DNA of 64,000 bases from Antarcticibacterium flavum (GTDB lineage: Bacteria > Bacteroidota > Bacteroidia > Flavobacteriales > Flavobacteriaceae). The stretch lies in assembly GCF_006159205.1 (NCBI RefSeq), contig NZ_CP040812.1, positions 2,232,001 through 2,296,000 of the forward strand. Reading direction: 5' to 3'. Below the pieces are notes generated by a model that was given only the letters and a program-made list of their open reading frames with translations, had not been told where the DNA came from and made no database searches. Made by a program: the position numbers and the translations under genes. Positions within the stretch are counted from its first letter, which is position 1. Each line of letters starts with the position of its first letter. This document shows positions 1 to 64,000 of this stretch, in pieces.

Positions 1-1227
1 GATCGACACAACATTTAAATGTATCTCGTTATCCTCATAAGTGTATGGTTTAAGGAGCTCATCCATAGTTTCATAGGCCTGTTCTCCAAAAGCATAATCC
101 ATCACCAGGATCACGGGTTTTGAATCTGCCTCCATTTCATGAAATGCTGCGTTGCGATACCCAACCTTTAAAAGGGCTGTATCAAAGATCTGGACATCTA
201 TATTGGTGCCGCTCTTATCTTCAATGAATTGCATGCCGTTCTCCAGTGCCATTTTCATCACTTTATTGCGCAGCTGGCCATTGCCTTTATCGCTTAAAGC
301 CTCATACATTTCCATAACCGGCTTTTTCCCCATTTCCTTTTCAAGGGCTTCGGGTGTGAAAAGTGTGTTCATCACACTGTGCATGTTAGCACTTATTATA
401 TGGATTGGGCGGTGCATCAGGTTTTTTTCCAGCAATTGCCTCTTGATAGTATCTGCCCAAACTTCCCCGTGAATATGGTGTCCCAGTCGCTCGCGCAGAA
501 CAGGGCTAAAGGTTACTATACGTTTATTATTATTAACCGTTTCATCAAGCGCAAGTTTCCCCAGCCAGTAGACTATATGCAGCAGTCTTTCTTCATTCTC
601 AGGGATCATGAATTTTGGATATATCTCTGTAACCTCCTTAAAGGTCCTTCCCAGTATATTGGCCATATGCGTTAAAGCTATTTCTCGTTCATTTTGGGAG
701 AGGTCCTTCTTTTTTACAGCGGCCTCCAGTTTATCCCAGTCCCTTGAAACACTTCCATCCTCATCAATAATGATCCTTCTCATAATTTTATGGGATTCCA
801 TAAAAAGGAAAGTTAGGTGGGTAAGGATATCATAGATCTCAGACCTTCCACGGGTGATCTCAATGTTTATTTGTTCCTCATCGATCCTGTAACAATTCCT
901 GCGACGTTTTGGAGGAACAATAGGTTTAAAGTGCGAATTTGCATAACCCTCGTCACTGGTTAAATTAATATACCTGCATTCCTCAATGCCTTTGGGAAGA
1001 CGGTCCATCACGTAAAGAAGGCCATTAAGCTCCACTTTCTCCTCGGCGATCGTACCATATATTTCGGGGCGCAGCGTCATAAGCGCTTCTCTAAGGGTTT
1101 CTCCAGATACTCCCATTGGTTTATAAAAGCCCCGGTTAAAAAGGTGCCTCATAGTAATGTAAAGGCGCTCTATTGAATTGGTGCTTTCCTGGGCACGGGT
1201 CCTGCCCATCAGGTTTAAATTTGCCAT
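1..1227 (-). CDS. Conserved Bacteroidota protein of unknown function (3' end cut by window)
   Basis: An open frame of 409 codons runs leftward from an ATG at 1227 to the window edge without a stop, so the C-terminus is missing. I do not recognise a catalytic motif. The translation is soluble, with no signal peptide or membrane segment, and contains many charged helical stretches; it resembles large conserved flavobacterial proteins filed under a DUF (possibly DUF6909, from memory only). The start (MANLNLMGRTRAQESTN) lies 3 nt after the stop of the GH3-type gene, so it is the third gene of an M23 peptidase - GH3 - unknown operon. The intact frame over 1.2 kb with flavobacterial codon use makes it a real gene; the function is open. 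Confidence 0.8.
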   Translation of the reverse strand, partial: MANLNLMGRTRAQESTNSIERLYITMRHLFNRGFYKPMGVSGETLREALMTLRPEIYGTIAEEKVELNGLLYVMDRLPKGIEECRYINLTSDEGYANSHFKPIVPPKRRRNCYRIDEEQINIEITRGRSEIYDILTHLTFLFMESHKIMRRIIIDEDGSVSRDWDKLEAAVKKKDLSQNEREIALTHMANILGRTFKEVTEIYPKFMIPENEERLLHIVYWLGKLALDETVNNNKRIVTFSPVLRERLGHHIHGEVWADTIKRQLLEKNLMHRPIHIISANMHSVMNTLFTPEALEKEMGKKPVMEMYEALSDKGNGQLRNKVMKMALENGMQFIEDKSGTNIDVQIFDTALLKVGYRNAAFHEMEADSKPVILVMDYAFGEQAYETMDELLKPYTYEDNEIHLNVVSI

Positions 1228-1230
1228 ATA

Positions 1231-2736
1231 TTATTTCTCTGTCTTTATTATTTTTTCAAGCGCATCGGCTATTTTCCGGTCATTGGACAGGCGGGGTAAT
1301 TTGTTTTGCCCGCCCAGTTTCCCAATAGATTTCATGTACTGCTGAAATCCATCCCGGGGCACTTTGGTTATTACTAATTGCTGAAGGATCTTTCCTGAAA
1401 TGAGATCCAGATAATACGAATTTTGTTGCTGAAGGGCTTCATCAAGTATGGCAGAAAATTCCTTTAGATCTGAAGGTTCCTGCTCAAACTCAATGAACCA
1501 TTCGTGATAAGGCAGCTCCTCTCCCTGCGGGGTTATTTGCGGTGCCACGGTAAATTCTGAAATTCTCGCCCCGGTTTTCTCTGTGGCAGTTTGCATTGCC
1601 TCTTCCACTTCCTTTGCGATCACATGCTCTCCAAACGCTGAAATAAAATGCTTTATCCTACCTGAAACTACCAATTTAAATGGTTTTAACGAAGTAAACA
1701 TCACTGTATCGCCAATATTATATCCCCATAAACCTGCTGTGGTTGAAATGATCATAACATAATTCACATTCATTTCCACCTCTCCCAGGGTTAATCTTTT
1801 AGGAACTTCATCAAAAAACTCGTCGGCTTTTACAAATTCATAAAACATTCCTGAGTCCAGCTGCAGTAGCATTCCTTTATCCTCCTGCCTGTCCTGGAAA
1901 GCGAAAAAACCTTCAGAAGCAGGATAAAGTTCTATGCTGTCTACCTTCCTCCCTATTAGATTTTCAAATTTTGCACGATAGGGTTCATAATTAACCCCCC
2001 CGTAAATGAACAGGTTAAAATTCCTGAATAGGTCTCCCACCTTTTGGCCGGTCTTCTCCTGCAGCCTTTCAAAATACATTTGAACCCAGGAGGGAATACC
2101 GCTTATGACCGTCATATTTTCTTTCCTTGTCTCCTCCACAATGGCATCTACCTTTGTTTCCCAGTCATCTATACAATTTGTTTCCCAGGTGGGCATCCTG
2201 TTCTTTTGCAAATAAGCAGGGACATAATGCGCCACGATCCCGGATAGCCTTCCTAGTTTTACCCCGTTCTTCTCATCCATTTCCGGACTTCCCTGTAGAA
2301 ATATCATTTTCCCATCTACAAAAGAAGCTTTTCCAGTCTCTGCTATATAACATAAAATAGCATTCCTGGCGGCCTTAATATGGGTAGGCATGGAATCTTT
2401 GGTAAGAGGGATATACTTGGCGCCACTGGTGGTGCCAGAGGTCTTGGCATAATAAAGAGGTCTTCCCGGCCACAGGACATCCGGCTCACCCGCAACCATT
2501 CGGTCTACGTATGGCTTAAGCTCTTCATAATCCCTGATAGGAACCTTTTCCTGGAACTGGGAATAAGAGGTGATCGTCTCAAAACCATGGTCTTTTCCAA
2601 AGGCCGTTTCTTTACCTTTTTGCAGAAGTTCATTAAACACTTTTTCCTGGGTTTCCATAGGATTGGAGGCCCATTTATCTATTTTTTTTCTAATGTGGTT
2701 TGCAAATATTTTGGCTGCAAAGGATTTTATAGACAT
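1231..2736 (-). CDS. GH3 family acyl-adenylate-forming protein
   Basis: A 501-residue protein of the GH3 fold, the family that in plants adenylates and conjugates auxin or jasmonate; bacterial members are of unknown substrate. Seen in the sequence: the phosphate-binding loop SGTTSGAK at residues 100-107, a second nucleotide motif LYPASEGFFAFQD near residue 270, and GLWGYNIGDTVMF around 335, which fits the A8-like hinge of adenylating enzymes. Length is normal for bacterial GH3. There is no signal peptide, so it is cytoplasmic. It starts 6 nt after the M23 peptidase stop and ends 3 nt before the next gene, so the three are co-transcribed. Family assignment is firm; the acyl and amino substrates cannot be told. 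Confidence 0.88.
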   Translation of the reverse strand: MSIKSFAAKIFANHIRKKIDKWASNPMETQEKVFNELLQKGKETAFGKDHGFETITSYSQFQEKVPIRDYEELKPYVDRMVAGEPDVLWPGRPLYYAKTSGTTSGAKYIPLTKDSMPTHIKAARNAILCYIAETGKASFVDGKMIFLQGSPEMDEKNGVKLGRLSGIVAHYVPAYLQKNRMPTWETNCIDDWETKVDAIVEETRKENMTVISGIPSWVQMYFERLQEKTGQKVGDLFRNFNLFIYGGVNYEPYRAKFENLIGRKVDSIELYPASEGFFAFQDRQEDKGMLLQLDSGMFYEFVKADEFFDEVPKRLTLGEVEMNVNYVMIISTTAGLWGYNIGDTVMFTSLKPFKLVVSGRIKHFISAFGEHVIAKEVEEAMQTATEKTGARISEFTVAPQITPQGEELPYHEWFIEFEQEPSDLKEFSAILDEALQQQNSYYLDLISGKILQQLVITKVPRDGFQQYMKSIGKLGGQNKLPRLSNDRKIADALEKIIKTEK

Positions 2737-2742
2737 ACCTGT

Positions 2743-3612
2743 TTATTCAAAGTCAATATAATCTGTAGGATTAACCGGGTTTCCTTCTTTCCATAGTTCA
2801 AAGTGTAAATGCGGGCCGGTACTAAGTTCCCCGGAGGATCCACCGGCAGCAATTACTTCACCTGCCTTTACAAGATCCCCCTGCTCCTTGGTAAGAGAGG
2901 AGTTGTGTTTGTAAACAGAAATGAGTCCGTAATCGTGTTTTACCATAATAACATAACCTGTGGCTGCACTCCATTCAGCAAAGATCACGCGTCCATCTGC
3001 AGCGGCTTTAATAGGTGCATTTTTAGCTACCACTACATCTACGGCATAATGCCTGGTCCTAAGGTCATAACCCTCTGTAATTGGTCCCTGTACCGGTGGA
3101 AACAATGAGAATTCACCTGCAGAGCCAGCTGTTTCAAAAACATTAAACCTGTCTTCCTGTGCCACTTCCTGCCTTAAGAGGGAATCTGCCCTGGATGGGT
3201 TTAGGTCCAGCAATGAAGGATCTGCCTGGAAAGAGCGTTCCAAAGAATCACGATTAAGTCTTGAAGGTTCCATGTCACCGGTAAGCACCCTCCTTATGGA
3301 TTCATAATACTGGTTGTTCACCACCAGCACCGTTTGAAGGGAATCTGTCTTATAAGCCAGCTCGGTTGCCTGTCTTTTTAGAGCAGCAGATGAGTATCCC
3401 GGAATATATTCCCTTAATCCTGTAAATGCAATGAGAAAGGTTGTGGCCGCAATGAGAAAGATCGCACTAAGGGTTACCACTACAAAAACGTTGAGGCGGG
3501 TAAGTTTAAAAGAAACCCGCTCCTCAAATGTGTCTTCATTTAAAATTACTAAGCGGTACTTGTGAAGTAACTTTTTAGCAAATTTCTTCTTATTTTTCTT
3601 TTCGTTGGTCAT
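2743..3612 (-). CDS. M23 family metallopeptidase, membrane-anchored
   Basis: A 289-residue peptidoglycan endopeptidase of the LytM/M23 type. Residues 1-40 are very basic and cytoplasmic, a single membrane segment follows at about 41-63, then a short coiled region and a C-terminal M23 domain (about 165-289). Zinc ligands are visible: H188 and D192 (HYAVD), and H268/H270 in GPHLHFELW. All ligands are present, so it should be an active hydrolase rather than an EnvC-like activator. First gene of the operon with GH3 and the downstream unknown gene. Two TAnnTTTG boxes (minus strand, 3630-3637 and 3641-3648) lie just upstream. Role: cell-wall remodelling in the periplasm (inference from family). Confidence 0.9.
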   Translation of the reverse strand: MTNEKKNKKKFAKKLLHKYRLVILNEDTFEERVSFKLTRLNVFVVVTLSAIFLIAATTFLIAFTGLREYIPGYSSAALKRQATELAYKTDSLQTVLVVNNQYYESIRRVLTGDMEPSRLNRDSLERSFQADPSLLDLNPSRADSLLRQEVAQEDRFNVFETAGSAGEFSLFPPVQGPITEGYDLRTRHYAVDVVVAKNAPIKAAADGRVIFAEWSAATGYVIMVKHDYGLISVYKHNSSLTKEQGDLVKAGEVIAAGGSSGELSTGPHLHFELWKEGNPVNPTDYIDFE

Positions 3613-3629
3613 ACAATTTCCTGCTCCTG

Positions 3630-3648
3630 CAAAGATACTACAAAGTTA
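3630..3648 (-). promoter_or_regulatory. Tandem Bacteroidota -7 boxes for the M23 peptidase operon
   Basis: On the minus strand the two motifs TAACTTTG (3648-3641) and TATCTTTG (3637-3630) fit the Bacteroidota -7 consensus TAnnTTTG and lie 18 to 36 nt before the start codon at 3612. A -33 box was not clear. Either could be the active one. Confidence 0.5.
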
Positions 3649-3697
3649 ATTTTATACTATTTATCACATAAGATCGTTTAGATTGAGCAATTCTTCC

Positions 3698-3705
3698 TAA
3701 ATTTG
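3698..3705 (+). promoter_or_regulatory. -7 box for tatA
   Basis: TAAATTTG fits TAnnTTTG and lies 19 nt before the tatA start. It is divergent from the M23 peptidase promoter. Confidence 0.4.
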
Positions 3706-3724
3706 TAAATCTAAACATATTACT

Positions 3725-3916
3725 ATGATTTTATTTAATTTACCTTTAATGATTGGAGCACCGCAAATTATCCTTATTGTGATAGTTGTCCTGTTATTAT
3801 TCGGTGGGCGTAAGATACCTGAATTAATGAGGGGCTTAGGTAGTGGTATCAAAGAATTTAAGGACGCCTCCAAAGACGATTCAGACGATAAAAAGGTTCC
3901 TGAAGAGAACAAATAA
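3725..3916 (+). CDS. tatA: Sec-independent protein translocase subunit TatA/TatE
   Basis: A 63-residue TatA. It has the standard layout: a short N-terminal segment, one hydrophobic helix (about 12-27), then the conserved [20 protein letters not shown] hinge and amphipathic helix, and an acidic/basic tail. It forms the oligomeric pore of the twin-arginine translocation system in the inner membrane, together with TatC (not in this window). Length and motif are typical of flavobacterial TatA. It stands alone: divergent from the M23 gene and closed by a strong terminator at 3934-3967. Confidence 0.93.
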
Positions 3917-3933
3917 TCAAATTTATAGCATTT

Positions 3934-3967
3934 AAAAAAAGCCCAATTTAAGATTGGGCTTTTTTTT
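3934..3967 (+). terminator. Intrinsic terminator of tatA
   Basis: AGCCCAAT (3940-3947) pairs with ATTGGGCT (3953-3960), with a 5-nt loop, an A-run before and a T-run after. The A-run makes it bidirectional, so it also serves the convergent DUF4837 gene, whose stop lies inside the T-run. Confidence 0.88.
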
Positions 3968-4940
3968 ATTCTATTCTTAAGGACTGCAGAATAGCATCCA
4001 GCTCAAACATATTATCCCTCTTTCCTGTGGCAGGAGAGAAAGCAAATCCTTCAAGTACCACGTACCTGTTATTAACACTATCCCTTACGGCATAATTAAT
4101 AAAGGGGCCGGCCATAAAAGCACCCTTAACTTCCCAGGTGCCCCTGGTCTCCCAGGCAAATTTGCCATCCAGTTGCGATTCAAATAAATAAGGAGCGTAA
4201 GCTTCCTCTGTGATCATATAACTTCCTTCTACAGGCCCGGGAATGTGTGCCTGTCCTATAGAATCCCTCATCCTAATAATATTAGCTATAATATTAGTAT
4301 CCTTTTCTATCACATGCAGCGGGACCTCATAGACCATTAATTCCATCATACCTTTCGGGATATCCTTTCTAATCCAGAAGAAGTCCTCATCTTCTATGGC
4401 ATACCGGTAGGCGGTAGGAAATTTTAAAGAAACCCCTAGCTGTTCTTTTAATCTGCTGTCATCTTTTAAAGATTTTCTAATTCGGCGTTGTTTCTCTTTA
4501 ATTTCGGTATTCTTAAAAGTCCTTACGATTTCCTCGGCATTCTTATAGATTTGATCCACGATCTCATCTGTATTCTGTCCCGTTATTAGAACGCCGGTTT
4601 GAGGCTTTGCAAAGGTTTCTCTGAAAATTCCAAAATTTGCATCCTTCCCCTGCTCTATTTTAATAAAGAGCCTGTTCTTCCTTACGAAACCTGTAAAGGC
4701 TTCCGGAGGCATTTGGTTTAGGGAAAATAGAGGTTCTTCCTGCGGCAGGCCGTCTACCGGAGCGGCCAGCGTATTTCTAAGAGCTTCTCCTATGGAGCCT
4801 TCCCACCGGTCATTCTCCATCACTACAGTTACATTATTGATATTACCGGAGGAGGTGGCAAGTATTCTTTCATCTTCTTCTCCGTTATTACATCCTACTA
4901 AAAGTAAAGTGAAAACCAGTGAGAATAATATATTCTTCAT
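3966..4940 (-). CDS. DUF4837 family lipoprotein
   Basis: A 324-residue predicted lipoprotein. The N-terminus MKNILFSLVFTLLLVGCNN is a signal peptide with lipobox LVGC, so the mature protein starts at Cys17 and is probably bound to the periplasmic or outer-membrane leaflet. The rest matches my memory of DUF4837, a Bacteroidota family without known function; no catalytic motif is seen. It starts 22 nt after the MltD-like gene stop, which suggests co-transcription and a possible cell-envelope role. The family call is fairly sure; function is unknown. Confidence 0.8.
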   Translation of the reverse strand: MKNILFSLVFTLLLVGCNNGEEDERILATSSGNINNVTVVMENDRWEGSIGEALRNTLAAPVDGLPQEEPLFSLNQMPPEAFTGFVRKNRLFIKIEQGKDANFGIFRETFAKPQTGVLITGQNTDEIVDQIYKNAEEIVRTFKNTEIKEKQRRIRKSLKDDSRLKEQLGVSLKFPTAYRYAIEDEDFFWIRKDIPKGMMELMVYEVPLHVIEKDTNIIANIIRMRDSIGQAHIPGPVEGSYMITEEAYAPYLFESQLDGKFAWETRGTWEVKGAFMAGPFINYAVRDSVNNRYVVLEGFAFSPATGKRDNMFELDAILQSLRIE

Positions 4941-4962
4941 AAAGCTATAGTTAATTGCCGGG

Positions 4963-6555
4963 TTAGCCTCTCGATAGCTTAAGGACCATTCCCGGTTTTA
5001 AATTAGAATCTGATATATCATTCCAACTCTTCAAATTCTGTACCGTAATTCCCGGGAACTTTCTGCTTATACTCCAAAGGGAGTCTCCCCGCTTCACAGT
5101 ATAACTTTTAGAAACATTGCTGTTGCCCGATTTTTCTGAGGCTGTTTCAGTTAAAGAAACAGCTTTCCTGGGGTATATAGTAAGGTATTGTCCTACCCTT
5201 AAATTATTACTCCTCAGGTTATTCCAGCTTTTTATACTGCTTATGCCCACTCCATACTTCTGGGCTATTTTCCCAAGATAATCACCACTTTTAACGCGAT
5301 ATCTCACCCGGTCCTCAGCCTTTATGAATTTAGGCAAATCTTTTTCCTTTTGTGCCAGCTGTTCTTTTGTGAAATCATAGATCTTATCTTCATTGTTCAC
5401 AAAGAGGCCCACACTGCTCCTGGGCAGCCTAAGCGCATAAGCCTCATCCTTCACATAAGGTATAATATCCAGTTTATAGCTAGGATTAAGGAATTGCAGC
5501 ATTTCCTTTTCAACTCCTGTAACTTCTGTGATCTGGTCAAAAGTGAGCAGTTGTTTCACGTGGATAGTATCGGTCTCAAAAAATGCAATTTCAGGTCGGT
5601 TGGGCTGGAAGTCGTGCTCATCGGCATACTCAAATAAATACAGTGTCGCCAGGAATGCAGGCACATAACCAGCTGTTTCACGGGGAAGAAACCTTCGCAG
5701 GTCCCAGTAATTTGTAGATCCTCCACTTCTTCTAATCGCTTTGGAAACATTCCCCGGACCAGAATTATAACTTGCCAGCACCAGGTCCCAATCACCGAAT
5801 GTCCTGTAAAGAGCAGCAAGATACTCGGCTGCTGCTTTGGATGAAAGCACAGGGTCCATACGTTCATCAACGTAAGAACTTACATCAAGCCCGTGCATCT
5901 TACCGGTGGCAAACATAAACTGCCACAGTCCTGTGGCACCCATGTGCGATTTAGCACGGGGATTAAGGGCCGATTCTACGATTGCGAGATATTTTATCTC
6001 CAGGGGAACATCCAGCCTGTCCAGGTGTTGTTCAAACAGGGGAAAGTAGTATTCACTTAAGGCCATTAGCCTTTCCATGGATCTTTTATTCCTTTTGAGA
6101 TATGATTTTATAACGCTTTCCAGGATTGGATTATACTCTACATTAAAAGGGGTCCGGGCATTAAGTCTTTCCAGTCGGGCCTTTAAAGTATCTGTGGGTA
6201 ATTCTTTATAAACCACCTCTGCATAGTCCTGTTCAAGTATCTCTGACCTCATTTTCTCAAAGAGGTCTGAATTTAAAAGCTCTGCCTTCCAAACGGAATC
6301 TATATTAGCGGCGCGTGGCAGGTCATTTAAGTCCAGTAAGGCAGGACTTTCAATATTAGCCGAAATGGGCAGGCGCTTCTTAAATTCAGGATCGGCCTCC
6401 TTTAATTTTATATCTCCATCTTCAGATTTTTTGAAGACCTGTACCCTGAAATTGGCTTGTTTAGGTTCAGGATCTTCAGCTTCCTTCTTTTTTCCCGTTT
6501 GCGCACTTAGCCCCAGGGTGATCAAGAATATGAGTAAAGAGATAACTTTTTTCAT
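4963..6555 (-). CDS. mltD: Lytic murein transglycosylase with two LysM domains (MltD-like)
   Basis: A 530-residue secreted enzyme that cleaves the MurNAc-GlcNAc bond in peptidoglycan with formation of 1,6-anhydro-MurNAc. A signal peptide (1-19) is followed by a linker, then the SLT domain (about 180-300) with the catalytic glutamate E194 in IVESALNPRAKS, then GATGLWQFM and ASYNSGPGNV, all classical SLT motifs. Two LysM repeats lie at about 418-461 and 484-527 and bind glycan chains. Unlike E. coli MltD no lipobox is evident. It is followed by the DUF4837 lipoprotein gene in the same direction. Confidence 0.92.
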   Translation of the reverse strand: MKKVISLLIFLITLGLSAQTGKKKEAEDPEPKQANFRVQVFKKSEDGDIKLKEADPEFKKRLPISANIESPALLDLNDLPRAANIDSVWKAELLNSDLFEKMRSEILEQDYAEVVYKELPTDTLKARLERLNARTPFNVEYNPILESVIKSYLKRNKRSMERLMALSEYYFPLFEQHLDRLDVPLEIKYLAIVESALNPRAKSHMGATGLWQFMFATGKMHGLDVSSYVDERMDPVLSSKAAAEYLAALYRTFGDWDLVLASYNSGPGNVSKAIRRSGGSTNYWDLRRFLPRETAGYVPAFLATLYLFEYADEHDFQPNRPEIAFFETDTIHVKQLLTFDQITEVTGVEKEMLQFLNPSYKLDIIPYVKDEAYALRLPRSSVGLFVNNEDKIYDFTKEQLAQKEKDLPKFIKAEDRVRYRVKSGDYLGKIAQKYGVGISSIKSWNNLRSNNLRVGQYLTIYPRKAVSLTETASEKSGNSNVSKSYTVKRGDSLWSISRKFPGITVQNLKSWNDISDSNLKPGMVLKLSRG

Positions 6556-6645
6556 AAATTAATAAGATTTTAACCGGCCTGATCTACACCTATTTTCAGT
6601 TCTTAAAATACAGAATCCTTACAGATGTAACTATCTACCTCATGT

Positions 6646-6678
6646 TAAAAAACAGAACGAAAATCTTAGGATTTTCGT
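6646..6678 (-). terminator. Probable pgk terminator
   Basis: A 9-bp perfect stem (6657-6665 with 6670-6678, 4-nt loop) starts just after the pgk stop. In the leftward direction it is followed after three bases by a run of T. Stem GC content is low, so strength is uncertain. Confidence 0.6.
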
Positions 6679-6680
6679 GC

Positions 6681-7865
6681 CTAAGCTTTAAGAATAGCAT
6701 CGATTCCCGGCAGGGATTTTCCTTCCAGCATTTCCAACATGGCACCACCGCCGGTTGAAACATAGCTCATTTGATCTTCCAGATTAAATTTTTTCACTGC
6801 AGAGACAGAGTCACCACCACCAACCAGGGAGAAGGCCCCATTGGAGGTAGCTTTACCTATAGCCTCCCCAATTTTAATTGTCCCGTTTGCAAAAGCATCC
6901 ATTTCGAATACTCCCACTGGACCATTCCATAATATAGTTTTGGAGCCTGCAATTACTTTAGAGAAATTTTCAATGGTTTCAGGTCCTGCATCAAGTCCCA
7001 TCCAGCCTTCAGGAATATTTCCGGTAGGCTTTACATCGGTTTTGGCATCATTGGAAAAGCTGTTGGCTATCACAGAATCCACGGGTAAGTGAATTTTTAC
7101 CCCCTTCTCCTCTGCACTCTTTAGAATATCCAGTGCCAGTTGTTGCTTATCTTCTTCCACCAGGGAATCACCCACGTTCCCACCTTTGGCCTTTACGAAT
7201 GTAAATGCCATTCCACCACCTATGATAAGATGGTCTACTTTATCAAGAATATTCTCTATGACAGTTATCTTTGATGAAACCTTGGCACCACCAAGGATTG
7301 CAGTTACAGGTTTTTCGGCAGCTTTTAGCACCTTATTTAAGCTTTCTATTTCCTTTTGCAGGAGATAGCCAAAACATTTATCATCAAAGTATTGCGCTAC
7401 AATTGTTGTAGAGGCGTGAGCCCTGTGGGCAGTTCCAAAAGCATCATTTACATATATATCCCCAAGACCTGCAAGCTGTTTGGCAAAACCTTCATCCCCG
7501 GCAGTCTCTTCGTCATAAAATCTAAGATTTTCAAGAAGAAGAACCTCCCCGGGATTTAATTCACTAGCAGCTTTTTCTGCCGCTTCACCCACACAATCAT
7601 TTACAAATTTCACCTTTACTCCCAGGATATTTGAAACGGTATCTGTGATTTGTTCCAGAGAATATTTTGCTTCCTTCCCCTCGGGCCTTCCAAGGTGAGA
7701 CATAAGCACCACACTGCCGCCATCTTCAAGGATCTTTATTATAGTGGGTTTAGCCGCTTCAATCCTGGTGGCATCCCCCACTTCCCCGTTACTCACAGGG
7801 ACATTGAAGTCTACCCGAATTAAAGCCTGTTTATCTTTGAAATTATAATCGTCTAGTGTTTTCAT
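6681..7865 (-). CDS. pgk: Phosphoglycerate kinase
   Basis: A 394-residue glycolytic kinase that converts 1,3-bisphosphoglycerate and ADP to 3-phosphoglycerate and ATP in the cytoplasm. The N-terminal signature RVDFNVPV (18-25), the SHLGRPEG substrate loop, the LLENLRFY segment and the C-terminal GGGDSVSAV nucleotide motif are all present, and the length is standard. It is transcribed alone from a TATATTTG promoter 19 nt upstream, divergent from holB, and ends in its own hairpin at 6657-6678. Confidence 0.97.
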   Translation of the reverse strand: MKTLDDYNFKDKQALIRVDFNVPVSNGEVGDATRIEAAKPTIIKILEDGGSVVLMSHLGRPEGKEAKYSLEQITDTVSNILGVKVKFVNDCVGEAAEKAASELNPGEVLLLENLRFYDEETAGDEGFAKQLAGLGDIYVNDAFGTAHRAHASTTIVAQYFDDKCFGYLLQKEIESLNKVLKAAEKPVTAILGGAKVSSKITVIENILDKVDHLIIGGGMAFTFVKAKGGNVGDSLVEEDKQQLALDILKSAEEKGVKIHLPVDSVIANSFSNDAKTDVKPTGNIPEGWMGLDAGPETIENFSKVIAGSKTILWNGPVGVFEMDAFANGTIKIGEAIGKATSNGAFSLVGGGDSVSAVKKFNLEDQMSYVSTGGGAMLEMLEGKSLPGIDAILKA

Positions 7866-7883
7866 AAGTAAAAGTATATATCA

Positions 7884-7891
7884 CAAATATA
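7884..7891 (-). promoter_or_regulatory. -7 box for pgk
   Basis: TATATTTG on the minus strand, ending 18 nt before the pgk start codon; fits TAnnTTTG. No clear -33 TTG. Confidence 0.5.
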
Positions 7892-7925
7892 ATTTTTTCT
7901 GAAGATATAAAGTGTAGATAAATTT

Positions 7926-7933
7926 TATCTTTG
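7926..7933 (+). promoter_or_regulatory. -7 box for holB, right against the start codon
   Basis: TATCTTTG fits TAnnTTTG. Its last base is 4 nt before the ATG at 7937, so a transcript from it would begin at or next to the start codon (leaderless). Confidence 0.45.
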
Positions 7934-7936
7934 CTT

Positions 7937-9091
7937 ATGCTTTTTTCTGAAGTCCTGGGTTTACCGCATATTAAAAACCATTTAACCACCACTGCAGACA
8001 GGGGCCGTATACCGCATGCACAACTTTTTGTGGGCAGTCATGGCAGCGGGTTATTACCTATGGCAATAGCCTATTCCCAATATATCCTTTGCAATAATAA
8101 CGGGCAGGAGAACAACACCGGGAATACCTCCTGTAATTCAAGGTTTTCAAATCTTGCACACCCCGACCTCCACTTTGCTTTTCCTGTCGCTACAACAGAG
8201 CAGGTAAAATCCAAACCAATTTCCTCCAATTTTCTTAGCTCCTGGAGAGAGTTTGTGAAGGAGGATCCCTATGGCAGTTTATATGACTGGTACCAAAAAC
8301 TGGGAATTGAAAATAAACAAGGTCAAATAGGAGTAGATGAGGCCCAGGATATCCTTAAATCCCTATCACTCAAATCTTATGAAGGAGGTTATAAGGTAAT
8401 GCTTATATGGATGGCAGATAAGATGAATACTGCCGCTTCAAATAAACTCCTGAAATTAATAGAGGAGCCGCCAGATAAAACCCTCTTTATCCTTATTGCT
8501 GAAGATGAGGAACAAATAATTCAAACCATTAGATCACGATGCCAGATCCTGCGTTTTCCCCCACTTCCTGAAGCGGTTATTGCTGAAGCATTGGAGAATT
8601 ATCACCAGGCGGACCCAGGGAATGCTACCAATATTGCAGTGCAGGCCAACGGCAGTTATGCCAGGGCATTGCATATAATGCGAAAAGATGCCGGTGATGA
8701 ACAATTTGAAGCGCTGTTTATAAAATGGGTGCGTACGGCTTTTAAAGCAAAGGGTAATAAAGCTTCTATAATTGATCTCATTTCCTGGAGTGAAGAGATC
8801 GCAGGAATGGGCAGGGAATCTCAAAAGAGTTTTTTATTATACTGCCTAAATTTCTTCAGGCAGGCACTCCTGCTTAATTACAATGCTGGAAACCTGGTAT
8901 ACATGAAAATGCAGGCTGCCGACTTTAAGCTGGAAAAATTTGCGCCATTTGTAAATGATCTCAATATACTGGGAATAAGCAAGGAGATCGAAGATGCGAT
9001 TTATCACATAGAAAGAAACGGAAATTCCCGTATTATCCTTACAGACCTTTCAATTAAATTAACCCGCCTGCTTCACAAGAAAGCGGCATAA
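7937..9091 (+). CDS. holB: DNA polymerase III subunit delta prime (clamp-loader ATPase-like)
   Basis: A 384-residue clamp-loader subunit of the AAA+ fold that helps open the sliding clamp. The start MLFSEVLGLPHIKNHL is the usual one for this family; an upstream in-frame TTG at 7931 is rejected because a promoter box covers it. The P-loop is degenerate (GSHGSGLLP instead of GxxGxGKT), as is normal for delta prime, which does not hydrolyse ATP. LIEEPPDKTLFIL and the SRC motif (TIRSRCQILRF) are conserved. Two cysteines near residues 55-70 may be the remnant of the zinc module. It faces pgk across a short divergent promoter region and is followed 12 nt later by a DoxX gene. Confidence 0.9.
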   Translation: MLFSEVLGLPHIKNHLTTTADRGRIPHAQLFVGSHGSGLLPMAIAYSQYILCNNNGQENNTGNTSCNSRFSNLAHPDLHFAFPVATTEQVKSKPISSNFLSSWREFVKEDPYGSLYDWYQKLGIENKQGQIGVDEAQDILKSLSLKSYEGGYKVMLIWMADKMNTAASNKLLKLIEEPPDKTLFILIAEDEEQIIQTIRSRCQILRFPPLPEAVIAEALENYHQADPGNATNIAVQANGSYARALHIMRKDAGDEQFEALFIKWVRTAFKAKGNKASIIDLISWSEEIAGMGRESQKSFLLYCLNFFRQALLLNYNAGNLVYMKMQAADFKLEKFAPFVNDLNILGISKEIEDAIYHIERNGNSRIILTDLSIKLTRLLHKKAA

Positions 9092-9103
9092 TCAATCTTT
9101 TTT

Positions 9104-9499
9104 ATGGAATATCTCAATGCTTTTTTAACAGAGTTGCTTATACTCGTTTTTATCACCATCACATTTTTACAGTCTGGCATAGATAAGATCGTCGACTGGA
9201 AAGGAAATACAGGATGGCTAAAAGAGCATTTTTCAGGAACATTTTTGGCGGGGCAGGTACCTTTGATGGTTGGCATCATCCTGGTTCTGGAAGTGATTGC
9301 CGGCTTACTTGCAATTGCCGGGATCGTGGAGATATTAACTACAGGAGAGGTCACTCTTGCCTTGTACGCTGCAGTACTTTCTGCCATTACTCTGCTTATG
9401 TTATTGTTTGGACAACGGGTTGCCAAGGACTATGCGGGTGCTTTTACGATCACAGGATATTTTGTGGTTGTCATCCTGGGAGTATATATCATGTCATAA
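9104..9499 (+). CDS. DoxX-like integral membrane protein
   Basis: A 131-residue protein with four predicted membrane helices (about 8-25, 45-68, 75-100, 108-130), which matches the DoxX/SURF4-like family. These proteins are linked in other bacteria to respiratory or redox-stress membrane complexes, but the role here is unknown. It starts 12 nt after holB and shares its transcript; the operon ends at the terminator 9521-9554. Confidence 0.8.
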   Translation: MEYLNAFLTELLILVFITITFLQSGIDKIVDWKGNTGWLKEHFSGTFLAGQVPLMVGIILVLEVIAGLLAIAGIVEILTTGEVTLALYAAVLSAITLLMLLFGQRVAKDYAGAFTITGYFVVVILGVYIMS

Positions 9500-9520
9500 A
9501 TATCAAATCAATCTTAAAAC

Positions 9521-9554
9521 AAAAAATCCCCGGCAGTGCCGGGGATTTTTTTTT
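9521..9554 (+). terminator. Bidirectional intrinsic terminator
   Basis: A very GC-rich 10-bp inverted repeat (9526-9535 with 9537-9546, effectively a 3-nt loop) is flanked by an A-run on the left and nine T on the right. It closes the holB-doxX operon and the convergent Skp-like gene. Confidence 0.92.
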
Positions 9555-9568
9555 GGTGTAATCTTTAA

Positions 9569-10087
9569 TTATTCAGGTTTCCTGTAGCTCTCATTCAATT
9601 TCTCAAGAACCTCATCTGTAATATCCCGGCCTTCTTTAGCATACATAATGTTGGCGCTTTCGTTTGAGCCAAAAATATAAGTATAACCATTCTCCTGGCC
9701 ATAATCCCTTACGTAATCCTTTACCTTATCAACAATAGAATCTATCACCACATCGCTCTCCTGCCGTAACTGGTTTCCCATTCTTTGTTGTTGCTGCTGG
9801 ATAGTTTGTTGTTTACGCATAAGCTCTTCTTCAATCTCCTGTCTTTGAGCAGTAGTCATACTTCCCATATTAGCCTGGTATTCCTGTACTTCCTGCTGGA
9901 AACCACGGGCAAGGGAATCAAGTTGGGTTTTAACACTCTCAGAGCGGGTATTGAATTCGGCTTCCACTTCCTGCATCTCGGTATATTCCTGGATCAATCT
10001 TGTGGTATCCACATAAGCTGTTTTTTCCTGGTTACAACTTGTAAGACCGGCTGCAATCAATACAACCATTAAAAGTTTTTTCATCAC
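9569..10087 (-). CDS. OmpH/Skp-family periplasmic chaperone, lipoprotein
   Basis: A 172-residue member of the OmpH/Skp family, which holds unfolded outer-membrane proteins in the periplasm. The N-terminus has a lipobox (LTSC, Cys18), so it seems to be lipid-anchored, unlike soluble E. coli Skp. The body is one long Gln/Glu-rich coiled coil (about 35-125, including QQTIQQQQQRM), then the conserved C-terminal beta segment NGYTYIFGS. The start could be the first or second Met. A TACTTTTG box lies 21 nt upstream. It is a single gene, not next to bamA here. Confidence 0.85.
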   Translation of the reverse strand: MMKKLLMVVLIAAGLTSCNQEKTAYVDTTRLIQEYTEMQEVEAEFNTRSESVKTQLDSLARGFQQEVQEYQANMGSMTTAQRQEIEEELMRKQQTIQQQQQRMGNQLRQESDVVIDSIVDKVKDYVRDYGQENGYTYIFGSNESANIMYAKEGRDITDEVLEKLNESYRKPE

Positions 10088-10107
10088 TGTTAAAATTTAT
10101 TTAAAGA

Positions 10108-10115
10108 CAAAAGTA
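10108..10115 (-). promoter_or_regulatory. -7 box for the Skp-like gene
   Basis: TACTTTTG on the minus strand, 20 nt before the start at 10087; fits TAnnTTTG. Confidence 0.45.
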
Positions 10116-10203
10116 AGAAAGTAAGATTGGAAAAGAATATTTTTTTAATTTTTCCTACTATAGGATAATCTTATTAAAAAAAGAAGTCTTATAATAAAAT
10201 CAA

Positions 10204-10302
10204 ATGAAAAATCGATTAATTAGAGCAGCAGGATTCGTTTATCTTGTATTATGGAATAGCCTTTCCTTTTATAGGAAGAGAAAAGCCCTTAAAAAGCTTT
10301 AA
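10204..10302 (+). CDS. Possible 32-residue basic peptide
   Basis: A short frame between the Skp-like gene and the methyltransferase encodes MKNRLIRAAG..., with a central hydrophobic part and a strongly basic tail (YRKRKALKKL). No clear promoter box or ribosome site is seen. It might be a small membrane-associated peptide or chance; it ends 8 nt before the convergent methyltransferase stop. Confidence 0.25.
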   Translation: MKNRLIRAAGFVYLVLWNSLSFYRKRKALKKL

Positions 10303-10310
10303 AATCGTTT

Positions 10311-11174
10311 TCAGCCTAGTTTTCTGAAGAAATAGGCGATAGAAGAATACTCAGATGTGAACCTGGCCTTGAAATTAGATTTTAAACCAATGAAGGCAGC
10401 TCTCAGGTAATTTGTTTTACCTGTCCTATTTTTTTCTGAGAGCAGGCTCACATAAAATGAGTCAAACATCAATGGGCGAAAATCAGATTGTTTAAAACCA
10501 GTACCGCTAAAAAGATGTTTAAAACTGTTTTGGGAAAAATGCCATAAATGTCGGGGCACATCAAAAGCTGCCCAATCTTCTTTATAGTAAGATGCATCAT
10601 AACTTTTAAAGTTAGGAACGGCTATTATCAAAAGACCTCCCTTTTTTAGCAAATGTTCCACTTCTATGACCTGTGCTCTAAGATCGGGGACGTGTTCAAG
10701 AACATGCCACATGGTGATGACATCAAACTTTCCCGATTTAAAATTTCCCGCATCCTTATCTATCTTAACTCCTTTCTCAAGGGCGAGCTCCCGGGCTTTT
10801 ATATTTGGTTCAATTCCGTTTACCTTCCACCCCCTTTTTTTTGCCTCCAGCAAAAAGTCCCCGGTTCCTGCTCCAATATCTAAAATCCTTCCCCGCTCCG
10901 GAAATTTTTTATCTATCCATTTAATTTTTTTGACCAGCATGAATTTTTTCACCTGCTGGTAAATTTTGTCGGTTAAGGTTTTCCTGGAATCGGTATGGGA
11001 GATATAATCTTCACTCTGATAATAAAAAGGTAATTCTTCAACAGTAGGTTTTGGAGATGTGATCAACATGTCTTTTTCCTGGTCATAGAGCAACCTAAAA
11101 GACCTACCCGTTACTGTATGATCTTTACAAATATGATACTCTTGTAAAGAAGGGTTCTCTATTTTATTTTTCAC
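10311..11174 (-). CDS. Class I SAM-dependent methyltransferase
   Basis: A 287-residue cytoplasmic protein. The SAM-binding motif I is ILDIGAGTGDFL (about 95-106), followed by the acidic loop NGIEPN and the post-motif ITMWHVLEHVPD, which is typical of methyltransferase domain 23 proteins acting on sugars or small molecules. The N-terminal 60 residues contain SEDYISHTD, a feature I associate with Bacteroidota methyltransferases near lipopolysaccharide or capsule genes. It follows mnmG after 61 nt with a parS-like site between. Substrate unknown. Confidence 0.85.
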   Translation of the reverse strand: MKNKIENPSLQEYHICKDHTVTGRSFRLLYDQEKDMLITSPKPTVEELPFYYQSEDYISHTDSRKTLTDKIYQQVKKFMLVKKIKWIDKKFPERGRILDIGAGTGDFLLEAKKRGWKVNGIEPNIKARELALEKGVKIDKDAGNFKSGKFDVITMWHVLEHVPDLRAQVIEVEHLLKKGGLLIIAVPNFKSYDASYYKEDWAAFDVPRHLWHFSQNSFKHLFSGTGFKQSDFRPLMFDSFYVSLLSEKNRTGKTNYLRAAFIGLKSNFKARFTSEYSSIAYFFRKLG

Positions 11175-11219
11175 GGAAGAGCTTAAATTTCACCTTGTTA
11201 AATTACAAAAATATCCCGA

Positions 11220-11235
11220 TGTTCCACGTGAAACA
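11220..11235. promoter_or_regulatory. parS-like ParB-binding site
   Basis: TGTTCCACGTGAAACA is a perfect match to the bacterial parS consensus TGTTNCACGTGAAACA bound by ParB/Spo0J. It lies in the mnmG-methyltransferase gap, ending one base before the mnmG stop. ParB itself is outside this window. Confidence 0.8.
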
Positions 11236-13107
11236 TTATCTTCCCATATAAACCAACAGCACTGAAATATCACTTGGACTCACACCGCTAATTCGTGATG
11301 CCTGCGAAACTGTTACGGGTTGAATCTTGTTCAATTTTTCCCGTGCCTCAAAAGACATTGACTTGATTTTTGAATAATCAAAATTACCGGGAATCTTCAC
11401 CTCCTCCAGCCTGTGAAGTTTGTCAGCATTATTTTTTTCCTTATCGATATAACCCGAATATTTAACCTGAATTTCAGTTTGCTCCAGCATTTCCTCATTC
11501 AACTGGTTTTCTTCAATGAATTCGTTAACGCCCGGAAATTTTCTCACATCTTCCATTGTAATATTCGGCCTGGAGAAGATCTTAAAGATCTTATCGCTTT
11601 GCTTCATTTTTGAAGAATCCTTGTCCTCTAAAACAGGATTCGAATCTTCAGGCAAAACACTTGTTTCTTTTAAAAACTTTACGAATTTTAGAGATTTCTC
11701 CTTCTTCTCTTCCATCTTTCTCATCCTCGATTCTTTGGCCAATCCAATTTCAAAGGATTTTTGCGTTAGCCTAAAATCGGCATTATCCTGTCTCAACAAG
11801 GTCCTGTATTCTGCCCTGGAGGTAAACATCCTGTAAGGCTCTTCTGTTCCTTTTGTGATAAGGTCATCCACCAGCACCCCAATATATGCTTCATCCCTTT
11901 TCAAAATAAATGGATCTTTTTCCTGCACTTTTAAAGCTGCATTTAGTCCTGCCATTAATCCTTGCGATGCTGCTTCTTCATACCCTGTAGTTCCATTTAT
12001 TTGTCCTGCAAAATATAATCCCTCTACGAGTTTTGTCTCCAGGGTATGTTTTAATTGCGTTGGTGGAAAATAATCATATTCGATCGCATAGCCTGGCCTA
12101 AAAAATTTCACATTCTCAAATCCTTCAACAGACCTTAGTGCTTTAAATTGTACATCCTCGGGCAGCGAAGTTGAAAAGCCATTGACATAATATTCGACGG
12201 TATTCCAACCTTCAGGCTCCACAAAAAGTTGATGCCTGTCCTTATCAGCAAATCTGTTGATCTTATCTTCTATAGAAGGACAATATCGCGGACCAATACT
12301 TTTAATCCTGCCGTTGAACATAGGAGAGCGTTCAAATCCTTCCTTCAATAGATCATGCACAACCGGGGAGGTATAAGTCATATGGCAAGACCTTTGTCTT
12401 GACAAAGGTTTAGTTTCATCCAAATAAGAAAATTTGGAAGGCACATCATCTCCCGGTTGCTCCACCATTTTTGAAAAATCAAGAGATCTACCGTCCACCC
12501 GCGGCGGGGTTCCTGTTTTCATTCTCCCGGCTTCAAAACCTAATTGAACAAGTTCCTCTGTTATACCGGTCGCAGCTCTTTCGCCGGAACGTCCTCCACC
12601 AAAACTTTTATCACCAATATGAATGAGTCCGTTCAAAAAGGTACCGTTTGTAAGCACAACAGTTCGCCCTTTTATTTCAAGACCAAGGGATGTCTTTACT
12701 CCTTTTATACTCTCCCCCTCTACAATTAAACCGGCAACCATTTCCTGATAGAAATCCAGATTAGGGGTTTGCTCCAATCTAAGCCTCCAATGTTCGGCAA
12801 ACATCATCCTGTCGCTTTGAACTCTCGGGCTCCACATGGCAGGACCTTTTGATTTATTAAGCATCTTGAATTGAATAGCACTGGTATCACTCACCAAACC
12901 ACTATAACCCCCCAAGGCATCGATCTCTCTTACGATCTGTCCCTTTGCGATTCCACCCATAGCCGGGTTGCAGCTCATTTGGGCAATATTTTGAAGGTTC
13001 ATAGTAACAAGAAGGGTGGAACAACCCATATTGGCAGCGGCAGCAGCTGCTTCACTACCAGCATGGCCACCACCTACTACTATTACGTCATAAACTTTAT
13101 CAAACAT
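11236..13107 (-). CDS. mnmG: tRNA uridine-5-carboxymethylaminomethyl modification enzyme MnmG (GidA)
   Basis: A 623-residue FAD protein that, with MnmE, installs carboxymethylaminomethyl groups on U34 of certain tRNAs. The FAD motif VVGGGHAGSEAA is at the N-terminus; the family signature NPAMGGIAKG and the middle block GPRYCPSIEDKI are present, and the C-terminal domain has the usual SRISGVSPSDISVLL ending. I start it at the ATG (MFDKVYDV) rather than the TTG at 13116, because the protein then matches the family's usual start. It follows ybeY by 16 nt and is flanked by two parS-like sites, which fits the well-known link between gidA and replication-origin regions. Confidence 0.96.
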   Translation of the reverse strand: MFDKVYDVIVVGGGHAGSEAAAAAANMGCSTLLVTMNLQNIAQMSCNPAMGGIAKGQIVREIDALGGYSGLVSDTSAIQFKMLNKSKGPAMWSPRVQSDRMMFAEHWRLRLEQTPNLDFYQEMVAGLIVEGESIKGVKTSLGLEIKGRTVVLTNGTFLNGLIHIGDKSFGGGRSGERAATGITEELVQLGFEAGRMKTGTPPRVDGRSLDFSKMVEQPGDDVPSKFSYLDETKPLSRQRSCHMTYTSPVVHDLLKEGFERSPMFNGRIKSIGPRYCPSIEDKINRFADKDRHQLFVEPEGWNTVEYYVNGFSTSLPEDVQFKALRSVEGFENVKFFRPGYAIEYDYFPPTQLKHTLETKLVEGLYFAGQINGTTGYEEAASQGLMAGLNAALKVQEKDPFILKRDEAYIGVLVDDLITKGTEEPYRMFTSRAEYRTLLRQDNADFRLTQKSFEIGLAKESRMRKMEEKKEKSLKFVKFLKETSVLPEDSNPVLEDKDSSKMKQSDKIFKIFSRPNITMEDVRKFPGVNEFIEENQLNEEMLEQTEIQVKYSGYIDKEKNNADKLHRLEEVKIPGNFDYSKIKSMSFEAREKLNKIQPVTVSQASRISGVSPSDISVLLVYMGR

Positions 13108-13123
13108 ATATCTCAAATTCTTA

Positions 13124-13555
13124 TCATTGTTCCACGTGGAACAATTTCATTTTTTCCTCTTCCTTTTCTCTCATCAAAGAGGATTCTTCCTCTGTCTTAT
13201 CTTTATAACCTGCGAGGTGTAAAACCCCGTGTATTATTACCCGTCGCAATTCTTCTTCGAAACTAACATTATATTCCCGCGCATTTTCATCAACCCTTTC
13301 GGTGCTAATATAAATATCACCTTGCAATATTTTTCCTACAGAATAATCGAAGGTTATAATATCGGTATATGTGTCATGATGAAGATACTCCTCATTAAGT
13401 TTAAGGAGGTATTCATCATCACAAAAGATGTAGCTTATCTCTTCCAGCTTTTTCCCTTCAGAAGATATGACCCGCTCAATCCAGCCGGCATATTTTTCCT
13501 GTGCTTCAAGGTTGAAAGAATTTTCGGAATAAAAATTAATTTTCGACGGCTTCAA
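13124..13555 (-). CDS. ybeY: Endoribonuclease YbeY (16S rRNA maturation factor)
   Basis: A 143-residue metal-dependent RNase that takes part in 16S rRNA 3' end processing and ribosome quality control. The family core RRVIIHGVLHLAGYKDK is clear. Two of the three zinc histidines (HGVLH) are present, but the third position of HxxxHxxxxxH is Asp (GYKDK in place of GYDH); I recall this as common in Bacteroidota. The last residues FHVEQ are encoded by a parS-like palindrome. Its 5' end overlaps the DUF4175 gene by 20 nt, and mnmG follows, so the three form one operon. Confidence 0.92.
   Translation of the reverse strand: MKPSKINFYSENSFNLEAQEKYAGWIERVISSEGKKLEEISYIFCDDEYLLKLNEEYLHHDTYTDIITFDYSVGKILQGDIYISTERVDENAREYNVSFEEELRRVIIHGVLHLAGYKDKTEEESSLMREKEEEKMKLFHVEQ
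13126..13145. promoter_or_regulatory. Perfect 20-bp palindrome, parS-like, inside the ybeY end
   Basis: The core TGTTCCACGTGGAACA (13128-13143) differs from the parS consensus at one base and is fully palindromic; the symmetry extends two bases on each side. It encodes the last residues of YbeY. Confidence 0.7.
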
Positions 13556-16500
13556 AATACTGCTTTACTTTAGCTTTATAAATTTGCCGCAAAGGTAAGG
13601 TTTGTCTGTTTAAAATCTCGGTTGAATTAAAATATTCCCGGGCTTTAAGATTTTGATCCTTAGCCGTGTTCTCAAAATTGGTGGTATTAGTCCTTGAAGA
13701 TCTTTCCTCATCCTCTTCCTGTTCAAAAGTTGCCTGTTCTAATTCCAGCATTTTATGAATGATCCTGTTCATTCTTTCGAGAGTTTGAGCATTAAAGCCT
13801 TTATTCAATATATCCTTTTCAACCTGTTCCATTTCCTGTAAAAGTTCACCTTGTTGGGTATCCCCCTGTGCTTCTTTTAATCTATTTTCAAGTTGCTGTT
13901 TTAGTAGCTGTTGTTGTTTAAAGATCTCAAAGAGCTTTCCACTCATTTCTTCCTGCTGTCCCGAACCACCTTCACGACTTTCACTACCTCCCTCTCTTTC
14001 CTGGGGTTCTTCCCCTTCTTCACCCTCCTGCCCCTGTTGTTGCTCCTGCTCATTCAAACCCTCCTGCATTTGCTTTTTTAACTCCTCCTGGGTCATGATA
14101 ATATCACTCAATTGCTGTTCCTCTCCCCCGCCACCGGGTGACATACTGGGGTTGGCCATCTCCTGCATATTCCCAAGCACATCACTTAACATCAAAGCAA
14201 GTTCATTGGTGCCGGTCATAACATATTGCTGGCTCGCAGTTCCCTGCGGAATTTCATTTTGTGCTAAACGATCAAGGGATTTATCAATATCAAATTCAAT
14301 ATCTGTGAGCTTAGTGGTGATCTTATCAGATATCATAGGGTTGTTCATCGCAAGGGCAAAAAGGCTGTCATCCACGTGCTGGAAATGCTCTTTAAGAACT
14401 TGTTGTTTTCTAAGCGCACCGGCATAAGAGGCGTCATTAGGCCTAAGTTTTCTAAAATTTAATAATAGCTCTTCCTGCTCGAAAGAGAAAACCATTAAAT
14501 TACTAAGAATTTGTCTCAGGCTTTCGATATTGGCATTTAACTGTTCTCCCTGAGCACTCATTTGCGCCTGTTGCATTTTCTTTGCCATCTTCTTCATCAT
14601 CTCTCCTGCTTTTTTCTGTTCCTGCCTGGCACCCTCTTTGTTTTCTTCCTTTAGTTGTTCACCCGCACTCTCCTGCTTCTCACTTATCTCTTTTTCTTCC
14701 TCGATATCCCTTTCCAGATCATAGGGTTTTTTAAGACTTGCATTCTCCTTTTCAACATCCTCAATTTTCTCGATAACCTCTTCGAAATCCCTGTTTAATT
14801 CTTCCTGCTTTTCAACGGTATTGGTGGAATCTTCTGCAGCCATTCCCTCTTGTTTCTCCCCCAGTTTTTCGAGATCCCGGGCAATCTTTTGGGTCTTCTC
14901 CTGTACGTAGTATCTCTTTGTTAATTCCAGTAATTGTTCCAGGCTCTTTTGTTTATTTGTGTTTTGCTTGGAAAGTTTCTCCAGTTTTTCAGAAAGTTCT
15001 TCCCTGTTAATCTTATCGGCATACTCCTGCAACTCCTCCAGCAAATCTTCATTTTCCTTTAACCTTTCCTCATTGCGCTGTAATCTTTCATCCAGCTGTT
15101 TCTTGAATTCACCTTTATCTTCCTGTCCTTCCTGTTGTAAACTTTCCTTTAATTTTTGGGAATAGTCTTTCATCATTTCATTTTGGCTTTTCTGCCTTTC
15201 AAGGAAATTTTCCAGTTTTTTACGGTCATTGAAATTTAACTCTTCCTTTTCCTTTTGAAGACGTGAGATTTCCTCCAGTTCCTTTTCTGAAAGTTGAATT
15301 CTTTCAAGGCTTTGGGATAGATTATTAATAGACTCTCCCTGTTGTTTAATTTTCTCCTCCCGTATCTCTTCTTCTGCTTTCTCCCTATAACTAAAAGTTT
15401 CACTCCTGCTCCGTTTTGCGCCATTTACGCCATCATTATCGTAAACCTCAAAATAAATGCTGTAATTTTCCCCTTTCTCAAGATTCAAATCACCAGGAAA
15501 ACTATAGAAAAATTCATTGTAAACTTCCCTGCTTACAGGAATAGCAGTCCTGTTTGCCGCCTCTTCCCCTGTTGTTCCCTTATAATAAACCATGTTCAAA
15601 CCGGCAACCGCATGGTCGTCGCTTATTTTTCCAAAAAAATAAAGTTCCCCATTATTAATACTATCTCTTTTGTGCTGAATTTCAATTTGAGGAAATTCAT
15701 CTTTTATAACTTCTATAGAATAATCGAGCGATTCATAATCTCTTAGTTTCTCATTGGACGTCGTAACCTGGTATTTTGTATTGTTGAAAAAGCTTGATGT
15801 AAAACTGAATTTTGATCCCTCCCGTCTAAAACTTTCAGCAGTGTCCCTGGTACTGAAGATTACTTCATTTGTTGATCTTGTATCCAGTTCCCAGGTGATA
15901 TTAGTTCCCTCTGGCACAATTACATTTCCGCTGCCTTTTTTAATTTCAGAAGATCTTTTAAGATATCCCGGATATTCCATCCTTAATTTAAATTCAAGCA
16001 GGCGGGGCACCTCCAGGACTTCCAGGGTATAGGTATGGCTTCTTACTCCGTTTGCACTTAGATAAAAGTCAACATCTTCCTTAACACCCTGAAAAACAAA
16101 ATCATACATACCATTCTCCAGGGTCCGGAGGAAATAAGTTTCATTATTAAAATGAATAGTAACTGTTTCAGGCACCATAGTGCCTTGTGTGGATACAGTA
16201 AGGGGAAAACTATTACCCTCTTCCACTTGAAGTACATCTGTTTGAAGATTGAAATTAAAAGGTGCCGGTGGTTCGTAGGCAGTTTTATAGTGGATGACCC
16301 TGGAATAACTTTCAGAAAAAACCGCCTGGTTTCCCGTAATGATCACAGCAAGAATAATAATAATTGGAAAGGCAGCGTATTTAAAGTAGCGGTAACTACT
16401 CCTGTAGGTAACCGCTGTTTTAAAGGGTACAGGCTTTAATTCCTTTGATTTTTGAGCTATTCCTGCGAGTAAAAGATCAGAATGTTCTCCAGACTGCTGC

Positions 16501-16841
16501 AATTGCAATACATTAAGAAGTTTGTCATTAACCTCCGGGAAATGTTTTCCTATGATCCGGGAAGCCTCCAGTTCATTAATCCCCCGGGAAAGTTTAAATA
16601 ATTTTGAAAGGGGTACGACGATGAACTTGATCAACAATGCTACAGAGACTGCTATAAAAGCCCAAAATAAGATACTGCGATTGGGAGGCGAAAGCCAGAA
16701 GAAATATTCGATAAATAAAACAAGAAGGAAATATAACAGCCAAATAGAAAAAAACAGAATGGCTCCCTTCAATAATTCATTGAGATAATACTTTCTTGTA
16801 AAGGCCGCAAGCTGCTTTTTTATGTAATTAAAATCCTCCAT
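13536..16841 (-). CDS. DUF4175 family giant coiled-coil membrane protein
   Basis: An 1101-residue protein. Two close membrane helices lie at about 22-48 and 57-80 and a third at about 150-168, then a beta-rich periplasmic part (about 180-480). Residues 500-1000 are a long Glu/Gln/Lys-rich coiled coil with many LEELQE-type heptads, followed by a low-complexity acidic Gln/Gly segment (near 930-975) and a last coiled coil. This matches DUF4175, common in Bacteroidota and usually near ybeY/mnmG. No enzyme motif is seen. It overlaps ybeY by 20 nt and is the first gene of the operon. Function unknown; a structural envelope role is a guess. Confidence 0.85.
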   Translation of the reverse strand: MEDFNYIKKQLAAFTRKYYLNELLKGAILFFSIWLLYFLLVLFIEYFFWLSPPNRSILFWAFIAVSVALLIKFIVVPLSKLFKLSRGINELEASRIIGKHFPEVNDKLLNVLQLQQSGEHSDLLLAGIAQKSKELKPVPFKTAVTYRSSYRYFKYAAFPIIIILAVIITGNQAVFSESYSRVIHYKTAYEPPAPFNFNLQTDVLQVEEGNSFPLTVSTQGTMVPETVTIHFNNETYFLRTLENGMYDFVFQGVKEDVDFYLSANGVRSHTYTLEVLEVPRLLEFKLRMEYPGYLKRSSEIKKGSGNVIVPEGTNITWELDTRSTNEVIFSTRDTAESFRREGSKFSFTSSFFNNTKYQVTTSNEKLRDYESLDYSIEVIKDEFPQIEIQHKRDSINNGELYFFGKISDDHAVAGLNMVYYKGTTGEEAANRTAIPVSREVYNEFFYSFPGDLNLEKGENYSIYFEVYDNDGVNGAKRSRSETFSYREKAEEEIREEKIKQQGESINNLSQSLERIQLSEKELEEISRLQKEKEELNFNDRKKLENFLERQKSQNEMMKDYSQKLKESLQQEGQEDKGEFKKQLDERLQRNEERLKENEDLLEELQEYADKINREELSEKLEKLSKQNTNKQKSLEQLLELTKRYYVQEKTQKIARDLEKLGEKQEGMAAEDSTNTVEKQEELNRDFEEVIEKIEDVEKENASLKKPYDLERDIEEEKEISEKQESAGEQLKEENKEGARQEQKKAGEMMKKMAKKMQQAQMSAQGEQLNANIESLRQILSNLMVFSFEQEELLLNFRKLRPNDASYAGALRKQQVLKEHFQHVDDSLFALAMNNPMISDKITTKLTDIEFDIDKSLDRLAQNEIPQGTASQQYVMTGTNELALMLSDVLGNMQEMANPSMSPGGGGEEQQLSDIIMTQEELKKQMQEGLNEQEQQQGQEGEEGEEPQEREGGSESREGGSGQQEEMSGKLFEIFKQQQLLKQQLENRLKEAQGDTQQGELLQEMEQVEKDILNKGFNAQTLERMNRIIHKMLELEQATFEQEEDEERSSRTNTTNFENTAKDQNLKAREYFNSTEILNRQTLPLRQIYKAKVKQYFEAVEN

Positions 16842-17153
16842 TCTTTTCCCTCTTCGTATATGGTACTAAAACTACAAATTTCTTTTATTAGTTTCAGGTT
16901 TACAAGTATATAAGATATTATAAATCATTCTGTTTCAGTTTTAAAATAGGAATCAATCCCTGCAGGAGGTTATGAAAACAAATTCAAATTGTAGTCATTC
17001 CTAAATCCAGGACACGCAGAGAACTTAATTTCCTCAAACTAGAACCCTCCCCCACTCCCCGGAAGAATTTGAAATGTGACTTAGGATAAGAATGGCAAAA
17101 TTCGAAAAGCAGTATGCCACTTACATAAAATGGCTTATCGAAAAATTATCTAT
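16842..17153. other. Intergenic stretch between DUF4175 and gltX
   Basis: Divergent spacer of about 310 nt. No frame with coding character was found; the in-frame ATG at 17092 upstream of gltX is treated as noncoding. It must hold the DUF4175 promoter, but no TAnnTTTG box was identified on that side. Confidence 0.5.
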
Positions 17154-17161
17154 TACCTTTG
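17154..17161 (+). promoter_or_regulatory. -7 box for gltX, decides the start
   Basis: TACCTTTG fits TAnnTTTG and ends 17 nt before the ATG at 17179. It lies inside the longer possible frame, so it argues for the downstream start. Confidence 0.5.
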
Positions 17162-17178
17162 CTTTAAAATTAGATTCT

Positions 17179-18696
17179 ATGGCAGCTAAAGTACGAGTAA
17201 GGTTTGCACCCAGCCCCACAGGGCCTTTACATATAGGAGGCGTAAGGACCGCATTATATAATTACCTGTTTGCAAAGAAGCATAATGGAGATTTCATTTT
17301 GCGCATTGAGGATACAGACCAAAACCGATTTGTGGAAGGAGCTGAAGATTATATCATTGAATCCTTAAACTGGTGCAGGATCCCATTTGACGAAGGTCCC
17401 GGCAAGGAAGGAAAATATGGGCCTTACCGCCAAAGTGACCGGGCAAATCTTTACAGGAAATATGCCGATGAACTTATAGCCAGTGGCAATGCGTACTATG
17501 CATTTGATACTGCTGAAGCATTGGATGATCATCGCAGGGATCACGAGGAAAAAGGTAAAACATTCATATATAACTGGCATAACCGGCTAAAGCTGGAGAA
17601 CTCCCTTGCCCTCTCTAAAGAAAAGACAGATAAAAAATTACAGGCTAATGAACCTTATGTAATAAGATTTAAGTCACCAGAAGGAGAAACCCTGCAATTA
17701 CAGGATGAAATAAGGGGGGAGATGGAGATTGATACAAATATCCTGGATGATAAGGTGCTTTTCAAAAGTGACGGGATGCCTACTTATCACCTGGCTAATA
17801 TTGTTGATGACCACCTTATGGAGATCACCCACGTGATTCGTGGAGAAGAATGGCTTCCCTCTCTAGCTCTACACGTTTTACTATATAAAGCCTTTAACTG
17901 GCAAATCCCCAAATTTGCACATTTACCACTTATCCTAAAACCACAGGGTAAAGGAAAACTTAGCAAAAGGGATGGAGATAAAATGGGCTTCCCGGTATTC
18001 CCGCTGGAGTGGAAAGATCCAAAGACAGGAGAAATATCGGTAGGATACCGTGAGGAAAATTACCTTCCTGAAGCTGTTGTGAATATGCTAAGCTTCCTTG
18101 GATGGAACCCCGGGACTGAACAGGAGTTTTTCAACCTGGAAGAACTTGTAGCAGCTTTTGAACTGGAACGGGTACATAAATCTGGTGCCAAATTTGACCC
18201 CGAAAAGACCAAATGGTTCCAGCAGCATTATTTCCAGTTACAAAGGGATGAAACCCTTGCAGCACACTTTATGACCATTCTTGCAGAAAAAGGTGTAAGG
18301 ACAGATGTTGATTATACTACCAGGATCGTATCCCTTCTCAAGGAACGGGCTGTTTTTGTGGATGATCTTTGGGATTTGGGAAGCTATTTCTTTAAGGCCC
18401 CGGAAAGTTTTGAAGAAAAAGCGGCTAAAAAGGTTTGGAAAGAAGATACAGGAGAGATCATTGACGAACTTATTGAAAAAGTCTCTGAAACAGAACCTTA
18501 TACTACAGAAAATTTGCAGGAGGAGATCAAAGGATGGATCACAGCTAATAATATAGGCTTTGGAAAGGTTATGCAGCCCCTGCGCCTTTCCCTGGTTGGA
18601 GCCATGCAGGGCCCCGATGTTTTTGAGATCGCAGTTTTAATTGGAAAACTGGAAACAGTACGAAGGCTGGAATTTGCTAAAAATACTTTAGGTTAA
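17179..18696 (+). CDS. gltX: Glutamyl-tRNA synthetase
   Basis: A 505-residue class I synthetase that charges tRNA-Glu in the cytoplasm. The start MAAKVRVRFAPSPTGPLHIGG is the family's usual N-terminus and contains the HIGH-type motif (HIGG); the KMSKS-type motif is KLSKRDG. A longer frame from 17092 would add 29 residues without family similarity and covers the promoter, so it is rejected. The stop overlaps the convergent barrel protein gene by 4 nt. An additional glnS at 21615 shows that Gln-tRNA is made directly. Confidence 0.95.
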   Translation: MAAKVRVRFAPSPTGPLHIGGVRTALYNYLFAKKHNGDFILRIEDTDQNRFVEGAEDYIIESLNWCRIPFDEGPGKEGKYGPYRQSDRANLYRKYADELIASGNAYYAFDTAEALDDHRRDHEEKGKTFIYNWHNRLKLENSLALSKEKTDKKLQANEPYVIRFKSPEGETLQLQDEIRGEMEIDTNILDDKVLFKSDGMPTYHLANIVDDHLMEITHVIRGEEWLPSLALHVLLYKAFNWQIPKFAHLPLILKPQGKGKLSKRDGDKMGFPVFPLEWKDPKTGEISVGYREENYLPEAVVNMLSFLGWNPGTEQEFFNLEELVAAFELERVHKSGAKFDPEKTKWFQQHYFQLQRDETLAAHFMTILAEKGVRTDVDYTTRIVSLLKERAVFVDDLWDLGSYFFKAPESFEEKAAKKVWKEDTGEIIDELIEKVSETEPYTTENLQEEIKGWITANNIGFGKVMQPLRLSLVGAMQGPDVFEIAVLIGKLETVRRLEFAKNTLG

Positions 18697-19367
18697 AAAT
18701 AAAATACGATTCCCGCGGTAGCAAGTCTTACTACCCCCTGTAGGTCTGTGACCCGGGAACCGTTTCCTCCTTCCTCTTCAGGCTCGAGATTTCTGAACAT
18801 GTTGGACAAACCATACTGGTATTGAGCCCATACTTTTAATCGGCGAAGTCCTGCTGAGACCTGCCCGGCAAGAGCAAAATTGATCTTTGAAATGTCCTCA
18901 AGGCTTTCAGCAGTTAAAAGATACCCGTCAACCATAGCATTCTCATAGCCCTCATTTGTCAATAATTTACTATTGATCTGTATTACAGGACCGGCTTCAA
19001 TACTTAGGTGGTCCCCTATTATTTTATGCCCTCCAAAGAAGTTAAGTTGTACACCATTGGTCCTCAAATTAATTTGTGAAAGTTCACTCCTCCCCTCTTG
19101 CCTTACGTCTATTCCTGTGTTATATTGAAAGTATTTAATACCATATAAAAAAAGAAAATTATTGTAAACATTTGCGCGGGTCGACAGGCCGGCAGAAAAA
19201 CCCACCCCGGGAGACAAACTTAAATTGTCACTGCTAAGTCCTCCATAATTGATGCCTGCTTGTATTCCCAGGGTATTATAAACATCCTTGGGATATCTTT
19301 TTTGAGAAAAGGCCTCCCCGAAAATCAGGAAAAAGGCCAATAGAAAAAGACTTCTTTTCAGCATCAT
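18693..19367 (-). CDS. Outer-membrane beta-barrel protein (PorT/porin family-like)
   Basis: A 224-residue protein with signal peptide (1-21, ending AFSQ) and alternating hydrophobic beta strands (for example AGLSTRANVYNNFLFLYGIKY and ATAGIVFYF at the C-terminus). The last residue is Phe, typical for barrel proteins. It resembles the small porin-family/PorT-type barrels of Bacteroidota, but no specific role can be given. It is convergent with gltX with a 4-nt overlap of the ends and divergent from the SPFH gene. Confidence 0.75.
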   Translation of the reverse strand: MMLKRSLFLLAFFLIFGEAFSQKRYPKDVYNTLGIQAGINYGGLSSDNLSLSPGVGFSAGLSTRANVYNNFLFLYGIKYFQYNTGIDVRQEGRSELSQINLRTNGVQLNFFGGHKIIGDHLSIEAGPVIQINSKLLTNEGYENAMVDGYLLTAESLEDISKINFALAGQVSAGLRRLKVWAQYQYGLSNMFRNLEPEEEGGNGSRVTDLQGVVRLATAGIVFYF

Positions 19368-19442
19368 ATTTCAAAAGTTTATAAAAGATAAAAGTAGCTA
19401 TTTTATCAGTATCTTGAAGTTCTTAATTTTTAAGCAAAAAAT

Positions 19443-20417
19443 ATGATAGGTTATGTTCTCCTTCCCATTTTTATAGTATTGGCTTTGATAATACTATTCT
19501 CGGGGATTTTCACGGTTAGACAACAAAGTTCTGCAGTACTTGAGCGGTTCGGGAAATTTATGAGTATACGCAATTCGGGATTGCATTTTAAGATCCCCAT
19601 AATAGATCAAATTGCCGGCAGGATCAATTTAAAAGTACAACAACTGGATGTACTTGTAGAGACCAAAACAAAGGATGATGTTTTTGTGAAGCTGAAGATC
19701 TCTGTACAGTTCCAGGTTATCAAAACCAATGTTTATGATGCTTTTTATAAATTGGAAAGCCCACATGATCAAATTACCTCTTATGTATTTGATGTGGTAC
19801 GTGCAGAAGTTCCAAAAATGAAACTGGATGATGTATTTGAGAGAAAGGATGATATAGCTGTTGCAGTCAAAAGAGAATTGAACCAGGCGATGTCTGACTA
19901 TGGTTATGACATCATTAAAACGCTTGTAACAGACATTGATCCAGATGCACAGGTAAAGAGTGCCATGAACCGAATAAATGCAGCAGAACGCGAGAAAGTG
20001 GCTGCAGAGTATGTGGCAGAAGCTGAAAGAATTAAGATCGTAGCTAAAGCACGTGCAGAGGCAGAGAGCAAAAGATTACAGGGGCAGGGTATAGCCGACC
20101 AGCGACGCGAGATAGCAAGGGGACTCGAAGAGAGTGTGGATGTCCTGAATAAAGTAGGGATCAATTCCCAGGAGGCCTCAGCCTTGATTGTGGTTACCCA
20201 GCATTACGACACCTTACAGGCTATAGGAGAAGAAACCAATACGAACCTTATCCTGCTTCCAAACTCACCCCAGGCGGGCAGTGATATGTTGAACAATATG
20301 ATAGCTTCATTTACTGCTTCCAATCAAATAGGGGAAGCTATGAGAGAAAAGAATGAAAAAGCAGGAATGGTTAGAAAGCCAAGAAAAAAAGACGATAACA
20401 GGGATAAGGATATTTAA
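19443..20417 (+). CDS. SPFH/Band 7 (stomatin-like) membrane protein
   Basis: A 324-residue protein with one N-terminal membrane helix (about 4-24) and a Band 7 domain (about 25-190), including VRQQSSAVLERFGKF and the DVFERKDDIA segment, followed by an Ala/Glu-rich coiled coil (180-230) and a basic tail. Such proteins form large oligomers at membrane microdomains, often with a protease or in phage and stress defence. There is no NfeD partner next to it. It is transcribed alone and ends in a long hairpin at 20435-20490. Confidence 0.9.
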   Translation: MIGYVLLPIFIVLALIILFSGIFTVRQQSSAVLERFGKFMSIRNSGLHFKIPIIDQIAGRINLKVQQLDVLVETKTKDDVFVKLKISVQFQVIKTNVYDAFYKLESPHDQITSYVFDVVRAEVPKMKLDDVFERKDDIAVAVKRELNQAMSDYGYDIIKTLVTDIDPDAQVKSAMNRINAAEREKVAAEYVAEAERIKIVAKARAEAESKRLQGQGIADQRREIARGLEESVDVLNKVGINSQEASALIVVTQHYDTLQAIGEETNTNLILLPNSPQAGSDMLNNMIASFTASNQIGEAMREKNEKAGMVRKPRKKDDNRDKDI

Positions 20418-20434
20418 TCTATAGGTATAAAAAT

Positions 20435-20498
20435 GCCGGGAGTTTTTAGATATTTCCATATACAATGGAATATATTAAAAAGCTCCCGGCTGTTTTAT
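20435..20498 (+). terminator. Long hairpin terminator, SPFH gene
   Basis: GCCGGGAG (20435-20442) pairs with CTCCCGGC (20483-20490). The pairing goes on inward through an A/T-rich stem with small bulges almost to a short loop, then TGTTTTATTTTTT follows. It is also the 3' region of the convergent DUF6327 gene. Confidence 0.85.
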
Positions 20499-20719
20499 TT
20501 TTTGTCTTTAAGCTTTTTTCCCCACAGCTTGGCTATCGCTTTAAGTGCGATGGCTTTTTTTACTGCAGAGGTTATAAGGCTTCCTGCAAGGGAAAGAGGA
20601 GACATATTATCCTTTGTCTCCTGTATGCTTAATTTGATCTCTTCCTTGTCTATTTCATTTTGCAGTTTAAGGATCTTAAGGTCCCGGTCAATTTCTTCGA
20701 ATGAGCTGTATTGTTTCAT
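20495..20719 (-). CDS. DUF6327 family small protein
   Basis: A 74-residue soluble, highly charged helical peptide (MKQYSSFEEIDRDLKILKLQ...) ending with a Gly/Ser break and a basic tail. I recall such proteins as DUF6327, found in Bacteroidota next to YtxH and holin-like genes. It is the last gene of a three-gene operon; 9 nt separate it from the holin-like gene. Function unknown. Confidence 0.75.
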   Translation of the reverse strand: MKQYSSFEEIDRDLKILKLQNEIDKEEIKLSIQETKDNMSPLSLAGSLITSAVKKAIALKAIAKLWGKKLKDKK

Positions 20720-20728
20720 AATATAGGC

Positions 20729-21079
20729 TTAGTCGTTAAAGAAACTTCTGGAAGACTTAATGAGAATGGTCTTCTTGATATACTTTCTTCCTATAACCAA
20801 GATAAGGATAAGGAGAAGCAGATAGAAACCACCTACTATAAAGTAACCTGCGCTAGGTGAATCCAGGAGATTACTTAAGTAGACCGCTACTGCAATAGAA
20901 AGGAACAACAAAGCAAAAAGCCCAAAAAAACCAATCAACACCGCATTGACGGCAGAGATAGCACCTTTTACAATGCCTTTATACAGGCTTAACTTATAGT
21001 ACTCTGCACTACTTTGTTTAAAAGCCTGTATATTCTCTTTTAGATCATTAATACTGTTGGTTAGTTTCTCAAAAGCCAT
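20729..21079 (-). CDS. Phage-holin-family (DUF1469-like) membrane protein
   Basis: A 116-residue protein with two membrane helices (about 42-67 and 75-99) and a basic C-terminus. The layout fits the holin superfamily III / YqjE type found in stress operons rather than a lytic phage holin. It starts 3 nt after the YtxH gene stop and shares its operon. No phage genes are near. Confidence 0.75.
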   Translation of the reverse strand: MAFEKLTNSINDLKENIQAFKQSSAEYYKLSLYKGIVKGAISAVNAVLIGFFGLFALLFLSIAVAVYLSNLLDSPSAGYFIVGGFYLLLLILILVIGRKYIKKTILIKSSRSFFND

Positions 21080-21082
21080 TTG

Positions 21083-21493
21083 TTATATTACCGCTTTTCC
21101 TGTTGTTTGGTTTCCTGTTTTACCGCCGGTTTGTTCTCTGGTGGTCTCTCCGGAATCAGCTTTAGCATCTCGCTGTAATTTGGCATTTTGCTTGCGCAAC
21201 TCTTCCAGCTTTGTTTCCATAGCAGCAAGGATCTCATCGGCCTTATAGCTTGCAGAAGATAATGTCTCTTCCAGCCTGGTCTCAAAATCCGTACGGGCTT
21301 TTTTAGCCTTGGTTGTTAAATTTGAACTGGTTTCCTGATATTTTTTATTGAATTGATCCTGCGCCTTACGGGCATCTTCACTCAATTTTTTGCGGGTTTT
21401 TTCACCGCTATCGGGTGCATATAACAATCCAGCTGCGGCACCAATCGCGGCACCAGTTATTAAAGCCAGTAATGTGCTTCCAGTATTTGCCAT
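21083..21493 (-). CDS. YtxH domain-containing stress protein
   Basis: A 136-residue protein with an N-terminal Gly/Ala-rich membrane helix (LLALITGAAIGAAAGLLYAP) and a long amphipathic coil after it (DSGEKTRKKLSED...). This is the YtxH/gas-vesicle-like family, general stress proteins in Bacillus and Bacteroidota. It is the first gene of the YtxH-holin-DUF6327 trio, with a TATATTTG box 33 nt upstream. The exact function is unknown; a role in the envelope under stress is inferred from family context. Confidence 0.85.
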   Translation of the reverse strand: MANTGSTLLALITGAAIGAAAGLLYAPDSGEKTRKKLSEDARKAQDQFNKKYQETSSNLTTKAKKARTDFETRLEETLSSASYKADEILAAMETKLEELRKQNAKLQRDAKADSGETTREQTGGKTGNQTTGKAVI

Positions 21494-21525
21494 AATAATT
21501 TAATTTTATTAGTTAAATATTCTAT

Positions 21526-21533
21526 CAAATATA
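21526..21533 (-). promoter_or_regulatory. -7 box for the YtxH operon
   Basis: TATATTTG on the minus strand, 33 nt before the start codon; fits TAnnTTTG. It lies in the only gap between glnS and this trio. Confidence 0.5.
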
Positions 21534-21614
21534 CTTTAAACTGCAGCCTGTCCCTGTTAATAACCGGTTAATATGTTAATATGCTTTGCCAAAATATTCT
21601 TAAAAGCCCTTATT

Positions 21615-23294
21615 TTACTGGCCTTTCTTAGCCCACGAGTCTCTAAGTGTAACCGTACGGTTAAATATAAGATTGTCTTTGCTACTCTCTTTATCAACAC
21701 AAAAATATCCTATGCGCTGGAATTGGAACTTATCTGCCACACCTGCATTTTTAAGGCCGGGTTCCACAAAGCCCCTGATTATCTTTAAGGAATCGGGGTT
21801 AATAAAATCGGTGAAATCCCTTTCCTTATCGGCATCTGGGGTCTCTTCAGTAAAAAGCCTGTCATAAAGCCTTATCTCTGCTTCAACAGAATGTGGGACT
21901 GACACCCAGTGAAGGGTACCTTTTACCTTCCGCAGGGATTCCTCTGTCCCGCTCCCACTCTTGCTTTTTGGATCATAAGTACAATGTATCTCTATTATCT
22001 CTCCATTTTCATCCTTTACAACCTCTTCAGCTTTAATAATATAAGCACTTTTTAACCTCACTTCTTTTCCAAGGCTTAGTCTAAAGAATTTACGGTTTGC
22101 CTCTTCTTTAAAATCTTCTCTTTCAATATAAAGTTCTCTAGAAAATGGAATTTCCCTTGTACCGCTTTCCTCATCCTCAGGATTATTCTCTGTTTCGAGC
22201 CATTCTTCCTTACCTTCAGCATAATTGGTTATTACAAGTTTAACGGGATCAAGCACCCCCATGACCCGTGGTGCAGTTTTATTTAGATCTTCCCTTATAC
22301 AAAATTCCAAAAGGGAAACATCGATAACATTTTCTCTCTTAGCGATCCCAATAGTTTCTGCAAACTTCCTTATAGAAGCGGGAGTATATCCTCTTCTTCT
22401 AAGACCACTTATGGTGGGCATTCTTGGATCATCCCAGGAAGCTACGATCTCTTTTTCCACCAGGTGAAGTAATTTACGCTTGCTCACGATTGTATGGCTT
22501 AAATTACGCCTTGCAAATTCTCTTTGCTTAGGTAAAAATTCGCCTTCCCTACTCACCTTTTCCAGGAACCAGTTATATAATTCACGGTGAGGAAGAAATT
22601 CCAGGGTACAAAAGGAATGTGAAATATTTTCTATAAAATCACTCTCCCCGTGAGCCCAGTCATACATTGGATAAATATTCCAGTCATTGCCGGTCCTGTG
22701 ATGTTTTTTATGAAGGCTCCTGTACATAATTGGATCCCTCATAAGCATATTTGGGGAAGCCATATCTATCTTAGCCCGCAGCACATGGGCCCCTTCAGTA
22801 GTTTCCCCATTTTTCATTTTCTCAAAAAGTTCGAGGTTCTCTTCAACAGAGCGATCTCTGTACGGACTGTTTTTTCCCGGTTGGGTTGGAGTTCCTTTTT
22901 GTTCGGCGATCACTGCTGAAGCCTGGCTATCTACATAAGCATAGCCATTTTTTATCAATTCAACAGCCCAATCGTATAATTGCTGAAAATAATCTGAAGC
23001 ATAACACTCTTTTTCCCATTTAAAGCCCAGCCATAATACATCTTCCTTAATAGCGTCTACATACTCCTGCTCTTCCTTAATAGGATTGGTATCATCAAAC
23101 CGAAGGTTAACAGGGGCATTGTATTTTTCACCAAGTCCAAAATTAAGGCAAATGGAAGAGGCATGTCCTATGTGTAAATAGCCATTGGGCTCGGGTGGAA
23201 AACGGAATTTGAGGTCTTCTCTTTTATAATCGTTCTTTAGATCTTCTTCTATGATCTGCTCAATGAAATTGAGTGATTTCTTTACTTCGGCCAT
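21615..23294 (-). CDS. glnS: Glutaminyl-tRNA synthetase
   Basis: A 559-residue class I synthetase that charges tRNA-Gln. The HIGH motif is PPEPNGYLHIGHASS (about 32-46) and the KMSKS-type loop is VSKRKLL (about 270). The C-terminal anticodon-binding beta-barrels are present up to the family's usual end, so the gene is complete. It is preceded by a TAACTTTG promoter and transcribed alone; a 121-nt gap with a new promoter separates it from the YtxH operon. Confidence 0.96.
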   Translation of the reverse strand: MAEVKKSLNFIEQIIEEDLKNDYKREDLKFRFPPEPNGYLHIGHASSICLNFGLGEKYNAPVNLRFDDTNPIKEEQEYVDAIKEDVLWLGFKWEKECYASDYFQQLYDWAVELIKNGYAYVDSQASAVIAEQKGTPTQPGKNSPYRDRSVEENLELFEKMKNGETTEGAHVLRAKIDMASPNMLMRDPIMYRSLHKKHHRTGNDWNIYPMYDWAHGESDFIENISHSFCTLEFLPHRELYNWFLEKVSREGEFLPKQREFARRNLSHTIVSKRKLLHLVEKEIVASWDDPRMPTISGLRRRGYTPASIRKFAETIGIAKRENVIDVSLLEFCIREDLNKTAPRVMGVLDPVKLVITNYAEGKEEWLETENNPEDEESGTREIPFSRELYIEREDFKEEANRKFFRLSLGKEVRLKSAYIIKAEEVVKDENGEIIEIHCTYDPKSKSGSGTEESLRKVKGTLHWVSVPHSVEAEIRLYDRLFTEETPDADKERDFTDFINPDSLKIIRGFVEPGLKNAGVADKFQFQRIGYFCVDKESSKDNLIFNRTVTLRDSWAKKGQ

Positions 23295-23322
23295 AATCTT
23301 TTTATAATCAAAAAATATCCTG

Positions 23323-23349
23323 CAAAGTTACCAAAAATAAGAACGCCAA
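23323..23349 (-). promoter_or_regulatory. Promoter for glnS
   Basis: On the minus strand a -7 box TAACTTTG (23330-23323) lies 29 nt before the start, with a possible -33 TTG (23349-23347) 16 nt further upstream. Confidence 0.55.
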
Positions 23350-23680
23350 CCATTGTTGTCCGGTTAAAGAGACTAGGCCCCTTTCTCTGCTAGAATATAG
23401 AACCCAGACTCAAATCCACGTCAATGCAAAACAGCGCTTTACCCAATTCTCAAAAAAAGGTGGAATTACCCAAACTATTTTAGATTCAAAATCACCCCAG
23501 ATTTCTGATTGACATTATCTCAAACTATATATAAGTCCTGGCTTAAATTCACATTATATTAATGGGACACCAAGGGATCGCCAAGGAGAAGCAGGGAAAG
23601 GAGAAAAATATATGAATTTACGGCTGGAAGCTAATTTTTACTACCCCATTATTTCCAGTATTTCCTTATTAAAGGCCTTT
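23350..23680. other. Gene-free stretch between glnS and folB
   Basis: About 330 nt without a credible frame, RNA gene or strong hairpin. It holds the upstream side of two divergent promoters. Confidence 0.5.
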
Positions 23681-23681
23681 T

Positions 23682-23715
23682 TTGACTTATAATTTCTCCA
23701 GCTATTTTAACTTTG
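23682..23715 (+). promoter_or_regulatory. Promoter for folB
   Basis: A -33 TTG at 23682-23684 (in TTTTTTGAC) and a -7 TAACTTTG at 23708-23715 are separated by 23 nt, matching the flavobacterial promoter plan; the start codon follows 15 nt later. Confidence 0.65.
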
Positions 23716-23730
23716 CTGAAAAATTAATTA

Positions 23731-24087
23731 ATGGGAAAGATCAAACTTCATAACATCAAAGTATTTGCCTACCACGGTTGTCTTGTTGAAGAAGGCAAGA
23801 TTGGGAGCGATTACCGGGTAGATCTAACTGTTAAGGGCGACCTGTCACATTCAGCAAAGACTGATACCCTGGGGGATACCATAGATTACGTACATCTCAA
23901 CAAGATCGTAAAAGAGGAAATGTCTATTCGATCAAAGTTACTGGAGACAGTGGCAGAACGAATTTTAAACCGTGTCCTGGAGGAACTTCAACTGGTACAG
24001 AAAGTTAGGGTTGATGTCTCAAAAATTAACCCTCCCATTGGTGGAGATGTAGGAATGGTGACTGTTTCCAGGAGCAAATCACGGTAG
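23731..24087 (+). CDS. folB: Dihydroneopterin aldolase
   Basis: A 118-residue enzyme of folate synthesis that turns 7,8-dihydroneopterin into 6-hydroxymethyl-dihydropterin and glycolaldehyde. The N-terminal IKLHNIKVFAYHGCLVEE has the conserved YHG segment; the catalytic Glu region (LLETVAERI) and the end KINPPIGGDVGMVTV are canonical. The length is normal. It has its own promoter and is followed 53 nt downstream by tRNA-Cys in the same direction, so a joint transcript is possible. Confidence 0.93.
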   Translation: MGKIKLHNIKVFAYHGCLVEEGKIGSDYRVDLTVKGDLSHSAKTDTLGDTIDYVHLNKIVKEEMSIRSKLLETVAERILNRVLEELQLVQKVRVDVSKINPPIGGDVGMVTVSRSKSR

Positions 24088-24140
24088 AAATTTTCTTCGT
24101 TAACTGGAAAACTTTATTATATTTGCCAACCAGTTTTACT

Positions 24141-24211
24141 GGCATCGTGGCCGAGTGGCTAGGCAGAGCTCTGCAAAAGCTTGTACAGCGGTTCGAATCC
24201 GCTCGATGCCT
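24141..24211 (+). tRNA. tRNA-Cys (anticodon GCA)
   Basis: The full cloverleaf can be drawn: acceptor GGCATCG/CGATGCC, a 3-bp D stem, anticodon stem GAGCT/AGCTT around the loop CTGCAAA (anticodon GCA), and T arm AGCGG/CCGCT with loop TTCGAAT. The 3' CCA is not encoded. The discriminator base is T (U73), as usual for tRNA-Cys. The terminator after it is split by an insertion sequence. Confidence 0.96.
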
Positions 24212-24218
24212 CAAAAAA

Positions 24219-24231
24219 GCTTCCTTAATTT
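24219..24231 (+). terminator. Left half of the tRNA-Cys terminator, split by the IS
   Basis: GCTTCCTTA (24219-24227) is the left arm and ATTT (24228-24231) the loop/target duplicate; the right arm TAAGGGAGC now lies at 25995-26003. Without the IS the two arms form a 9-bp stem with one G-U pair, flanked by A6 and a T-rich tract. Confidence 0.8.
24228..24231. repeat. Target-site duplication ATTT, left copy
   Basis: Identical to 25991-25994 on the other side of the element; it equals the loop of the interrupted terminator. Confidence 0.75.
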
Positions 24232-24274
24232 TAGAGGGCACTGAAAAACTATCTCTTTTGAGATGAACTTATTG

Positions 24275-24319
24275 AAGCGATCAAGCAAAAATCTATTTTT
24301 GACTCGATCGCTTTTTTAT
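24275..24319 (+). terminator. IS-borne hairpin near the left end
   Basis: AAGCGATC (24275-24282) pairs with GATCGCTT (24306-24313); inside it CAAAAA pairs with TTTTTG around the loop TCTA. A T-run follows on the plus strand, so it can stop transcription entering from tRNA-Cys. Confidence 0.75.
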
Positions 24320-24413
24320 TTAGGATTTCCGGTGGCGGTTTTTTTATTGATGACCAATCCCTTAGGATGATTAATCTGAGCTCTTAAAGCTCATTTTATT
24401 TCGAATCTGAAAC

Positions 24414-25871
24414 TTATATGGTTAATTTAAGGATTCTCTTAAGGTTTACGGTGAATATTGCCAAAGCCCCCTGCATTTGCATGCTATTAATGCCATATGC
24501 TATAGCACGATCATAACCGTGAACATTTTTTAGTTCGCTATTTTTAGCCTCGATCTTATAGCGGTGTTTAGATTTTTCTTTATAATATTCAGACTCCTGA
24601 AACACTATCTGTTCCTGGTGTAAGCTTGACTTTATAGAGACCGAATAAGTTTTAGTTTTAGCTCCCGGTTTATAACAGCCATCTCGTAATGGACAGGTCT
24701 TGCATTTCTCTACATCAAAATAATAAGTATCTACCTGGTTCTTGCCTCGTTCCTTTTTCCCTTGTCGTGCTTTTCTGATGGCCAGGTGTCCTGCCGGACA
24801 CACAAACATATCAGCATCCTTGTTATAATCAAATTTATCCTCATTCTTTCTAGAGCCTTGTGCGATTGCAGGGTTCAGCTTTGCTACGATTTTAATATTC
24901 TGATCATCTTTATCCTTGAGCTTAAGGTTTTCCTTACCTGAATATGCGCTATCACCAATTACTGTATCCACCTGAATTCCATTGTTCTGGCTTATTTTTA
25001 CAAGCATTGGCAACTCAGGACCATCACCTTTTTCACCCGAGGTGACAACTGCAGCCGTAATAATGCGTTCCTCTGTCATGGCCAGATGGGTCTTGTAACC
25101 AAAGAATTTACTGTCAGCTGATTTATGGCCGGTTTTGGCATCTGTATCCTTAGAAAGAATGTAGTTTTCCTGGGTATCTTCCACAGTCTCCTTTAACAGG
25201 TTCAACTTCTCTTTGACTGCAGGAATTAAACTTAATGTTTGGTCTGATTCAATACACTTCTCCAGTTCCTTGCAATAAGCAAGTTCCTTTTCCAACTCAC
25301 CCGAAGCGTTCTTTTCCGGGAAGCGTTCTTTCATATTTTCATCTACAGCGTAAACCACTTTGCGAAGCAGCTTTGAACGCTCTCTCAGGACCTCAAGTGC
25401 TGAATATGGATTTGATCTGGATAGAGAATGTGTGGCATCAACAATAAGGGATTTAGATGTAATGATTCCCTTTTCAATGGATATTGAGACAGTTTTATTT
25501 ATAAGCAGATTCAATAAATCGGTATCTTTTAAACGCAGCTTACGAAACTTAGTCAATGAACTGGAGTTTATGACTGCATCCTCGGGTGCCATTTCAAGGA
25601 AATATTTGAAGGACATATCATATCTGGAACGTTCAACTACATCAACATCTGAAATGGTATAGATCGTTTTTAATAGTAAATACTTGAACATCCGGATAGG
25701 ACTTTCTGCGTTACGCCCATTATTTAAACAATAGTTGTTCACTAGTTCATCGTAGATGAAAGTAAAATCTATTAATTCGTTGATTTTTCTAAGAAGATTA
25801 TCTTTGGGTATAATTAAAGCATATAAATCAGAATATGCACTTAATTGCATTTTTTGCTGCGGTAACAACAT
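24414..25871 (-). CDS. IS1182-family transposase
   Basis: A 485-residue transposase of the IS1182 group (IS4-like DDE fold). Seen: the N-terminal DUF772 part with YYLLLKTIYTISDVDVVERSRYD-type helices (about 60-85), the first catalytic Asp region SLIVDATHS (about 142-150), the second Asp in DTVIGDSAYSGKENL (about 300-315), and a C-terminal part with four cysteines (CPAG, CKTCPLRDGC) and the Glu-rich YKIEAKNSELKNVHGYDRA end. The frame is intact and nearly fills the element. It is probably active or recently so. Confidence 0.92.
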   Translation of the reverse strand: MLLPQQKMQLSAYSDLYALIIPKDNLLRKINELIDFTFIYDELVNNYCLNNGRNAESPIRMFKYLLLKTIYTISDVDVVERSRYDMSFKYFLEMAPEDAVINSSSLTKFRKLRLKDTDLLNLLINKTVSISIEKGIITSKSLIVDATHSLSRSNPYSALEVLRERSKLLRKVVYAVDENMKERFPEKNASGELEKELAYCKELEKCIESDQTLSLIPAVKEKLNLLKETVEDTQENYILSKDTDAKTGHKSADSKFFGYKTHLAMTEERIITAAVVTSGEKGDGPELPMLVKISQNNGIQVDTVIGDSAYSGKENLKLKDKDDQNIKIVAKLNPAIAQGSRKNEDKFDYNKDADMFVCPAGHLAIRKARQGKKERGKNQVDTYYFDVEKCKTCPLRDGCYKPGAKTKTYSVSIKSSLHQEQIVFQESEYYKEKSKHRYKIEAKNSELKNVHGYDRAIAYGINSMQMQGALAIFTVNLKRILKLTI

Positions 25872-25903
25872 ATGGGAGACATTAGAAATCAGTCATGAAA
25901 ATA

Positions 25904-25945
25904 CAAAAAAGGAGCGAAACCATTATGATTTCGCTCCTTTTTATT
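25904..25945. terminator. IS-borne bidirectional hairpin near the right end
   Basis: GGAGCGAAA (25911-25919) pairs with TTTCGCTCC (25929-25937). A6 precedes and T5 follows, so it works in both directions and would block leftward readthrough from the lysE-like gene into the transposase. Confidence 0.8.
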
Positions 25946-25990
25946 TATCCTAAAATGTAATTATTTAGAGGACTTTTTCAGTGCCCTCTA

Positions 25991-26014
25991 ATTTTAAGGG
26001 AGCTTTTTCTTTTT
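25991..26014 (-). terminator. Right half of the split terminator with second ATTT copy
   Basis: ATTT (25991-25994) is the right target duplicate; TAAGGGAGC (25995-26003) is the complement of the left arm at 24219-24227 and is followed by a T-rich tract. It would originally have ended the leftward lysE-like transcript as well. Confidence 0.75.
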
Positions 26015-26058
26015 TACCCATTTTGAAATTCTGGAAATTAGATTAAACCATTATTTCT

Positions 26059-26787
26059 TCAATTCCTTTTAAGTGAATCCTGCAGGTCATATACCACATT
26101 CTCGGGTTGAATGATCTCAATTTGATCCTGTAAGCGTTCTATTTTCTTCGGAAATACTCCTCTGCCTATAAGGATACCTCCAAAAATTACCATCACAATG
26201 CTTATTCCCTTTTTCATTGTATAAATTCTTTCAGGAGTAAGCTTTCGGTTCAATTTTTTAGCGAGGAGGATCTTAAATATGTCCAGGATAAGATAGGTTA
26301 TAAGGACAGATGAGAAGAAAACAGTGATCCTGTTGGTATCCATTTCAAGGGTAGGACCAAATACAATGATCAATCCCAACCAAAAACCCAATACCCCTAT
26401 ATTGATAAAATTGAGCAAAAACCCCTTTGCTGCAAGGCCCAGGTAGTCATTACGGCTAAGTTTCCTAACTTCGGGCGTTTCATCTTCGAGGGTCAGGGAT
26501 TTTTTTGTGCGTATAAAGGTCATCACCCCGTAGGTAGCAAGAATCACTCCTCCGAAAATATAAAGCGCAGGATCATCTTTAAGACGGGCAAGAAGCTTGG
26601 ATGTACTAAGATATGCTATGAAAAGAAATACAATATCGGCAACGATAACGCCAAGGTCAAAAAAAAATGCCGCCCTAAAACCCTTTATGGCAGCAGTCTC
26701 AAGTAAGACAAAAAATACAGGTCCCAATAGGAATGCCAAAAAAAAACCGAGGGGAATTGCCGCCAAAATATCTTGAATCATACTCAA
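26059..26787 (-). CDS. LysE/RhtB-type exporter
   Basis: A 242-residue inner-membrane protein of the LysE superfamily, which exports amino acids or related small molecules by proton exchange. The N-terminal IPLGFFLAFLLGPVFFVLLET resembles the family's G-P-x-F/Q motif; six helices can be placed (about 8-30, 38-60, 70-90, 118-142, 150-170, 190-212). A short hydrophilic tail ends the protein. It is followed by the IS; on its 5' side lies the DUF2807 gene in the same direction. The substrate is unknown. Confidence 0.85.
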   Translation of the reverse strand: MSMIQDILAAIPLGFFLAFLLGPVFFVLLETAAIKGFRAAFFFDLGVIVADIVFLFIAYLSTSKLLARLKDDPALYIFGGVILATYGVMTFIRTKKSLTLEDETPEVRKLSRNDYLGLAAKGFLLNFINIGVLGFWLGLIIVFGPTLEMDTNRITVFFSSVLITYLILDIFKILLAKKLNRKLTPERIYTMKKGISIVMVIFGGILIGRGVFPKKIERLQDQIEIIQPENVVYDLQDSLKRN

Positions 26788-26811
26788 GTTTATTTGGACA
26801 AAGATAAGTTT

Positions 26812-27483
26812 TTAGTTTATCTTTTTGATGCTACCACCAAAACTGGTCTTTTCCTCCACCCTTTCAGGATTTCCATAGATATAAATATTACCTCCAGCCC
26901 TAACAGTTGCATTCACATATTTCCTTGCAAAAACATTTGCATTTCCACCTCCATTAAGGTCTACATTGATATTATCTCCTTTCAAATTCTCTCCTTTGAA
27001 TTCTCCTGCAGCACGTACATCAATTTCCTGAACAAGAGCCTTACCCATAAGATTTACAGTTCCTCCTGTACTGGCTAAGGCAATGAGATTTTCAACATCT
27101 ATGGTTGCCAGGACCTGTGCGCCTTCACTGGCTCGCACCCTTAAAATGGGTTGCGTGATCTTGCCACAAAACTCCACAGAGGAATTTTGTCTTGAGGTAA
27201 TGGAATTTATTTGTTTATAGAAGACCTCTACCACAGTATTGTCCACTTTTAATAATTGATTAAGGCTGGTTTTTATCACCAACACACCTTTTTCAACCCT
27301 AACCTGGACCTTATCCCTGCTATTACCTGTAATTATAGCTTTGTTCTCACCAGCTTTGGTGAAATTTACCTTTAGGCCGCGCGTGACCTCGACATCGGAA
27401 AAATTTTCAAGTTCAATAGTGATCTCCTGGGCGGTGGCGCTTAACCCCAGGAATAAGGTAGAAATTAGTAATAAATGCTTCAT
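26812..27483 (-). CDS. DUF2807 (head GIN domain) secreted protein
   Basis: A 223-residue secreted beta-helix protein. I start at MKHLLL, which gives a proper signal peptide (cleaved after ATAQ); the frame extends 10 codons further upstream but without signal-peptide character. The repeats of short beta strands with Gly/Asn turns (GGTVNLMG, NGGGNANVFARK, RAGGNIYIYG) fit the DUF2807 auto-transporter adhesin-like head domain of Bacteroidota. The role is unknown; an extracytoplasmic adhesive or structural role is inferred. It sits between rnr and the LysE-like gene in one direction. Confidence 0.82.
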   Translation of the reverse strand: MKHLLLISTLFLGLSATAQEITIELENFSDVEVTRGLKVNFTKAGENKAIITGNSRDKVQVRVEKGVLVIKTSLNQLLKVDNTVVEVFYKQINSITSRQNSSVEFCGKITQPILRVRASEGAQVLATIDVENLIALASTGGTVNLMGKALVQEIDVRAAGEFKGENLKGDNINVDLNGGGNANVFARKYVNATVRAGGNIYIYGNPERVEEKTSFGGSIKKIN

Positions 27484-27535
27484 CATCAATAAAAATCTTA
27501 AGTAGATCTCCAATTATCAGATACGGCAAAAGTAA

Positions 27536-29737
27536 TTAATTATTGCCCTGGCTTTCTTTTCCAATAAGTGTAAAATCAAGATGCTTTTTCACTAAGTCGG
27601 CATTTTTGACCTTAACATACACCTCGTCTCCCAATGTATATTTCTTTTGGGTTTTTTTACCAATTATTGCGTATTGTTCCTCATCAAATTCATAATGATC
27701 ATCTTTAATATCACGAAGTCTCACCATTCCCTCACATTTGTTCTCAATGATCTCTACATAGATTCCCCACTCTGTCACCCCTGAGATTACTCCAAGGAAT
27801 TCCTCGTCCTGGTGATCTATCATAAATTTGACCTGCATATACTTAATGGAATCCCTCTCTGCACTTGTGGCAAGACTTTCCATATTGCTGCTATGCCTGC
27901 ATTTTTCCTCATATTCTTCCTCTATAGCCGATTTTTCATCATCGAGATACCTTTGCAACAACCTGTGGGTCATAACATCTGGATAACGGCGTATTGGCGA
28001 GGTAAAATGTGAATAGTAATCAAATGCAAGGCCATAATGTCCTATATTCTCTGTACTGTAATAAGCTTTGCTCATTGTACGTATTGTAAGTGTATCTACA
28101 AGGTTCTGTTCTTTTTTTCCCTGTACATCGCTAAGAAGACTGTTAAGGGAAGAGGTTACAGATTTTCTATCCTTTAGGTTGATCTTATAACCAAATTTAG
28201 ATACCACAGTTTGTAAGGCAGCAAGCTTGGATTCATCGGGTTCATCATGACAACGATAGACAAATGTTTTTTTAGGCGATTTTTTTCCAATGAATTCAGC
28301 AACCTTTCGGTTTGCCAGAAGCATGAATTCCTCTATAAGTTTATTTGCATCCTCTGAAGTCTTAAAATAAACTCCTGTAGGTTCGTTTTCCTCATTTAGC
28401 TGAAATTTCACCTCCACCTTGTCAAATGAAATAGAACCTTCCCGAAGTCTCCTAGACCTCATTTTTTGCGCAAGGGAATTAAGTTTAACCACAGCATTTA
28501 CAACATCGTCCTCTACCGTATATTCCCGCTCCTGTATAGAAACCTCCTGCGGAATAAAACCTTTCTGCGTTTCTATGATATGTTGTGCTTCCTCGTAGGC
28601 GAAACGTACATTTGAATTGGTAACTGTCCTTCCAAACCATTGCTGCTTAACATGTCCTTTTGAATCCAGTTCAAAAATAGCAGAGAAGGTATATTTTTCT
28701 TCATTCGGGCGCAAAGAACAGGCATTATTGGAAAGGACTTCAGGCAACATAGGTACTACCCTATCTACAAGATATATGGAAGTAGCCCTTTGATAAGCTT
28801 CTTCATCCAGGATAGTATCTGGTTCGAGGTAATGCGAAACATCGGCTATATGAATCCCAATCTCAATATTGCCGTTTTCCAATTCCCTAAAGCTCAAAGC
28901 ATCGTCAAAATCCTTGGCATCTGCAGGATCTATTGTGAAAGTTAGCACATCCCTTAAGTCCCTTCTTTTGCTTATTTCTTCTTCCTTTATGGAAGTATCA
29001 ATGTTATTAGCATACTCTTCTACCTCCTCTGGGAATTCATGAGGAAGGCCATATTGTGCAAGAATAGAATGAATTTCTGTATGATGCTCTCCCGGTTTTC
29101 CTAAAACCTGGGTTATTTTTCCAAAAGGAGAATCGGCTTTTTCGGGCCATTCTTCCATAGTAACTACTACTTTATCTCCATCCTGGGCATCGAGGATCTT
29201 GTTCTTTTGAACAAATATATCTGTATACATCTTAGGATCCTGTATTGCTACGAATCCAAAATTTTGCTGTAATTGAAGAACTCCAACAAATTCAGTGCGT
29301 TTCCTATTTATGATCCTTACAACTTCTCCTTCAGATTTTCTCTTTCTCCTGCGATTATAGATATAAATTTCTACTTCATCGCCATCAAGAGCTTTATTAA
29401 GGGAATTGGCAGGAATGAATACATCATCATCCAGTTCCTCAACCACAACATAACCAAAACCTTTTGTGGTCATATCCAGGGTACCGGTGTAATAATCTAA
29501 ATTGGCTACAATTTTAAATTTTCCCCTTTCTGCTTCTTCAATTTCCTTTTTTGCTGCCAGCTGTGCAAGAGTGCGAATGATCTTATTACGGGTATTGGCA
29601 TCTTCAACTCCCAGTTTGGCTGCTATTTGTTTATAGTTAAAAGTAGCATCCGGGGATTTCCTCAGGATATCTTTAATACTTTTTGATAAATTTCCCTGGG
29701 CTCCTGCACCACTTTTATTCTTATTCTTTTTACTCAT
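27536..29737 (-). CDS. rnr: Ribonuclease R
   Basis: A 733-residue 3'-5' exoribonuclease of the RNB family that degrades structured RNA and acts in rRNA and trans-translation quality control. An N-terminal helix-turn-helix segment (about 20-65) is followed by cold-shock/OB domains (about 70-225), the RNB catalytic domain with the Asp cluster DPADAKDFDDALSF (about 272-285), and a C-terminal S1 domain (about 645-725) with WGIYVEI. The length is normal. Single gene with its own promoter region. Confidence 0.95.
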   Translation of the reverse strand: MSKKNKNKSGAGAQGNLSKSIKDILRKSPDATFNYKQIAAKLGVEDANTRNKIIRTLAQLAAKKEIEEAERGKFKIVANLDYYTGTLDMTTKGFGYVVVEELDDDVFIPANSLNKALDGDEVEIYIYNRRRKRKSEGEVVRIINRKRTEFVGVLQLQQNFGFVAIQDPKMYTDIFVQKNKILDAQDGDKVVVTMEEWPEKADSPFGKITQVLGKPGEHHTEIHSILAQYGLPHEFPEEVEEYANNIDTSIKEEEISKRRDLRDVLTFTIDPADAKDFDDALSFRELENGNIEIGIHIADVSHYLEPDTILDEEAYQRATSIYLVDRVVPMLPEVLSNNACSLRPNEEKYTFSAIFELDSKGHVKQQWFGRTVTNSNVRFAYEEAQHIIETQKGFIPQEVSIQEREYTVEDDVVNAVVKLNSLAQKMRSRRLREGSISFDKVEVKFQLNEENEPTGVYFKTSEDANKLIEEFMLLANRKVAEFIGKKSPKKTFVYRCHDEPDESKLAALQTVVSKFGYKINLKDRKSVTSSLNSLLSDVQGKKEQNLVDTLTIRTMSKAYYSTENIGHYGLAFDYYSHFTSPIRRYPDVMTHRLLQRYLDDEKSAIEEEYEEKCRHSSNMESLATSAERDSIKYMQVKFMIDHQDEEFLGVISGVTEWGIYVEIIENKCEGMVRLRDIKDDHYEFDEEQYAIIGKKTQKKYTLGDEVYVKVKNADLVKKHLDFTLIGKESQGNN

Positions 29738-29888
29738 ATACGTATTTAAATGATAAAATTACGGCTAAAAACTGACTTAGAAATTATAAGGGGCTAAAGT
29801 TTTGTTAAGCGTAAATAAAGGCTTGGATGTCCTAAGTTAGATACTCTAAACTGATTAACAAATAGTTAAGAGAAAAAAAATTAAATAA

Positions 29889-29922
29889 TTGTTAGGTTAA
29901 TATTAAAGTTTTCATAATTTTG
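29889..29922 (+). promoter_or_regulatory. Strong promoter upstream of a small ORF
   Basis: TTG at 29889-29891 and TAATTTTG at 29915-29922 are 23 nt apart, the same spacing as in the folB promoter. No large gene follows; the next ATG opens the 57-codon frame at 29978. Confidence 0.55.
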
Positions 29923-29977
29923 TCTCAAAATCTCCCCACAAACATCCCCCTATTTTTTAATATTAATTCGTAATGCT

Positions 29978-30151
29978 ATGAGTAGGTCCAACCGCATTTC
30001 GCTATTATTTTTTCTTATTTTTCTAGGAGGGATCCTGGGGGTGATCCTGTATGTCAATAGGACATTAAATAAGAACACCGTTATAGAATACTCACTCTCA
30101 GGTGACTGGGCAAACGTCCAAACAAGAGCTGTACTCCACTTTCCTTCATAG
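29978..30151 (+). CDS. Possible 57-residue single-pass membrane peptide
   Basis: A short frame begins 56 nt after a good TTG-N23-TAATTTTG promoter. It encodes a basic N-terminus (MSRSNR), one clear membrane helix (about 7-25, with FLIFLGGILGVIL) and a hydrophilic tail. No homolog is recognised. Promoter plus hydrophobic segment make it more than chance, but the ribosome site is weak. Confidence 0.4.
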   Translation: MSRSNRISLLFFLIFLGGILGVILYVNRTLNKNTVIEYSLSGDWANVQTRAVLHFPS

Positions 30152-30566
30152 GGCCTTCCAGTTATAAGTATTCCTTAACTCCAGTATTTCCGGTACCTGG
30201 AAAGGCAAAAACCTGCAGCCTAATCAATGATATCTCTTTTCCCAAACAAAACAAATCATTTTATTTTCCCCTATTCCAATTTAGACTTATGAACACTTAT
30301 TATATTATTTTCTTTTTTATTCTTTTTAAAAAATTAAAACTGATGTCTATTATTGCTTGTTAATTTGTGGCATAACTTTCTTTAGAAAAATTTGTATTTC
30401 TCACTACGAACACTCAATAACGAGTTGTTAACAAAAGCTTAAATTCGCAAGTCCTTGAATTCTATAGGGTTTTAAGATTTACTTAACAGAAGTTAATAAG
30501 GGAATGTTAATACAAAAGTTTGATAACTATAAAATCTTCGGATGTTTACAAGCGTTTTTTAGCTGC

Positions 30567-30598
30567 TTATAACTCCTACAAAAATACAGGAGTTATAA
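30567..30598. repeat. Perfect 11-bp inverted repeat
   Basis: TTATAACTCCT (30567-30577) and AGGAGTTATAA (30588-30598) enclose a 10-nt A-rich loop. It has no proper T-run, so it may be an RNA hairpin or a dimeric regulator site. Confidence 0.6.
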
Positions 30599-30774
30599 TT
30601 TGATTTACTCGGCTAAATTTTTCTATTCGGTAAATTCCTCACATATGCAAATTGCGTTGTTAGATTCTCACTTTATCTTATCCACATTTTATCAATATTA
30701 TCAATCCCTTTAAAATAAGGCTGTTGCAAATAGTAATTAACAACGTTAATTATAACAGTTAACAAGCCATTTTT

Positions 30775-30782
30775 TACCTTTG
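30775..30782 (+). promoter_or_regulatory. -7 box for rpiB operon
   Basis: TACCTTTG fits TAnnTTTG and lies 22 nt before the rpiB start. Confidence 0.5.
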
Positions 30783-30804
30783 TCAAAACCTAATATATTT
30801 AAAG

Positions 30805-31233
30805 ATGAAAATTTCAATTGGTAATGACCATGCAGGTACAGAGTACAAGAATGCAGTGGTAAAGCATTTAGAATCAAAGGGTATTGAAGTTATTAACCAT
30901 GGAACCAACTCTGTTGATAGCGTAGATTATCCCGATTTTGTCCATCCTGTTGCCAATGATGTTGAGAACGGGAATGTGGATCTTGGGATAATAATTTGTG
31001 GAAGTGGAAATGGAGCTTCTATGACAGCGAATAAACACCAGGGAATAAGATGTGCCCTGTGCTGGACTGGAGAAATTGCAAAACTTGCCAGGGAACATAA
31101 TAATGCAAATATTCTTAGTATCCCGGCCAGGTTCGTTTCTCAACCACAGGCAGTAGACATGGTGGATGTATTTTTAAATACTGCTTTTGAAGGTGGAAGA
31201 CATCAAAAAAGAGTAGATAAAATTCCAGTCTAG
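30805..31233 (+). CDS. rpiB: Ribose-5-phosphate isomerase B
   Basis: A 142-residue enzyme interconverting ribulose 5-phosphate and ribose 5-phosphate in the pentose phosphate pathway. The family pattern is complete: GNDHAGTEYK at the start, the phosphate loop, CGSGNGASMTANK (the active-site CGS/TGxG region), and REHNNANILSIPARF near the end. The length is normal for RpiB/LacAB proteins. It leads a three-gene run with the cation exporter (7-nt gap) and a GNAT gene. Confidence 0.93.
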   Translation: MKISIGNDHAGTEYKNAVVKHLESKGIEVINHGTNSVDSVDYPDFVHPVANDVENGNVDLGIIICGSGNGASMTANKHQGIRCALCWTGEIAKLAREHNNANILSIPARFVSQPQAVDMVDVFLNTAFEGGRHQKRVDKIPV

Positions 31234-31240
31234 ATCTTTT

Positions 31241-32146
31241 ATGGGGCATCACCATCATCATTCTTCCAGCCAGGTAAGAGGAAAAAATCTTCTTATAGCT
31301 ATTATTCTTAATATTGGGATTACCCTGGCTCAAATCATAGGTGGATTCCTGAGTGGTAGTTTAGCTTTACTCTCTGATGCCCTCCATAATTTAAGCGATG
31401 TTATCTCTCTTGCCATAAGCTATGTGGCAAATAAACTCGCAAAAAGGGATGCCTCCCTAAAAAGGACTTTTGGATATAAAAGAGCAGAAATTATTGCCGC
31501 GTTTGTCAATGCAGCTACTCTTATAATCATAGCTGTTCTTTTGATCATTGAGGCCGTGGAACGTTTTAGATTTCCACAAGAAATAGACTCGGGGCTGGTT
31601 ATTTGGTTATCTATTGTAGCAATACTTGGAAATGGCTTTAGTGTGTTGTTGCTTAAAAGGGATAGCAAGGCTAATATGAATATGCGTTCTGCTTATTTAC
31701 ATCTTATTACAGATTTTATGGCCTCTGTTGCGGTCCTTATTGGGGGACTATTAATGAAGTTCTATCAATTCTATTGGGTGGATAGTTTATTAACTCTTGC
31801 CATAGCTATTTATCTCATTATTGTTGGCTATGACCTTTTAAGAACTTCCACCAGGGTTCTTATGTTATTCACACCAACAGATTTAGCGCTGGAAGAGATA
31901 GCCGAAAGGATCACACAGCTACCTGCGATTCGCAATGTACATCACATCCATGTTTGGCAGCTTAATGAAGATGAGACTCATTTGGAAGCACATATAGATT
32001 TCAACAATGATATAAAGTTATCGCAGTTTGACGCCATTCTCGTAGATATTGAGGAACTGGTCTACCATGAATTTGGAATAAACCACGTGAATATCCAGCC
32101 AGAATTTGGAAAATGTGACAGTAAAGACCTTATTGTACAGGATTAA
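31241..32146 (+). CDS. Cation diffusion facilitator (zinc-type CzcD/ZitB exporter)
   Basis: A 301-residue inner-membrane antiporter exporting Zn2+ or similar divalent metals. It starts with a His-rich metal-binding tail (MGHHHHHSSS). Six helices follow; the transport site residues are visible in SDALHNLSDV (helix 2) and HLITDFMASV (helix 5), the HxxxD pairs typical for zinc CDFs. The C-terminal cytoplasmic domain (about 212-301) contains HHIHVWQLNEDETHLEAHI. It follows rpiB by 7 nt and precedes the GNAT gene by 19 nt. Confidence 0.92.
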   Translation: MGHHHHHSSSQVRGKNLLIAIILNIGITLAQIIGGFLSGSLALLSDALHNLSDVISLAISYVANKLAKRDASLKRTFGYKRAEIIAAFVNAATLIIIAVLLIIEAVERFRFPQEIDSGLVIWLSIVAILGNGFSVLLLKRDSKANMNMRSAYLHLITDFMASVAVLIGGLLMKFYQFYWVDSLLTLAIAIYLIIVGYDLLRTSTRVLMLFTPTDLALEEIAERITQLPAIRNVHHIHVWQLNEDETHLEAHIDFNNDIKLSQFDAILVDIEELVYHEFGINHVNIQPEFGKCDSKDLIVQD

Positions 32147-32165
32147 TTTTGTAACTAGTATTTGA

Positions 32166-32606
32166 ATGGAAATAATTACGAAGAACTTTAATGAATTAAG
32201 CCTTAAGGAATTGTACAGTATTCTTCAATTGCGAAGTGAGGTTTTTGTTGTAGAACAGGATTGTGTCTACCAGGATATAGATGGAAAGGATGACACAGCC
32301 CTGCATGTGCTGGGGAAAGATCGAGACCAATTGGTGGCCTATACCAGGTGTTTTAAGCCTGGAGATTATTTTGAAGAAGCAGCAATAGGACGGGTGATAG
32401 TAAAGGAAGGCCAAAGGAAATATGGATATGGACATGAAATAATGAAAGCTTCAATACAGGCCATTGAAACATTCTATAAAACTGAAAAAATTAAACTCTC
32501 TGCCCAGCAATATCTTACAGAATTCTATGAATCCCATGGGTTCGAGCAAACAGGCGAGGGATATTTAGAAGATGGAATACCTCATATAGCCATGATCAAG
32601 AGATAA
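32166..32606 (+). CDS. GNAT-family N-acetyltransferase, ElaA type
   Basis: A 146-residue acyl-CoA-dependent transferase. The ElaA-like N-terminus LYSILQLRSEVFVVEQDCVYQDIDG is well kept, and the acetyl-CoA loop is RVIVKEGQRKYGYGHEIM. The C-terminal segment QYLTEFYESHGFEQTGEGYLEDGIPHI matches the family. The substrate is unknown. Its stop lies one base from the stop of the convergent protease gene, with no room for a terminator between. Confidence 0.88.
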   Translation: MEIITKNFNELSLKELYSILQLRSEVFVVEQDCVYQDIDGKDDTALHVLGKDRDQLVAYTRCFKPGDYFEEAAIGRVIVKEGQRKYGYGHEIMKASIQAIETFYKTEKIKLSAQQYLTEFYESHGFEQTGEGYLEDGIPHIAMIKR

Positions 32607-32607
32607 A

Positions 32608-34245
32608 TTACCTAAGGATAGCAGAATATTTACCGGGATTGTTCAGTACCTGTTGTGCTTCCAGGATCTCAGGATTATTTTGAAGGTAATAGTTGTAAAG
32701 ACCTTCCTGGTAGAAATATCTTTTGATGATCTCATCTGTCAATAAACTGGAAATTTCTTCTTTTTTACTTTCTACCTCTGCTTTTTTGGCTTTTTCAATT
32801 CCATCCATCATTTGTTTATAACCACTTATGATATCCTGGTCAAAACCTTCTTTACGTGCCGTAGCAATAGCTTCACTCAATTCTGCCTCTGTCCTGGTTT
32901 CATAACTAAAATCTGTTTGCTCAAGAAAATTCCTAAAGTTATTAAAGTCGGCATCTGTGAAAGTAAAATCTTCGGGCCTTTCAAGGTTATTAGAATAGTA
33001 GTAATTGGTTGCAAAATCAAATATGGCATTATGTGCCAGCAGGGCATTGGTAATTGCGCTGTACTCAGAGGTCTTTAAAGTTATATCTGGCAGGATACCA
33101 CCACCATCATAGACGCTGCGCCCACTTTTCGTTTTAAATTCATTATAATCATTTGTACCTATTCGCACAGCATTTCCTTCTTCATCCCTTTCCCTGTAAT
33201 CCAAAGCCTGTATACAGCGCCCACTAGGTGTATAGTAACGGGAAATAGTTAGTTTAAGCTGGGTGCCATAAACAAGTTCCTTTGGTCTTTGCACCAGGCC
33301 TTTCCCAAAGCTACGGGCTCCCACTACTATTCCCCGGTCAAGGTCCTGTATGGCCCCTGCAACGATCTCGCTGGCAGAAGCACTGCGCCCGTCAATTAAA
33401 ACAGCCAGGGGAATTTTGGTATTTATAGGCTCATTAGGTGTAAAATATTGCTGATTATATTTTTCAATGACGCTTTTGGTGGAGGTTATGAGCTGTCCCT
33501 TATTGATGAAGATATTGCTCACTAAAATAGCTTCACTCAACAAACCGCCTGGATTACCCCTTAGGTCCAGGATTATTTTATCTGCTCCCCTGCCCTGCAA
33601 TTCTTTTAGAGCCCGAATAGTCTCTGAAGATGCGTTGGAATTAAACCTTGACAGCACAATATAACCCGTATTATCCTCTAAAAGTTCATAAAAAGGAACC
33701 GCTTTTAATTCTATGGTCCCCCGGGTAATTGTTGTGTTTTCCAGTTTTCCCTGCCTGCGGTAGGTAATATCGATTGTTGAATTTGGAGCTCCATTAAGCA
33801 ATTCTCCCGCATCCTCTCGATAATCAGCCACAGGAAGTCCTCCAATCTTTATAATCTCATCACCGGCCTTCAAACCGGCTTTATCTGCAGGAAAATCCTT
33901 ATAGGCTTCTAGGATAATAAATTTTTCCCGGGTGATCTTAACTGCTGCGCCTATTCCCTGGTATTCTCCCGCGGTATTCATTCTTGCAGCCTCCACATCC
34001 TGTTCATTCCAGTAATTCGTATAGGGATCCAGGTCCTCCAGCATAGCTTTTATGGCTGTGTCCATAAGTGCAGCAGGATTTGTCTCATCAACATAATTCA
34101 TGTTCAGTTCCTTGAACAGGGTAGTGAAGATCTCCAGTTGCTTTGCTATTGCAAAAAAATCTGATTTTACAAAGCCTGTTGTGCCCACCAACAACCCTGC
34201 TCCAAGAACAATGATGGATATTTTTTTAAGTAGCAGATTTTTCAT
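32608..34245 (-). CDS. C-terminal processing peptidase (S41), PDZ-containing
   Basis: A 545-residue membrane-anchored serine protease of the Prc/CtpA family, acting in the periplasm. An N-terminal hydrophobic anchor is followed by a PDZ domain (about 95-180 of the longer frame) and the S41 core with the Ser/Lys pair S296 and K321 (25 apart, as in E. coli Prc) in SASASEIVAGAIQDL and SFGKG. I choose the second Met (MKNLLLKK), preceded by an AGGAAA-type site; the first Met is at 34263. It overlaps the rnpA end by about 20 nt. Confidence 0.9.
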   Translation of the reverse strand: MKNLLLKKISIIVLGAGLLVGTTGFVKSDFFAIAKQLEIFTTLFKELNMNYVDETNPAALMDTAIKAMLEDLDPYTNYWNEQDVEAARMNTAGEYQGIGAAVKITREKFIILEAYKDFPADKAGLKAGDEIIKIGGLPVADYREDAGELLNGAPNSTIDITYRRQGKLENTTITRGTIELKAVPFYELLEDNTGYIVLSRFNSNASSETIRALKELQGRGADKIILDLRGNPGGLLSEAILVSNIFINKGQLITSTKSVIEKYNQQYFTPNEPINTKIPLAVLIDGRSASASEIVAGAIQDLDRGIVVGARSFGKGLVQRPKELVYGTQLKLTISRYYTPSGRCIQALDYRERDEEGNAVRIGTNDYNEFKTKSGRSVYDGGGILPDITLKTSEYSAITNALLAHNAIFDFATNYYYSNNLERPEDFTFTDADFNNFRNFLEQTDFSYETRTEAELSEAIATARKEGFDQDIISGYKQMMDGIEKAKKAEVESKKEEISSLLTDEIIKRYFYQEGLYNYYLQNNPEILEAQQVLNNPGKYSAILR

Positions 34246-34618
34246 GGTTTTTTTCCTTTTCATTCAACTTCTTCATCATCCAGATCATGCTGTTTTCTAC
34301 CTGGGAATAGGAGATTCTTTCTTTTCCTGTATAGATGAACATGAACGCGTAATAAGCTGGAAGATTATCATTTACAAGATACTTATTTTTTCGGTAAGCT
34401 TCTCTCATTAATCTTTTGAGATAATTACGGTCCACGGCTTTTTTAAAATTCCTTTTTGGAACAGAGACACCGGTTTTATGATTGGCAAGTTCCTTATCTG
34501 CTACCGGGATATAGATAAGCTTTATGGGATATTTAAAAAGTGATCTACCCTCAGCAAACAATCGATCTATAAGGATCTTGCTTTTCAATTTTTCTGCTGA
34601 AGGAAACTTCTCTGTCAT
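34226..34618 (-). CDS. rnpA: Ribonuclease P protein component
   Basis: A 130-residue basic protein that works with the RNase P RNA in tRNA 5' end maturation. The signature RNYLKRLMREAYRKNK is present, as is the N-terminal KLKSKILIDRLFAEG. A longer frame from a TTG at 34669 would start inside the upstream gene's terminator hairpin and is rejected. Unlike in most bacteria it is not next to rpmH or dnaA; it leads a pair with the S41 protease, whose start lies inside the rnpA 3' end. Confidence 0.92.
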   Translation of the reverse strand: MTEKFPSAEKLKSKILIDRLFAEGRSLFKYPIKLIYIPVADKELANHKTGVSVPKRNFKKAVDRNYLKRLMREAYRKNKYLVNDNLPAYYAFMFIYTGKERISYSQVENSMIWMMKKLNEKEKNHEKSAT

Positions 34619-34641
34619 AGATAGATTATAAAAGGCTAAAA

Positions 34642-34677
34642 TAAAAAAATCCGCTTCGGGAATTCCCAAAACGGATC
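34642..34677 (-). terminator. Terminator of the M1 peptidase operon
   Basis: On the minus strand ATCCG (34676-34672) pairs with CGGAT (34653-34649); inside lies GGGAATTCCC, which also folds. Seven T follow in the leftward direction, so it separates the peptidase operon from rnpA. Confidence 0.8.
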
Positions 34678-34704
34678 TTTTACTTTTTCTGAAATTGATT
34701 CTTG

Positions 34705-36588
34705 TTAATTCACTCTTTCAGCTTCAGCATTATAAACATTATTAGCCCTGTTAACATCGGCCATTAATCCGCTATCATCAATAGTGATTCGGCTTATATC
34801 AGATAAAGGTTTGTTTATTACCAACTCATAGGTAGGGTACGCCCATGGCCATCTTTGAACAACCTTCCTGTTCTCAAGGCCTTCAGCAGGCTTTTCCCAA
34901 CGCATCATTTGCAGCGGAATATAAATATTCTCCCTGCTTCCATCCCTATACTCAACTGTAATATCCACAGGCATAGGCATGGATCCAATTCTTTCAAGGT
35001 TAAGCCGGGTTGCATCTCCATCTCCTGAAACTTCCCCAATTCCATAATCAATGGTTTTTGTGGTTTGTGTCCAGTCGCTTAAATACCAGTCCAGCTCAGC
35101 GCCCGATACTTTTTCAGCAACTCTTAAAAAGTCATTGGGAGTTGGATGTTTAAATTTCCAGTCGTGATAATATCTCTTTATTGTTTTTTCAAGGTTTTCC
35201 TGCCCTATAAGATAACCTAATTGAGAAAGAAATATCGATCCCTTGGTGTAAGCTGCCACACTGTAAGCGTAATTAAGATCATACCTGTCTGAATGTGTTG
35301 AAAGCGGCTCTTCCACTCCAGAAGTAGCAAGATTTACATAGCCCTGGTAATTTCTTTCGAATGGTTTTTCCTTATTTTCATTCATTACTTCATTCATCGC
35401 CAGGGTTGAGATATAGGAGGTAAAGCCTTCATCCATCCATTCGTGCTTGCTTTCATTAGTTGCAAGTAAATGCTGAAACCAGGCGTGTGCAAGTTCATGG
35501 GCGGTTACCCCTACGAGGCTGCCAAAACTTCTCTCACCGGTGATCAAGGTGAGCATTGCATACTCCATTCCTCCATCTCCTCCCTGGATCACTGTATATT
35601 GGTCCCATGGGTAAGGCCCTATTTGCTCATTGAAGAACAATAGTAGTTCTTCTGTCTTTTCTGGAAGTTTTTCCCAGTTTTCTTTAATCTCGGGATTATT
35701 CTTATAAAGGAAATGTAAGGTAGTACCATCCTCTGCTACACGGGTGGTGTGGATATAATCAGGATCTGCAGCCCAGGTAAAATCATGGACTTTTGGTGCA
35801 ACAAAATGCCATGTTAATTTGTCACCTTTTGGGCGGTTAACCCTGGCTCCTTTATCTTCATAACCATACCCAATTTCATTGGGATTTTGCAGGTAGCCTG
35901 TACTTCCAAGAATGTAATTCCTGTCAATGGATATTTTTACATCAAAATTTCCCCATACCCCGTGGAATTCCCGGCCAATATAAGGATCTGCATGCCAGCC
36001 TTCAAAGTCATATTCTGCAAGTTTTGGATACCACTGGCTCATAGAAAGGGCTACGCCTTCTGCACTATTTCTTCCAGATCTTCGAATTTGCTCGGGAACC
36101 TGCCCCTGGAATTCCATTTTAAAGGTAGCTTTTTCCCCCGGTAGAATTGGCTGAGCAAGATCTACCTCAAGCACAGTCCCAACTTCCTCAAAGTTTACGG
36201 CATTACCATTTTGGGTAAGCGAATTTACCCTTAAGTAGCCAATTTGGTCCTCATTAAGAACGGCAATGCGGCTTTCATATTCAGGATTTTCCCTGGTACC
36301 CTTATTGACAACCATACGCCTGTCTGGGTCTGCAATGTTTTGCAGTCTAATATCCATCTCACTCCCAGGCTGGAAAGCGTTGAAAAATAAATGATAGAAA
36401 ACCCTGCTAAGAGTATCGGGCGAATTATTGGTGTAAACCAGTTCCTGGCTTCCCGTGTACTGGAACTTTTTCACGTCAACATCTACCTCCATTTTATAAT
36501 CCGCATGCTGTTGCCAGTAAGCGGTATTGTTTTGTGCTGTAATAAAACAGCCTGATAGTAAGGTAAGGGCTACTAAAATATTCTTCAT
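34705..36588 (-). CDS. M1 family metallopeptidase, secreted
   Basis: A 627-residue zinc aminopeptidase-like enzyme. It has a signal peptide (1-19), a beta-sandwich N-terminal part and the M1 catalytic core. The zinc site HELAH (H364, E365, H368) with the third ligand E387 (18 residues further) is intact, and the exopeptidase motif is GGMEYAM (GxMEN-like, with Tyr for Asn). It probably trims peptides in the periplasm or outside. It starts 2 nt after the subtilase stop, in one operon with that gene and the beta-lactamase-fold gene. Confidence 0.9.
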   Translation of the reverse strand: MKNILVALTLLSGCFITAQNNTAYWQQHADYKMEVDVDVKKFQYTGSQELVYTNNSPDTLSRVFYHLFFNAFQPGSEMDIRLQNIADPDRRMVVNKGTRENPEYESRIAVLNEDQIGYLRVNSLTQNGNAVNFEEVGTVLEVDLAQPILPGEKATFKMEFQGQVPEQIRRSGRNSAEGVALSMSQWYPKLAEYDFEGWHADPYIGREFHGVWGNFDVKISIDRNYILGSTGYLQNPNEIGYGYEDKGARVNRPKGDKLTWHFVAPKVHDFTWAADPDYIHTTRVAEDGTTLHFLYKNNPEIKENWEKLPEKTEELLLFFNEQIGPYPWDQYTVIQGGDGGMEYAMLTLITGERSFGSLVGVTAHELAHAWFQHLLATNESKHEWMDEGFTSYISTLAMNEVMNENKEKPFERNYQGYVNLATSGVEEPLSTHSDRYDLNYAYSVAAYTKGSIFLSQLGYLIGQENLEKTIKRYYHDWKFKHPTPNDFLRVAEKVSGAELDWYLSDWTQTTKTIDYGIGEVSGDGDATRLNLERIGSMPMPVDITVEYRDGSRENIYIPLQMMRWEKPAEGLENRKVVQRWPWAYPTYELVINKPLSDISRITIDDSGLMADVNRANNVYNAEAERVN

Positions 36589-36590
36589 AA

Positions 36591-38273
36591 TTATCTGTTT
36601 TTTGAAACTTTGTCGGCTAAAATAAGCGCATTATATAAATTGACCATTTTTCCGGAGGTGGAAAGATCACTAAATTTTCTTGTAACCTGCTCCTCTCCCA
36701 CCAATACAGAAGCATTGGTAGTAAGGCCGCTGTCCATTATAATTTGTTTTACCTGTACAGCGGTTAATTTTGGAAAATATGATCTAATCATTGCAGCGAC
36801 TCCCGCTACAGCAGGGGCAGCCATGGAAGTTCCCTGCAGGAACTCATATTGATTGTTGGGGGTTGTAGACCATATTTTAGTACCCGGCGCAAACACATCT
36901 ACATTTGTTTTACCATAATTGGAAAAACTTGCTATTAAACCAGATCCATATTCAAAATTAAGGGCACCTACTGTAAGAAAATTATTAACGAATTCCCTGG
37001 TTTCCTTGTGCGTTTGATCATTGGGATAAACGGTGGTCTCATCGAGATTTAGTCCATCATTCCCGGCAGCATTGACAATAAGAACATCATTCTTGGCTGC
37101 ATATTCTATAGCTTCTCTCACCCATTCAGGATTTGGAGAGAAATATTTTCCGAAACTTGTATTTATTACCGTAGCGCCATTATCAACAGCATAGCGTATA
37201 GCCAGTGCAATATCCTTGTCATACTCATCGCCATCTGGCACAGCTCGAATAGCCATTATTTCCACGTTATTGGCCACTCCCTGGATCCCAATATTATTAT
37301 TTCTGTTTGCACCAATAATACCTGCTACGTGGGTACCGTGTTTTATGTCATCCTTATCTGCACTTGGTCCTTTTACATTATTATTACCATAATCTGTATC
37401 ATTGATATTATAAGGGTCATCCCCCACTATTGCACGGCCATCAAGGTCCAGGTTAAAATGCGAAGCTAATCTGTCTTCATAATATTCAATTGCTTCATCC
37501 AGTTCCTTGAGCGCTTCTGGAATATTCTCATTTACATTGTTCTGGATTTGAGAAAGCATCATTTTATACTGCCTCATTTGATCTGTTGTGGCAGTCATTG
37601 CAGATAGTTCCTTTTTGGTGTAATCTTCCTTTCCTAACTGGGAGGAAACGGCTGCATGTGCCGCTACCAGCTGTTGTTTAATTTGGATGTACTGGTCACG
37701 GGTTTGAACGGTTTCCCGGTATTCCTTCTCATACTCAGCTTTTGCCTCCTGGTAAAGGATGAATTCTTCCCTTTCAGGCTGGCTAAGGCTGCTGGCAGAT
37801 CTTCCTTCATATTTGGATCTTAGTCTCTTATAGATCCTTGTATATTCCATATTTTCCTTTACCGCATCTCCAAGGAAATTCCAACCGTGGATATCATCTA
37901 CGTACCCGTTATTATCATCATCAATACCGTTGTTGGGAATTTCCTTACGGTTCACCCATACAACAGATTTTAGGTCCTCGTGGTCAATATCTACTCCACT
38001 GTCTATGACGGCCACAATCACCTTTTGACCTTTTTGATCCTTAATGATCTCGTCATATGCTTTTTGAACACTCATCCCTGGAATAGTGTCATTCACAAGG
38101 TCGGCTCCACCCCATCCCTGTAGCTGGACATCTGTGAGATCTGAGACCTTGAGGGGTATTTCGTCTATATTTTCAATAGGAGTGGAAACAATGGTAGGTG
38201 CTGTACTGGAACATCCTGCAAGGCTTATGGCAAGAGCAGATAGTACAAGGGGTTTAAGAAATGGTATTCTCAT
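36591..38273 (-). CDS. Subtilisin-like serine protease (S8), lipoprotein
   Basis: A 560-residue lipoprotein protease. Lipobox LAGC gives Cys21 as the anchor. The catalytic triad is intact: D91 in AVIDSGVDIDHED, His in KHGTHVAGIIGA (about 315), and Ser in QGTSMAAPAVAG (about 488); the oxyanion Asn is in NAAGNDG. An extra helical insertion of about 150 residues lies between the Asp and His blocks. There is no prosegment of the classical kind. It is the middle gene of a three-gene operon, suggesting joint protein turnover outside the cytoplasm. Confidence 0.92.
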   Translation of the reverse strand: MRIPFLKPLVLSALAISLAGCSSTAPTIVSTPIENIDEIPLKVSDLTDVQLQGWGGADLVNDTIPGMSVQKAYDEIIKDQKGQKVIVAVIDSGVDIDHEDLKSVVWVNRKEIPNNGIDDDNNGYVDDIHGWNFLGDAVKENMEYTRIYKRLRSKYEGRSASSLSQPEREEFILYQEAKAEYEKEYRETVQTRDQYIQIKQQLVAAHAAVSSQLGKEDYTKKELSAMTATTDQMRQYKMMLSQIQNNVNENIPEALKELDEAIEYYEDRLASHFNLDLDGRAIVGDDPYNINDTDYGNNNVKGPSADKDDIKHGTHVAGIIGANRNNNIGIQGVANNVEIMAIRAVPDGDEYDKDIALAIRYAVDNGATVINTSFGKYFSPNPEWVREAIEYAAKNDVLIVNAAGNDGLNLDETTVYPNDQTHKETREFVNNFLTVGALNFEYGSGLIASFSNYGKTNVDVFAPGTKIWSTTPNNQYEFLQGTSMAAPAVAGVAAMIRSYFPKLTAVQVKQIIMDSGLTTNASVLVGEEQVTRKFSDLSTSGKMVNLYNALILADKVSKNR

Positions 38274-38282
38274 AGTTTTATA

Positions 38283-39146
38283 TCAATTAAAAAGTTCATT
38301 AAAAGTGTAAACCTGGTCAAGGCGAACGCCTTTTTCAGTATGCTTTACGGTAATGATCTCATTATGAGCATCATGTTCGAGGATGAGATAATAACCCTTT
38401 GTAGCCGCTGTATCCAGGAACTTTTCCTTTTCACTTAGGGTTATCAAAGGTCTTGTATCATATCCCATAACGTATGGCAAAGGTATATGACCTGCAGTTG
38501 GTAACAAGTCTGCCATAAAAACGAAAGTTTTGTCCAGATGCTTAATATGCGGGATCATTTGTTTATCTGTATGCCCATCTGCAAAAAATACACCAAACCC
38601 AAAATGATCGGGCTCTACATACATCTGGTCTTTCTCTCTTTCAATAAAATGCAACCTCCCGCTTTGCTCCATAGGGATTATATTTTCTTTTAAAAAAGAT
38701 GCTTTCTCCCGTGCATTGGGCTGTGTGGCCCAGAGCCAGTGTTCTTTATTGCTCCAAAATCTTGCATTTTTAAATGCAGGCTCATATCCTGTGCGTTCTT
38801 TATTCCATTTTATGCACCCGCCGCAATGGTCAAAATGAAGATGGGTCATAAAAATATCTGTTATATTATCCCGGTGAAAACCATGTTTTTTAAGGGACTT
38901 ATCGATGGATTCATCACCCCAAAGGTTATAATACCCAAAGAACTTATCACTTTGCTTGTCCCCCATTCCTGTATCAATTAGGGTAAGGCGGTCGCCGTCT
39001 TCCAGCAGGAGGCAACGTGCTGCCATATCTATAAGGTTATTATCATCTGCGGGATTGGTACGATTCCATATCGTTTTTGGAACTACGCCAAACATGGCGC
39101 CGCCATCCAGTTTGAAATTGCCGGCCTCAATAGGATATATTTTCAT
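38283..39146 (-). CDS. Metallo-beta-lactamase-fold hydrolase (lactonase-like)
   Basis: A 287-residue cytoplasmic protein of the MBL fold. Metal site motif THLHFDHCGG (HxHxDH) is intact, with further His/Asp ligands in FFADGHTDKQ and VFMADLLPTAGH. The layout resembles AHL-lactonase/AttM-type or related hydrolases, but the substrate is not known. It leads the operon with the subtilase (9-nt gap) and M1 peptidase. An inverted repeat at 39182-39209 lies just upstream and might be an operator. Confidence 0.85.
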   Translation of the reverse strand: MKIYPIEAGNFKLDGGAMFGVVPKTIWNRTNPADDNNLIDMAARCLLLEDGDRLTLIDTGMGDKQSDKFFGYYNLWGDESIDKSLKKHGFHRDNITDIFMTHLHFDHCGGCIKWNKERTGYEPAFKNARFWSNKEHWLWATQPNAREKASFLKENIIPMEQSGRLHFIEREKDQMYVEPDHFGFGVFFADGHTDKQMIPHIKHLDKTFVFMADLLPTAGHIPLPYVMGYDTRPLITLSEKEKFLDTAATKGYYLILEHDAHNEIITVKHTEKGVRLDQVYTFNELFN

Positions 39147-39427
39147 GGTTACATTATAATTTAAATTGTTACTCCTATAGCTTATTGAAGGAAGGTCTCA
39201 CTTCAATAAACCTGCTTTATTATGATCCCCTACCTTCTGTGAAACCCGATTGTAAGAGGGATAAAAAAGTCTTCTGCAAATTACTAAAAGTATTGGTCTT
39301 TTTTGATCCTCGAAAACTTCATTAAGCGCTAATCAATTATTTCTTCAAAATACTTATATTTCCGTTTTATGGTCATACAAATCTGTATAAAAAGTTAAAA
39401 ATCACCTCTTTTTAAGGGTTTCATTTA
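39147..39427. other. Divergent intergenic stretch with an inverted repeat
   Basis: About 280 nt without a gene between the MBL operon and the antiporter. TTATTGAAG (39182-39190) and CTTCAATAA (39201-39209) form a perfect 9-bp inverted repeat with a 10-nt spacer, 36 nt upstream of the MBL start; it may be an operator or a 5' leader hairpin. Confidence 0.5.
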
Positions 39428-39464
39428 TTGTACAGGAGCAAGAATAATTAAAAACTTAACTTTG
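39428..39464 (+). promoter_or_regulatory. Promoter for the CPA2 antiporter
   Basis: TAACTTTG at 39457-39464 fits TAnnTTTG; a possible -33 TTG is at 39428-39430, 26 nt away, which is a little long. The start codon is 38 nt downstream. Confidence 0.45.
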
Positions 39465-39502
39465 ACAACCGGTCTAAACCTTCGGGGTCAAAATATAGTT
39501 AT

Positions 39503-41533
39503 ATGAACGAATTTCTCGAAATTTTATACCACGAATTCGAATTGCCGTTAAGTAATCCGGTCCTGGTATTTTCCCTCATCCTCCTTATCATTTTAATATC
39601 CCCAATACTGTTCAGGAGAATAAATATTCCCGGGATAATTGTTCTCATTATTTCGGGTATAATCATTGGCCCTTTTGGGGTTGGTTTACTTGAACAGAAT
39701 GCCGCAATAGATCTTTTTTCTAAAATAGGTTTATTATACATTATGTTCATTGCCGGGCTAGAGCTGGATATGAACCAATTCAAGGTTAACAGGAACAAGA
39801 GTTTTACGTTTGGATTTTTCACTTTTATTTTACCGCTTGCAATAGGTTTCCCTGTATGTTTTTACCTGCTGGGATATGACTTTAATGCCAGCTTTCTAAC
39901 AGCCAGTATGTTTGCTACCCATACTCTAATTTCATATCCAATTGTTAGCAAAATGGGGGTTTCCAAGAACGAAGCTGTAGCAATCACTGTGGGAGGTACT
40001 ATTTTGACAGATACTGCGGTACTTATTATCCTGGCTGTGATAATGGGTAATGCCCAGGAAGGTGGCCTTACGTATGACTTCTGGGTGAGGCTGGTAATTT
40101 CTCTTAGTATTTTTGTGGCTATCATGTTCTTTATCGTTCCCAGAATAGCCAAATGGTTCTTTACAACCATGGAAAAGGAGAAACACTCTCATTACATCTT
40201 TGTTCTTACTGTCGTTTTTCTTGCAGCGTTTATGGCAGAGCTGGCAGGGGTTGAAGATATAATAGGTGCATTCCTTGCGGGGCTGGCGTTAAACAGGCTT
40301 ATTCCTCATTCCTCGGCCCTTATGAACCGAATTGAGTTTATGGGAAACTCCCTGTTCATTCCTTTCTTCCTTATAAGTGTGGGAATGCTGGTAGATATCA
40401 GGGTGATATTTAGTGGCTATATGGCTATTCTTGTAGCTATAACCCTTTCTGTAGTGGCAATAGCAGGGAAATGGCTGGCTGCTTTCTTTACCCAGTTGGT
40501 ATATAAATATACAGCCTCACAACGTAAGGTGATCTTTGGATTAAGCAGTGGGCATGCTGCTGCTACCCTTGCGGTTATTATTGTAGGTTACAATGCCGGG
40601 ATAATTGATATAAATATACTTAACGGAACGATCATCCTTATCCTCATCACCTCGATCGTGGCCACCCTGGCGACAGAGAATGCCGCTAAAAATATGCTTG
40701 CTGAAGCTAAGGAAGTGGATCCTGAAGAGATCAAAAAATCTGAAAGTTTCAAGATGGAAAGCATCCTGTTGCCCCTGGCCAATATGGTCAACCTGGAAGA
40801 TTTGCTGGAATTTGCAGTGTTGATAAAGGATAAAAGCTCAGAGAATCCCGTTTCTATCCTTACGGTGGTACCCAATGACGAACAGGCAGAACTCAATATT
40901 GCACAGGCCAGGACCAGACTGGAGGATTTTGTAAAACAGGCCTCGGCCACAGAAACCTCTGTAGATGTTACTGCCACGATAGATAAAGATATCGCAAGTG
41001 GGATTTCGAGAAAATCCAAGGAATTAATTGCCGACTTCCTGGTAATGGGATGGCCAACAAGCTCCGGCGATGAGGTTGTTATTGGTGATAAAATGGCCGG
41101 GATCATAAATAAAACCCCGAAAACAGTATTCCTTTGCCGAGTGGAAAGGCCATGGGCGACTCACCAAAAACTTATCCTTGCCGTACCTCCCAATTCAGAA
41201 AAAATGGAAAGTTTTGAATTGTGGGTGAAAAAAGTGATTAAGATCGCTGAAGAACTTAGCGTACCAATCCTTGTGAATTGCGGCAAGGAAACTCAGGCCG
41301 CCATTGAGGAACTGGTTGATAAACTAAATCTAAGGGCACCCTTTGAATTCAATGAATTTACAGATTGGGAAGATTTCCTCATAATTTCCAAGAATATCCA
41401 GCCTGAGGATATTGTAATGCTCATTACGGCAAGAAAAGGATCTATAGCCCACCAGCCAATACTGGATAAAATTCCTATTAAACTTGAAAACTATTTCAGG
41501 GAAAATACCAAGATCATGGTATTCCCGCAATAG
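39503..41533 (+). CDS. CPA2-type cation:proton antiporter with Usp-like C-terminus
   Basis: A 676-residue inner-membrane Na+/H+ or K+/H+ antiporter. About 12-13 helices fill residues 15-395, including GIIIGPFGVGLLEQNAAIDL and the family motif DIIGAFLAGLALNR. Residues 420-676 form a hydrophilic part with the outline of two universal-stress-protein-like modules, a feature of Bacteroidota antiporters. It is a single gene with its own promoter and a terminator at 41563-41590. Confidence 0.88.
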   Translation: MNEFLEILYHEFELPLSNPVLVFSLILLIILISPILFRRINIPGIIVLIISGIIIGPFGVGLLEQNAAIDLFSKIGLLYIMFIAGLELDMNQFKVNRNKSFTFGFFTFILPLAIGFPVCFYLLGYDFNASFLTASMFATHTLISYPIVSKMGVSKNEAVAITVGGTILTDTAVLIILAVIMGNAQEGGLTYDFWVRLVISLSIFVAIMFFIVPRIAKWFFTTMEKEKHSHYIFVLTVVFLAAFMAELAGVEDIIGAFLAGLALNRLIPHSSALMNRIEFMGNSLFIPFFLISVGMLVDIRVIFSGYMAILVAITLSVVAIAGKWLAAFFTQLVYKYTASQRKVIFGLSSGHAAATLAVIIVGYNAGIIDINILNGTIILILITSIVATLATENAAKNMLAEAKEVDPEEIKKSESFKMESILLPLANMVNLEDLLEFAVLIKDKSSENPVSILTVVPNDEQAELNIAQARTRLEDFVKQASATETSVDVTATIDKDIASGISRKSKELIADFLVMGWPTSSGDEVVIGDKMAGIINKTPKTVFLCRVERPWATHQKLILAVPPNSEKMESFELWVKKVIKIAEELSVPILVNCGKETQAAIEELVDKLNLRAPFEFNEFTDWEDFLIISKNIQPEDIVMLITARKGSIAHQPILDKIPIKLENYFRENTKIMVFPQ

Positions 41534-41557
41534 AGCTAATTTAGAAAATTGTTAAAC

Positions 41558-41590
41558 AAAAAACACCACAGTCTCCTGCGGTGTTTTTTT
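41558..41590. terminator. Bidirectional terminator between the antiporter and lepA
   Basis: ACACC (41563-41567) pairs with GGTGT (41580-41584), with CAG/CTG inside around a 4-nt loop and one mismatch. A-run and T-run flank it on both sides. Confidence 0.88.
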
Positions 41591-41613
41591 ATTTTTAAAA
41601 TTGATTCTATCTT

Positions 41614-43410
41614 TTAATCATTAAGTTTAAGTACCGCCATAAATGCTTCCTGCGGGATCTCTACATTTCCAACCTGGCGCATTCTTTTCTTTCCTTTTTT
41701 CTGCTTCTCAAGAAGTTTTCTTTTCCTCGAAATATCTCCCCCGTAACATTTGGCTGTAACATCCTTTCTTAAAGCCTTTACAGTTTCTCTTGCGATGATC
41801 TTGGCGCCAATCGCTGCCTGTATAGGAATATCAAATTGTTGCCTGGGGATCAACTCCTTCAGTTTTTCACACATTTTTTTCCCAATATCGTAGGCATTGT
41901 CAACGTGTAATAAAGCTGAAAGTGCATCTACTACACTTCCGTTAAGCAGTACATCTACCTTAACAAGTTTGGAAGCCCTCATACCTATTGGGGAATAATC
42001 AAAGGATGCATAACCTTTTGAAACGGTTTTTAGCCTGTCATAGAAATCGAAAACGATCTCTGCCAGGGGCATATCAAAATTGAGTTCTACCCTTTCAGGT
42101 GTAAGATAGGTTTGATTAGTGATTTGTCCGCGTTTTTCAATACAAAGGGACATCACGGGGCCTACAAAATCTGATTTGGTAATAATACTGGCTTTAATAA
42201 ATGGTTCTTCTACTCTTTCCAGGCGAGATGGTTCAGGAAGGTCCGTAGGGTTATTTACGAGGATGGCCTCTGTTGGGTTTTTATGGGTATAAGCGTGATA
42301 AGATACGTTTGGAACCGTGGTAATTACGGTCATGTCAAACTCCCTTTCCAGCCTTTCCTGGATGATCTCCAGGTGGAGCATTCCTAAAAATCCGCAACGG
42401 AAACCGAATCCAAGCGCGGCAGAACTTTCCGGGGTGAACACCAGCGAAGCATCGTTAAGCTGGAGTTTTTCCATAGAAGACCTTAGGTCTTCATAATCCT
42501 CTGTATCCACAGGGTAAATTCCCGCGAATACCATAGGCTTCACATCTTCAAAACCTGCTACCGCTTCTGTTGTTGGATTTTTCGCATCTGTTATGGTATC
42601 ACCCACTTTCACCTCGCGGGCATCTTTGATCCCCGTAATAAGATAGCCCACATCCCCGGTTTTGATCTCCTGGCGTGGGAATTGTTTTAATCTTAAGGTA
42701 CCAACCTCATCTGCAAAATAGTCTTTATTTGTAGCGACAAATTTAATATTCTGGCCTTTTTTAATCGAACCATTGATCACTCTAAAATAAGTTTCCACTC
42801 CTCTAAAAGGGTTGTAAACCGAATCAAAAATAAGGGCACGTAAAGGTGCATCTACTTTTCCTGTAGGAGCCGGTATCCTTTCTATAATTGCTGAAAGTAT
42901 TTCCTCAATGCCCAAACCTGTCTTTGCACTGGCAGGAATGATCTCCTCATAATCACAACCTAATAGGTCAACAATGTCATCCTTTACAACCTCAGGGTTT
43001 GCACTTGGAAGATCTACTTTATTCAGTACCGGGATGATCGTAAGGTCATTCTCCAGTGCCAGATACAGATTGGAAATTGTTTGGGCCTGTATGCTTTGTG
43101 CAGCATCAACTACCAGTAACGCCCCTTCACAGGCTGCAATTGAACGGGATACCTCATAAGAGAAATCCACGTGGCCCGGGGTATCAATAAGATTAAGAAT
43201 ATATTCTTCGCCCTTATAAGTATAATTCATCTGGATGGCGTGGCTCTTAATAGTGATCCCACGCTCCCGTTCCAGGTCCATACTGTCCAATAGTTGCTCC
43301 TGCTTTTCACGGTCTGTCACAGAGCCCGTAAAATCCAGCAGCCTGTCGGCCAGGGTACTTTTTCCGTGGTCAATATGGGCGATTATACAAAAGTTACGTA
43401 TGTTCTTCAT
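41614..43410 (-). CDS. lepA: Elongation factor 4 (LepA) GTPase
   Basis: A 598-residue translational GTPase that affects back-translocation and 30S initiation. G1 is [15 protein letters not shown]3 DTPGHVDF, G4 NKVDLP and G5 SAKTG; the C-terminal LepA domain ends in [20 protein letters not shown], the family's hallmark. Full length and standard start. A TATATTTG box (43464-43471 minus) lies about 54 nt upstream. It is convergent with the antiporter. Confidence 0.97.
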
Positions 43411-43463
43411 CTGTCATTTTCAAAGTAGATGGCAGCTGTAAAAATCCATCTCAATTAAGGCTA

Positions 43464-43471
43464 CAAATATA
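43464..43471 (-). promoter_or_regulatory. -7 box for lepA
   Basis: TATATTTG on the minus strand, 54 nt before the start; fits TAnnTTTG, no clear -33. Confidence 0.4.
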
Positions 43472-43679
43472 GTTTTTTTAAAAGGGATTGAAGAAATATT
43501 CTTTATGGGCTGCTTTGCTGTTTTATACCAGTATATAGGTGCCGGTTATTTATAGAAGATTTCCCCAATAATTTTTTCTACTTCGCATGGAAGTATTTGG
43601 AAATTCTAAAAAAACACACCTTCTTTGTAAAGCAGAAAGAATTATTTAAGTACTTTTTCTTTCCCTATTCCCTGAATAT

Positions 43680-44966
43680 ATGAAAAACCCTTCCACTACA
43701 ACTGGACCTGCCACAACTCCGGGAGAAACCACGCGCTCGATTATTATCATTGGCGCCCTGTTTTTTATTTTTGGTTTTGTAACTTGGTTGAATTCGGTTT
43801 TGATACCCTATTTAAAAATTGCCTGTGAACTCAATAATTTCCAGTCCTATTTTGTGGTTACGGCCTTTTATATTTCCTACCTGGTCATGGCGCTGCCCTC
43901 TGCCTGGGTACTTCAAAAAACCGGATATAAAAAGGGGATGTCCCTGGGGCTTATAGTGATGGCGGTGGGAGCAGTCATCTTTATTCCCGCTGCCTATTCC
44001 AGGGCGTACGAATTATTCCTGCTTGGGCTATTTGTGCAGGGAACCGGCCTGGCGCTTCTTCAAACAGCTTCCAATCCATATGTGGTTGTTCTTGGGCCTG
44101 CAGAGAGTGCAGCGAAGAGGATAAGCATTATGGGGATTTGTAATAAAGTTGCCGGGGTACTGGCGCCAATTGTACTGGGCGCTATCCTCTTTACTACAGG
44201 TGACAACCTGGTTGATACCATTGATGCTTTACAGGGAACAGAAAAGATTGCGGCACTGGATGAACTCGCGCAAAGAGTGATCACTCCTTACCTGGCGATG
44301 ATGGCAATACTTCTTCTCCTAAGTGCCCTGGTATATTTTTCATCTTTGCCAGAGGTTGATGCAGATGCTGAAGATGAAGAACTGGCAAAGGCAAACCTAA
44401 ATAAAACAAGTATTTTCCAGTTCCCACATCTTTTCCTGGGCACGTTTGCTTTATTTCTTTATGTAGGTGTTGAGGTAATTGCAGGAGATACAATTATAAG
44501 TTATGCCAATGAGGCACACGGCATTCCGCTTAATGAAGCTAAATTCTTTGCAAGTTTTACACTGGGAGCTATGATCGTGGGATATGTTATAGGGATTTTT
44601 ACAATTCCAAAATACATAAGTCAGGAAAACGCTCTCAAAGTTTCCGCTATTCTGGGACTTCTTTTTGGATTTATAGCAATATTTGGGGACGGATTTATTT
44701 CAGTAATGGCCATTGCCCTGCTAGGAATTGCCAATGCTCTTGTATGGCCGGCAATTTGGCCTATGGCCCTTGCAGGACTGGGCAGATTTACCAAGGTTGG
44801 ATCCTCGTTTTTAATAATGGCTATTGCAGGTGGCGCTATACTTCCACCGGTATATGGCTATTTCGCCGACTGGGATCCGCAACTGGCCTATTGGGTCCTG
44901 ATACCTTGTTACCTATACATCCTGTTTTTTGCTACTAAAGGGCATACGATAGGACGTCGTATTTAA
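43680..44966 (+). CDS. FucP/NagP-type sugar MFS transporter
   Basis: A 428-residue inner-membrane symporter with 12 helices of the FucP/GluP branch of the major facilitator superfamily. The first helix FFIFGFVTWLNSVLIPYLK and the loop LQKTGYKKGMSLGL are typical, as is QTASNPYVVVLGP in helix 5. In GlcNAc or chitin clusters of other bacteria such a carrier is NagP. Here it leads an operon with a GH20 hexosaminidase and MurQ, so GlcNAc or MurNAc import is likely (inference from context). Confidence 0.9.
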   Translation: MKNPSTTTGPATTPGETTRSIIIIGALFFIFGFVTWLNSVLIPYLKIACELNNFQSYFVVTAFYISYLVMALPSAWVLQKTGYKKGMSLGLIVMAVGAVIFIPAAYSRAYELFLLGLFVQGTGLALLQTASNPYVVVLGPAESAAKRISIMGICNKVAGVLAPIVLGAILFTTGDNLVDTIDALQGTEKIAALDELAQRVITPYLAMMAILLLLSALVYFSSLPEVDADAEDEELAKANLNKTSIFQFPHLFLGTFALFLYVGVEVIAGDTIISYANEAHGIPLNEAKFFASFTLGAMIVGYVIGIFTIPKYISQENALKVSAILGLLFGFIAIFGDGFISVMAIALLGIANALVWPAIWPMALAGLGRFTKVGSSFLIMAIAGGAILPPVYGYFADWDPQLAYWVLIPCYLYILFFATKGHTIGRRI

Positions 44967-44986
44967 ATCTTAAATGAATAATTAAA

Positions 44987-46600
44987 ATGAAGAATTTTTC
45001 ATTGTTGTTTCTTGTTTTAATTATTAGTTCCTGCAAAGGTTTTGAAGGAACTACTTCTGAAGATGTTTTGGTCATAGAAGAAAAGGATTTTTCCATAATA
45101 CCCAAACCATCAGAAATAAAAATTAGTGATAGCACGCTTGAACTTCCCGAATTAAGCAGTGTTTGTTATAATACAGCAGAAGCAGGAGAAGCTGCCTCCT
45201 GGCTTTTGGGTATGTTGCAGAAAGCAAATCTCCGGGTGAAGCCTTCAGAAGGTATCTCCTGTGGATTTTGGAACCTGTATACAGATGCTGCTTTATATCA
45301 AAGCCTGGGAGAAGAAGGATATATTCTGGAAATAAACAATGAGGGAATTTTTTTAAAAGCCGCCACTAAAAGCGGACTTTTCTATGGAATTCAAACCCTT
45401 AGGCAAATTCTTCCTGCAGCACTTGAGAATGCTACAGCGGCCACTAACAGGATTCAACTACCACAACTTTATATTAAGGATATCCCCCGCTACAGCTGGC
45501 GTGGGACTATGGTAGATATCTCAAGAAGCTTTTTTGACCTGGAATATCTTAAAGATCACGTGGACCGCATGGCGCTATATAAAATGAACCGCCTGCACCT
45601 TCATCTTACAGATGACCAGGGGTGGAGAATTGAAATAAAAAGCAAACCGGAACTAACCAACTTGGGTTCCAGAGGAGCAGTGGAGGGTGGAAGATCAGGT
45701 TACCTTACACAAGAGGAGTACATGGAGCTGCAAACCTATGCCGCAGCAAGGAATGTTATAATCATTCCGGAAATTGATATGCCCGGCCATATATATTCAG
45801 CACTGCTGGCTTACCCGGAATTGAGCTGCGATGATCTTTCGAATATTGAACCCAAGATGGCCACACCTCCCCAATTATTCTCTGGTACTAAGGTTGGCTG
45901 GAGCAAACTCTGCCTTACAAAACCTGAAATATATGATTTTGTAGCCGATGTAATTGAAGAAATGGCAGCCATTACCACCGGCCCCTGGATACACATAGGA
46001 GGGGATGAAATCGAGGACGACCTGTACGAGGAATTTGTGGTAAAGGCCGATTCTCTTGTGCGAAGTACAGGAAAGATTACGATAGGATGGGAAGAAGTAA
46101 CTAAAGCCCCGGTCAATAGTTCCCTTATTAGTCAGCAATGGCATGGAGAGGTGGAAAGTGTTGTGGATGTGAAGGTGATTGAGTCAATTTGTACCAGCTT
46201 TTACTTTGACCACGCCAATATCCCGGGGCAGGAGAAGACAAACAACTGGTGCAAGAAAAGCGGGGTGACTCTGGAAGAAGTATATAATTTTCAAAGTGAA
46301 AATAATAATGTCCTTGGGCTGGAAGCCCCGGTTTGGACAGAGTTTGTTCATACAGATGAGGATCTGGACAACAGGTTCTGGCCACGTATTATAGCAGTGG
46401 CAGAACTCGCCTGGAGTGAGGATACCACAAAAAATTATACCGACTTTATTTCCCGACTTAAAAAACATGAAGAGAGACTTATCAATATGGGGATCAATTA
46501 TTTTCCCGCGGAAGAGCTTGGTTGGAAAGAAAATACTAATAAAAAAAGGATGAATGTTTTTAAAGGGTTTATGCCCGTTAAAAAAAATACCTCTCTATAA
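44987..46600 (+). CDS. Beta-N-acetylhexosaminidase (GH20), lipoprotein
   Basis: A 537-residue lipoprotein (lipobox ISSC, Cys16) that removes terminal GlcNAc or GalNAc from glycans outside the cytoplasm. An N-terminal GH20b-like domain (about 35-165) is followed by the catalytic barrel (about 170-510). The catalytic pair D340-E341 in HIGGDEIED is intact, and HLHLTDDQGWRIEIK and IIPEIDMPGH are typical motifs. It acts upstream of the MFS carrier in the same operon, 20 nt behind it, with MurQ 6 nt downstream. No further domains are attached. Confidence 0.93.
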   Translation: MKNFSLLFLVLIISSCKGFEGTTSEDVLVIEEKDFSIIPKPSEIKISDSTLELPELSSVCYNTAEAGEAASWLLGMLQKANLRVKPSEGISCGFWNLYTDAALYQSLGEEGYILEINNEGIFLKAATKSGLFYGIQTLRQILPAALENATAATNRIQLPQLYIKDIPRYSWRGTMVDISRSFFDLEYLKDHVDRMALYKMNRLHLHLTDDQGWRIEIKSKPELTNLGSRGAVEGGRSGYLTQEEYMELQTYAAARNVIIIPEIDMPGHIYSALLAYPELSCDDLSNIEPKMATPPQLFSGTKVGWSKLCLTKPEIYDFVADVIEEMAAITTGPWIHIGGDEIEDDLYEEFVVKADSLVRSTGKITIGWEEVTKAPVNSSLISQQWHGEVESVVDVKVIESICTSFYFDHANIPGQEKTNNWCKKSGVTLEEVYNFQSENNNVLGLEAPVWTEFVHTDEDLDNRFWPRIIAVAELAWSEDTTKNYTDFISRLKKHEERLINMGINYFPAEELGWKENTNKKRMNVFKGFMPVKKNTSL

Positions 46601-46606
46601 AGAAAT

Positions 46607-47422
46607 ATGGAAGATCAAAACAAACCCTCAACAGAAAGAAGCTCCAGATATAACGATCTGGAACATATGAGCACGGAGGAACTGCTGCGAAACATGAACA
46701 GGGAAGATAAGACAGTTCCTGAGATTATCGAAAAGGAGATTCCCGCTATTGAAGCCCTGGTAGATGTTATAGTTCGTCAAATTGAATTGGGGGGAAGATT
46801 GTTCTACATAGGGGCCGGCACCAGTGGAAGGCTGGGTGTACTTGATGCTTCAGAATGTCCGCCGACTTTTGGAGTAAGTGATGATGTGGTAATAGGACTT
46901 ATAGCAGGGGGCGATGTCGCGCTTAGAAAGGCTGTTGAGAATGCTGAAGATAACACTACCCGGGCCTGGAAAGACCTTCAGCAATTTGGAATTAATAAAA
47001 AAGATGTGCTCATAGGTATCGCTGCTTCAGGTACTACACCTTACGTAATTGGAGGGGTAGAAGATGCTGCAAAGAATGGGCTTATAACCGGTTGTATAAC
47101 CAATAATAAAAATTCACCTCTGGCCAGGGCAGTTAAATATCCCATAGAAATTGAGGTGGGGCCGGAGTTTGTTACCGGTAGTACCCGCATGAAATCCGGA
47201 ACAGCTCAAAAGCTGGTACTCAATATGATCTCTACTTCTGTAATGATCAAACTGGGTAGAGTAAAAGGAAATAAGATGGTAGATATGCAGCTTAGCAATC
47301 AAAAATTAGTGGGTCGGGGTACCAGGATGATCATGGAGGAACTGGGAATCGACCAAAAGTTTGCGGAAAAATTACTCCTGGAGTATAAAAGTGTCCGTGC
47401 TGTTTTACAAAATTTTAAATAA
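46607..47422 (+). CDS. murQ: N-acetylmuramic acid 6-phosphate etherase
   Basis: A 271-residue SIS-domain enzyme that removes the lactyl ether from MurNAc 6-phosphate to give GlcNAc 6-phosphate and lactate. The motif YIGAGTSGRLGVLDASE contains E83, and E114 lies in ENAEDNT; both match the catalytic glutamates I recall from E. coli MurQ. TGSTRMKSGTAQK is the second family motif. It is slightly shorter than most (about 300), lacking the C-terminal extension. No MurNAc kinase is in the window, so its substrate must come from elsewhere. Confidence 0.93.
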   Translation: MEDQNKPSTERSSRYNDLEHMSTEELLRNMNREDKTVPEIIEKEIPAIEALVDVIVRQIELGGRLFYIGAGTSGRLGVLDASECPPTFGVSDDVVIGLIAGGDVALRKAVENAEDNTTRAWKDLQQFGINKKDVLIGIAASGTTPYVIGGVEDAAKNGLITGCITNNKNSPLARAVKYPIEIEVGPEFVTGSTRMKSGTAQKLVLNMISTSVMIKLGRVKGNKMVDMQLSNQKLVGRGTRMIMEELGIDQKFAEKLLLEYKSVRAVLQNFK

Positions 47423-47487
47423 AAATTTTCAAAGATTATTCTGCTTTATTTAAACACTATGGAGTGATCAAAAATATATCAAAAGGT

Positions 47488-48639
47488 TTATTGTTCTTTT
47501 ATATAGTTTTTTAATACCCGAACAACATAATCCAATTCTTCTTTTGTGTTGTATTTGGAAAATGAAAACCTGAGAGAAGGCTTTTTTAATTCATCGTCAG
47601 ATAGAAAAGCAGTTAAAACGTGTGAATTTTTATCATTCCCACTTTGACATGCACTTCCAGACGAGCAGGCAATTCCTTTTAAGTCCAGGTGAAATAGAAG
47701 TAACAAAGCTTTTTCCTCCGATAGAGGGAGACAAATATTTACAATGGTATACGTACTTTTTTCGAGATCTCGTGAATATCCGTTAAATTTAATTCCCGAA
47801 ATATTCTTTTCTAGAATAGTGATAAAGTAGGCTTTTAAGGATAGTATGTACTCTTGATCTGATTTAAGATTAGCCTCCGCCTTCTCCAGTGCTACTCCCA
47901 TACCTACTATATTCTGAAGACTTTCTGTTCCTGCCCGTTTTCCACGTTCCTGTGAGCCGCCAAAAATAAGTGGCTGTAGATTTCTATCCTTTTTTATATA
48001 CGCAAAACCGATACCTTTTGGCCCGTGAAATTTATGTGCACTTGCAGCAGTAAAATCTACTGGTATTTTAGAAAAGTCTAAATTAAAATGTCCAATAGAT
48101 TGAACCATATCAGAATGAAATAAGGAATTCCATTTTTGACACAGCTTTCCAATCTTTTCAATATCTGTAATATTTCCTATTTCGTTATTCACGTGCATCA
48201 AACTTACCAACGTCTTGAGTTTAGAAGTTTCCAATAGATAATTTAAATGATCAAGGTTAATGCCTCCTTTCTCATCCAATTGGACATTAACCACCTTAAT
48301 CGATTTAATTTCACTTAATTTTTTTATTGTGTTTAATACAGCGTGATGTTCAATTTCTGAAGAAATTATACATTTTACACCCAAATCACGAACTGCTGAG
48401 TTTAATATAAGATTATCTGCTTCAGTACCACCAGAAGTGAATATAATTTCTGATGCTGAAACATTTAAATTTTCAGCAATTAATTTCCTCGTATTTTCAA
48501 TTAATTCTTTCGAGGATCTACCAAAGGAATGTATGGAGGATGGGTTGCCATAAAACCTTTTCATTACAGTAGTTATTTGGAAGATAACTTCGTCATCAAG
48601 TTTTGTTGTTGCCGCATTATCAAGATACACTTCGCCCAT
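47488..48639 (-). CDS. Cysteine desulfurase (NifS/IscS family), orphan
   Basis: A 383-residue PLP enzyme that takes sulfur from cysteine. The PLP lysine K203 lies in SAHKFHGPKG, the His pair in SEIEHHAV (98-99), and the persulfide Cys331 in SSGSACQSG. The short active-site loop places it near IscS/NifS-type rather than SufS. No iscU, iscA or dnd genes are next to it, so its partner is unknown. Codon use looks more A/T-rich than in the murQ operon, which may hint at a different origin. It is divergent from the DUF5916 gene. Confidence 0.9.
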   Translation of the reverse strand: MGEVYLDNAATTKLDDEVIFQITTVMKRFYGNPSSIHSFGRSSKELIENTRKLIAENLNVSASEIIFTSGGTEADNLILNSAVRDLGVKCIISSEIEHHAVLNTIKKLSEIKSIKVVNVQLDEKGGINLDHLNYLLETSKLKTLVSLMHVNNEIGNITDIEKIGKLCQKWNSLFHSDMVQSIGHFNLDFSKIPVDFTAASAHKFHGPKGIGFAYIKKDRNLQPLIFGGSQERGKRAGTESLQNIVGMGVALEKAEANLKSDQEYILSLKAYFITILEKNISGIKFNGYSRDLEKSTYTIVNICLPLSEEKALLLLFHLDLKGIACSSGSACQSGNDKNSHVLTAFLSDDELKKPSLRFSFSKYNTKEELDYVVRVLKNYIKEQ

Positions 48640-48846
48640 AGATATGAAAAATAAAAGTTTAACTTATTAAGAAACTTAGTACAATTGAATTTTCAATAAA
48701 AAAATAAAAATACAAAAGTTAAGTTACTTTTTGTTTTTATTTTGATTAATATGAATACTTCTTATAAATTTTAATAAATATGAATTGTAAATCTTATATT
48801 TATTTAAAATTAGCTCCTTAAAACTTTTAGCTCTTCCGAAAGCCTT

Positions 48847-51015
48847 ATGACCAAATATGTTCTTTTCTTGATATATTATATTTCCTTTCAAAATCTTTTC
48901 TCTCAGCAAAAAGAATTTGTAGTTAAATTTATTTCTGAACCCATACAGGCTGATGCCATCCTTGATGAGCCGGCATGGAGCCGGGCCGACTCTGCAACAG
49001 ATTTTTGGCAATATTTTCCTGAAGATACTGTCCAGTCCAGCAATCAAAGCACTATTAAAATGCTGTACGATAAGCAAAATCTTTATATTGGAATCAAAGT
49101 GAATTCCATAGGAGATAAGTATGTAATCCCATCCCTAAGGAGAGATTTTAGAGCAGGGGGAAGCGATAACATTACGCTTATGTTTGATACTTTTAACGAT
49201 GGGAATAATGCTTTTCTTTTCGGAGTGAATCCTTGGGGGGTGCGTCGGGAAGCACTTGTTTCTGGAGGCGGAACAGATCTTAGCGGCTTTACTACCAGCT
49301 GGGATACTAAATGGTATGCCGAGACAAAAATCTATGATGGTTATTATATAAGTGAATGGGTAATTCCTCTTTCAGCTTTTAAATTTAGGCCTGGAGCAAC
49401 TAAATGGAGATTTAATTCTTACCACTTCGATACTCAGGGTAATGAACAGAATACTTGGATGAGGATCCCACGCAGTCAATTTATATTTAATCTAGCTTTC
49501 ATGGGTGATATGATTTTTGAAAGACCTCTTGAAAGAAGCAGGACGCCTGTTTCGATAATACCTTACGTTAATGGCACTTTAGAGAGGGATTATGAATTCC
49601 ATAGTGAAATAAATGAGTTTAAAATGGGTGGCGATGCCAAATTTGCAATAGGGAACAGCCTAAATCTGGATCTCACATTTAATCCTGATTTTTCTCAGGT
49701 AGAAGTTGACAACTTGGTTACAAACCTTACCCGGTTCGAAATAAATCTACCGGAAAGGCGGCAGTTTTTTATTGAAAATAGTGATCTTTTTTCAGATTTC
49801 GGCCATCTTAGTGATGCCAATCCATTTTTCTCCCGCCGCATAGGAATAGCAAAGGATAGAGATGGAATCAATCGTCCCAACCAGATCATTGCAGGAGCAA
49901 GATTAAGCGGAAAAGTTAATAATAACTTTAGAATTGGAGTGCTGAACGTGCAAACGGGAAATGATGAGGAATACGATATTGAAGCTACCAATAATATGGT
50001 AATTGCTTTACAGTACAGAATTTTTAGCAGGTCCTCTATAAGTGCAGTCTTAGTAAACCGCCAGCATACCTCAAATACATTTAATCGGGTGGTAGGCCTG
50101 GATTATAACCTTGCCAATCTGGATAACAGCTGGAATGGAAAATTTTACCTTCACAAATCCTTCAGCCCAGGTGTGTTGGAAGATGATCTCTCCACAGGAG
50201 TCAACCTTACTTATAACGGTGAGCACTGGAGATTTCGGGGGAGCGGACTTCTGCTTCAAGATAATTTTACAAGCGACCTGGGATTTATCCCGAGGAAAGG
50301 AGTTTTAAAAGTTGACCCCCAAATGGAATATTTGCTTTTCCCGTCTAAAGGCTCCGTAAATGCACATATTTTCAGCATTGTTCCGGAGTTTTTTTGGAAA
50401 CCGAAGTCGAATTTTCAGTTGGCAGATTATAATATTATTTCCACCTGGAAAATCGGATTTAAAAACACTTCAGAAGTTACGGCAAGCCTTTTTAACCGCT
50501 ACACCTTTCTCTTCGAAGATTTTGAACCTACACGCTCCAAAGGAACTCCTCTCCCTGCAAATACAGATTATTATTATACAAGTGGTCAGTTGAGGTACAG
50601 TAGTGATAATCGACATTTTTTTTCATATAATTTAGGAGTCAACTATGGACAATTCTTTAATGGAACGGTTTTAACACCCAACTTAGATTTTAACATACGT
50701 TTGCAGCCGAAGTATTTATTTTCGGTGCAGGCGCGATATGATAAAGTAGAGCTTCCTAAACCATATGCAACAAATGACATCTGGTTACTGGGAAGCAAGG
50801 TGGACATAACTTTCACCCGATCACTTTTTTGGGCGACTATCGTTCAGTACAGTAATCAGGAGCAAAACTTTGGGATCAATTCTAGGCTGCAGTGGCGTTT
50901 TGCACCCCTTTCAGATATGTTCCTTATCTATAATGACAATTACTTCACCAATGATGTTCTCATTCCAAGGTATAGAAGTATCACTCTTAAGGTAACCTAT
51001 TGGCTTTATCTTTAA
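48847..51015 (+). CDS. DUF5916 outer-membrane protein with CBM9-like N-terminus
   Basis: A 722-residue secreted protein. After a signal peptide (about 1-19) comes a CBM9-like carbohydrate-binding region (about 30-230: AILDEPAWSRAD, YDKQNLYIGIKV), then the DUF5916 part with many amphipathic strands up to the aromatic end (TYWLYL), which suggests an outer-membrane barrel. Function is unknown; binding of extracellular sugars is inferred from the N-terminal domain. It stands alone between the desulfurase (divergent) and the ROK regulator. Confidence 0.85.
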   Translation: MTKYVLFLIYYISFQNLFSQQKEFVVKFISEPIQADAILDEPAWSRADSATDFWQYFPEDTVQSSNQSTIKMLYDKQNLYIGIKVNSIGDKYVIPSLRRDFRAGGSDNITLMFDTFNDGNNAFLFGVNPWGVRREALVSGGGTDLSGFTTSWDTKWYAETKIYDGYYISEWVIPLSAFKFRPGATKWRFNSYHFDTQGNEQNTWMRIPRSQFIFNLAFMGDMIFERPLERSRTPVSIIPYVNGTLERDYEFHSEINEFKMGGDAKFAIGNSLNLDLTFNPDFSQVEVDNLVTNLTRFEINLPERRQFFIENSDLFSDFGHLSDANPFFSRRIGIAKDRDGINRPNQIIAGARLSGKVNNNFRIGVLNVQTGNDEEYDIEATNNMVIALQYRIFSRSSISAVLVNRQHTSNTFNRVVGLDYNLANLDNSWNGKFYLHKSFSPGVLEDDLSTGVNLTYNGEHWRFRGSGLLLQDNFTSDLGFIPRKGVLKVDPQMEYLLFPSKGSVNAHIFSIVPEFFWKPKSNFQLADYNIISTWKIGFKNTSEVTASLFNRYTFLFEDFEPTRSKGTPLPANTDYYYTSGQLRYSSDNRHFFSYNLGVNYGQFFNGTVLTPNLDFNIRLQPKYLFSVQARYDKVELPKPYATNDIWLLGSKVDITFTRSLFWATIVQYSNQEQNFGINSRLQWRFAPLSDMFLIYNDNYFTNDVLIPRYRSITLKVTYWLYL

Positions 51016-51278
51016 TGAGGTGGTAAACAGAGAATAGAATTTATCAGGGCCATTATCTCTTAGATTTTTTTAATTTTATTGAAAATTTTTCTTACCAAAT
51101 GAATAATAATAAATCTCTTAAAGAATTTGAATGACCAATTTTCTCTAACCTCTCGTTTAATCAGGATTATCGTAAATTCTTTCCTAAATGAAAAATTGCA
51201 TTATGATGTGAAAGTTTACATTAACAGGAATAGGGTGGGAGTAAAAAAAAAAAGATTAATTTTAGTTAAAAATTTTAA

Positions 51279-52547
51279 ATGGGTGTAATACAAAGTTTTT
51301 TGTTTAAAAAAAAATTAACTGTCACTATTAATAAGGTAGAAAGGAAAAATCTCTTACAAAAAATAAAAATTCTGAAGTACCTTTATTTTAATGGGCCTAG
51401 AACTAATTCAGATATTTGTAATGTTTTTAAGATGAGTTTACCTACTTCAATGAATCTTCTTAATCAGCTACAAAAGGAAAAGTTAGTTGTAAAAAAAGGT
51501 TTAGGAAATTCAGCAGGAGGGAGAAGACCGGATCTTTTCGGTTTAGATGATAACACCTTCTTAGTTCTTAGTATTCATATTGAGAGGTTTAAGATTAGAA
51601 TGGCTATTATAAATAATACTCATCAAATTCTATTTGAAAAAACAATTCCTATTGTTATTTCGGCAAATTCCGAAATTGTAGATATGTTGCATAGACATGC
51701 CCAAGATTTGATTTCAGAATCTGAAATAGATACTGACATTCTTATGGGAGTAGGAGTTAGTATGCCTGGATTAATTTCTATAGAGGAAGGAAGAAACCTG
51801 ACTTATTTCCTTAAGGATCAAGAAACTGCTTCGTTGCAAAGTTGTTTGGAGAAAAAATTTTTTAAACCTGTAGTTATATTTAATGATGCAAATAGCGCCT
51901 GTCTCGCAGAATTTAGGTTTGGTCTTGCTAAAAATAAAAAGGATGTTTTAGTTGTTTCAATGGACTGGGGCATAGGATTAGGTATAATAATGGGAGGCCA
52001 ACTTCAAACAGGAACATCTGGATTTGCCGGTGAATTTGGTCATATACCAGTTGTAGAGAATGGTGCATTATGTTACTGTGGTAAAACTGGCTGTTTGGAA
52101 ACTATAGCATCAGGAATTGCTCTTGTTAAAAAAGCTGAAGAAAAATTAAGAGCTGGGCATGGATCTGTTTTAGGAAGCAATTTTCGTGATGAGTTTATTA
52201 GTTTGGAGCCCAGTCTAATTATTAAAGCGGCAAACGAGGGAGACCAATTTGCCATTAATCTTCTTACCGAAATTGGGACTAACTTGGGTAAAGGATTAGC
52301 AATACTAATTCAGATTTTCAATCCTGAAGAAATAATCTTAGGAGGACAGATTGCAGAAGCTAGGCAATTTATCACCACTCCAGTACAACAATCTATTAAC
52401 ATGTATTGTAAAATTCAACTTAAGGAGGATGCAGCTATAACTCTTTCTGAATTAGGAAAGAAATCCAGCTTGTTAGGTGTAACATTAGCAGTTATGGAAG
52501 GATTTTTTTCAAATAGGGTAAAAGCCTTAAAAAACGGCACACAATAA
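51279..52547 (+). CDS. ROK-family transcriptional regulator (NagC/Mlc-like)
   Basis: A 422-residue repressor. A winged-helix DNA-binding domain lies at about 22-90 (TNSDICNVFKMSLPTSMNLLNQL), followed by a ROK sugar-binding domain with the zinc motif CYCGKTGCLE (about 268-277) and FNDANSACLAE. Such proteins sense GlcNAc 6-phosphate, glucose or similar sugars and repress nearby sugar genes. Its position between the MurQ operon and the SusCD-type locus makes both its candidate targets, but no operator was identified. Confidence 0.88.
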   Translation: MGVIQSFLFKKKLTVTINKVERKNLLQKIKILKYLYFNGPRTNSDICNVFKMSLPTSMNLLNQLQKEKLVVKKGLGNSAGGRRPDLFGLDDNTFLVLSIHIERFKIRMAIINNTHQILFEKTIPIVISANSEIVDMLHRHAQDLISESEIDTDILMGVGVSMPGLISIEEGRNLTYFLKDQETASLQSCLEKKFFKPVVIFNDANSACLAEFRFGLAKNKKDVLVVSMDWGIGLGIIMGGQLQTGTSGFAGEFGHIPVVENGALCYCGKTGCLETIASGIALVKKAEEKLRAGHGSVLGSNFRDEFISLEPSLIIKAANEGDQFAINLLTEIGTNLGKGLAILIQIFNPEEIILGGQIAEARQFITTPVQQSINMYCKIQLKEDAAITLSELGKKSSLLGVTLAVMEGFFSNRVKALKNGTQ

Positions 52548-52588
52548 ATTTTATGTAATGTATTAGAAATAAAATTCAATTTAAAATT

Positions 52589-53344
52589 TTACCTATCCGG
52601 TTTCTCTATCTTCACCTTAACATCTTCAGACTTAATTGTGGAAACATGAGAAAGCTCTCCATTCGTATAAAGAGAATCCAATAATTTTAGAGGAGTAGAT
52701 AATTTTTCAAATTTGTAATTTTTATAATCTACAAATCTTATTCCTCCTATATACCTTTCATTAAAGGCTTTTCTAAAGCGAATTCCACCGCCATTTGTTT
52801 TAAATTTATACGCTATATAGTCAACTTTATAGCTTTCGGAATTAATCCAGTATACATATTCGTCTTCGTGCTCCATTTCAACTCCATTTTGATTAAAGGT
52901 TACTTTAATTTCATAATATTCATCGTTACCAATACTATCCATTCCAATTAATTCCTTGTCTACCGCTTCGGAATGCAAACCATATGGCAATAAAACAAAG
53001 TAATGCACTGAATTTAAGGCATTTTTATAGATTTGTTTAATAGAATCCTGGACCGTCACATTTTTACCATCTTTGTATCTTTGGAAACCTTTGTTAGTAA
53101 TAATATCCTGCATTTTTACTCCAGCAGTATCTAATACTATTCTATCATAATAAAAATTCCCAATATTTCTGCTACTTTTATATTTTTCGCCTCTAAATAT
53201 AAAATTTATAGTGGCCTTTTCGTATAAATCACCTCCCGCGACTTTAATTGTCTTATGAATAATGCGATTGGTATTAAATTGATTTTCTGATTTATCACAG
53301 GAAACCAAAAGGAAAACTATTAAGATAAAATTTATAAACTTCAT
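52589..53344 (-). CDS. DUF6503-like lipoprotein
   Basis: A 251-residue lipoprotein (lipobox LVSC, Cys16) with a beta-rich body and motifs such as DEYYEIKVTF and DEYVYWINSESYKVDYIAY, which fit the LolA-like outline of DUF6503, a Bacteroidota family sometimes misnamed deoxyribose-phosphate aldolase. It may carry hydrophobic ligands, but this is unproven. It lies downstream of the DASS gene in the same direction after 133 nt and could be the last gene of the locus or independent. Confidence 0.72.
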   Translation of the reverse strand: MKFINFILIVFLLVSCDKSENQFNTNRIIHKTIKVAGGDLYEKATINFIFRGEKYKSSRNIGNFYYDRIVLDTAGVKMQDIITNKGFQRYKDGKNVTVQDSIKQIYKNALNSVHYFVLLPYGLHSEAVDKELIGMDSIGNDEYYEIKVTFNQNGVEMEHEDEYVYWINSESYKVDYIAYKFKTNGGGIRFRKAFNERYIGGIRFVDYKNYKFEKLSTPLKLLDSLYTNGELSHVSTIKSEDVKVKIEKPDR

Positions 53345-53477
53345 TAATTTAATGATTAAATATAAGAAAGAGTAACTACTAACTAGAGGAAGAAAATAAA
53401 ACCTTATTTTAAAATGGTATCCAATTATTAAGATATTACCGGTTTTATAAGGAATTTAAATTGTCAATTATCCAAAT

Positions 53478-54953
53478 TTACTTTGGGATAAAATTTTTAC
53501 CATTCTCCATCAATGGATCAAAATTCCAAAGGTAGGGTAACAAAAAATAAATAATTAGGCTAATGAGAATAATAGAAATTAGATTCATAAAGATACCAGA
53601 TTTTACCATATTAGGAATGGTTAAGTATTTACAACCAAATACAACAGCATTAGGAGGCGTGGCTACGGGTAGCATAAAGGCACAGGATGCCGCCGTAGTG
53701 GTTGCTACCAAAAGTATAAATGGATGTATGCCTAAGGCAATGGCAATAGGAGCAATTATAGGCAACAACATTGCTGTAGAGGCCGTATTTGATGTTACCT
53801 CTGTTAAAAAGTTAACTGCCGCCACAATTATTAAAATCAGTATAAATAAAGATAAGTCGCGGAATAGAGAAATTTGAGTGCCAAACCATTCGGCTAAGCC
53901 CGTATGTTGAAAACCTGCAGCCAGTGCCATTCCCCCTCCAAATAATATTATTATTCCCCAAGGTAGTTTTACTGCATCTTCCCAATCTATAAGTCTTTCC
54001 CCAGTATTATTTGCTGGTATTGTAAATAATAAAATTCCAAAAGTCATTGCAATTATAGTATCATCCAAGGCCGGAAAGAACTGCACAAAAATAAAAGAAC
54101 GCGTAATCCAAAAAAAGGCAGTTAAGGTAAAAACAACCAAAACTAATTTTTCTTCTTTTTTAAGAGGTCCTAATTCAGCAAGTAAGGCATTAACTTCCTT
54201 TCTTCCTCCAGCAAAACCTTTTCGCTTAAATTTAAAAGCATATCGAGTTAAATAAATCCAAGCTATTCCCAATAAAATAAAAGAAATTGGAAATCCAAAT
54301 TTGAACCATTGCCAAAAGGTTATTTCAATTCCATAAGTCTCATTTAAAAAGCCTGCAAAAATTAAATTTGGAGGTGTACCTATTAAGGTAGCCACACCTC
54401 CAATAGAAGCAGCATAAGCCATGCCTAGCATAAGTGCCTTTCCAAATCGTTGTGTTTCGTTCTCAGTTGTTGAAGGATTATCTTCCATTAAAGCAATAAT
54501 AGAAAGTCCCATAGGAAATAACATCACTACCGTTGCAGTATTTGAAATCCACATTGATAAGAAAGCTGTTGCTACCATAAAGCCCAATATAATCCTATAA
54601 ATATTGGTGCCAATCAAGCTAATAATGTTAAGAGCAATTCTTTTGTGTAAATTCCACTTTTGAATGGCAATTGCGAGTAAAAATCCCCCCATGAATAAGA
54701 AAATATATTTATTTCCATATGCAGCGGTTGTTGTTGAGAGATCAACTGCTCCGGTAAGGGGAAAAAGGACAATTGGTAAAAGTGCCGTCACGCTTATCGA
54801 AACAGCTTCTGTAACCCACCAAACTGCCATCCATAATGTGATACATAACATATCATAAGCTGCTGGTGGGATTGCTTCAGGAGTTTTTAATTGTAAAATT
54901 ATAAATATAACCGGACCTAATAAAATGAAGAAGTTTTTTTGGTTTAAAGACAT
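53478..54953 (-). CDS. DASS/SLC13 family sodium-coupled anion symporter
   Basis: A 491-residue inner-membrane transporter of the divalent anion:sodium symporter family. Two SNT motifs, the sodium sites, are visible: SNTATVVMLFP (about 146) and TSNTASTAMLLP (about 385), one in each half of the inverted repeat. The helices fill nearly the whole protein. Family substrates are succinate, citrate, tartrate or sulfate. It follows the PL26-like lyase gene, so it may import an acidic breakdown product or a counter-ion; this is inference. Confidence 0.9.
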   Translation of the reverse strand: MSLNQKNFFILLGPVIFIILQLKTPEAIPPAAYDMLCITLWMAVWWVTEAVSISVTALLPIVLFPLTGAVDLSTTTAAYGNKYIFLFMGGFLLAIAIQKWNLHKRIALNIISLIGTNIYRIILGFMVATAFLSMWISNTATVVMLFPMGLSIIALMEDNPSTTENETQRFGKALMLGMAYAASIGGVATLIGTPPNLIFAGFLNETYGIEITFWQWFKFGFPISFILLGIAWIYLTRYAFKFKRKGFAGGRKEVNALLAELGPLKKEEKLVLVVFTLTAFFWITRSFIFVQFFPALDDTIIAMTFGILLFTIPANNTGERLIDWEDAVKLPWGIIILFGGGMALAAGFQHTGLAEWFGTQISLFRDLSLFILILIIVAAVNFLTEVTSNTASTAMLLPIIAPIAIALGIHPFILLVATTTAASCAFMLPVATPPNAVVFGCKYLTIPNMVKSGIFMNLISIILISLIIYFLLPYLWNFDPLMENGKNFIPK

Positions 54954-55001
54954 TTTTCGTTCTCAAAATTTGATAATTCGATAAAGTGCGGGATTATTTT
55001 T

Positions 55002-57662
55002 CTAATTTGCTCCATTATAATTATTTGTCTCCGTATTTTCTACATTGTCACCTGTTTTTAAATTTTCTTTTTCAAGCCAGTAAAGCAAGTATGGAATATT
55101 GAAGGCATGGGTCCAACCGAACACTCTTAATCCTTGGTTCATTTCCCAGTTTGTAAACCGGGGATTCTCTTGGCTCTCTGGTAAATTGGAAATCTCCAGT
55201 AATGCTTCGCTGTACACTTTCTGGTTTTCAAATTCGCTACTGTTTTTTGAAAGCTTGGAAACTTTTAGGACCTCTGCTCTTTCTAAAGCTTCTTCTAGAT
55301 AAATTTTATTACCGCTAAACTCATAACCTAGCAATAGTGGATGAATAGTAGCTAAATAAGATTCCATCTCATGGTTATACGGTGGCACATTAAGAACCCA
55401 TCGTGCGTGGTCTACAAGAACTTTTTTAATCCTGGTATCACCCGTTAACTGGTAATACTTATACAGGCCTTGAGCAACGTAGGTTTGGCTATAACCATAC
55501 CTGTCGATGAGGATGTTGCCTCCCTGTTCTTTTTGCAACTCCAGCATTGTTTCTACTCTTTTATCTAACTCTGTTCCATACTTCATTGATTTTGTAGCAT
55601 CAAATAATTCTACAAGGTTTAAAACTGAAAGATAAAGTCTTCTTCCCCTTAGATCGTGATCTCCCCAAATACGTTTCAAATATGTATCTCCAGTCATTTT
55701 AGCTACATCTAGAGCTCGGTGATTTCCACTTAAATAATAAGAAGCGATCCAACCCTGAATCCATACATGTGCACTTAGCAAAGAATACCAATGCTCTTCC
55801 GCATGCCTTCTTCCTATACCTAAGTAAGGTGTTGATTCAGGTTCATCCTCATAGTTCCAGAAATCTATGGCATCATTTATTTGACCTAAATAAGTTCTCT
55901 TTCTTGGCCAGTGTACATTATCAACATCCATGGTATGATTGCTCATTGCTTCTGCCAAATAATAATATTTTGGATTACCTGTTCTCATAAAGTTGGTCCA
56001 AAATTGAAAATCAACAGTGGGTTCATTATTATTCCACTGGTGCCATTCTCCTGCAATATAATAGTTCTTGCCATCTCCATAATCAAACATCCCGTACCAT
56101 GGCTCCCAATCCTGATTGAAAGACCACCAATCGTATTTATATTGTAATGCATTTTCAAATTCCTGATGTGCTGAAGAGTATGCAGCCATATTACCATAAA
56201 CCTTTGATTCGGCGTACCATTCCGGCGCGGCATGTGCCACAGGAGAATTTAACGAATAGTCCATGATGGCTTCGATCTCTTCAGCATCAGATCCTTGATG
56301 AAAATAATATATGAATTCGGTAGTTTTCGTGATTCCCTGCGCAAAATTTCCTAACATCCCACCATCCTTTTCCGTATGTTTTCTTGCAAAATTCATTGGC
56401 TCAACTTCCGGAGGCCAGATATATCCATTTAATGAATTGGTTTTAAGATCAACTTGAATTTCCTTAGGATACTCCTGGAAAAAATTTTTAATCCCAAGGC
56501 TTATGCCCTTTGAAAAATCTGAAATATCCACCCATCCGTTAGATCTTTGTGTATCTTTTAGAGATTGGCCCCCCCGATATATTTCAGATTTAAATCCTTC
56601 TATTCTTTTTGTAGGGGAGGAAGTTTTTTCCGGATTGTTTTGTTTAGGCCCCGTTTGTAAAACACCAACTTTCTGATTTCCGGGATCATCAAGTGTAAAC
56701 AGGCTAGAAGAGGCTTTATTATACCAATCACCCTCATGAGTGGAAGTAATAAACTTTACGTCATTAGCTAAGTGGTAGTTGAAAGTTATTCCTGAACCTG
56801 CTATTTGGTCATCGGGCTGAGTCCATCCGGGATCGTTCATAGTTTCCTCAGAAAGTATAATATTATTCTGCGTTGCAATATTCGCATGATCTCCCTCCCG
56901 GTTTTTATGTTTGTCAGGATTCCCGGTATAGGTAATGGTGTGTAACACCCTAATAAAAGATTTTCCTGCATAAGCATGAACACGAATTTCAAATGGAGAT
57001 GGGTTATTGGCATTTTCATAGACATACGTCCCTTCGATCCGAAAGATTGTGTGCAATGGACCCGACCCTTTTTCCCTAAACACCTCGTGAATGACAGCCT
57101 TTGACATATCTAACCCATTATCATCCAGAATATCCAAAAACGTCCCTCTTCTTTTGTCTGGGGCTGATGCAATGATTTCATTAGCATCAAAAATTCCATC
57201 ATCGTTTTGATCTAAATAGACCTTATCAAGAAAACCATTACCTTGTTTATTAATCGAAAATTTAAGCGGTCCTGTATTGACAGTTATTCCGCCCTGTGGT
57301 CTCATGTTGTTGGTGGAAATAATACCATTGGAAACCCTGGAGGGTAAAATACCCTCTCCATACTCCAGTGTATAATTTGCAGACTCTTCGGAGAAAAAGA
57401 AAACCCAAATCCATTTTACACTTTCATCTGCCGGTAACCATGTAGTTACTTCTGTGGTTTGAATGGGAATTTCTTTTCCTTGATTGTTTAATAGCCGAAT
57501 GTTATCAACTGAATATAATTCTCCTAGAGGAAAGGGAATTCCCATAGTAATTGGGGCTCCTTTTACATTATTTTCAACTGTTATAGGTAATTGTTTTATA
57601 TTTTTCGCAAAATTAGTAGTTGCACACAGAAGTGCAACAATCATGATTATTAGATTCTTCAT
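55002..57662 (-). CDS. PL26/YetA-like exo-rhamnogalacturonan-lyase family protein
   Basis: An 886-residue secreted protein with signal peptide (1-19). The N-terminal segment PITVENNVKGAPITMGIPFPLGEL is typical of the PcRGLX/YetA N-terminal domain; a central beta-sandwich follows (about 130-480) and then a helical alpha/alpha-toroid-like region (about 490-860, with HAEEHWYSLLSAHVWIQGW). This matches the family of Penicillium exo-rhamnogalacturonan lyase (PL26). Bacterial members have not all been tested, so pectin specificity cannot be assumed. It follows the ROK kinase and precedes the DASS symporter. Confidence 0.78.
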   Translation of the reverse strand: MKNLIIMIVALLCATTNFAKNIKQLPITVENNVKGAPITMGIPFPLGELYSVDNIRLLNNQGKEIPIQTTEVTTWLPADESVKWIWVFFFSEESANYTLEYGEGILPSRVSNGIISTNNMRPQGGITVNTGPLKFSINKQGNGFLDKVYLDQNDDGIFDANEIIASAPDKRRGTFLDILDDNGLDMSKAVIHEVFREKGSGPLHTIFRIEGTYVYENANNPSPFEIRVHAYAGKSFIRVLHTITYTGNPDKHKNREGDHANIATQNNIILSEETMNDPGWTQPDDQIAGSGITFNYHLANDVKFITSTHEGDWYNKASSSLFTLDDPGNQKVGVLQTGPKQNNPEKTSSPTKRIEGFKSEIYRGGQSLKDTQRSNGWVDISDFSKGISLGIKNFFQEYPKEIQVDLKTNSLNGYIWPPEVEPMNFARKHTEKDGGMLGNFAQGITKTTEFIYYFHQGSDAEEIEAIMDYSLNSPVAHAAPEWYAESKVYGNMAAYSSAHQEFENALQYKYDWWSFNQDWEPWYGMFDYGDGKNYYIAGEWHQWNNNEPTVDFQFWTNFMRTGNPKYYYLAEAMSNHTMDVDNVHWPRKRTYLGQINDAIDFWNYEDEPESTPYLGIGRRHAEEHWYSLLSAHVWIQGWIASYYLSGNHRALDVAKMTGDTYLKRIWGDHDLRGRRLYLSVLNLVELFDATKSMKYGTELDKRVETMLELQKEQGGNILIDRYGYSQTYVAQGLYKYYQLTGDTRIKKVLVDHARWVLNVPPYNHEMESYLATIHPLLLGYEFSGNKIYLEEALERAEVLKVSKLSKNSSEFENQKVYSEALLEISNLPESQENPRFTNWEMNQGLRVFGWTHAFNIPYLLYWLEKENLKTGDNVENTETNNYNGAN

Positions 57663-57678
57663 TTTTCTGAATTTAATT

Positions 57679-58509
57679 TTAAAAACATAAGGATGCCGCT
57701 CCTAATATTGCAGATCCTGGTTTATTTGATATTTTAATGTTGAAATTTTCAAGTTGTTTTTGGTAGGCAAAAGATTCGAGTGAAAATTCCAAAGATTTTT
57801 GAAAGTAATTATAAGCCTTACTTATTGAACCCCCAATGACTATGGCTTCCGGTGCATATAAATAAAGTATATTTTTAATGACCTCACCAAGATGAGCACC
57901 ATATTCATTAAATGCTTGGATGGCAAATAAATCTCCTTTTGAGGCGGAAAAAAAAAGGTCCTTAGAGTTTATTCCGTAATTGTTGGTAAAGAAAAAACTG
58001 CCTGCATAATCCTCTATTATACTATTCTTGTAGGTCACCATGCCAATTTCACCAGCCCCACAAAGAACCCCGCTGTACAATTTTTCATTAATAATAATTC
58101 CCATTCCTATGCCAGTTCCAAGGGATAAGCCTATAAAGTCTTTATAATTACGGCCTTTTCCATAAATTTTTTCTCCCATGGCGAAACAGTTAGCATCGTT
58201 ATTAATAAAAACCGGTAAATTATAACGCTCTTCCATAAGGTCTTTCAATTCTATCTTTTTCCAGGAAGGAATGTTCTGAACATCATAAACAACCCCTGTT
58301 ACCGGATCTACAACCCCAGGAACTCCTATGCCAATGCTTTCTGAATCCTTGTTTATAACACTCTCTATACAATCATACAGATCCTCCAATATTCGTTTTG
58401 AAGAGGCTTCTTTCCTAACAGGAACTAATGATTTTTTCTCTATTATACCTTTTGAAACTCTTCCTGCTTTTAAATTTGAGCCTCCAATATCAACCCCAAT
58501 CACTTTCAT
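57679..58509 (-). CDS. ROK-family sugar kinase without the zinc motif
   Basis: A 276-residue cytoplasmic kinase. The phosphate loop GVDIGGSNLKAG (5-16), the catalytic Asp105 in NNDANCFAMGE and GLSLGTGIGMGI are present. The usual sequence GHxxxxxxxxxCxCGxxGCxE is missing: GEIGMVTY (153-160) has Met in place of the zinc His, and the following loop has no cysteines. This resembles the non-zinc ROK kinases. It probably phosphorylates an amino sugar or uronate brought in by the MFS carrier, whose stop overlaps its start by 4 nt (ATGA). Confidence 0.87.
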   Translation of the reverse strand: MKVIGVDIGGSNLKAGRVSKGIIEKKSLVPVRKEASSKRILEDLYDCIESVINKDSESIGIGVPGVVDPVTGVVYDVQNIPSWKKIELKDLMEERYNLPVFINNDANCFAMGEKIYGKGRNYKDFIGLSLGTGIGMGIIINEKLYSGVLCGAGEIGMVTYKNSIIEDYAGSFFFTNNYGINSKDLFFSASKGDLFAIQAFNEYGAHLGEVIKNILYLYAPEAIVIGGSISKAYNYFQKSLEFSLESFAYQKQLENFNIKISNKPGSAILGAASLCF

Positions 58510-59777
58510 ACTAATGTTTTTGTTTGTTTTTTAAAGCTGAAGACTTTATTGTTAACGATAGGTTTGGACCAAAAACCTATAGTTAGGATAAAAATGAGTG
58601 GTAGAATTAGAAAAAACAACCCGGTTTTGAGGCTCGTAATTTCACCAATTGATCCAACAATAAATGGAAAGATTGCCCCCCCGGCAATACCCGTACACAG
58701 AATACCCGATAATGCTCCATGATTACTTGCGGTTGAATTCAGGGCAAGAGAAAATATAATTGACCACATTACAGAAATAAAAAAGCCAATTAGAGGAAAC
58801 GCAATGAGTGCAATATTAGCTGTGCCAGTCAGGGCCGCTATTAGGCTTAGAATTGTAATCACAGTAGCTAAAATTAATACTTTCCTACTATCCATAAATT
58901 TTAAAAGGAGGAGACCGAGCAGACAGCCTGCTGTTAACATTGCCCAAAAATATGCAACTGTATTAGCTCCTACAGTTCTTGGATCCAGATCGTGATATTG
59001 CAATAAGAACTGAGAGATCCAGTTTCCGACACCCTGCTCGGTGCCAACATAACAAAAGATACCTAGAAAGTAAAGCAGTACCCATCGGCTTTTTAAAAGT
59101 TGCAGATAGGAATCAAAAGACCCAGCCCGTTCATCTTCATTTTTTATGAAAATTGGATATTTTGTTACTAATACTATAACCAATAAGCACAAAGAAATTG
59201 CAGCAAAAACGATATAGAGAGCTACCCAAGGCAAGTTCACCGGCACAAAGCTTCTTAATAAAGCTGCCGTATTATCAACGTTCGTAGCAGAGGTATTGAC
59301 CAAATATTTGTAAAGGAAAGGACTTGCAAAAGAGGCTAACCCGAAGAAAAGTTGTGCTAATACAGAATTGAATGCAAAATGTTCCTCACCTCCTGCCACT
59401 CGCAACATAGGGTTTATAATTACTTGTAGTACAGCCATACAGCATCCTAAAACAAAAAGTGTTAGAGAAAAGACCAGATACCCTGGAAATATAACGAAAC
59501 TCAAAGAGGTAACCGCCATCAATAGAAATGCTGCAGACAGTAATATCTTATTGCTATACTTTTCAGCAAGAAATCCGGCCGGTATGGACATCACTCCATA
59601 GGCAATAAAAAAAGAAAATGGTAAAAACCCGGTTAAAGTTAGGCTTAGATCAAAACTTTCTTTAACATCTGCAATAATAGAATTGAGAATGTTTGTTATA
59701 AAGGATATTACAAAGAATATCACGATAACCAGTACTACAATGTGATAATATTTAGGGGAGGTGCTTACTTTATTCAT
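58506..59777 (-). CDS. Sugar MFS transporter
   Basis: A 423-residue 12-helix major facilitator protein of the FucP-like/sugar group. I start at MNKVSTSPKYYH, directly before the first helix; a longer frame to 59867 would add a basic 30-residue stretch overlapping the PIG-L stop and is not typical. IPAGFLAEKYSNK is the loop 2-3 motif. It is linked by a 4-nt ATGA overlap to the ROK kinase, and the first PIG-L gene ends 22 nt upstream, so it should import the sugar released by the locus. Confidence 0.87.
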   Translation of the reverse strand: MNKVSTSPKYYHIVVLVIVIFFVISFITNILNSIIADVKESFDLSLTLTGFLPFSFFIAYGVMSIPAGFLAEKYSNKILLSAAFLLMAVTSLSFVIFPGYLVFSLTLFVLGCCMAVLQVIINPMLRVAGGEEHFAFNSVLAQLFFGLASFASPFLYKYLVNTSATNVDNTAALLRSFVPVNLPWVALYIVFAAISLCLLVIVLVTKYPIFIKNEDERAGSFDSYLQLLKSRWVLLYFLGIFCYVGTEQGVGNWISQFLLQYHDLDPRTVGANTVAYFWAMLTAGCLLGLLLLKFMDSRKVLILATVITILSLIAALTGTANIALIAFPLIGFFISVMWSIIFSLALNSTASNHGALSGILCTGIAGGAIFPFIVGSIGEITSLKTGLFFLILPLIFILTIGFWSKPIVNNKVFSFKKQTKTLV

Positions 59778-59799
59778 TAATTTTCTTGTTAGAATTCGC

Positions 59800-60690
59800 T
59801 TACAATTTTCCCAACATTGGGAACAATTCTTTAATCTCCTTTTCAGTCGGCTGTTTGCCATATTCACAGATTTCCAAAAATTCTACGTGGCTAACATCAG
59901 AGGTTTTTATACCTGGGTACCATTTATTTATTGCCGCTGCCTCTGATTCGTTGTAAGCTTTAGGAGAACGATTATTTTTTAACCAGGTAAGCCTCTCTTC
60001 TTTTCCTTCAGGGATTTCAGACTCTGGAATTTTGTTTGTCCATGGCCCCCATTCAAACATCTGGGATTCATGGGCAGCCAGCGCCTCCATTTTTTGATCA
60101 TAAACATTATCTATGACTATGGCTATATCTTTGGAAAAGGGATTTGGCTTTTGAAAGTTATCGTTCATATATAGAAACACAGGATTTTTTTCCAGAGGAG
60201 GAGTGTCTGGTGTTACGTTAGGGACGATCACCAGATATGCTGCATCCTGAACAGCAATTCCTGCATTTCTATGGTCCGGGTGATAATCATTTGGGCGTAG
60301 GCCTAATACAATATCAGCATCCCATTCCCTTATTTTTCTTATTACTTGCTGTCTAACCTGAAGGTTAGGAATCAGCTCTCCGTCGTGATTATCAAGAACC
60401 TCATATTCTATTCCCAGGATCTCACCTGCACGCTTTGCTTCTGCCCTGCGTCTTTTACCTAAAATACCTCCCCCCATGTTCTGGTGTCCGGCATCGCCGT
60501 TTGTAAGAGCCAGAAATTTGACCTTGTGTCCCATTTTGGCAAATAAGGCGGCCGTTCCCCCAAATTTAAAATCACAGTCATCTGGATGAGCACCAATGGC
60601 GATGATATTTAAAACTTTCTTTTCGTTTTCTTGCGCGCTCATAGTTACTCCAAAGGTTAGCAGGGCGGCTAATAGTATGATTTTCTTCAT
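59800..60690 (-). CDS. Secreted PIG-L family deacetylase, paralog 3
   Basis: A 296-residue protein with signal peptide (1-19) and a LmbE/PIG-L domain, a zinc-dependent N-deacetylase fold. The zinc motif AHPDD (34-38), NGDAGH and the second metal/active-site block DYHPDHRNAG (about 135-144) are intact. The substrate is probably an N-acetylated sugar. It is the third of three tandem paralogs; its start overlaps the previous stop by 4 nt. Long DNHDGEL and NPVFLY stretches are shared by all three. Confidence 0.9.
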   Translation of the reverse strand: MKKIILLAALLTFGVTMSAQENEKKVLNIIAIGAHPDDCDFKFGGTAALFAKMGHKVKFLALTNGDAGHQNMGGGILGKRRRAEAKRAGEILGIEYEVLDNHDGELIPNLQVRQQVIRKIREWDADIVLGLRPNDYHPDHRNAGIAVQDAAYLVIVPNVTPDTPPLEKNPVFLYMNDNFQKPNPFSKDIAIVIDNVYDQKMEALAAHESQMFEWGPWTNKIPESEIPEGKEERLTWLKNNRSPKAYNESEAAAINKWYPGIKTSDVSHVEFLEICEYGKQPTEKEIKELFPMLGKL

Positions 60691-61580
60691 TGTTTTTTAT
60701 TGTTAAGCATTGGAAATAATCTTAAAATTTCTGCTTCAGTTGGTTGTTTTCCATATTCGCATATTTCAAAAGCTTCGGCATATTTTATTTCTTCGCCCCT
60801 ATCTTCCCCATACCATTTTTTTAATGCCTTTCGGACTTGAGAGGATATGTCTAATGTCCATCTGTCTGTAAGCCACTCCTTTCTTTCTTTAATGTTCTCC
60901 GGAACTTCTGAAAGCTCCTTATCTACCCAAGGTAGCCATTCGTACATTTGAGAAGTATGGGCATCGTGCGCATCCATTTTTAAATCAAATACCGAAGTGA
61001 TGTCAACTGCGATGTCAGGCTGGAAAGGATATGGCTTTTCAAAGTCATCTTCTAGGTACAGAAACACTGGATTTTTTTCTAAAGGTTTCGTGTTCGGAGT
61101 TATGTTGGGGACAATAACCAGATATGCTGCATCCTGCACCAAAATTCCAGTATTACGATGATCTGGATGATAGTCAACTGGTCTGTGAGTTATAACGATA
61201 TCTGCATTCCAGTTGCGAATTTCTCTAATAATCTGATGTCTTATATCTAGAGTGGGTAATAATTCCCCGTCGTGGTTGTCCAGAACGGTATAAGTTTCTA
61301 TCCCAAGTCTTTTTGCAGCCTCTTTGGCTTCGGCTCTTCTTATTTTAGTCAGGTGCCCACCTCCTTTATTGAAATGACCTGCATCGCCGTTGGTCACAGA
61401 AACGAACTTTACCTTGTGACCCATTTTAGCAAATAAAGCAGCTGTACCACCCATTTGTTGATCGGTGTCATCTGGATGAGCGCCTATAGCTATAATTCTC
61501 AAAGGTTCCTCAAAACTGTTCTGTCCATAAGTGGATATTCCAAAACTGGCCAGGAAAAATAGAATTAGAAAATTCTTCAT
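60687..61580 (-). CDS. Secreted PIG-L family deacetylase, paralog 2
   Basis: A 297-residue secreted PIG-L/LmbE enzyme. Signal peptide 1-20, AHPDD at 34-38 (followed by TDQQMGG, where paralogs 1 and 3 have NKF or FKF), and HPDHRNTG. It is very close to paralog 1 over the whole length. It lies 8 nt after paralog 1 and overlaps paralog 3 by 4 nt, so all three are translated from one message. Differences near the metal site suggest divided substrate preference. Confidence 0.9.
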   Translation of the reverse strand: MKNFLILFFLASFGISTYGQNSFEEPLRIIAIGAHPDDTDQQMGGTAALFAKMGHKVKFVSVTNGDAGHFNKGGGHLTKIRRAEAKEAAKRLGIETYTVLDNHDGELLPTLDIRHQIIREIRNWNADIVITHRPVDYHPDHRNTGILVQDAAYLVIVPNITPNTKPLEKNPVFLYLEDDFEKPYPFQPDIAVDITSVFDLKMDAHDAHTSQMYEWLPWVDKELSEVPENIKERKEWLTDRWTLDISSQVRKALKKWYGEDRGEEIKYAEAFEICEYGKQPTEAEILRLFPMLNNKKQ

Positions 61581-61588
61581 ATAATAAG

Positions 61589-62491
61589 TTATAATTTCTT
61601 ACTTAACATCGGGAAGAGATTTCTTATTTCTTCTGTAGAAGGGCGTCTACCGTATTCACAAATTTCAAAAGATTCAGCATATTTAACATTTGTAGCATGT
61701 TCTTCTCCGTACCACTTTTTTAGTGACTCACGCTCGGCAGGAGTTATACTCCCTGACCAGTTTTTAGCTAAAAATTCTCGTCTTTTATCTTCTTGTTGAG
61801 GTACCTCCTCTAATTTACCTCCTGTCCAAGGCAGCCATTCATACATTTGGGATTGATGAGCACCTAATCCATCAAGTTTTTTCTCAAATACCTTTGTTAT
61901 GTCCACTGTAATATCTGGTTGAAAAGGGTATGGTTTCTGAAAATGATCTTCCAAATAAAGGAATACGGGGTTTTTTTCAAGCGGCTCTGTATCTGGTGTC
62001 ACATTAGGGACTATTACCAGGTAAGCCGCATCTTGAACCAATATTCCAGTATATCTGTGATCTGGGTGGTAATCTGCAGGTCTGGGGGATAATACAATAT
62101 CTGAATTCCAGTTTCGTATTTCTCTAATTAGTTGATGACGTACATCAAGTGTTGGTAATAGCTCCCCATCATGGTTATCCAGGACCTTATATTCCTTAAT
62201 ACCGAGCTTTTTAGCTGAATTTTCTGCTTCTTTACGTCTAATCCTGGCCAGAGCTCCGCCACCTTTATTATAATGCCCTGCATCGCCATTAGTGACAGAA
62301 ACAAATTTCACATTATGTCCCATTTCTGCAAATAGAACAGCGGTACCTCCAAATTTGTTATCAGCATCATCAGGGTGGGCCCCAATAACAATTATATTCA
62401 GGGGTTGATCAGGTTTTTGTTGTGCCTTTGCATTAACTGCCATCAGAAAAACAAAAGTACCTGCCATTATATTTAAAAATTGCTTTTTCAT
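61589..62491 (-). CDS. Secreted PIG-L family deacetylase, paralog 1
   Basis: A 300-residue secreted PIG-L/LmbE enzyme. Signal peptide to about residue 23 (AKAQ), AHPDD at 38-42, SVTNGDAGHYNKGGG, and DYHPDHRYTG. All expected metal ligands are present. It is the first of three tandem copies downstream of susD. An 18-bp perfect hairpin in the spacer before it may stop or stabilise part of the transcript. Confidence 0.9.
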   Translation of the reverse strand: MKKQFLNIMAGTFVFLMAVNAKAQQKPDQPLNIIVIGAHPDDADNKFGGTAVLFAEMGHNVKFVSVTNGDAGHYNKGGGALARIRRKEAENSAKKLGIKEYKVLDNHDGELLPTLDVRHQLIREIRNWNSDIVLSPRPADYHPDHRYTGILVQDAAYLVIVPNVTPDTEPLEKNPVFLYLEDHFQKPYPFQPDITVDITKVFEKKLDGLGAHQSQMYEWLPWTGGKLEEVPQQEDKRREFLAKNWSGSITPAERESLKKWYGEEHATNVKYAESFEICEYGRRPSTEEIRNLFPMLSKKL

Positions 62492-62512
62492 ATTTCTTAA
62501 ATATTAAAATAA

Positions 62513-62551
62513 ATATCACATCAGGACTTGTTACAAGTCCTGATGTGATAT
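62513..62551 (-). repeat. Perfect 18-bp inverted repeat between susD and the PIG-L genes
   Basis: Arms at 62513-62530 and 62534-62551 are perfectly complementary around TTA. Leftward, the hairpin is followed by TTATTTTAA, so it may act as a partial terminator or as a barrier that protects the susCD message from 3' decay. Confidence 0.8.
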
Positions 62552-62564
62552 GGCTAATTAGAAT

Positions 62565-63950
62565 TTAATTTTGAACGAAATTAGGATTTATGTCCATTTC
62601 ACGTTGTGGAATGAAAAATAATTCCCTTACGTCAGAAGGATCAACCACAGGTTCGGCTGTTTCAAAAACCTCTCTTTCAAAGCCAAATCTTCTCAAATCT
62701 GGCCACCGGTGATTTTCAAAAGCCAATTCCAGTTGTCTTTCCTTTAGTAATTTTTCTTCGAAACTACCAGGAGTAGTTTCATCTATTCCCTCCAGACCTG
62801 CTCTTTGTCTTATCTGGTTTATCAAATTATAACTTTCGGTAGACTCTCCAATTGCTTCAGCAAGCATAAGTAATACATCAGCATATCTGAAAACAACAAA
62901 ATTTACATCTGAATCATTTTCGGTAGGGGGATCACTTTCGTATTTACGAATATAATTCGCCATTACAGTCTCTCCCTGGGCATTTTCATATGAAGTGCCA
63001 AGAGACACCTGAAATCTTTCATCCTGGGGATCAAACGAATTTACTATTGCCGGTGTTGGCCTATTACGCCCAAAACCGGATCCAGTTTGTAAAAAGGCAC
63101 TAGGGGAAAAATCATTCGTGAAAGAACTTCCTTGTCCAATACCTCCACTAACAAATTGAACTTCAAAAATTGATTCATCATTGTTTTCATTCTGAGGGCC
63201 CCATAAATCTGCATAATTATCTAATAACGTATAATTATAATTATTAATAATCCGCCTTAAAACTTCTTCCGCGGAACTGTTTTGGTCTACAGTTAATAAA
63301 ATTTTCGCTAACAAAGTAGCGGCAGCTCCTTTTGTGGCTCGGCCTTTTTCTGAAGACGGATAAGAAATCGGGAGTAAATTTTCCGCCCTTTCCAGATCGG
63401 TAATAAGTTGAGAATAAACGATGTCAGCATTTACTTGTTCTAATTCATCTCCGGGGTTAAATGGTGTTAATTGCAAGGGTATATTTCCATAAGCAACAGC
63501 TAAATGGTAATACATTAAAGATCTTAAGAAGATTGCTTCTCCTGTAATTCTTTCTTTTACAGAATTATCCATTTCAACAGATTCAATCCTATTCAGGATG
63601 ACATTGGAATTGGCAATTACCTTATAAGAGTTTACCCAAGCGGAAGTAACTGTTTCATTTAAAGGATCTTCTGTGAAATTATTAATTTCAGTATATTGTC
63701 TTGCCAAACCAGTAGCATCGGGTCCTTGGTCGGTGTTTTCAGATCTCATTTCGAACATAGTCCAATAAGCTCTACCGTAAACACCATTATCCTGTAGCCC
63801 AGAATAGCTTGCATTTATAGCAACATTGAAATCATCTGCATTACGATAAAATTCAGCTTCATTTCTATTAGAAATGGGCGCTAGCTCTGTAAAATCTTCA
63901 CAGGAAACTAAAAGAATTCCTAAAAGGAAAAGTATATTAATATTTTTCAT
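62565..63950 (-). CDS. susD: SusD/RagB-type glycan-binding lipoprotein
   Basis: A 461-residue outer-membrane lipoprotein (lipobox LVSC, Cys17) that forms the lid of a SusC TonB-dependent channel. The N-terminal helix-rich part has NADDFNVAINASYSGLQ, and the TPR-like helices follow. The C-terminal RQLELAFENHRWPDLRRFG and the FIPQREMDINPNFVQN end are textbook SusD. It starts 10 nt after the SusC stop. The bound glycan cannot be told from the sequence. Confidence 0.94.
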   Translation of the reverse strand: MKNINILFLLGILLVSCEDFTELAPISNRNEAEFYRNADDFNVAINASYSGLQDNGVYGRAYWTMFEMRSENTDQGPDATGLARQYTEINNFTEDPLNETVTSAWVNSYKVIANSNVILNRIESVEMDNSVKERITGEAIFLRSLMYYHLAVAYGNIPLQLTPFNPGDELEQVNADIVYSQLITDLERAENLLPISYPSSEKGRATKGAAATLLAKILLTVDQNSSAEEVLRRIINNYNYTLLDNYADLWGPQNENNDESIFEVQFVSGGIGQGSSFTNDFSPSAFLQTGSGFGRNRPTPAIVNSFDPQDERFQVSLGTSYENAQGETVMANYIRKYESDPPTENDSDVNFVVFRYADVLLMLAEAIGESTESYNLINQIRQRAGLEGIDETTPGSFEEKLLKERQLELAFENHRWPDLRRFGFEREVFETAEPVVDPSDVRELFFIPQREMDINPNFVQN

Positions 63951-63960
63951 ATTTTTTTTG

Positions 63961-64000
63961 TTAGAAGTTTAAATTAACACCTAATGTTATTGATGTTGTC
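63961..64000 (-). CDS. susC: SusC-type TonB-dependent receptor, last 12 codons only
   Basis: The minus strand reads TTSITLGVNLNF followed by a stop at 63961-63963. This is the typical last beta strand of a SusC/TonB-dependent outer-membrane barrel, with terminal Phe. The rest of the gene lies outside the window. The place directly before susD confirms it. Confidence 0.85.
   Translation of the reverse strand, partial: TTSITLGVNLNF

Follow-up and report, generated by a model that had tools for sequence, protein, structure and literature searches.

A recurring SusCD-associated cassette of PIG-L deacetylases, a PL26-like protein and an anion symporter in Antarcticibacterium flavum

The cassette SusC-SusD-PIG-L-PIG-L-PIG-L-MFS-ROK-PL26-like-DASS of A. 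flavum represents a recurring type of locus, not a unique one. On balance, we favour its interpretation as a PUL-like operon for the uptake and catabolism of an acidic compound with an N-acylated hexosamine component, the latter probably being N-acetylglucosamine, via a route formed by the PIG-L, PL26-like, MFS, ROK, NagB and DASS proteins. The analysed stretch, referred to as the window, comprises 64,000 nucleotides of contig NZ_CP040812.1 (positions 2,232,001 to 2,296,000).

Structure of the cassette

The order of the genes, all on the minus strand, was confirmed by open reading frames, called mechanically with a minimum of 100 amino acids, and by Pfam. The leading Pfam match of each cassette gene exceeds the gathering score, and the minor SusD match PF12771 falls below its own. 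SusD, DASS and the six genes between them are all open. The spacers are 73 nt between SusD and PIG-L1, 8 nt between PIG-L1 and PIG-L2, 16 nt between ROK and the PL26-like gene, and 48 nt between the latter and DASS, with 4-nt overlaps at the PIG-L2/PIG-L3 and MFS/ROK junctions; PIG-L3 and MFS are separated by 22 nt if MFS starts at the ATG and overlap by 68 nt if it starts at the GTG. Hence the gene order with tight spacing or 4-nt overlaps mid-locus, as described in the initial annotation, is real.

The susC gene has only 40 nt of its 3' end in the window (63961..64000, minus strand) and extends beyond it to about 67238 in the window numbering (L008:12962-16239). It encodes a plug domain and a TonB-receptor barrel; a single frameshift divides the gene into two pieces, which align with successive parts of the intact Gillisia SusC. 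The next gene (62565..63950, minus strand) encodes a SusD-like lipoprotein with SusD_RagB and SusD-like_3 matches and a candidate lipobox, LVSC, recognised by eye. Thus the adjacent SusC and SusD genes characteristic of Bacteroidota PULs are present, though SusC is frameshifted. Upstream of susC, outside the window, a minus-strand gene at about 67345-69267 (L008:16346-18268) encodes a NagB-PIG-L fusion, matching NF002557 over residues 7-639 of 640 with 1030.3 bits at the subfamily cut-off of 384. Directly upstream lies a peptidoglycan-recycling-like cluster with a NagB-PIG-L of its own, about 8 kb from the first fusion.

The three PIG-L deacetylases are encoded at 61589..62491 (PIG-L1, lineage A), 60687..61580 (PIG-L2, an extra copy in the A clade) and 59800..60690 (PIG-L3, lineage B), all on the minus strand and each with a putative signal peptide recognised by eye. 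Their scores for PF02585, the PIG-L/CE14 family, are 92.4, 99.3 and 93.9 bits at the gathering cut-off of 28.2, and the metal-binding and catalytic motifs of this family, AHPDD and HPDH, are intact in all three and align with those of the archaeal diacetylchitobiose deacetylases (Dac), the nearest solved relatives. PIG-L2 scores 82.6 bits with Dac and 56.9 bits with the bacillithiol-pathway deacetylase 6P2T. The trio shares the PIG-L family with BshB1 and the other bacillithiol enzymes, but the assignment to BshB1 was rejected, as the TIGR04001 scores (106.2, 116.5 and 113.4 bits) are all below the equivalog cut-off of 182.5 and the genome encodes a separate true BshB1 (304.3 bits).

In all 12 two-copy loci compared, lineage A comes first and lineage B second; two loci were entered twice in this analysis (L104=L123, L105=L124). 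PIG-L2, which has a long branch (0.52), has no counterpart at the loci compared. Hence the three PIG-Ls are a local elaboration of the one- or two-copy state, and the initial description of three secreted PIG-Ls as a non-standard layout applies to the third copy, peculiar among the compared loci, and not to the layout itself, which recurs with one or two copies.

The MFS sugar transporter gene (58506..59867, minus strand) was called from a mechanical GTG start, an ATG at 59777 being likelier. The protein resembles the GluP, FucP and NagP models with scores below their cut-offs. It is followed by the ROK-family sugar kinase (57679..58509, minus strand; Pfam, NCBIfam) and by the PL26 (PcRGLX)-like protein (55002..57662, minus strand), which has a RIFT barrel, a beta sandwich, an alpha/alpha toroid and a putative signal peptide recognised by eye. 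All three PcRGLX Pfam domains score over the cut-off, a profile comparison gives E 4e-29, and the three-domain fold of PL26 is present. Thus the kinship with PL26 is clear in sequence and fold; the lyase activity is putative. PcRGLX itself is the PL26 exo-rhamnogalacturonan lyase (5XQ3/5XQG/5XQJ/5XQO), to which the protein is about 18% identical, but the gene considered here is linked to amino-sugar genes rather than to pectin genes.

The DASS sodium:anion symporter (53478..54953, minus strand; Pfam) has a TIGR00785 score of 315.5 bits, above the subfamily cut-off of 198.6. The subsequent gene (52589..53344, minus strand; Pfam) encodes a DUF6503 protein that has no relative at the loci searched, and its membership in the cassette is doubtful. 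Convergent to the cassette is a gene (51279..52547, plus strand) encoding a NagC/Mlc-like ROK-family protein with a helix-turn-helix domain, a probable repressor; at the Gillisia limnaea locus, a gene 70% identical to it follows DASS. Among the annotated genes of the operon there is no glycoside hydrolase or sulfatase. As far as the locus is concerned, the earlier statement that no glycoside hydrolase is in view stands; elsewhere in the window, at 43680-47422 and on the strand opposite to the cassette, there are genes for a NagP-like MFS, a GH20 enzyme and the etherase MurQ.

Conservation in other genomes

The comparison covered 37 related loci in which a PIG-L gene neighbours SusD, 31 of them with full downstream context. 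The 80 loci gathered are the best of 434 matches and hence biased towards PIG-L; a second sample, drawn from 20 genomes of other families by way of their PL26-like genes, was used to counter this bias. Proteins were clustered by BLASTP, and the clusters labelled by the window proteins and some Pfam-checked examples. Since the greedy caller overlooked SusD and one PIG-L in locus L158, the gene counts are lower bounds. Among the 31 full-context loci, the same run contains a ROK gene in 30 (this cluster joins kinases and repressors), a PL26-like gene in 30, DASS in 13 and NagB in seven. A sigma-factor gene belongs to the same run in 22 of the 37 relatives (two sigma and two FecR examples were checked with Pfam).

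In the reverse sample, PIG-L is present at all 20 loci, seven times as a diverged type, and DASS at 17, on the same strand in 11 and on the opposite strand in six; 14 of these genomes come from one family and hence are not independent. The link to an anion, proposed in the initial annotation, gains support from DASS being a recurrent neighbour in both samples. MFS was found at nine of the 20 loci, once on the opposite strand, and not found at 11, and thus import of glucosamine by this protein would not be universal. The cassette is kept together from the Flavobacteriaceae to Balneolaceae and KSB1 records. Recurrence of the layout in so many genomes is not due to chance. A search for NagA drew a blank in 20 of the 23 cassette genomes chosen, A. 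flavum included. Since 92 of 100 genomes of the family lack it as well, this is not a distinguishing mark of the cassette.

Proposed pathway and alternative interpretations

In the favoured reading, SusCD would carry the substrate across the outer membrane, and in the periplasm the PIG-Ls of types A, A' and B would strip the N-acyl groups and the PL26-like protein would cleave the bond beside the carboxylated residue. Free glucosamine would enter via MFS; the ROK kinase would convert it to glucosamine-6-phosphate, and the fusion protein encoded upstream would, through its NagB domain, take this on to fructose-6-phosphate. The carboxylate part would enter via DASS. The convergent NagC-like protein would repress the operon. 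The initial annotation suggested an N-acetylated substrate deacetylated outside prior to import. NagB, the ROK kinase, the sugar-type MFS and the similarity to Dac support deacetylation before import through the inner membrane; as for the location, the putative signal peptides suggest PIG-L action in the periplasm, after SusCD.

In the archaeal Dac pathway, deacetylation by CE14 Dac and the glucosaminidase step are followed by phosphorylation; the likeness is in PIG-L-type deacetylation preceding sugar phosphorylation and leading to glucosamine-6-phosphate without NagA. Unlike the archaeal system, the PIG-Ls considered here have predicted signal peptides and are encoded in a SusCD operon alongside DASS and the PL26-like protein, and the operon lacks a glucosaminidase. 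With Bacteroidota PULs the cassette shares the SusC-SusD pair followed by exported enzymes, an inner-membrane transporter and a kinase, but its degrading set consists of PIG-L deacetylases and one PL26-like protein, with no glycoside hydrolase or sulfatase. Several observations count against the favoured reading: MFS was not recovered at 11 of the 20 loci of the reverse sample, DASS is outside the same run in 18 of the 31 loci and on the opposite strand in six of 17, no more than seven of the 31 have NagB in that run, the lack of NagA is shared by most of the family, and SusC is frameshifted in this genome. In B. theta, GlcN is reported to be acetylated to GlcNAc, with deacetylation coming after phosphorylation (PMC11300592), the reverse of the proposed order, which also counts against it.

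The substrate suggested in the initial annotation, an N-acetylated uronic-acid glycan, with the PL26-like protein as a true beta-eliminating lyase, seems unlikely to us. The similarity to PL26 is full-length in sequence and fold, and glucuronate isomerase (UxaC) is encoded near the cassette at two Formosa loci, the one with the longer sequence also having UxuA and a short-chain dehydrogenase, UxuB-like by eye. However, a search of 116 stretches, many of which are short or overlap, found UxaC in these two only, and no unsaturated-uronate hydrolase or KDG-pathway gene is annotated in the cassette of the window. Moreover, DASS carriers are known for di- and tricarboxylates and sulfate, and are not known for uronates. 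A substrate of chitin or peptidoglycan debris, whose amino-sugar oligosaccharides would lose acetyl groups at the non-reducing end in the manner of the archaeal Dac pathways, with the PL26-like protein acting as an exo-hydrolase, likewise has a low probability. It agrees with Dac being the nearest solved relative and with the reported action of CE-14 Dac on the non-reducing end (PMC9779004), as well as with the NagP-like MFS, GH20 and MurQ in the same window and the recycling-like cluster with its NagB-PIG-L directly upstream. On the other hand, MurQ was not found at any related locus searched, relatives of the GH20 and the second MFS were found only at the Formosa locus, the cassette has no chitinase or glucosaminidase, and the link to DASS is not accounted for.

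Decay of the locus in this strain, with a real SusC frameshift and a redundant third PIG-L, is quite improbable: the two-frame SusC matching successive parts of its Gillisia counterpart and the long branch of PIG-L2 agree with it, but the eight downstream genes are open, all three PIG-Ls keep their motifs, and an isolated frameshift may reflect an error in sequencing. Finally, we would give very little weight to a hitherto undescribed system for N-acyl hexosamine-dicarboxylic acid conjugates such as N-acetylglucosaminyl-malate or compounds of the bacillithiol type, in which the PIG-Ls would act as a deacetylase and an amidase, the PL26-fold protein would eliminate the dicarboxylate (malate being released as fumarate) and DASS would import it. 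If this is true, the PL26 fold would here serve an enzyme whose substrate is small and not a uronate.

In the literature searched, with most subscription journals and PULDB outside the search, we found no description of the cassette and no assigned substrate, and none of the papers with PL26 and CE14 terms names a Bacteroidota PUL in its title. A related locus may appear in Flavobacterium or Gramella genome papers or in an Arctic metagenome paper with CE14 and PUL terms.

Wide conservation of the cassette implies that its target must be worth eating. The combination of exported PIG-L deacetylases with an enzyme of the PL26 fold and an anion symporter would extend the known roles of SusCD loci. 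The cassette also points to the use of amino sugars without NagA, in which deacetylation falls to PIG-L proteins, whether as separate periplasmic enzymes or as part of NagB fusions.

The gene run and its PIG-L proteins

The minus-strand genes and families proposed in the initial annotation hold: SusD (62565–63950), three PIG-L proteins (PIG-L1, 61589–62491; PIG-L2, 60687–61580; PIG-L3, 59800–60690), MFS, ROK, PcRGLX (PL26-like) and DASS (53478–54953). The genome is a single contig of 4.35 Mb (window, G000:C1:2232001-2296000). From SusD to DASS the gaps are at most 73 nt, with two 4-nt overlaps if the MFS start is taken as ATG 59777; given this spacing, the run likely forms one transcription unit. 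A separate amino-sugar unit, with a NagP-like MFS (below cut-off), GH20 and MurQ etherase, lies on the plus strand at 43680-47422.

The larger part of SusC is beyond the window edge (window 63961 onward, L008:12962-16239 in the adjoining locus). It consists of two open pieces in different frames, with a single frameshift, bearing the plug and TonB-receptor barrel domains; against the intact SusC of Gillisia limnaea they cover successive parts, with identities of 71% and 83%. Whereas SusC is unbroken in the close relative Gillisia, here the frameshift may be either a sequencing error or real decay.

The PIG-L proteins share 56–65% mutual identity, and the AHPDD and HPDH motifs are unbroken in all three. 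Among solved structures, archaeal diacetylchitobiose deacetylases are closest to them (E 3e-22 for PIG-L2; profile 3.6e-26). CE-14 Dac takes the acetyl off the non-reducing end and has a His-Asp-His zinc site, additionally employing a C-terminal histidine from the neighbouring subunit (PMC9779004); the alignment with the window proteins excludes the Dac region bearing this histidine. As BshB1 they score 106–117 bits, below the cut-off of 182.5, and the true BshB1 is a separate gene (304 bits).

Recurrence of the cassette

The loci were sampled as the best 80 of 434 matches in the contig search, and hence are biased to PIG-L. In 37 of them PIG-L lies at most four genes from a same-strand SusD, 31 having full downstream context. 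The runs of these 31 contain PL26-like (30), ROK (30), MFS (29), SusC (29), DASS (13) and NagB (7); at the sole locus without PL26-like in the run, L052, it is on the opposite strand. Records come from Gillisia, Gelidibacter, Formosa, Cellulophaga, Polaribacter, Lutibacter, Maribacter and Flagellimonas, as well as from Balneola, Fulvivirga, Saprospiraceae and KSB1; a single Calditrichota contig stops past the MFS gene. Few genomes of the window's family encode the PL26-like protein (4/149), and in the phylum sample it occurs in 22/395; both counts include the window's own genome. The layout noted initially stands, as a member of a recurring cassette, for which we found no substrate assigned in the literature.

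To offset the PIG-L bias, about 20 kb around the PL26-like gene (12–13 kb in two cases) were considered in all 20 genomes outside the window's family that have a match; since 14 belong to one family, these are not 20 independent events. PIG-L of the window class is present at 13 loci and solely a diverged PIG-L at seven. The diverged gene adjoins the PL26-like one in L158, L168 and L169; in L161-L164 it is about 9.5 kb distant, upstream of sigma/FecR genes. The one copy examined by Pfam (L168) scores 98 bits; where read, the second motif of diverged copies is HKADH, not HPDH. Three of the four L161-L164 genomes have, before the sigma-factor gene, a stand-alone NagB-like gene immediately preceding the diverged PIG-L (L184:3-1712, L186:670-2385, L187:102-1766); none was found there in the fourth. 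DASS occurs at 17/20 loci (11 same strand, six opposite), SusC at 18, SusD at 17 in the scripted count and additionally at L158 by reading, ROK at 15, MFS at nine (one on the opposite strand) and the NagB fusion at one. By these counts the PL26-like gene is most constantly accompanied by PIG-L, SusCD and DASS, whereas the presence of MFS and NagB varies.

Several neighbourhoods carry further genes. Around the cassette of G014, probably Formosa sediminum (L126-L128), there are NagA-like, two GH20-domain, NagB-like, UxaC and UxuA genes. At L071:256-3033 and similar Flagellimonas/Maribacter loci, an M20 peptidase, an FAD-oxidoreductase (DAO-type as assigned by cluster) and a SnoaL-like protein lie upstream of a sigma/FecR pair. 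In Cytophagales, a DUF2911-TPR protein (L062:6530-8531, L048:739-1830, L065:1817-2917) and, once, a glyoxalase-like protein are situated between SusD and PIG-L. Elsewhere (L084:7715-13383) the window PIG-L class accompanies MFS, ROK, a 3-keto-disaccharide hydrolase domain and a Gfo/Idh oxidoreductase, and at other loci PIG-L again adjoins a Gfo/Idh-cluster gene.

Two PIG-L lineages

Among the 37 loci with PIG-L beside SusD, 27 have one same-class copy and ten have two; three copies were seen only in the window's genome among the loci compared. The tree (60 rows, 55 of them different) contains clades A (16 rows, support 100/97) and B (21 rows, 100/100), and in 12/12 distinct two-copy loci lineage A comes first and B second. 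Gillisia copy 1 pairs with window copy 1 (100/94) and Gillisia copy 2 with window copy 3 (100/99). Window copy 2 is inside clade A on a long branch, its precise placement weakly supported (83/59). The three tandem copies, initially considered non-standard, are indeed present, but as a local variant of a conserved A/B arrangement. Clades A and B have different consensus residues at 14 positions, including 131, 132 and 135 directly before HPDH and 143-144 directly after it; these differences may affect specificity. At 131, 132 and 135 window copy 1 does not follow the A consensus.

Amino-sugar metabolism and the putative substrate

NagA (TIGR00221) was not found in the window's genome (top score 30 bits vs cut-off 225.65), in 92/100 family genomes (E 1e-40) or in 20/23 cassette genomes, own included (E 1e-30). 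A gene upstream of SusC, on the same strand, encodes a 640-aa protein in which glucosamine-6-phosphate deaminase is fused to PIG-L (NF002557, 1030 bits). The genome has two NagB-PIG-L fusions (L008:16346-18268, L009:7341-9275); such fusions occur in 50/100 family genomes, among them all eight with NagA, and in 22/23 cassette genomes. The PIG-L domain of the fusion is a candidate to take the place of GlcNAc-6-phosphate deacetylase. Directly upstream, L009:2-12556 resembles a peptidoglycan recycling cluster: GHL10, SSS symporter, Ala-Glu epimerase-like, NlpC/P60, AmpD-like amidase, ROK, the second NagB-PIG-L and a GH3-beta-lactamase-domain fusion.

In the proposed route, a GlcNAc compound would be converted by PIG-L to glucosamine, which would pass to ROK and then NagB, making NagA unnecessary. 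A B. theta ROK kinase is active on glucosamine and GlcNAc, though the order of steps given for that species is unlike the proposed one (PMC11300592).

The DASS protein is nearly equally close to the solved SLC13 members 1, 2, 3 and 5. These transport sulfate, dicarboxylates or citrate, and the near-equal closeness means that similarity singles out no DASS substrate. The best general reading, which does not extend to a polysaccharide, a uronic acid or a lyase reaction, is that the putative substrate of the cassette is an acidic N-acylated amino-sugar compound.
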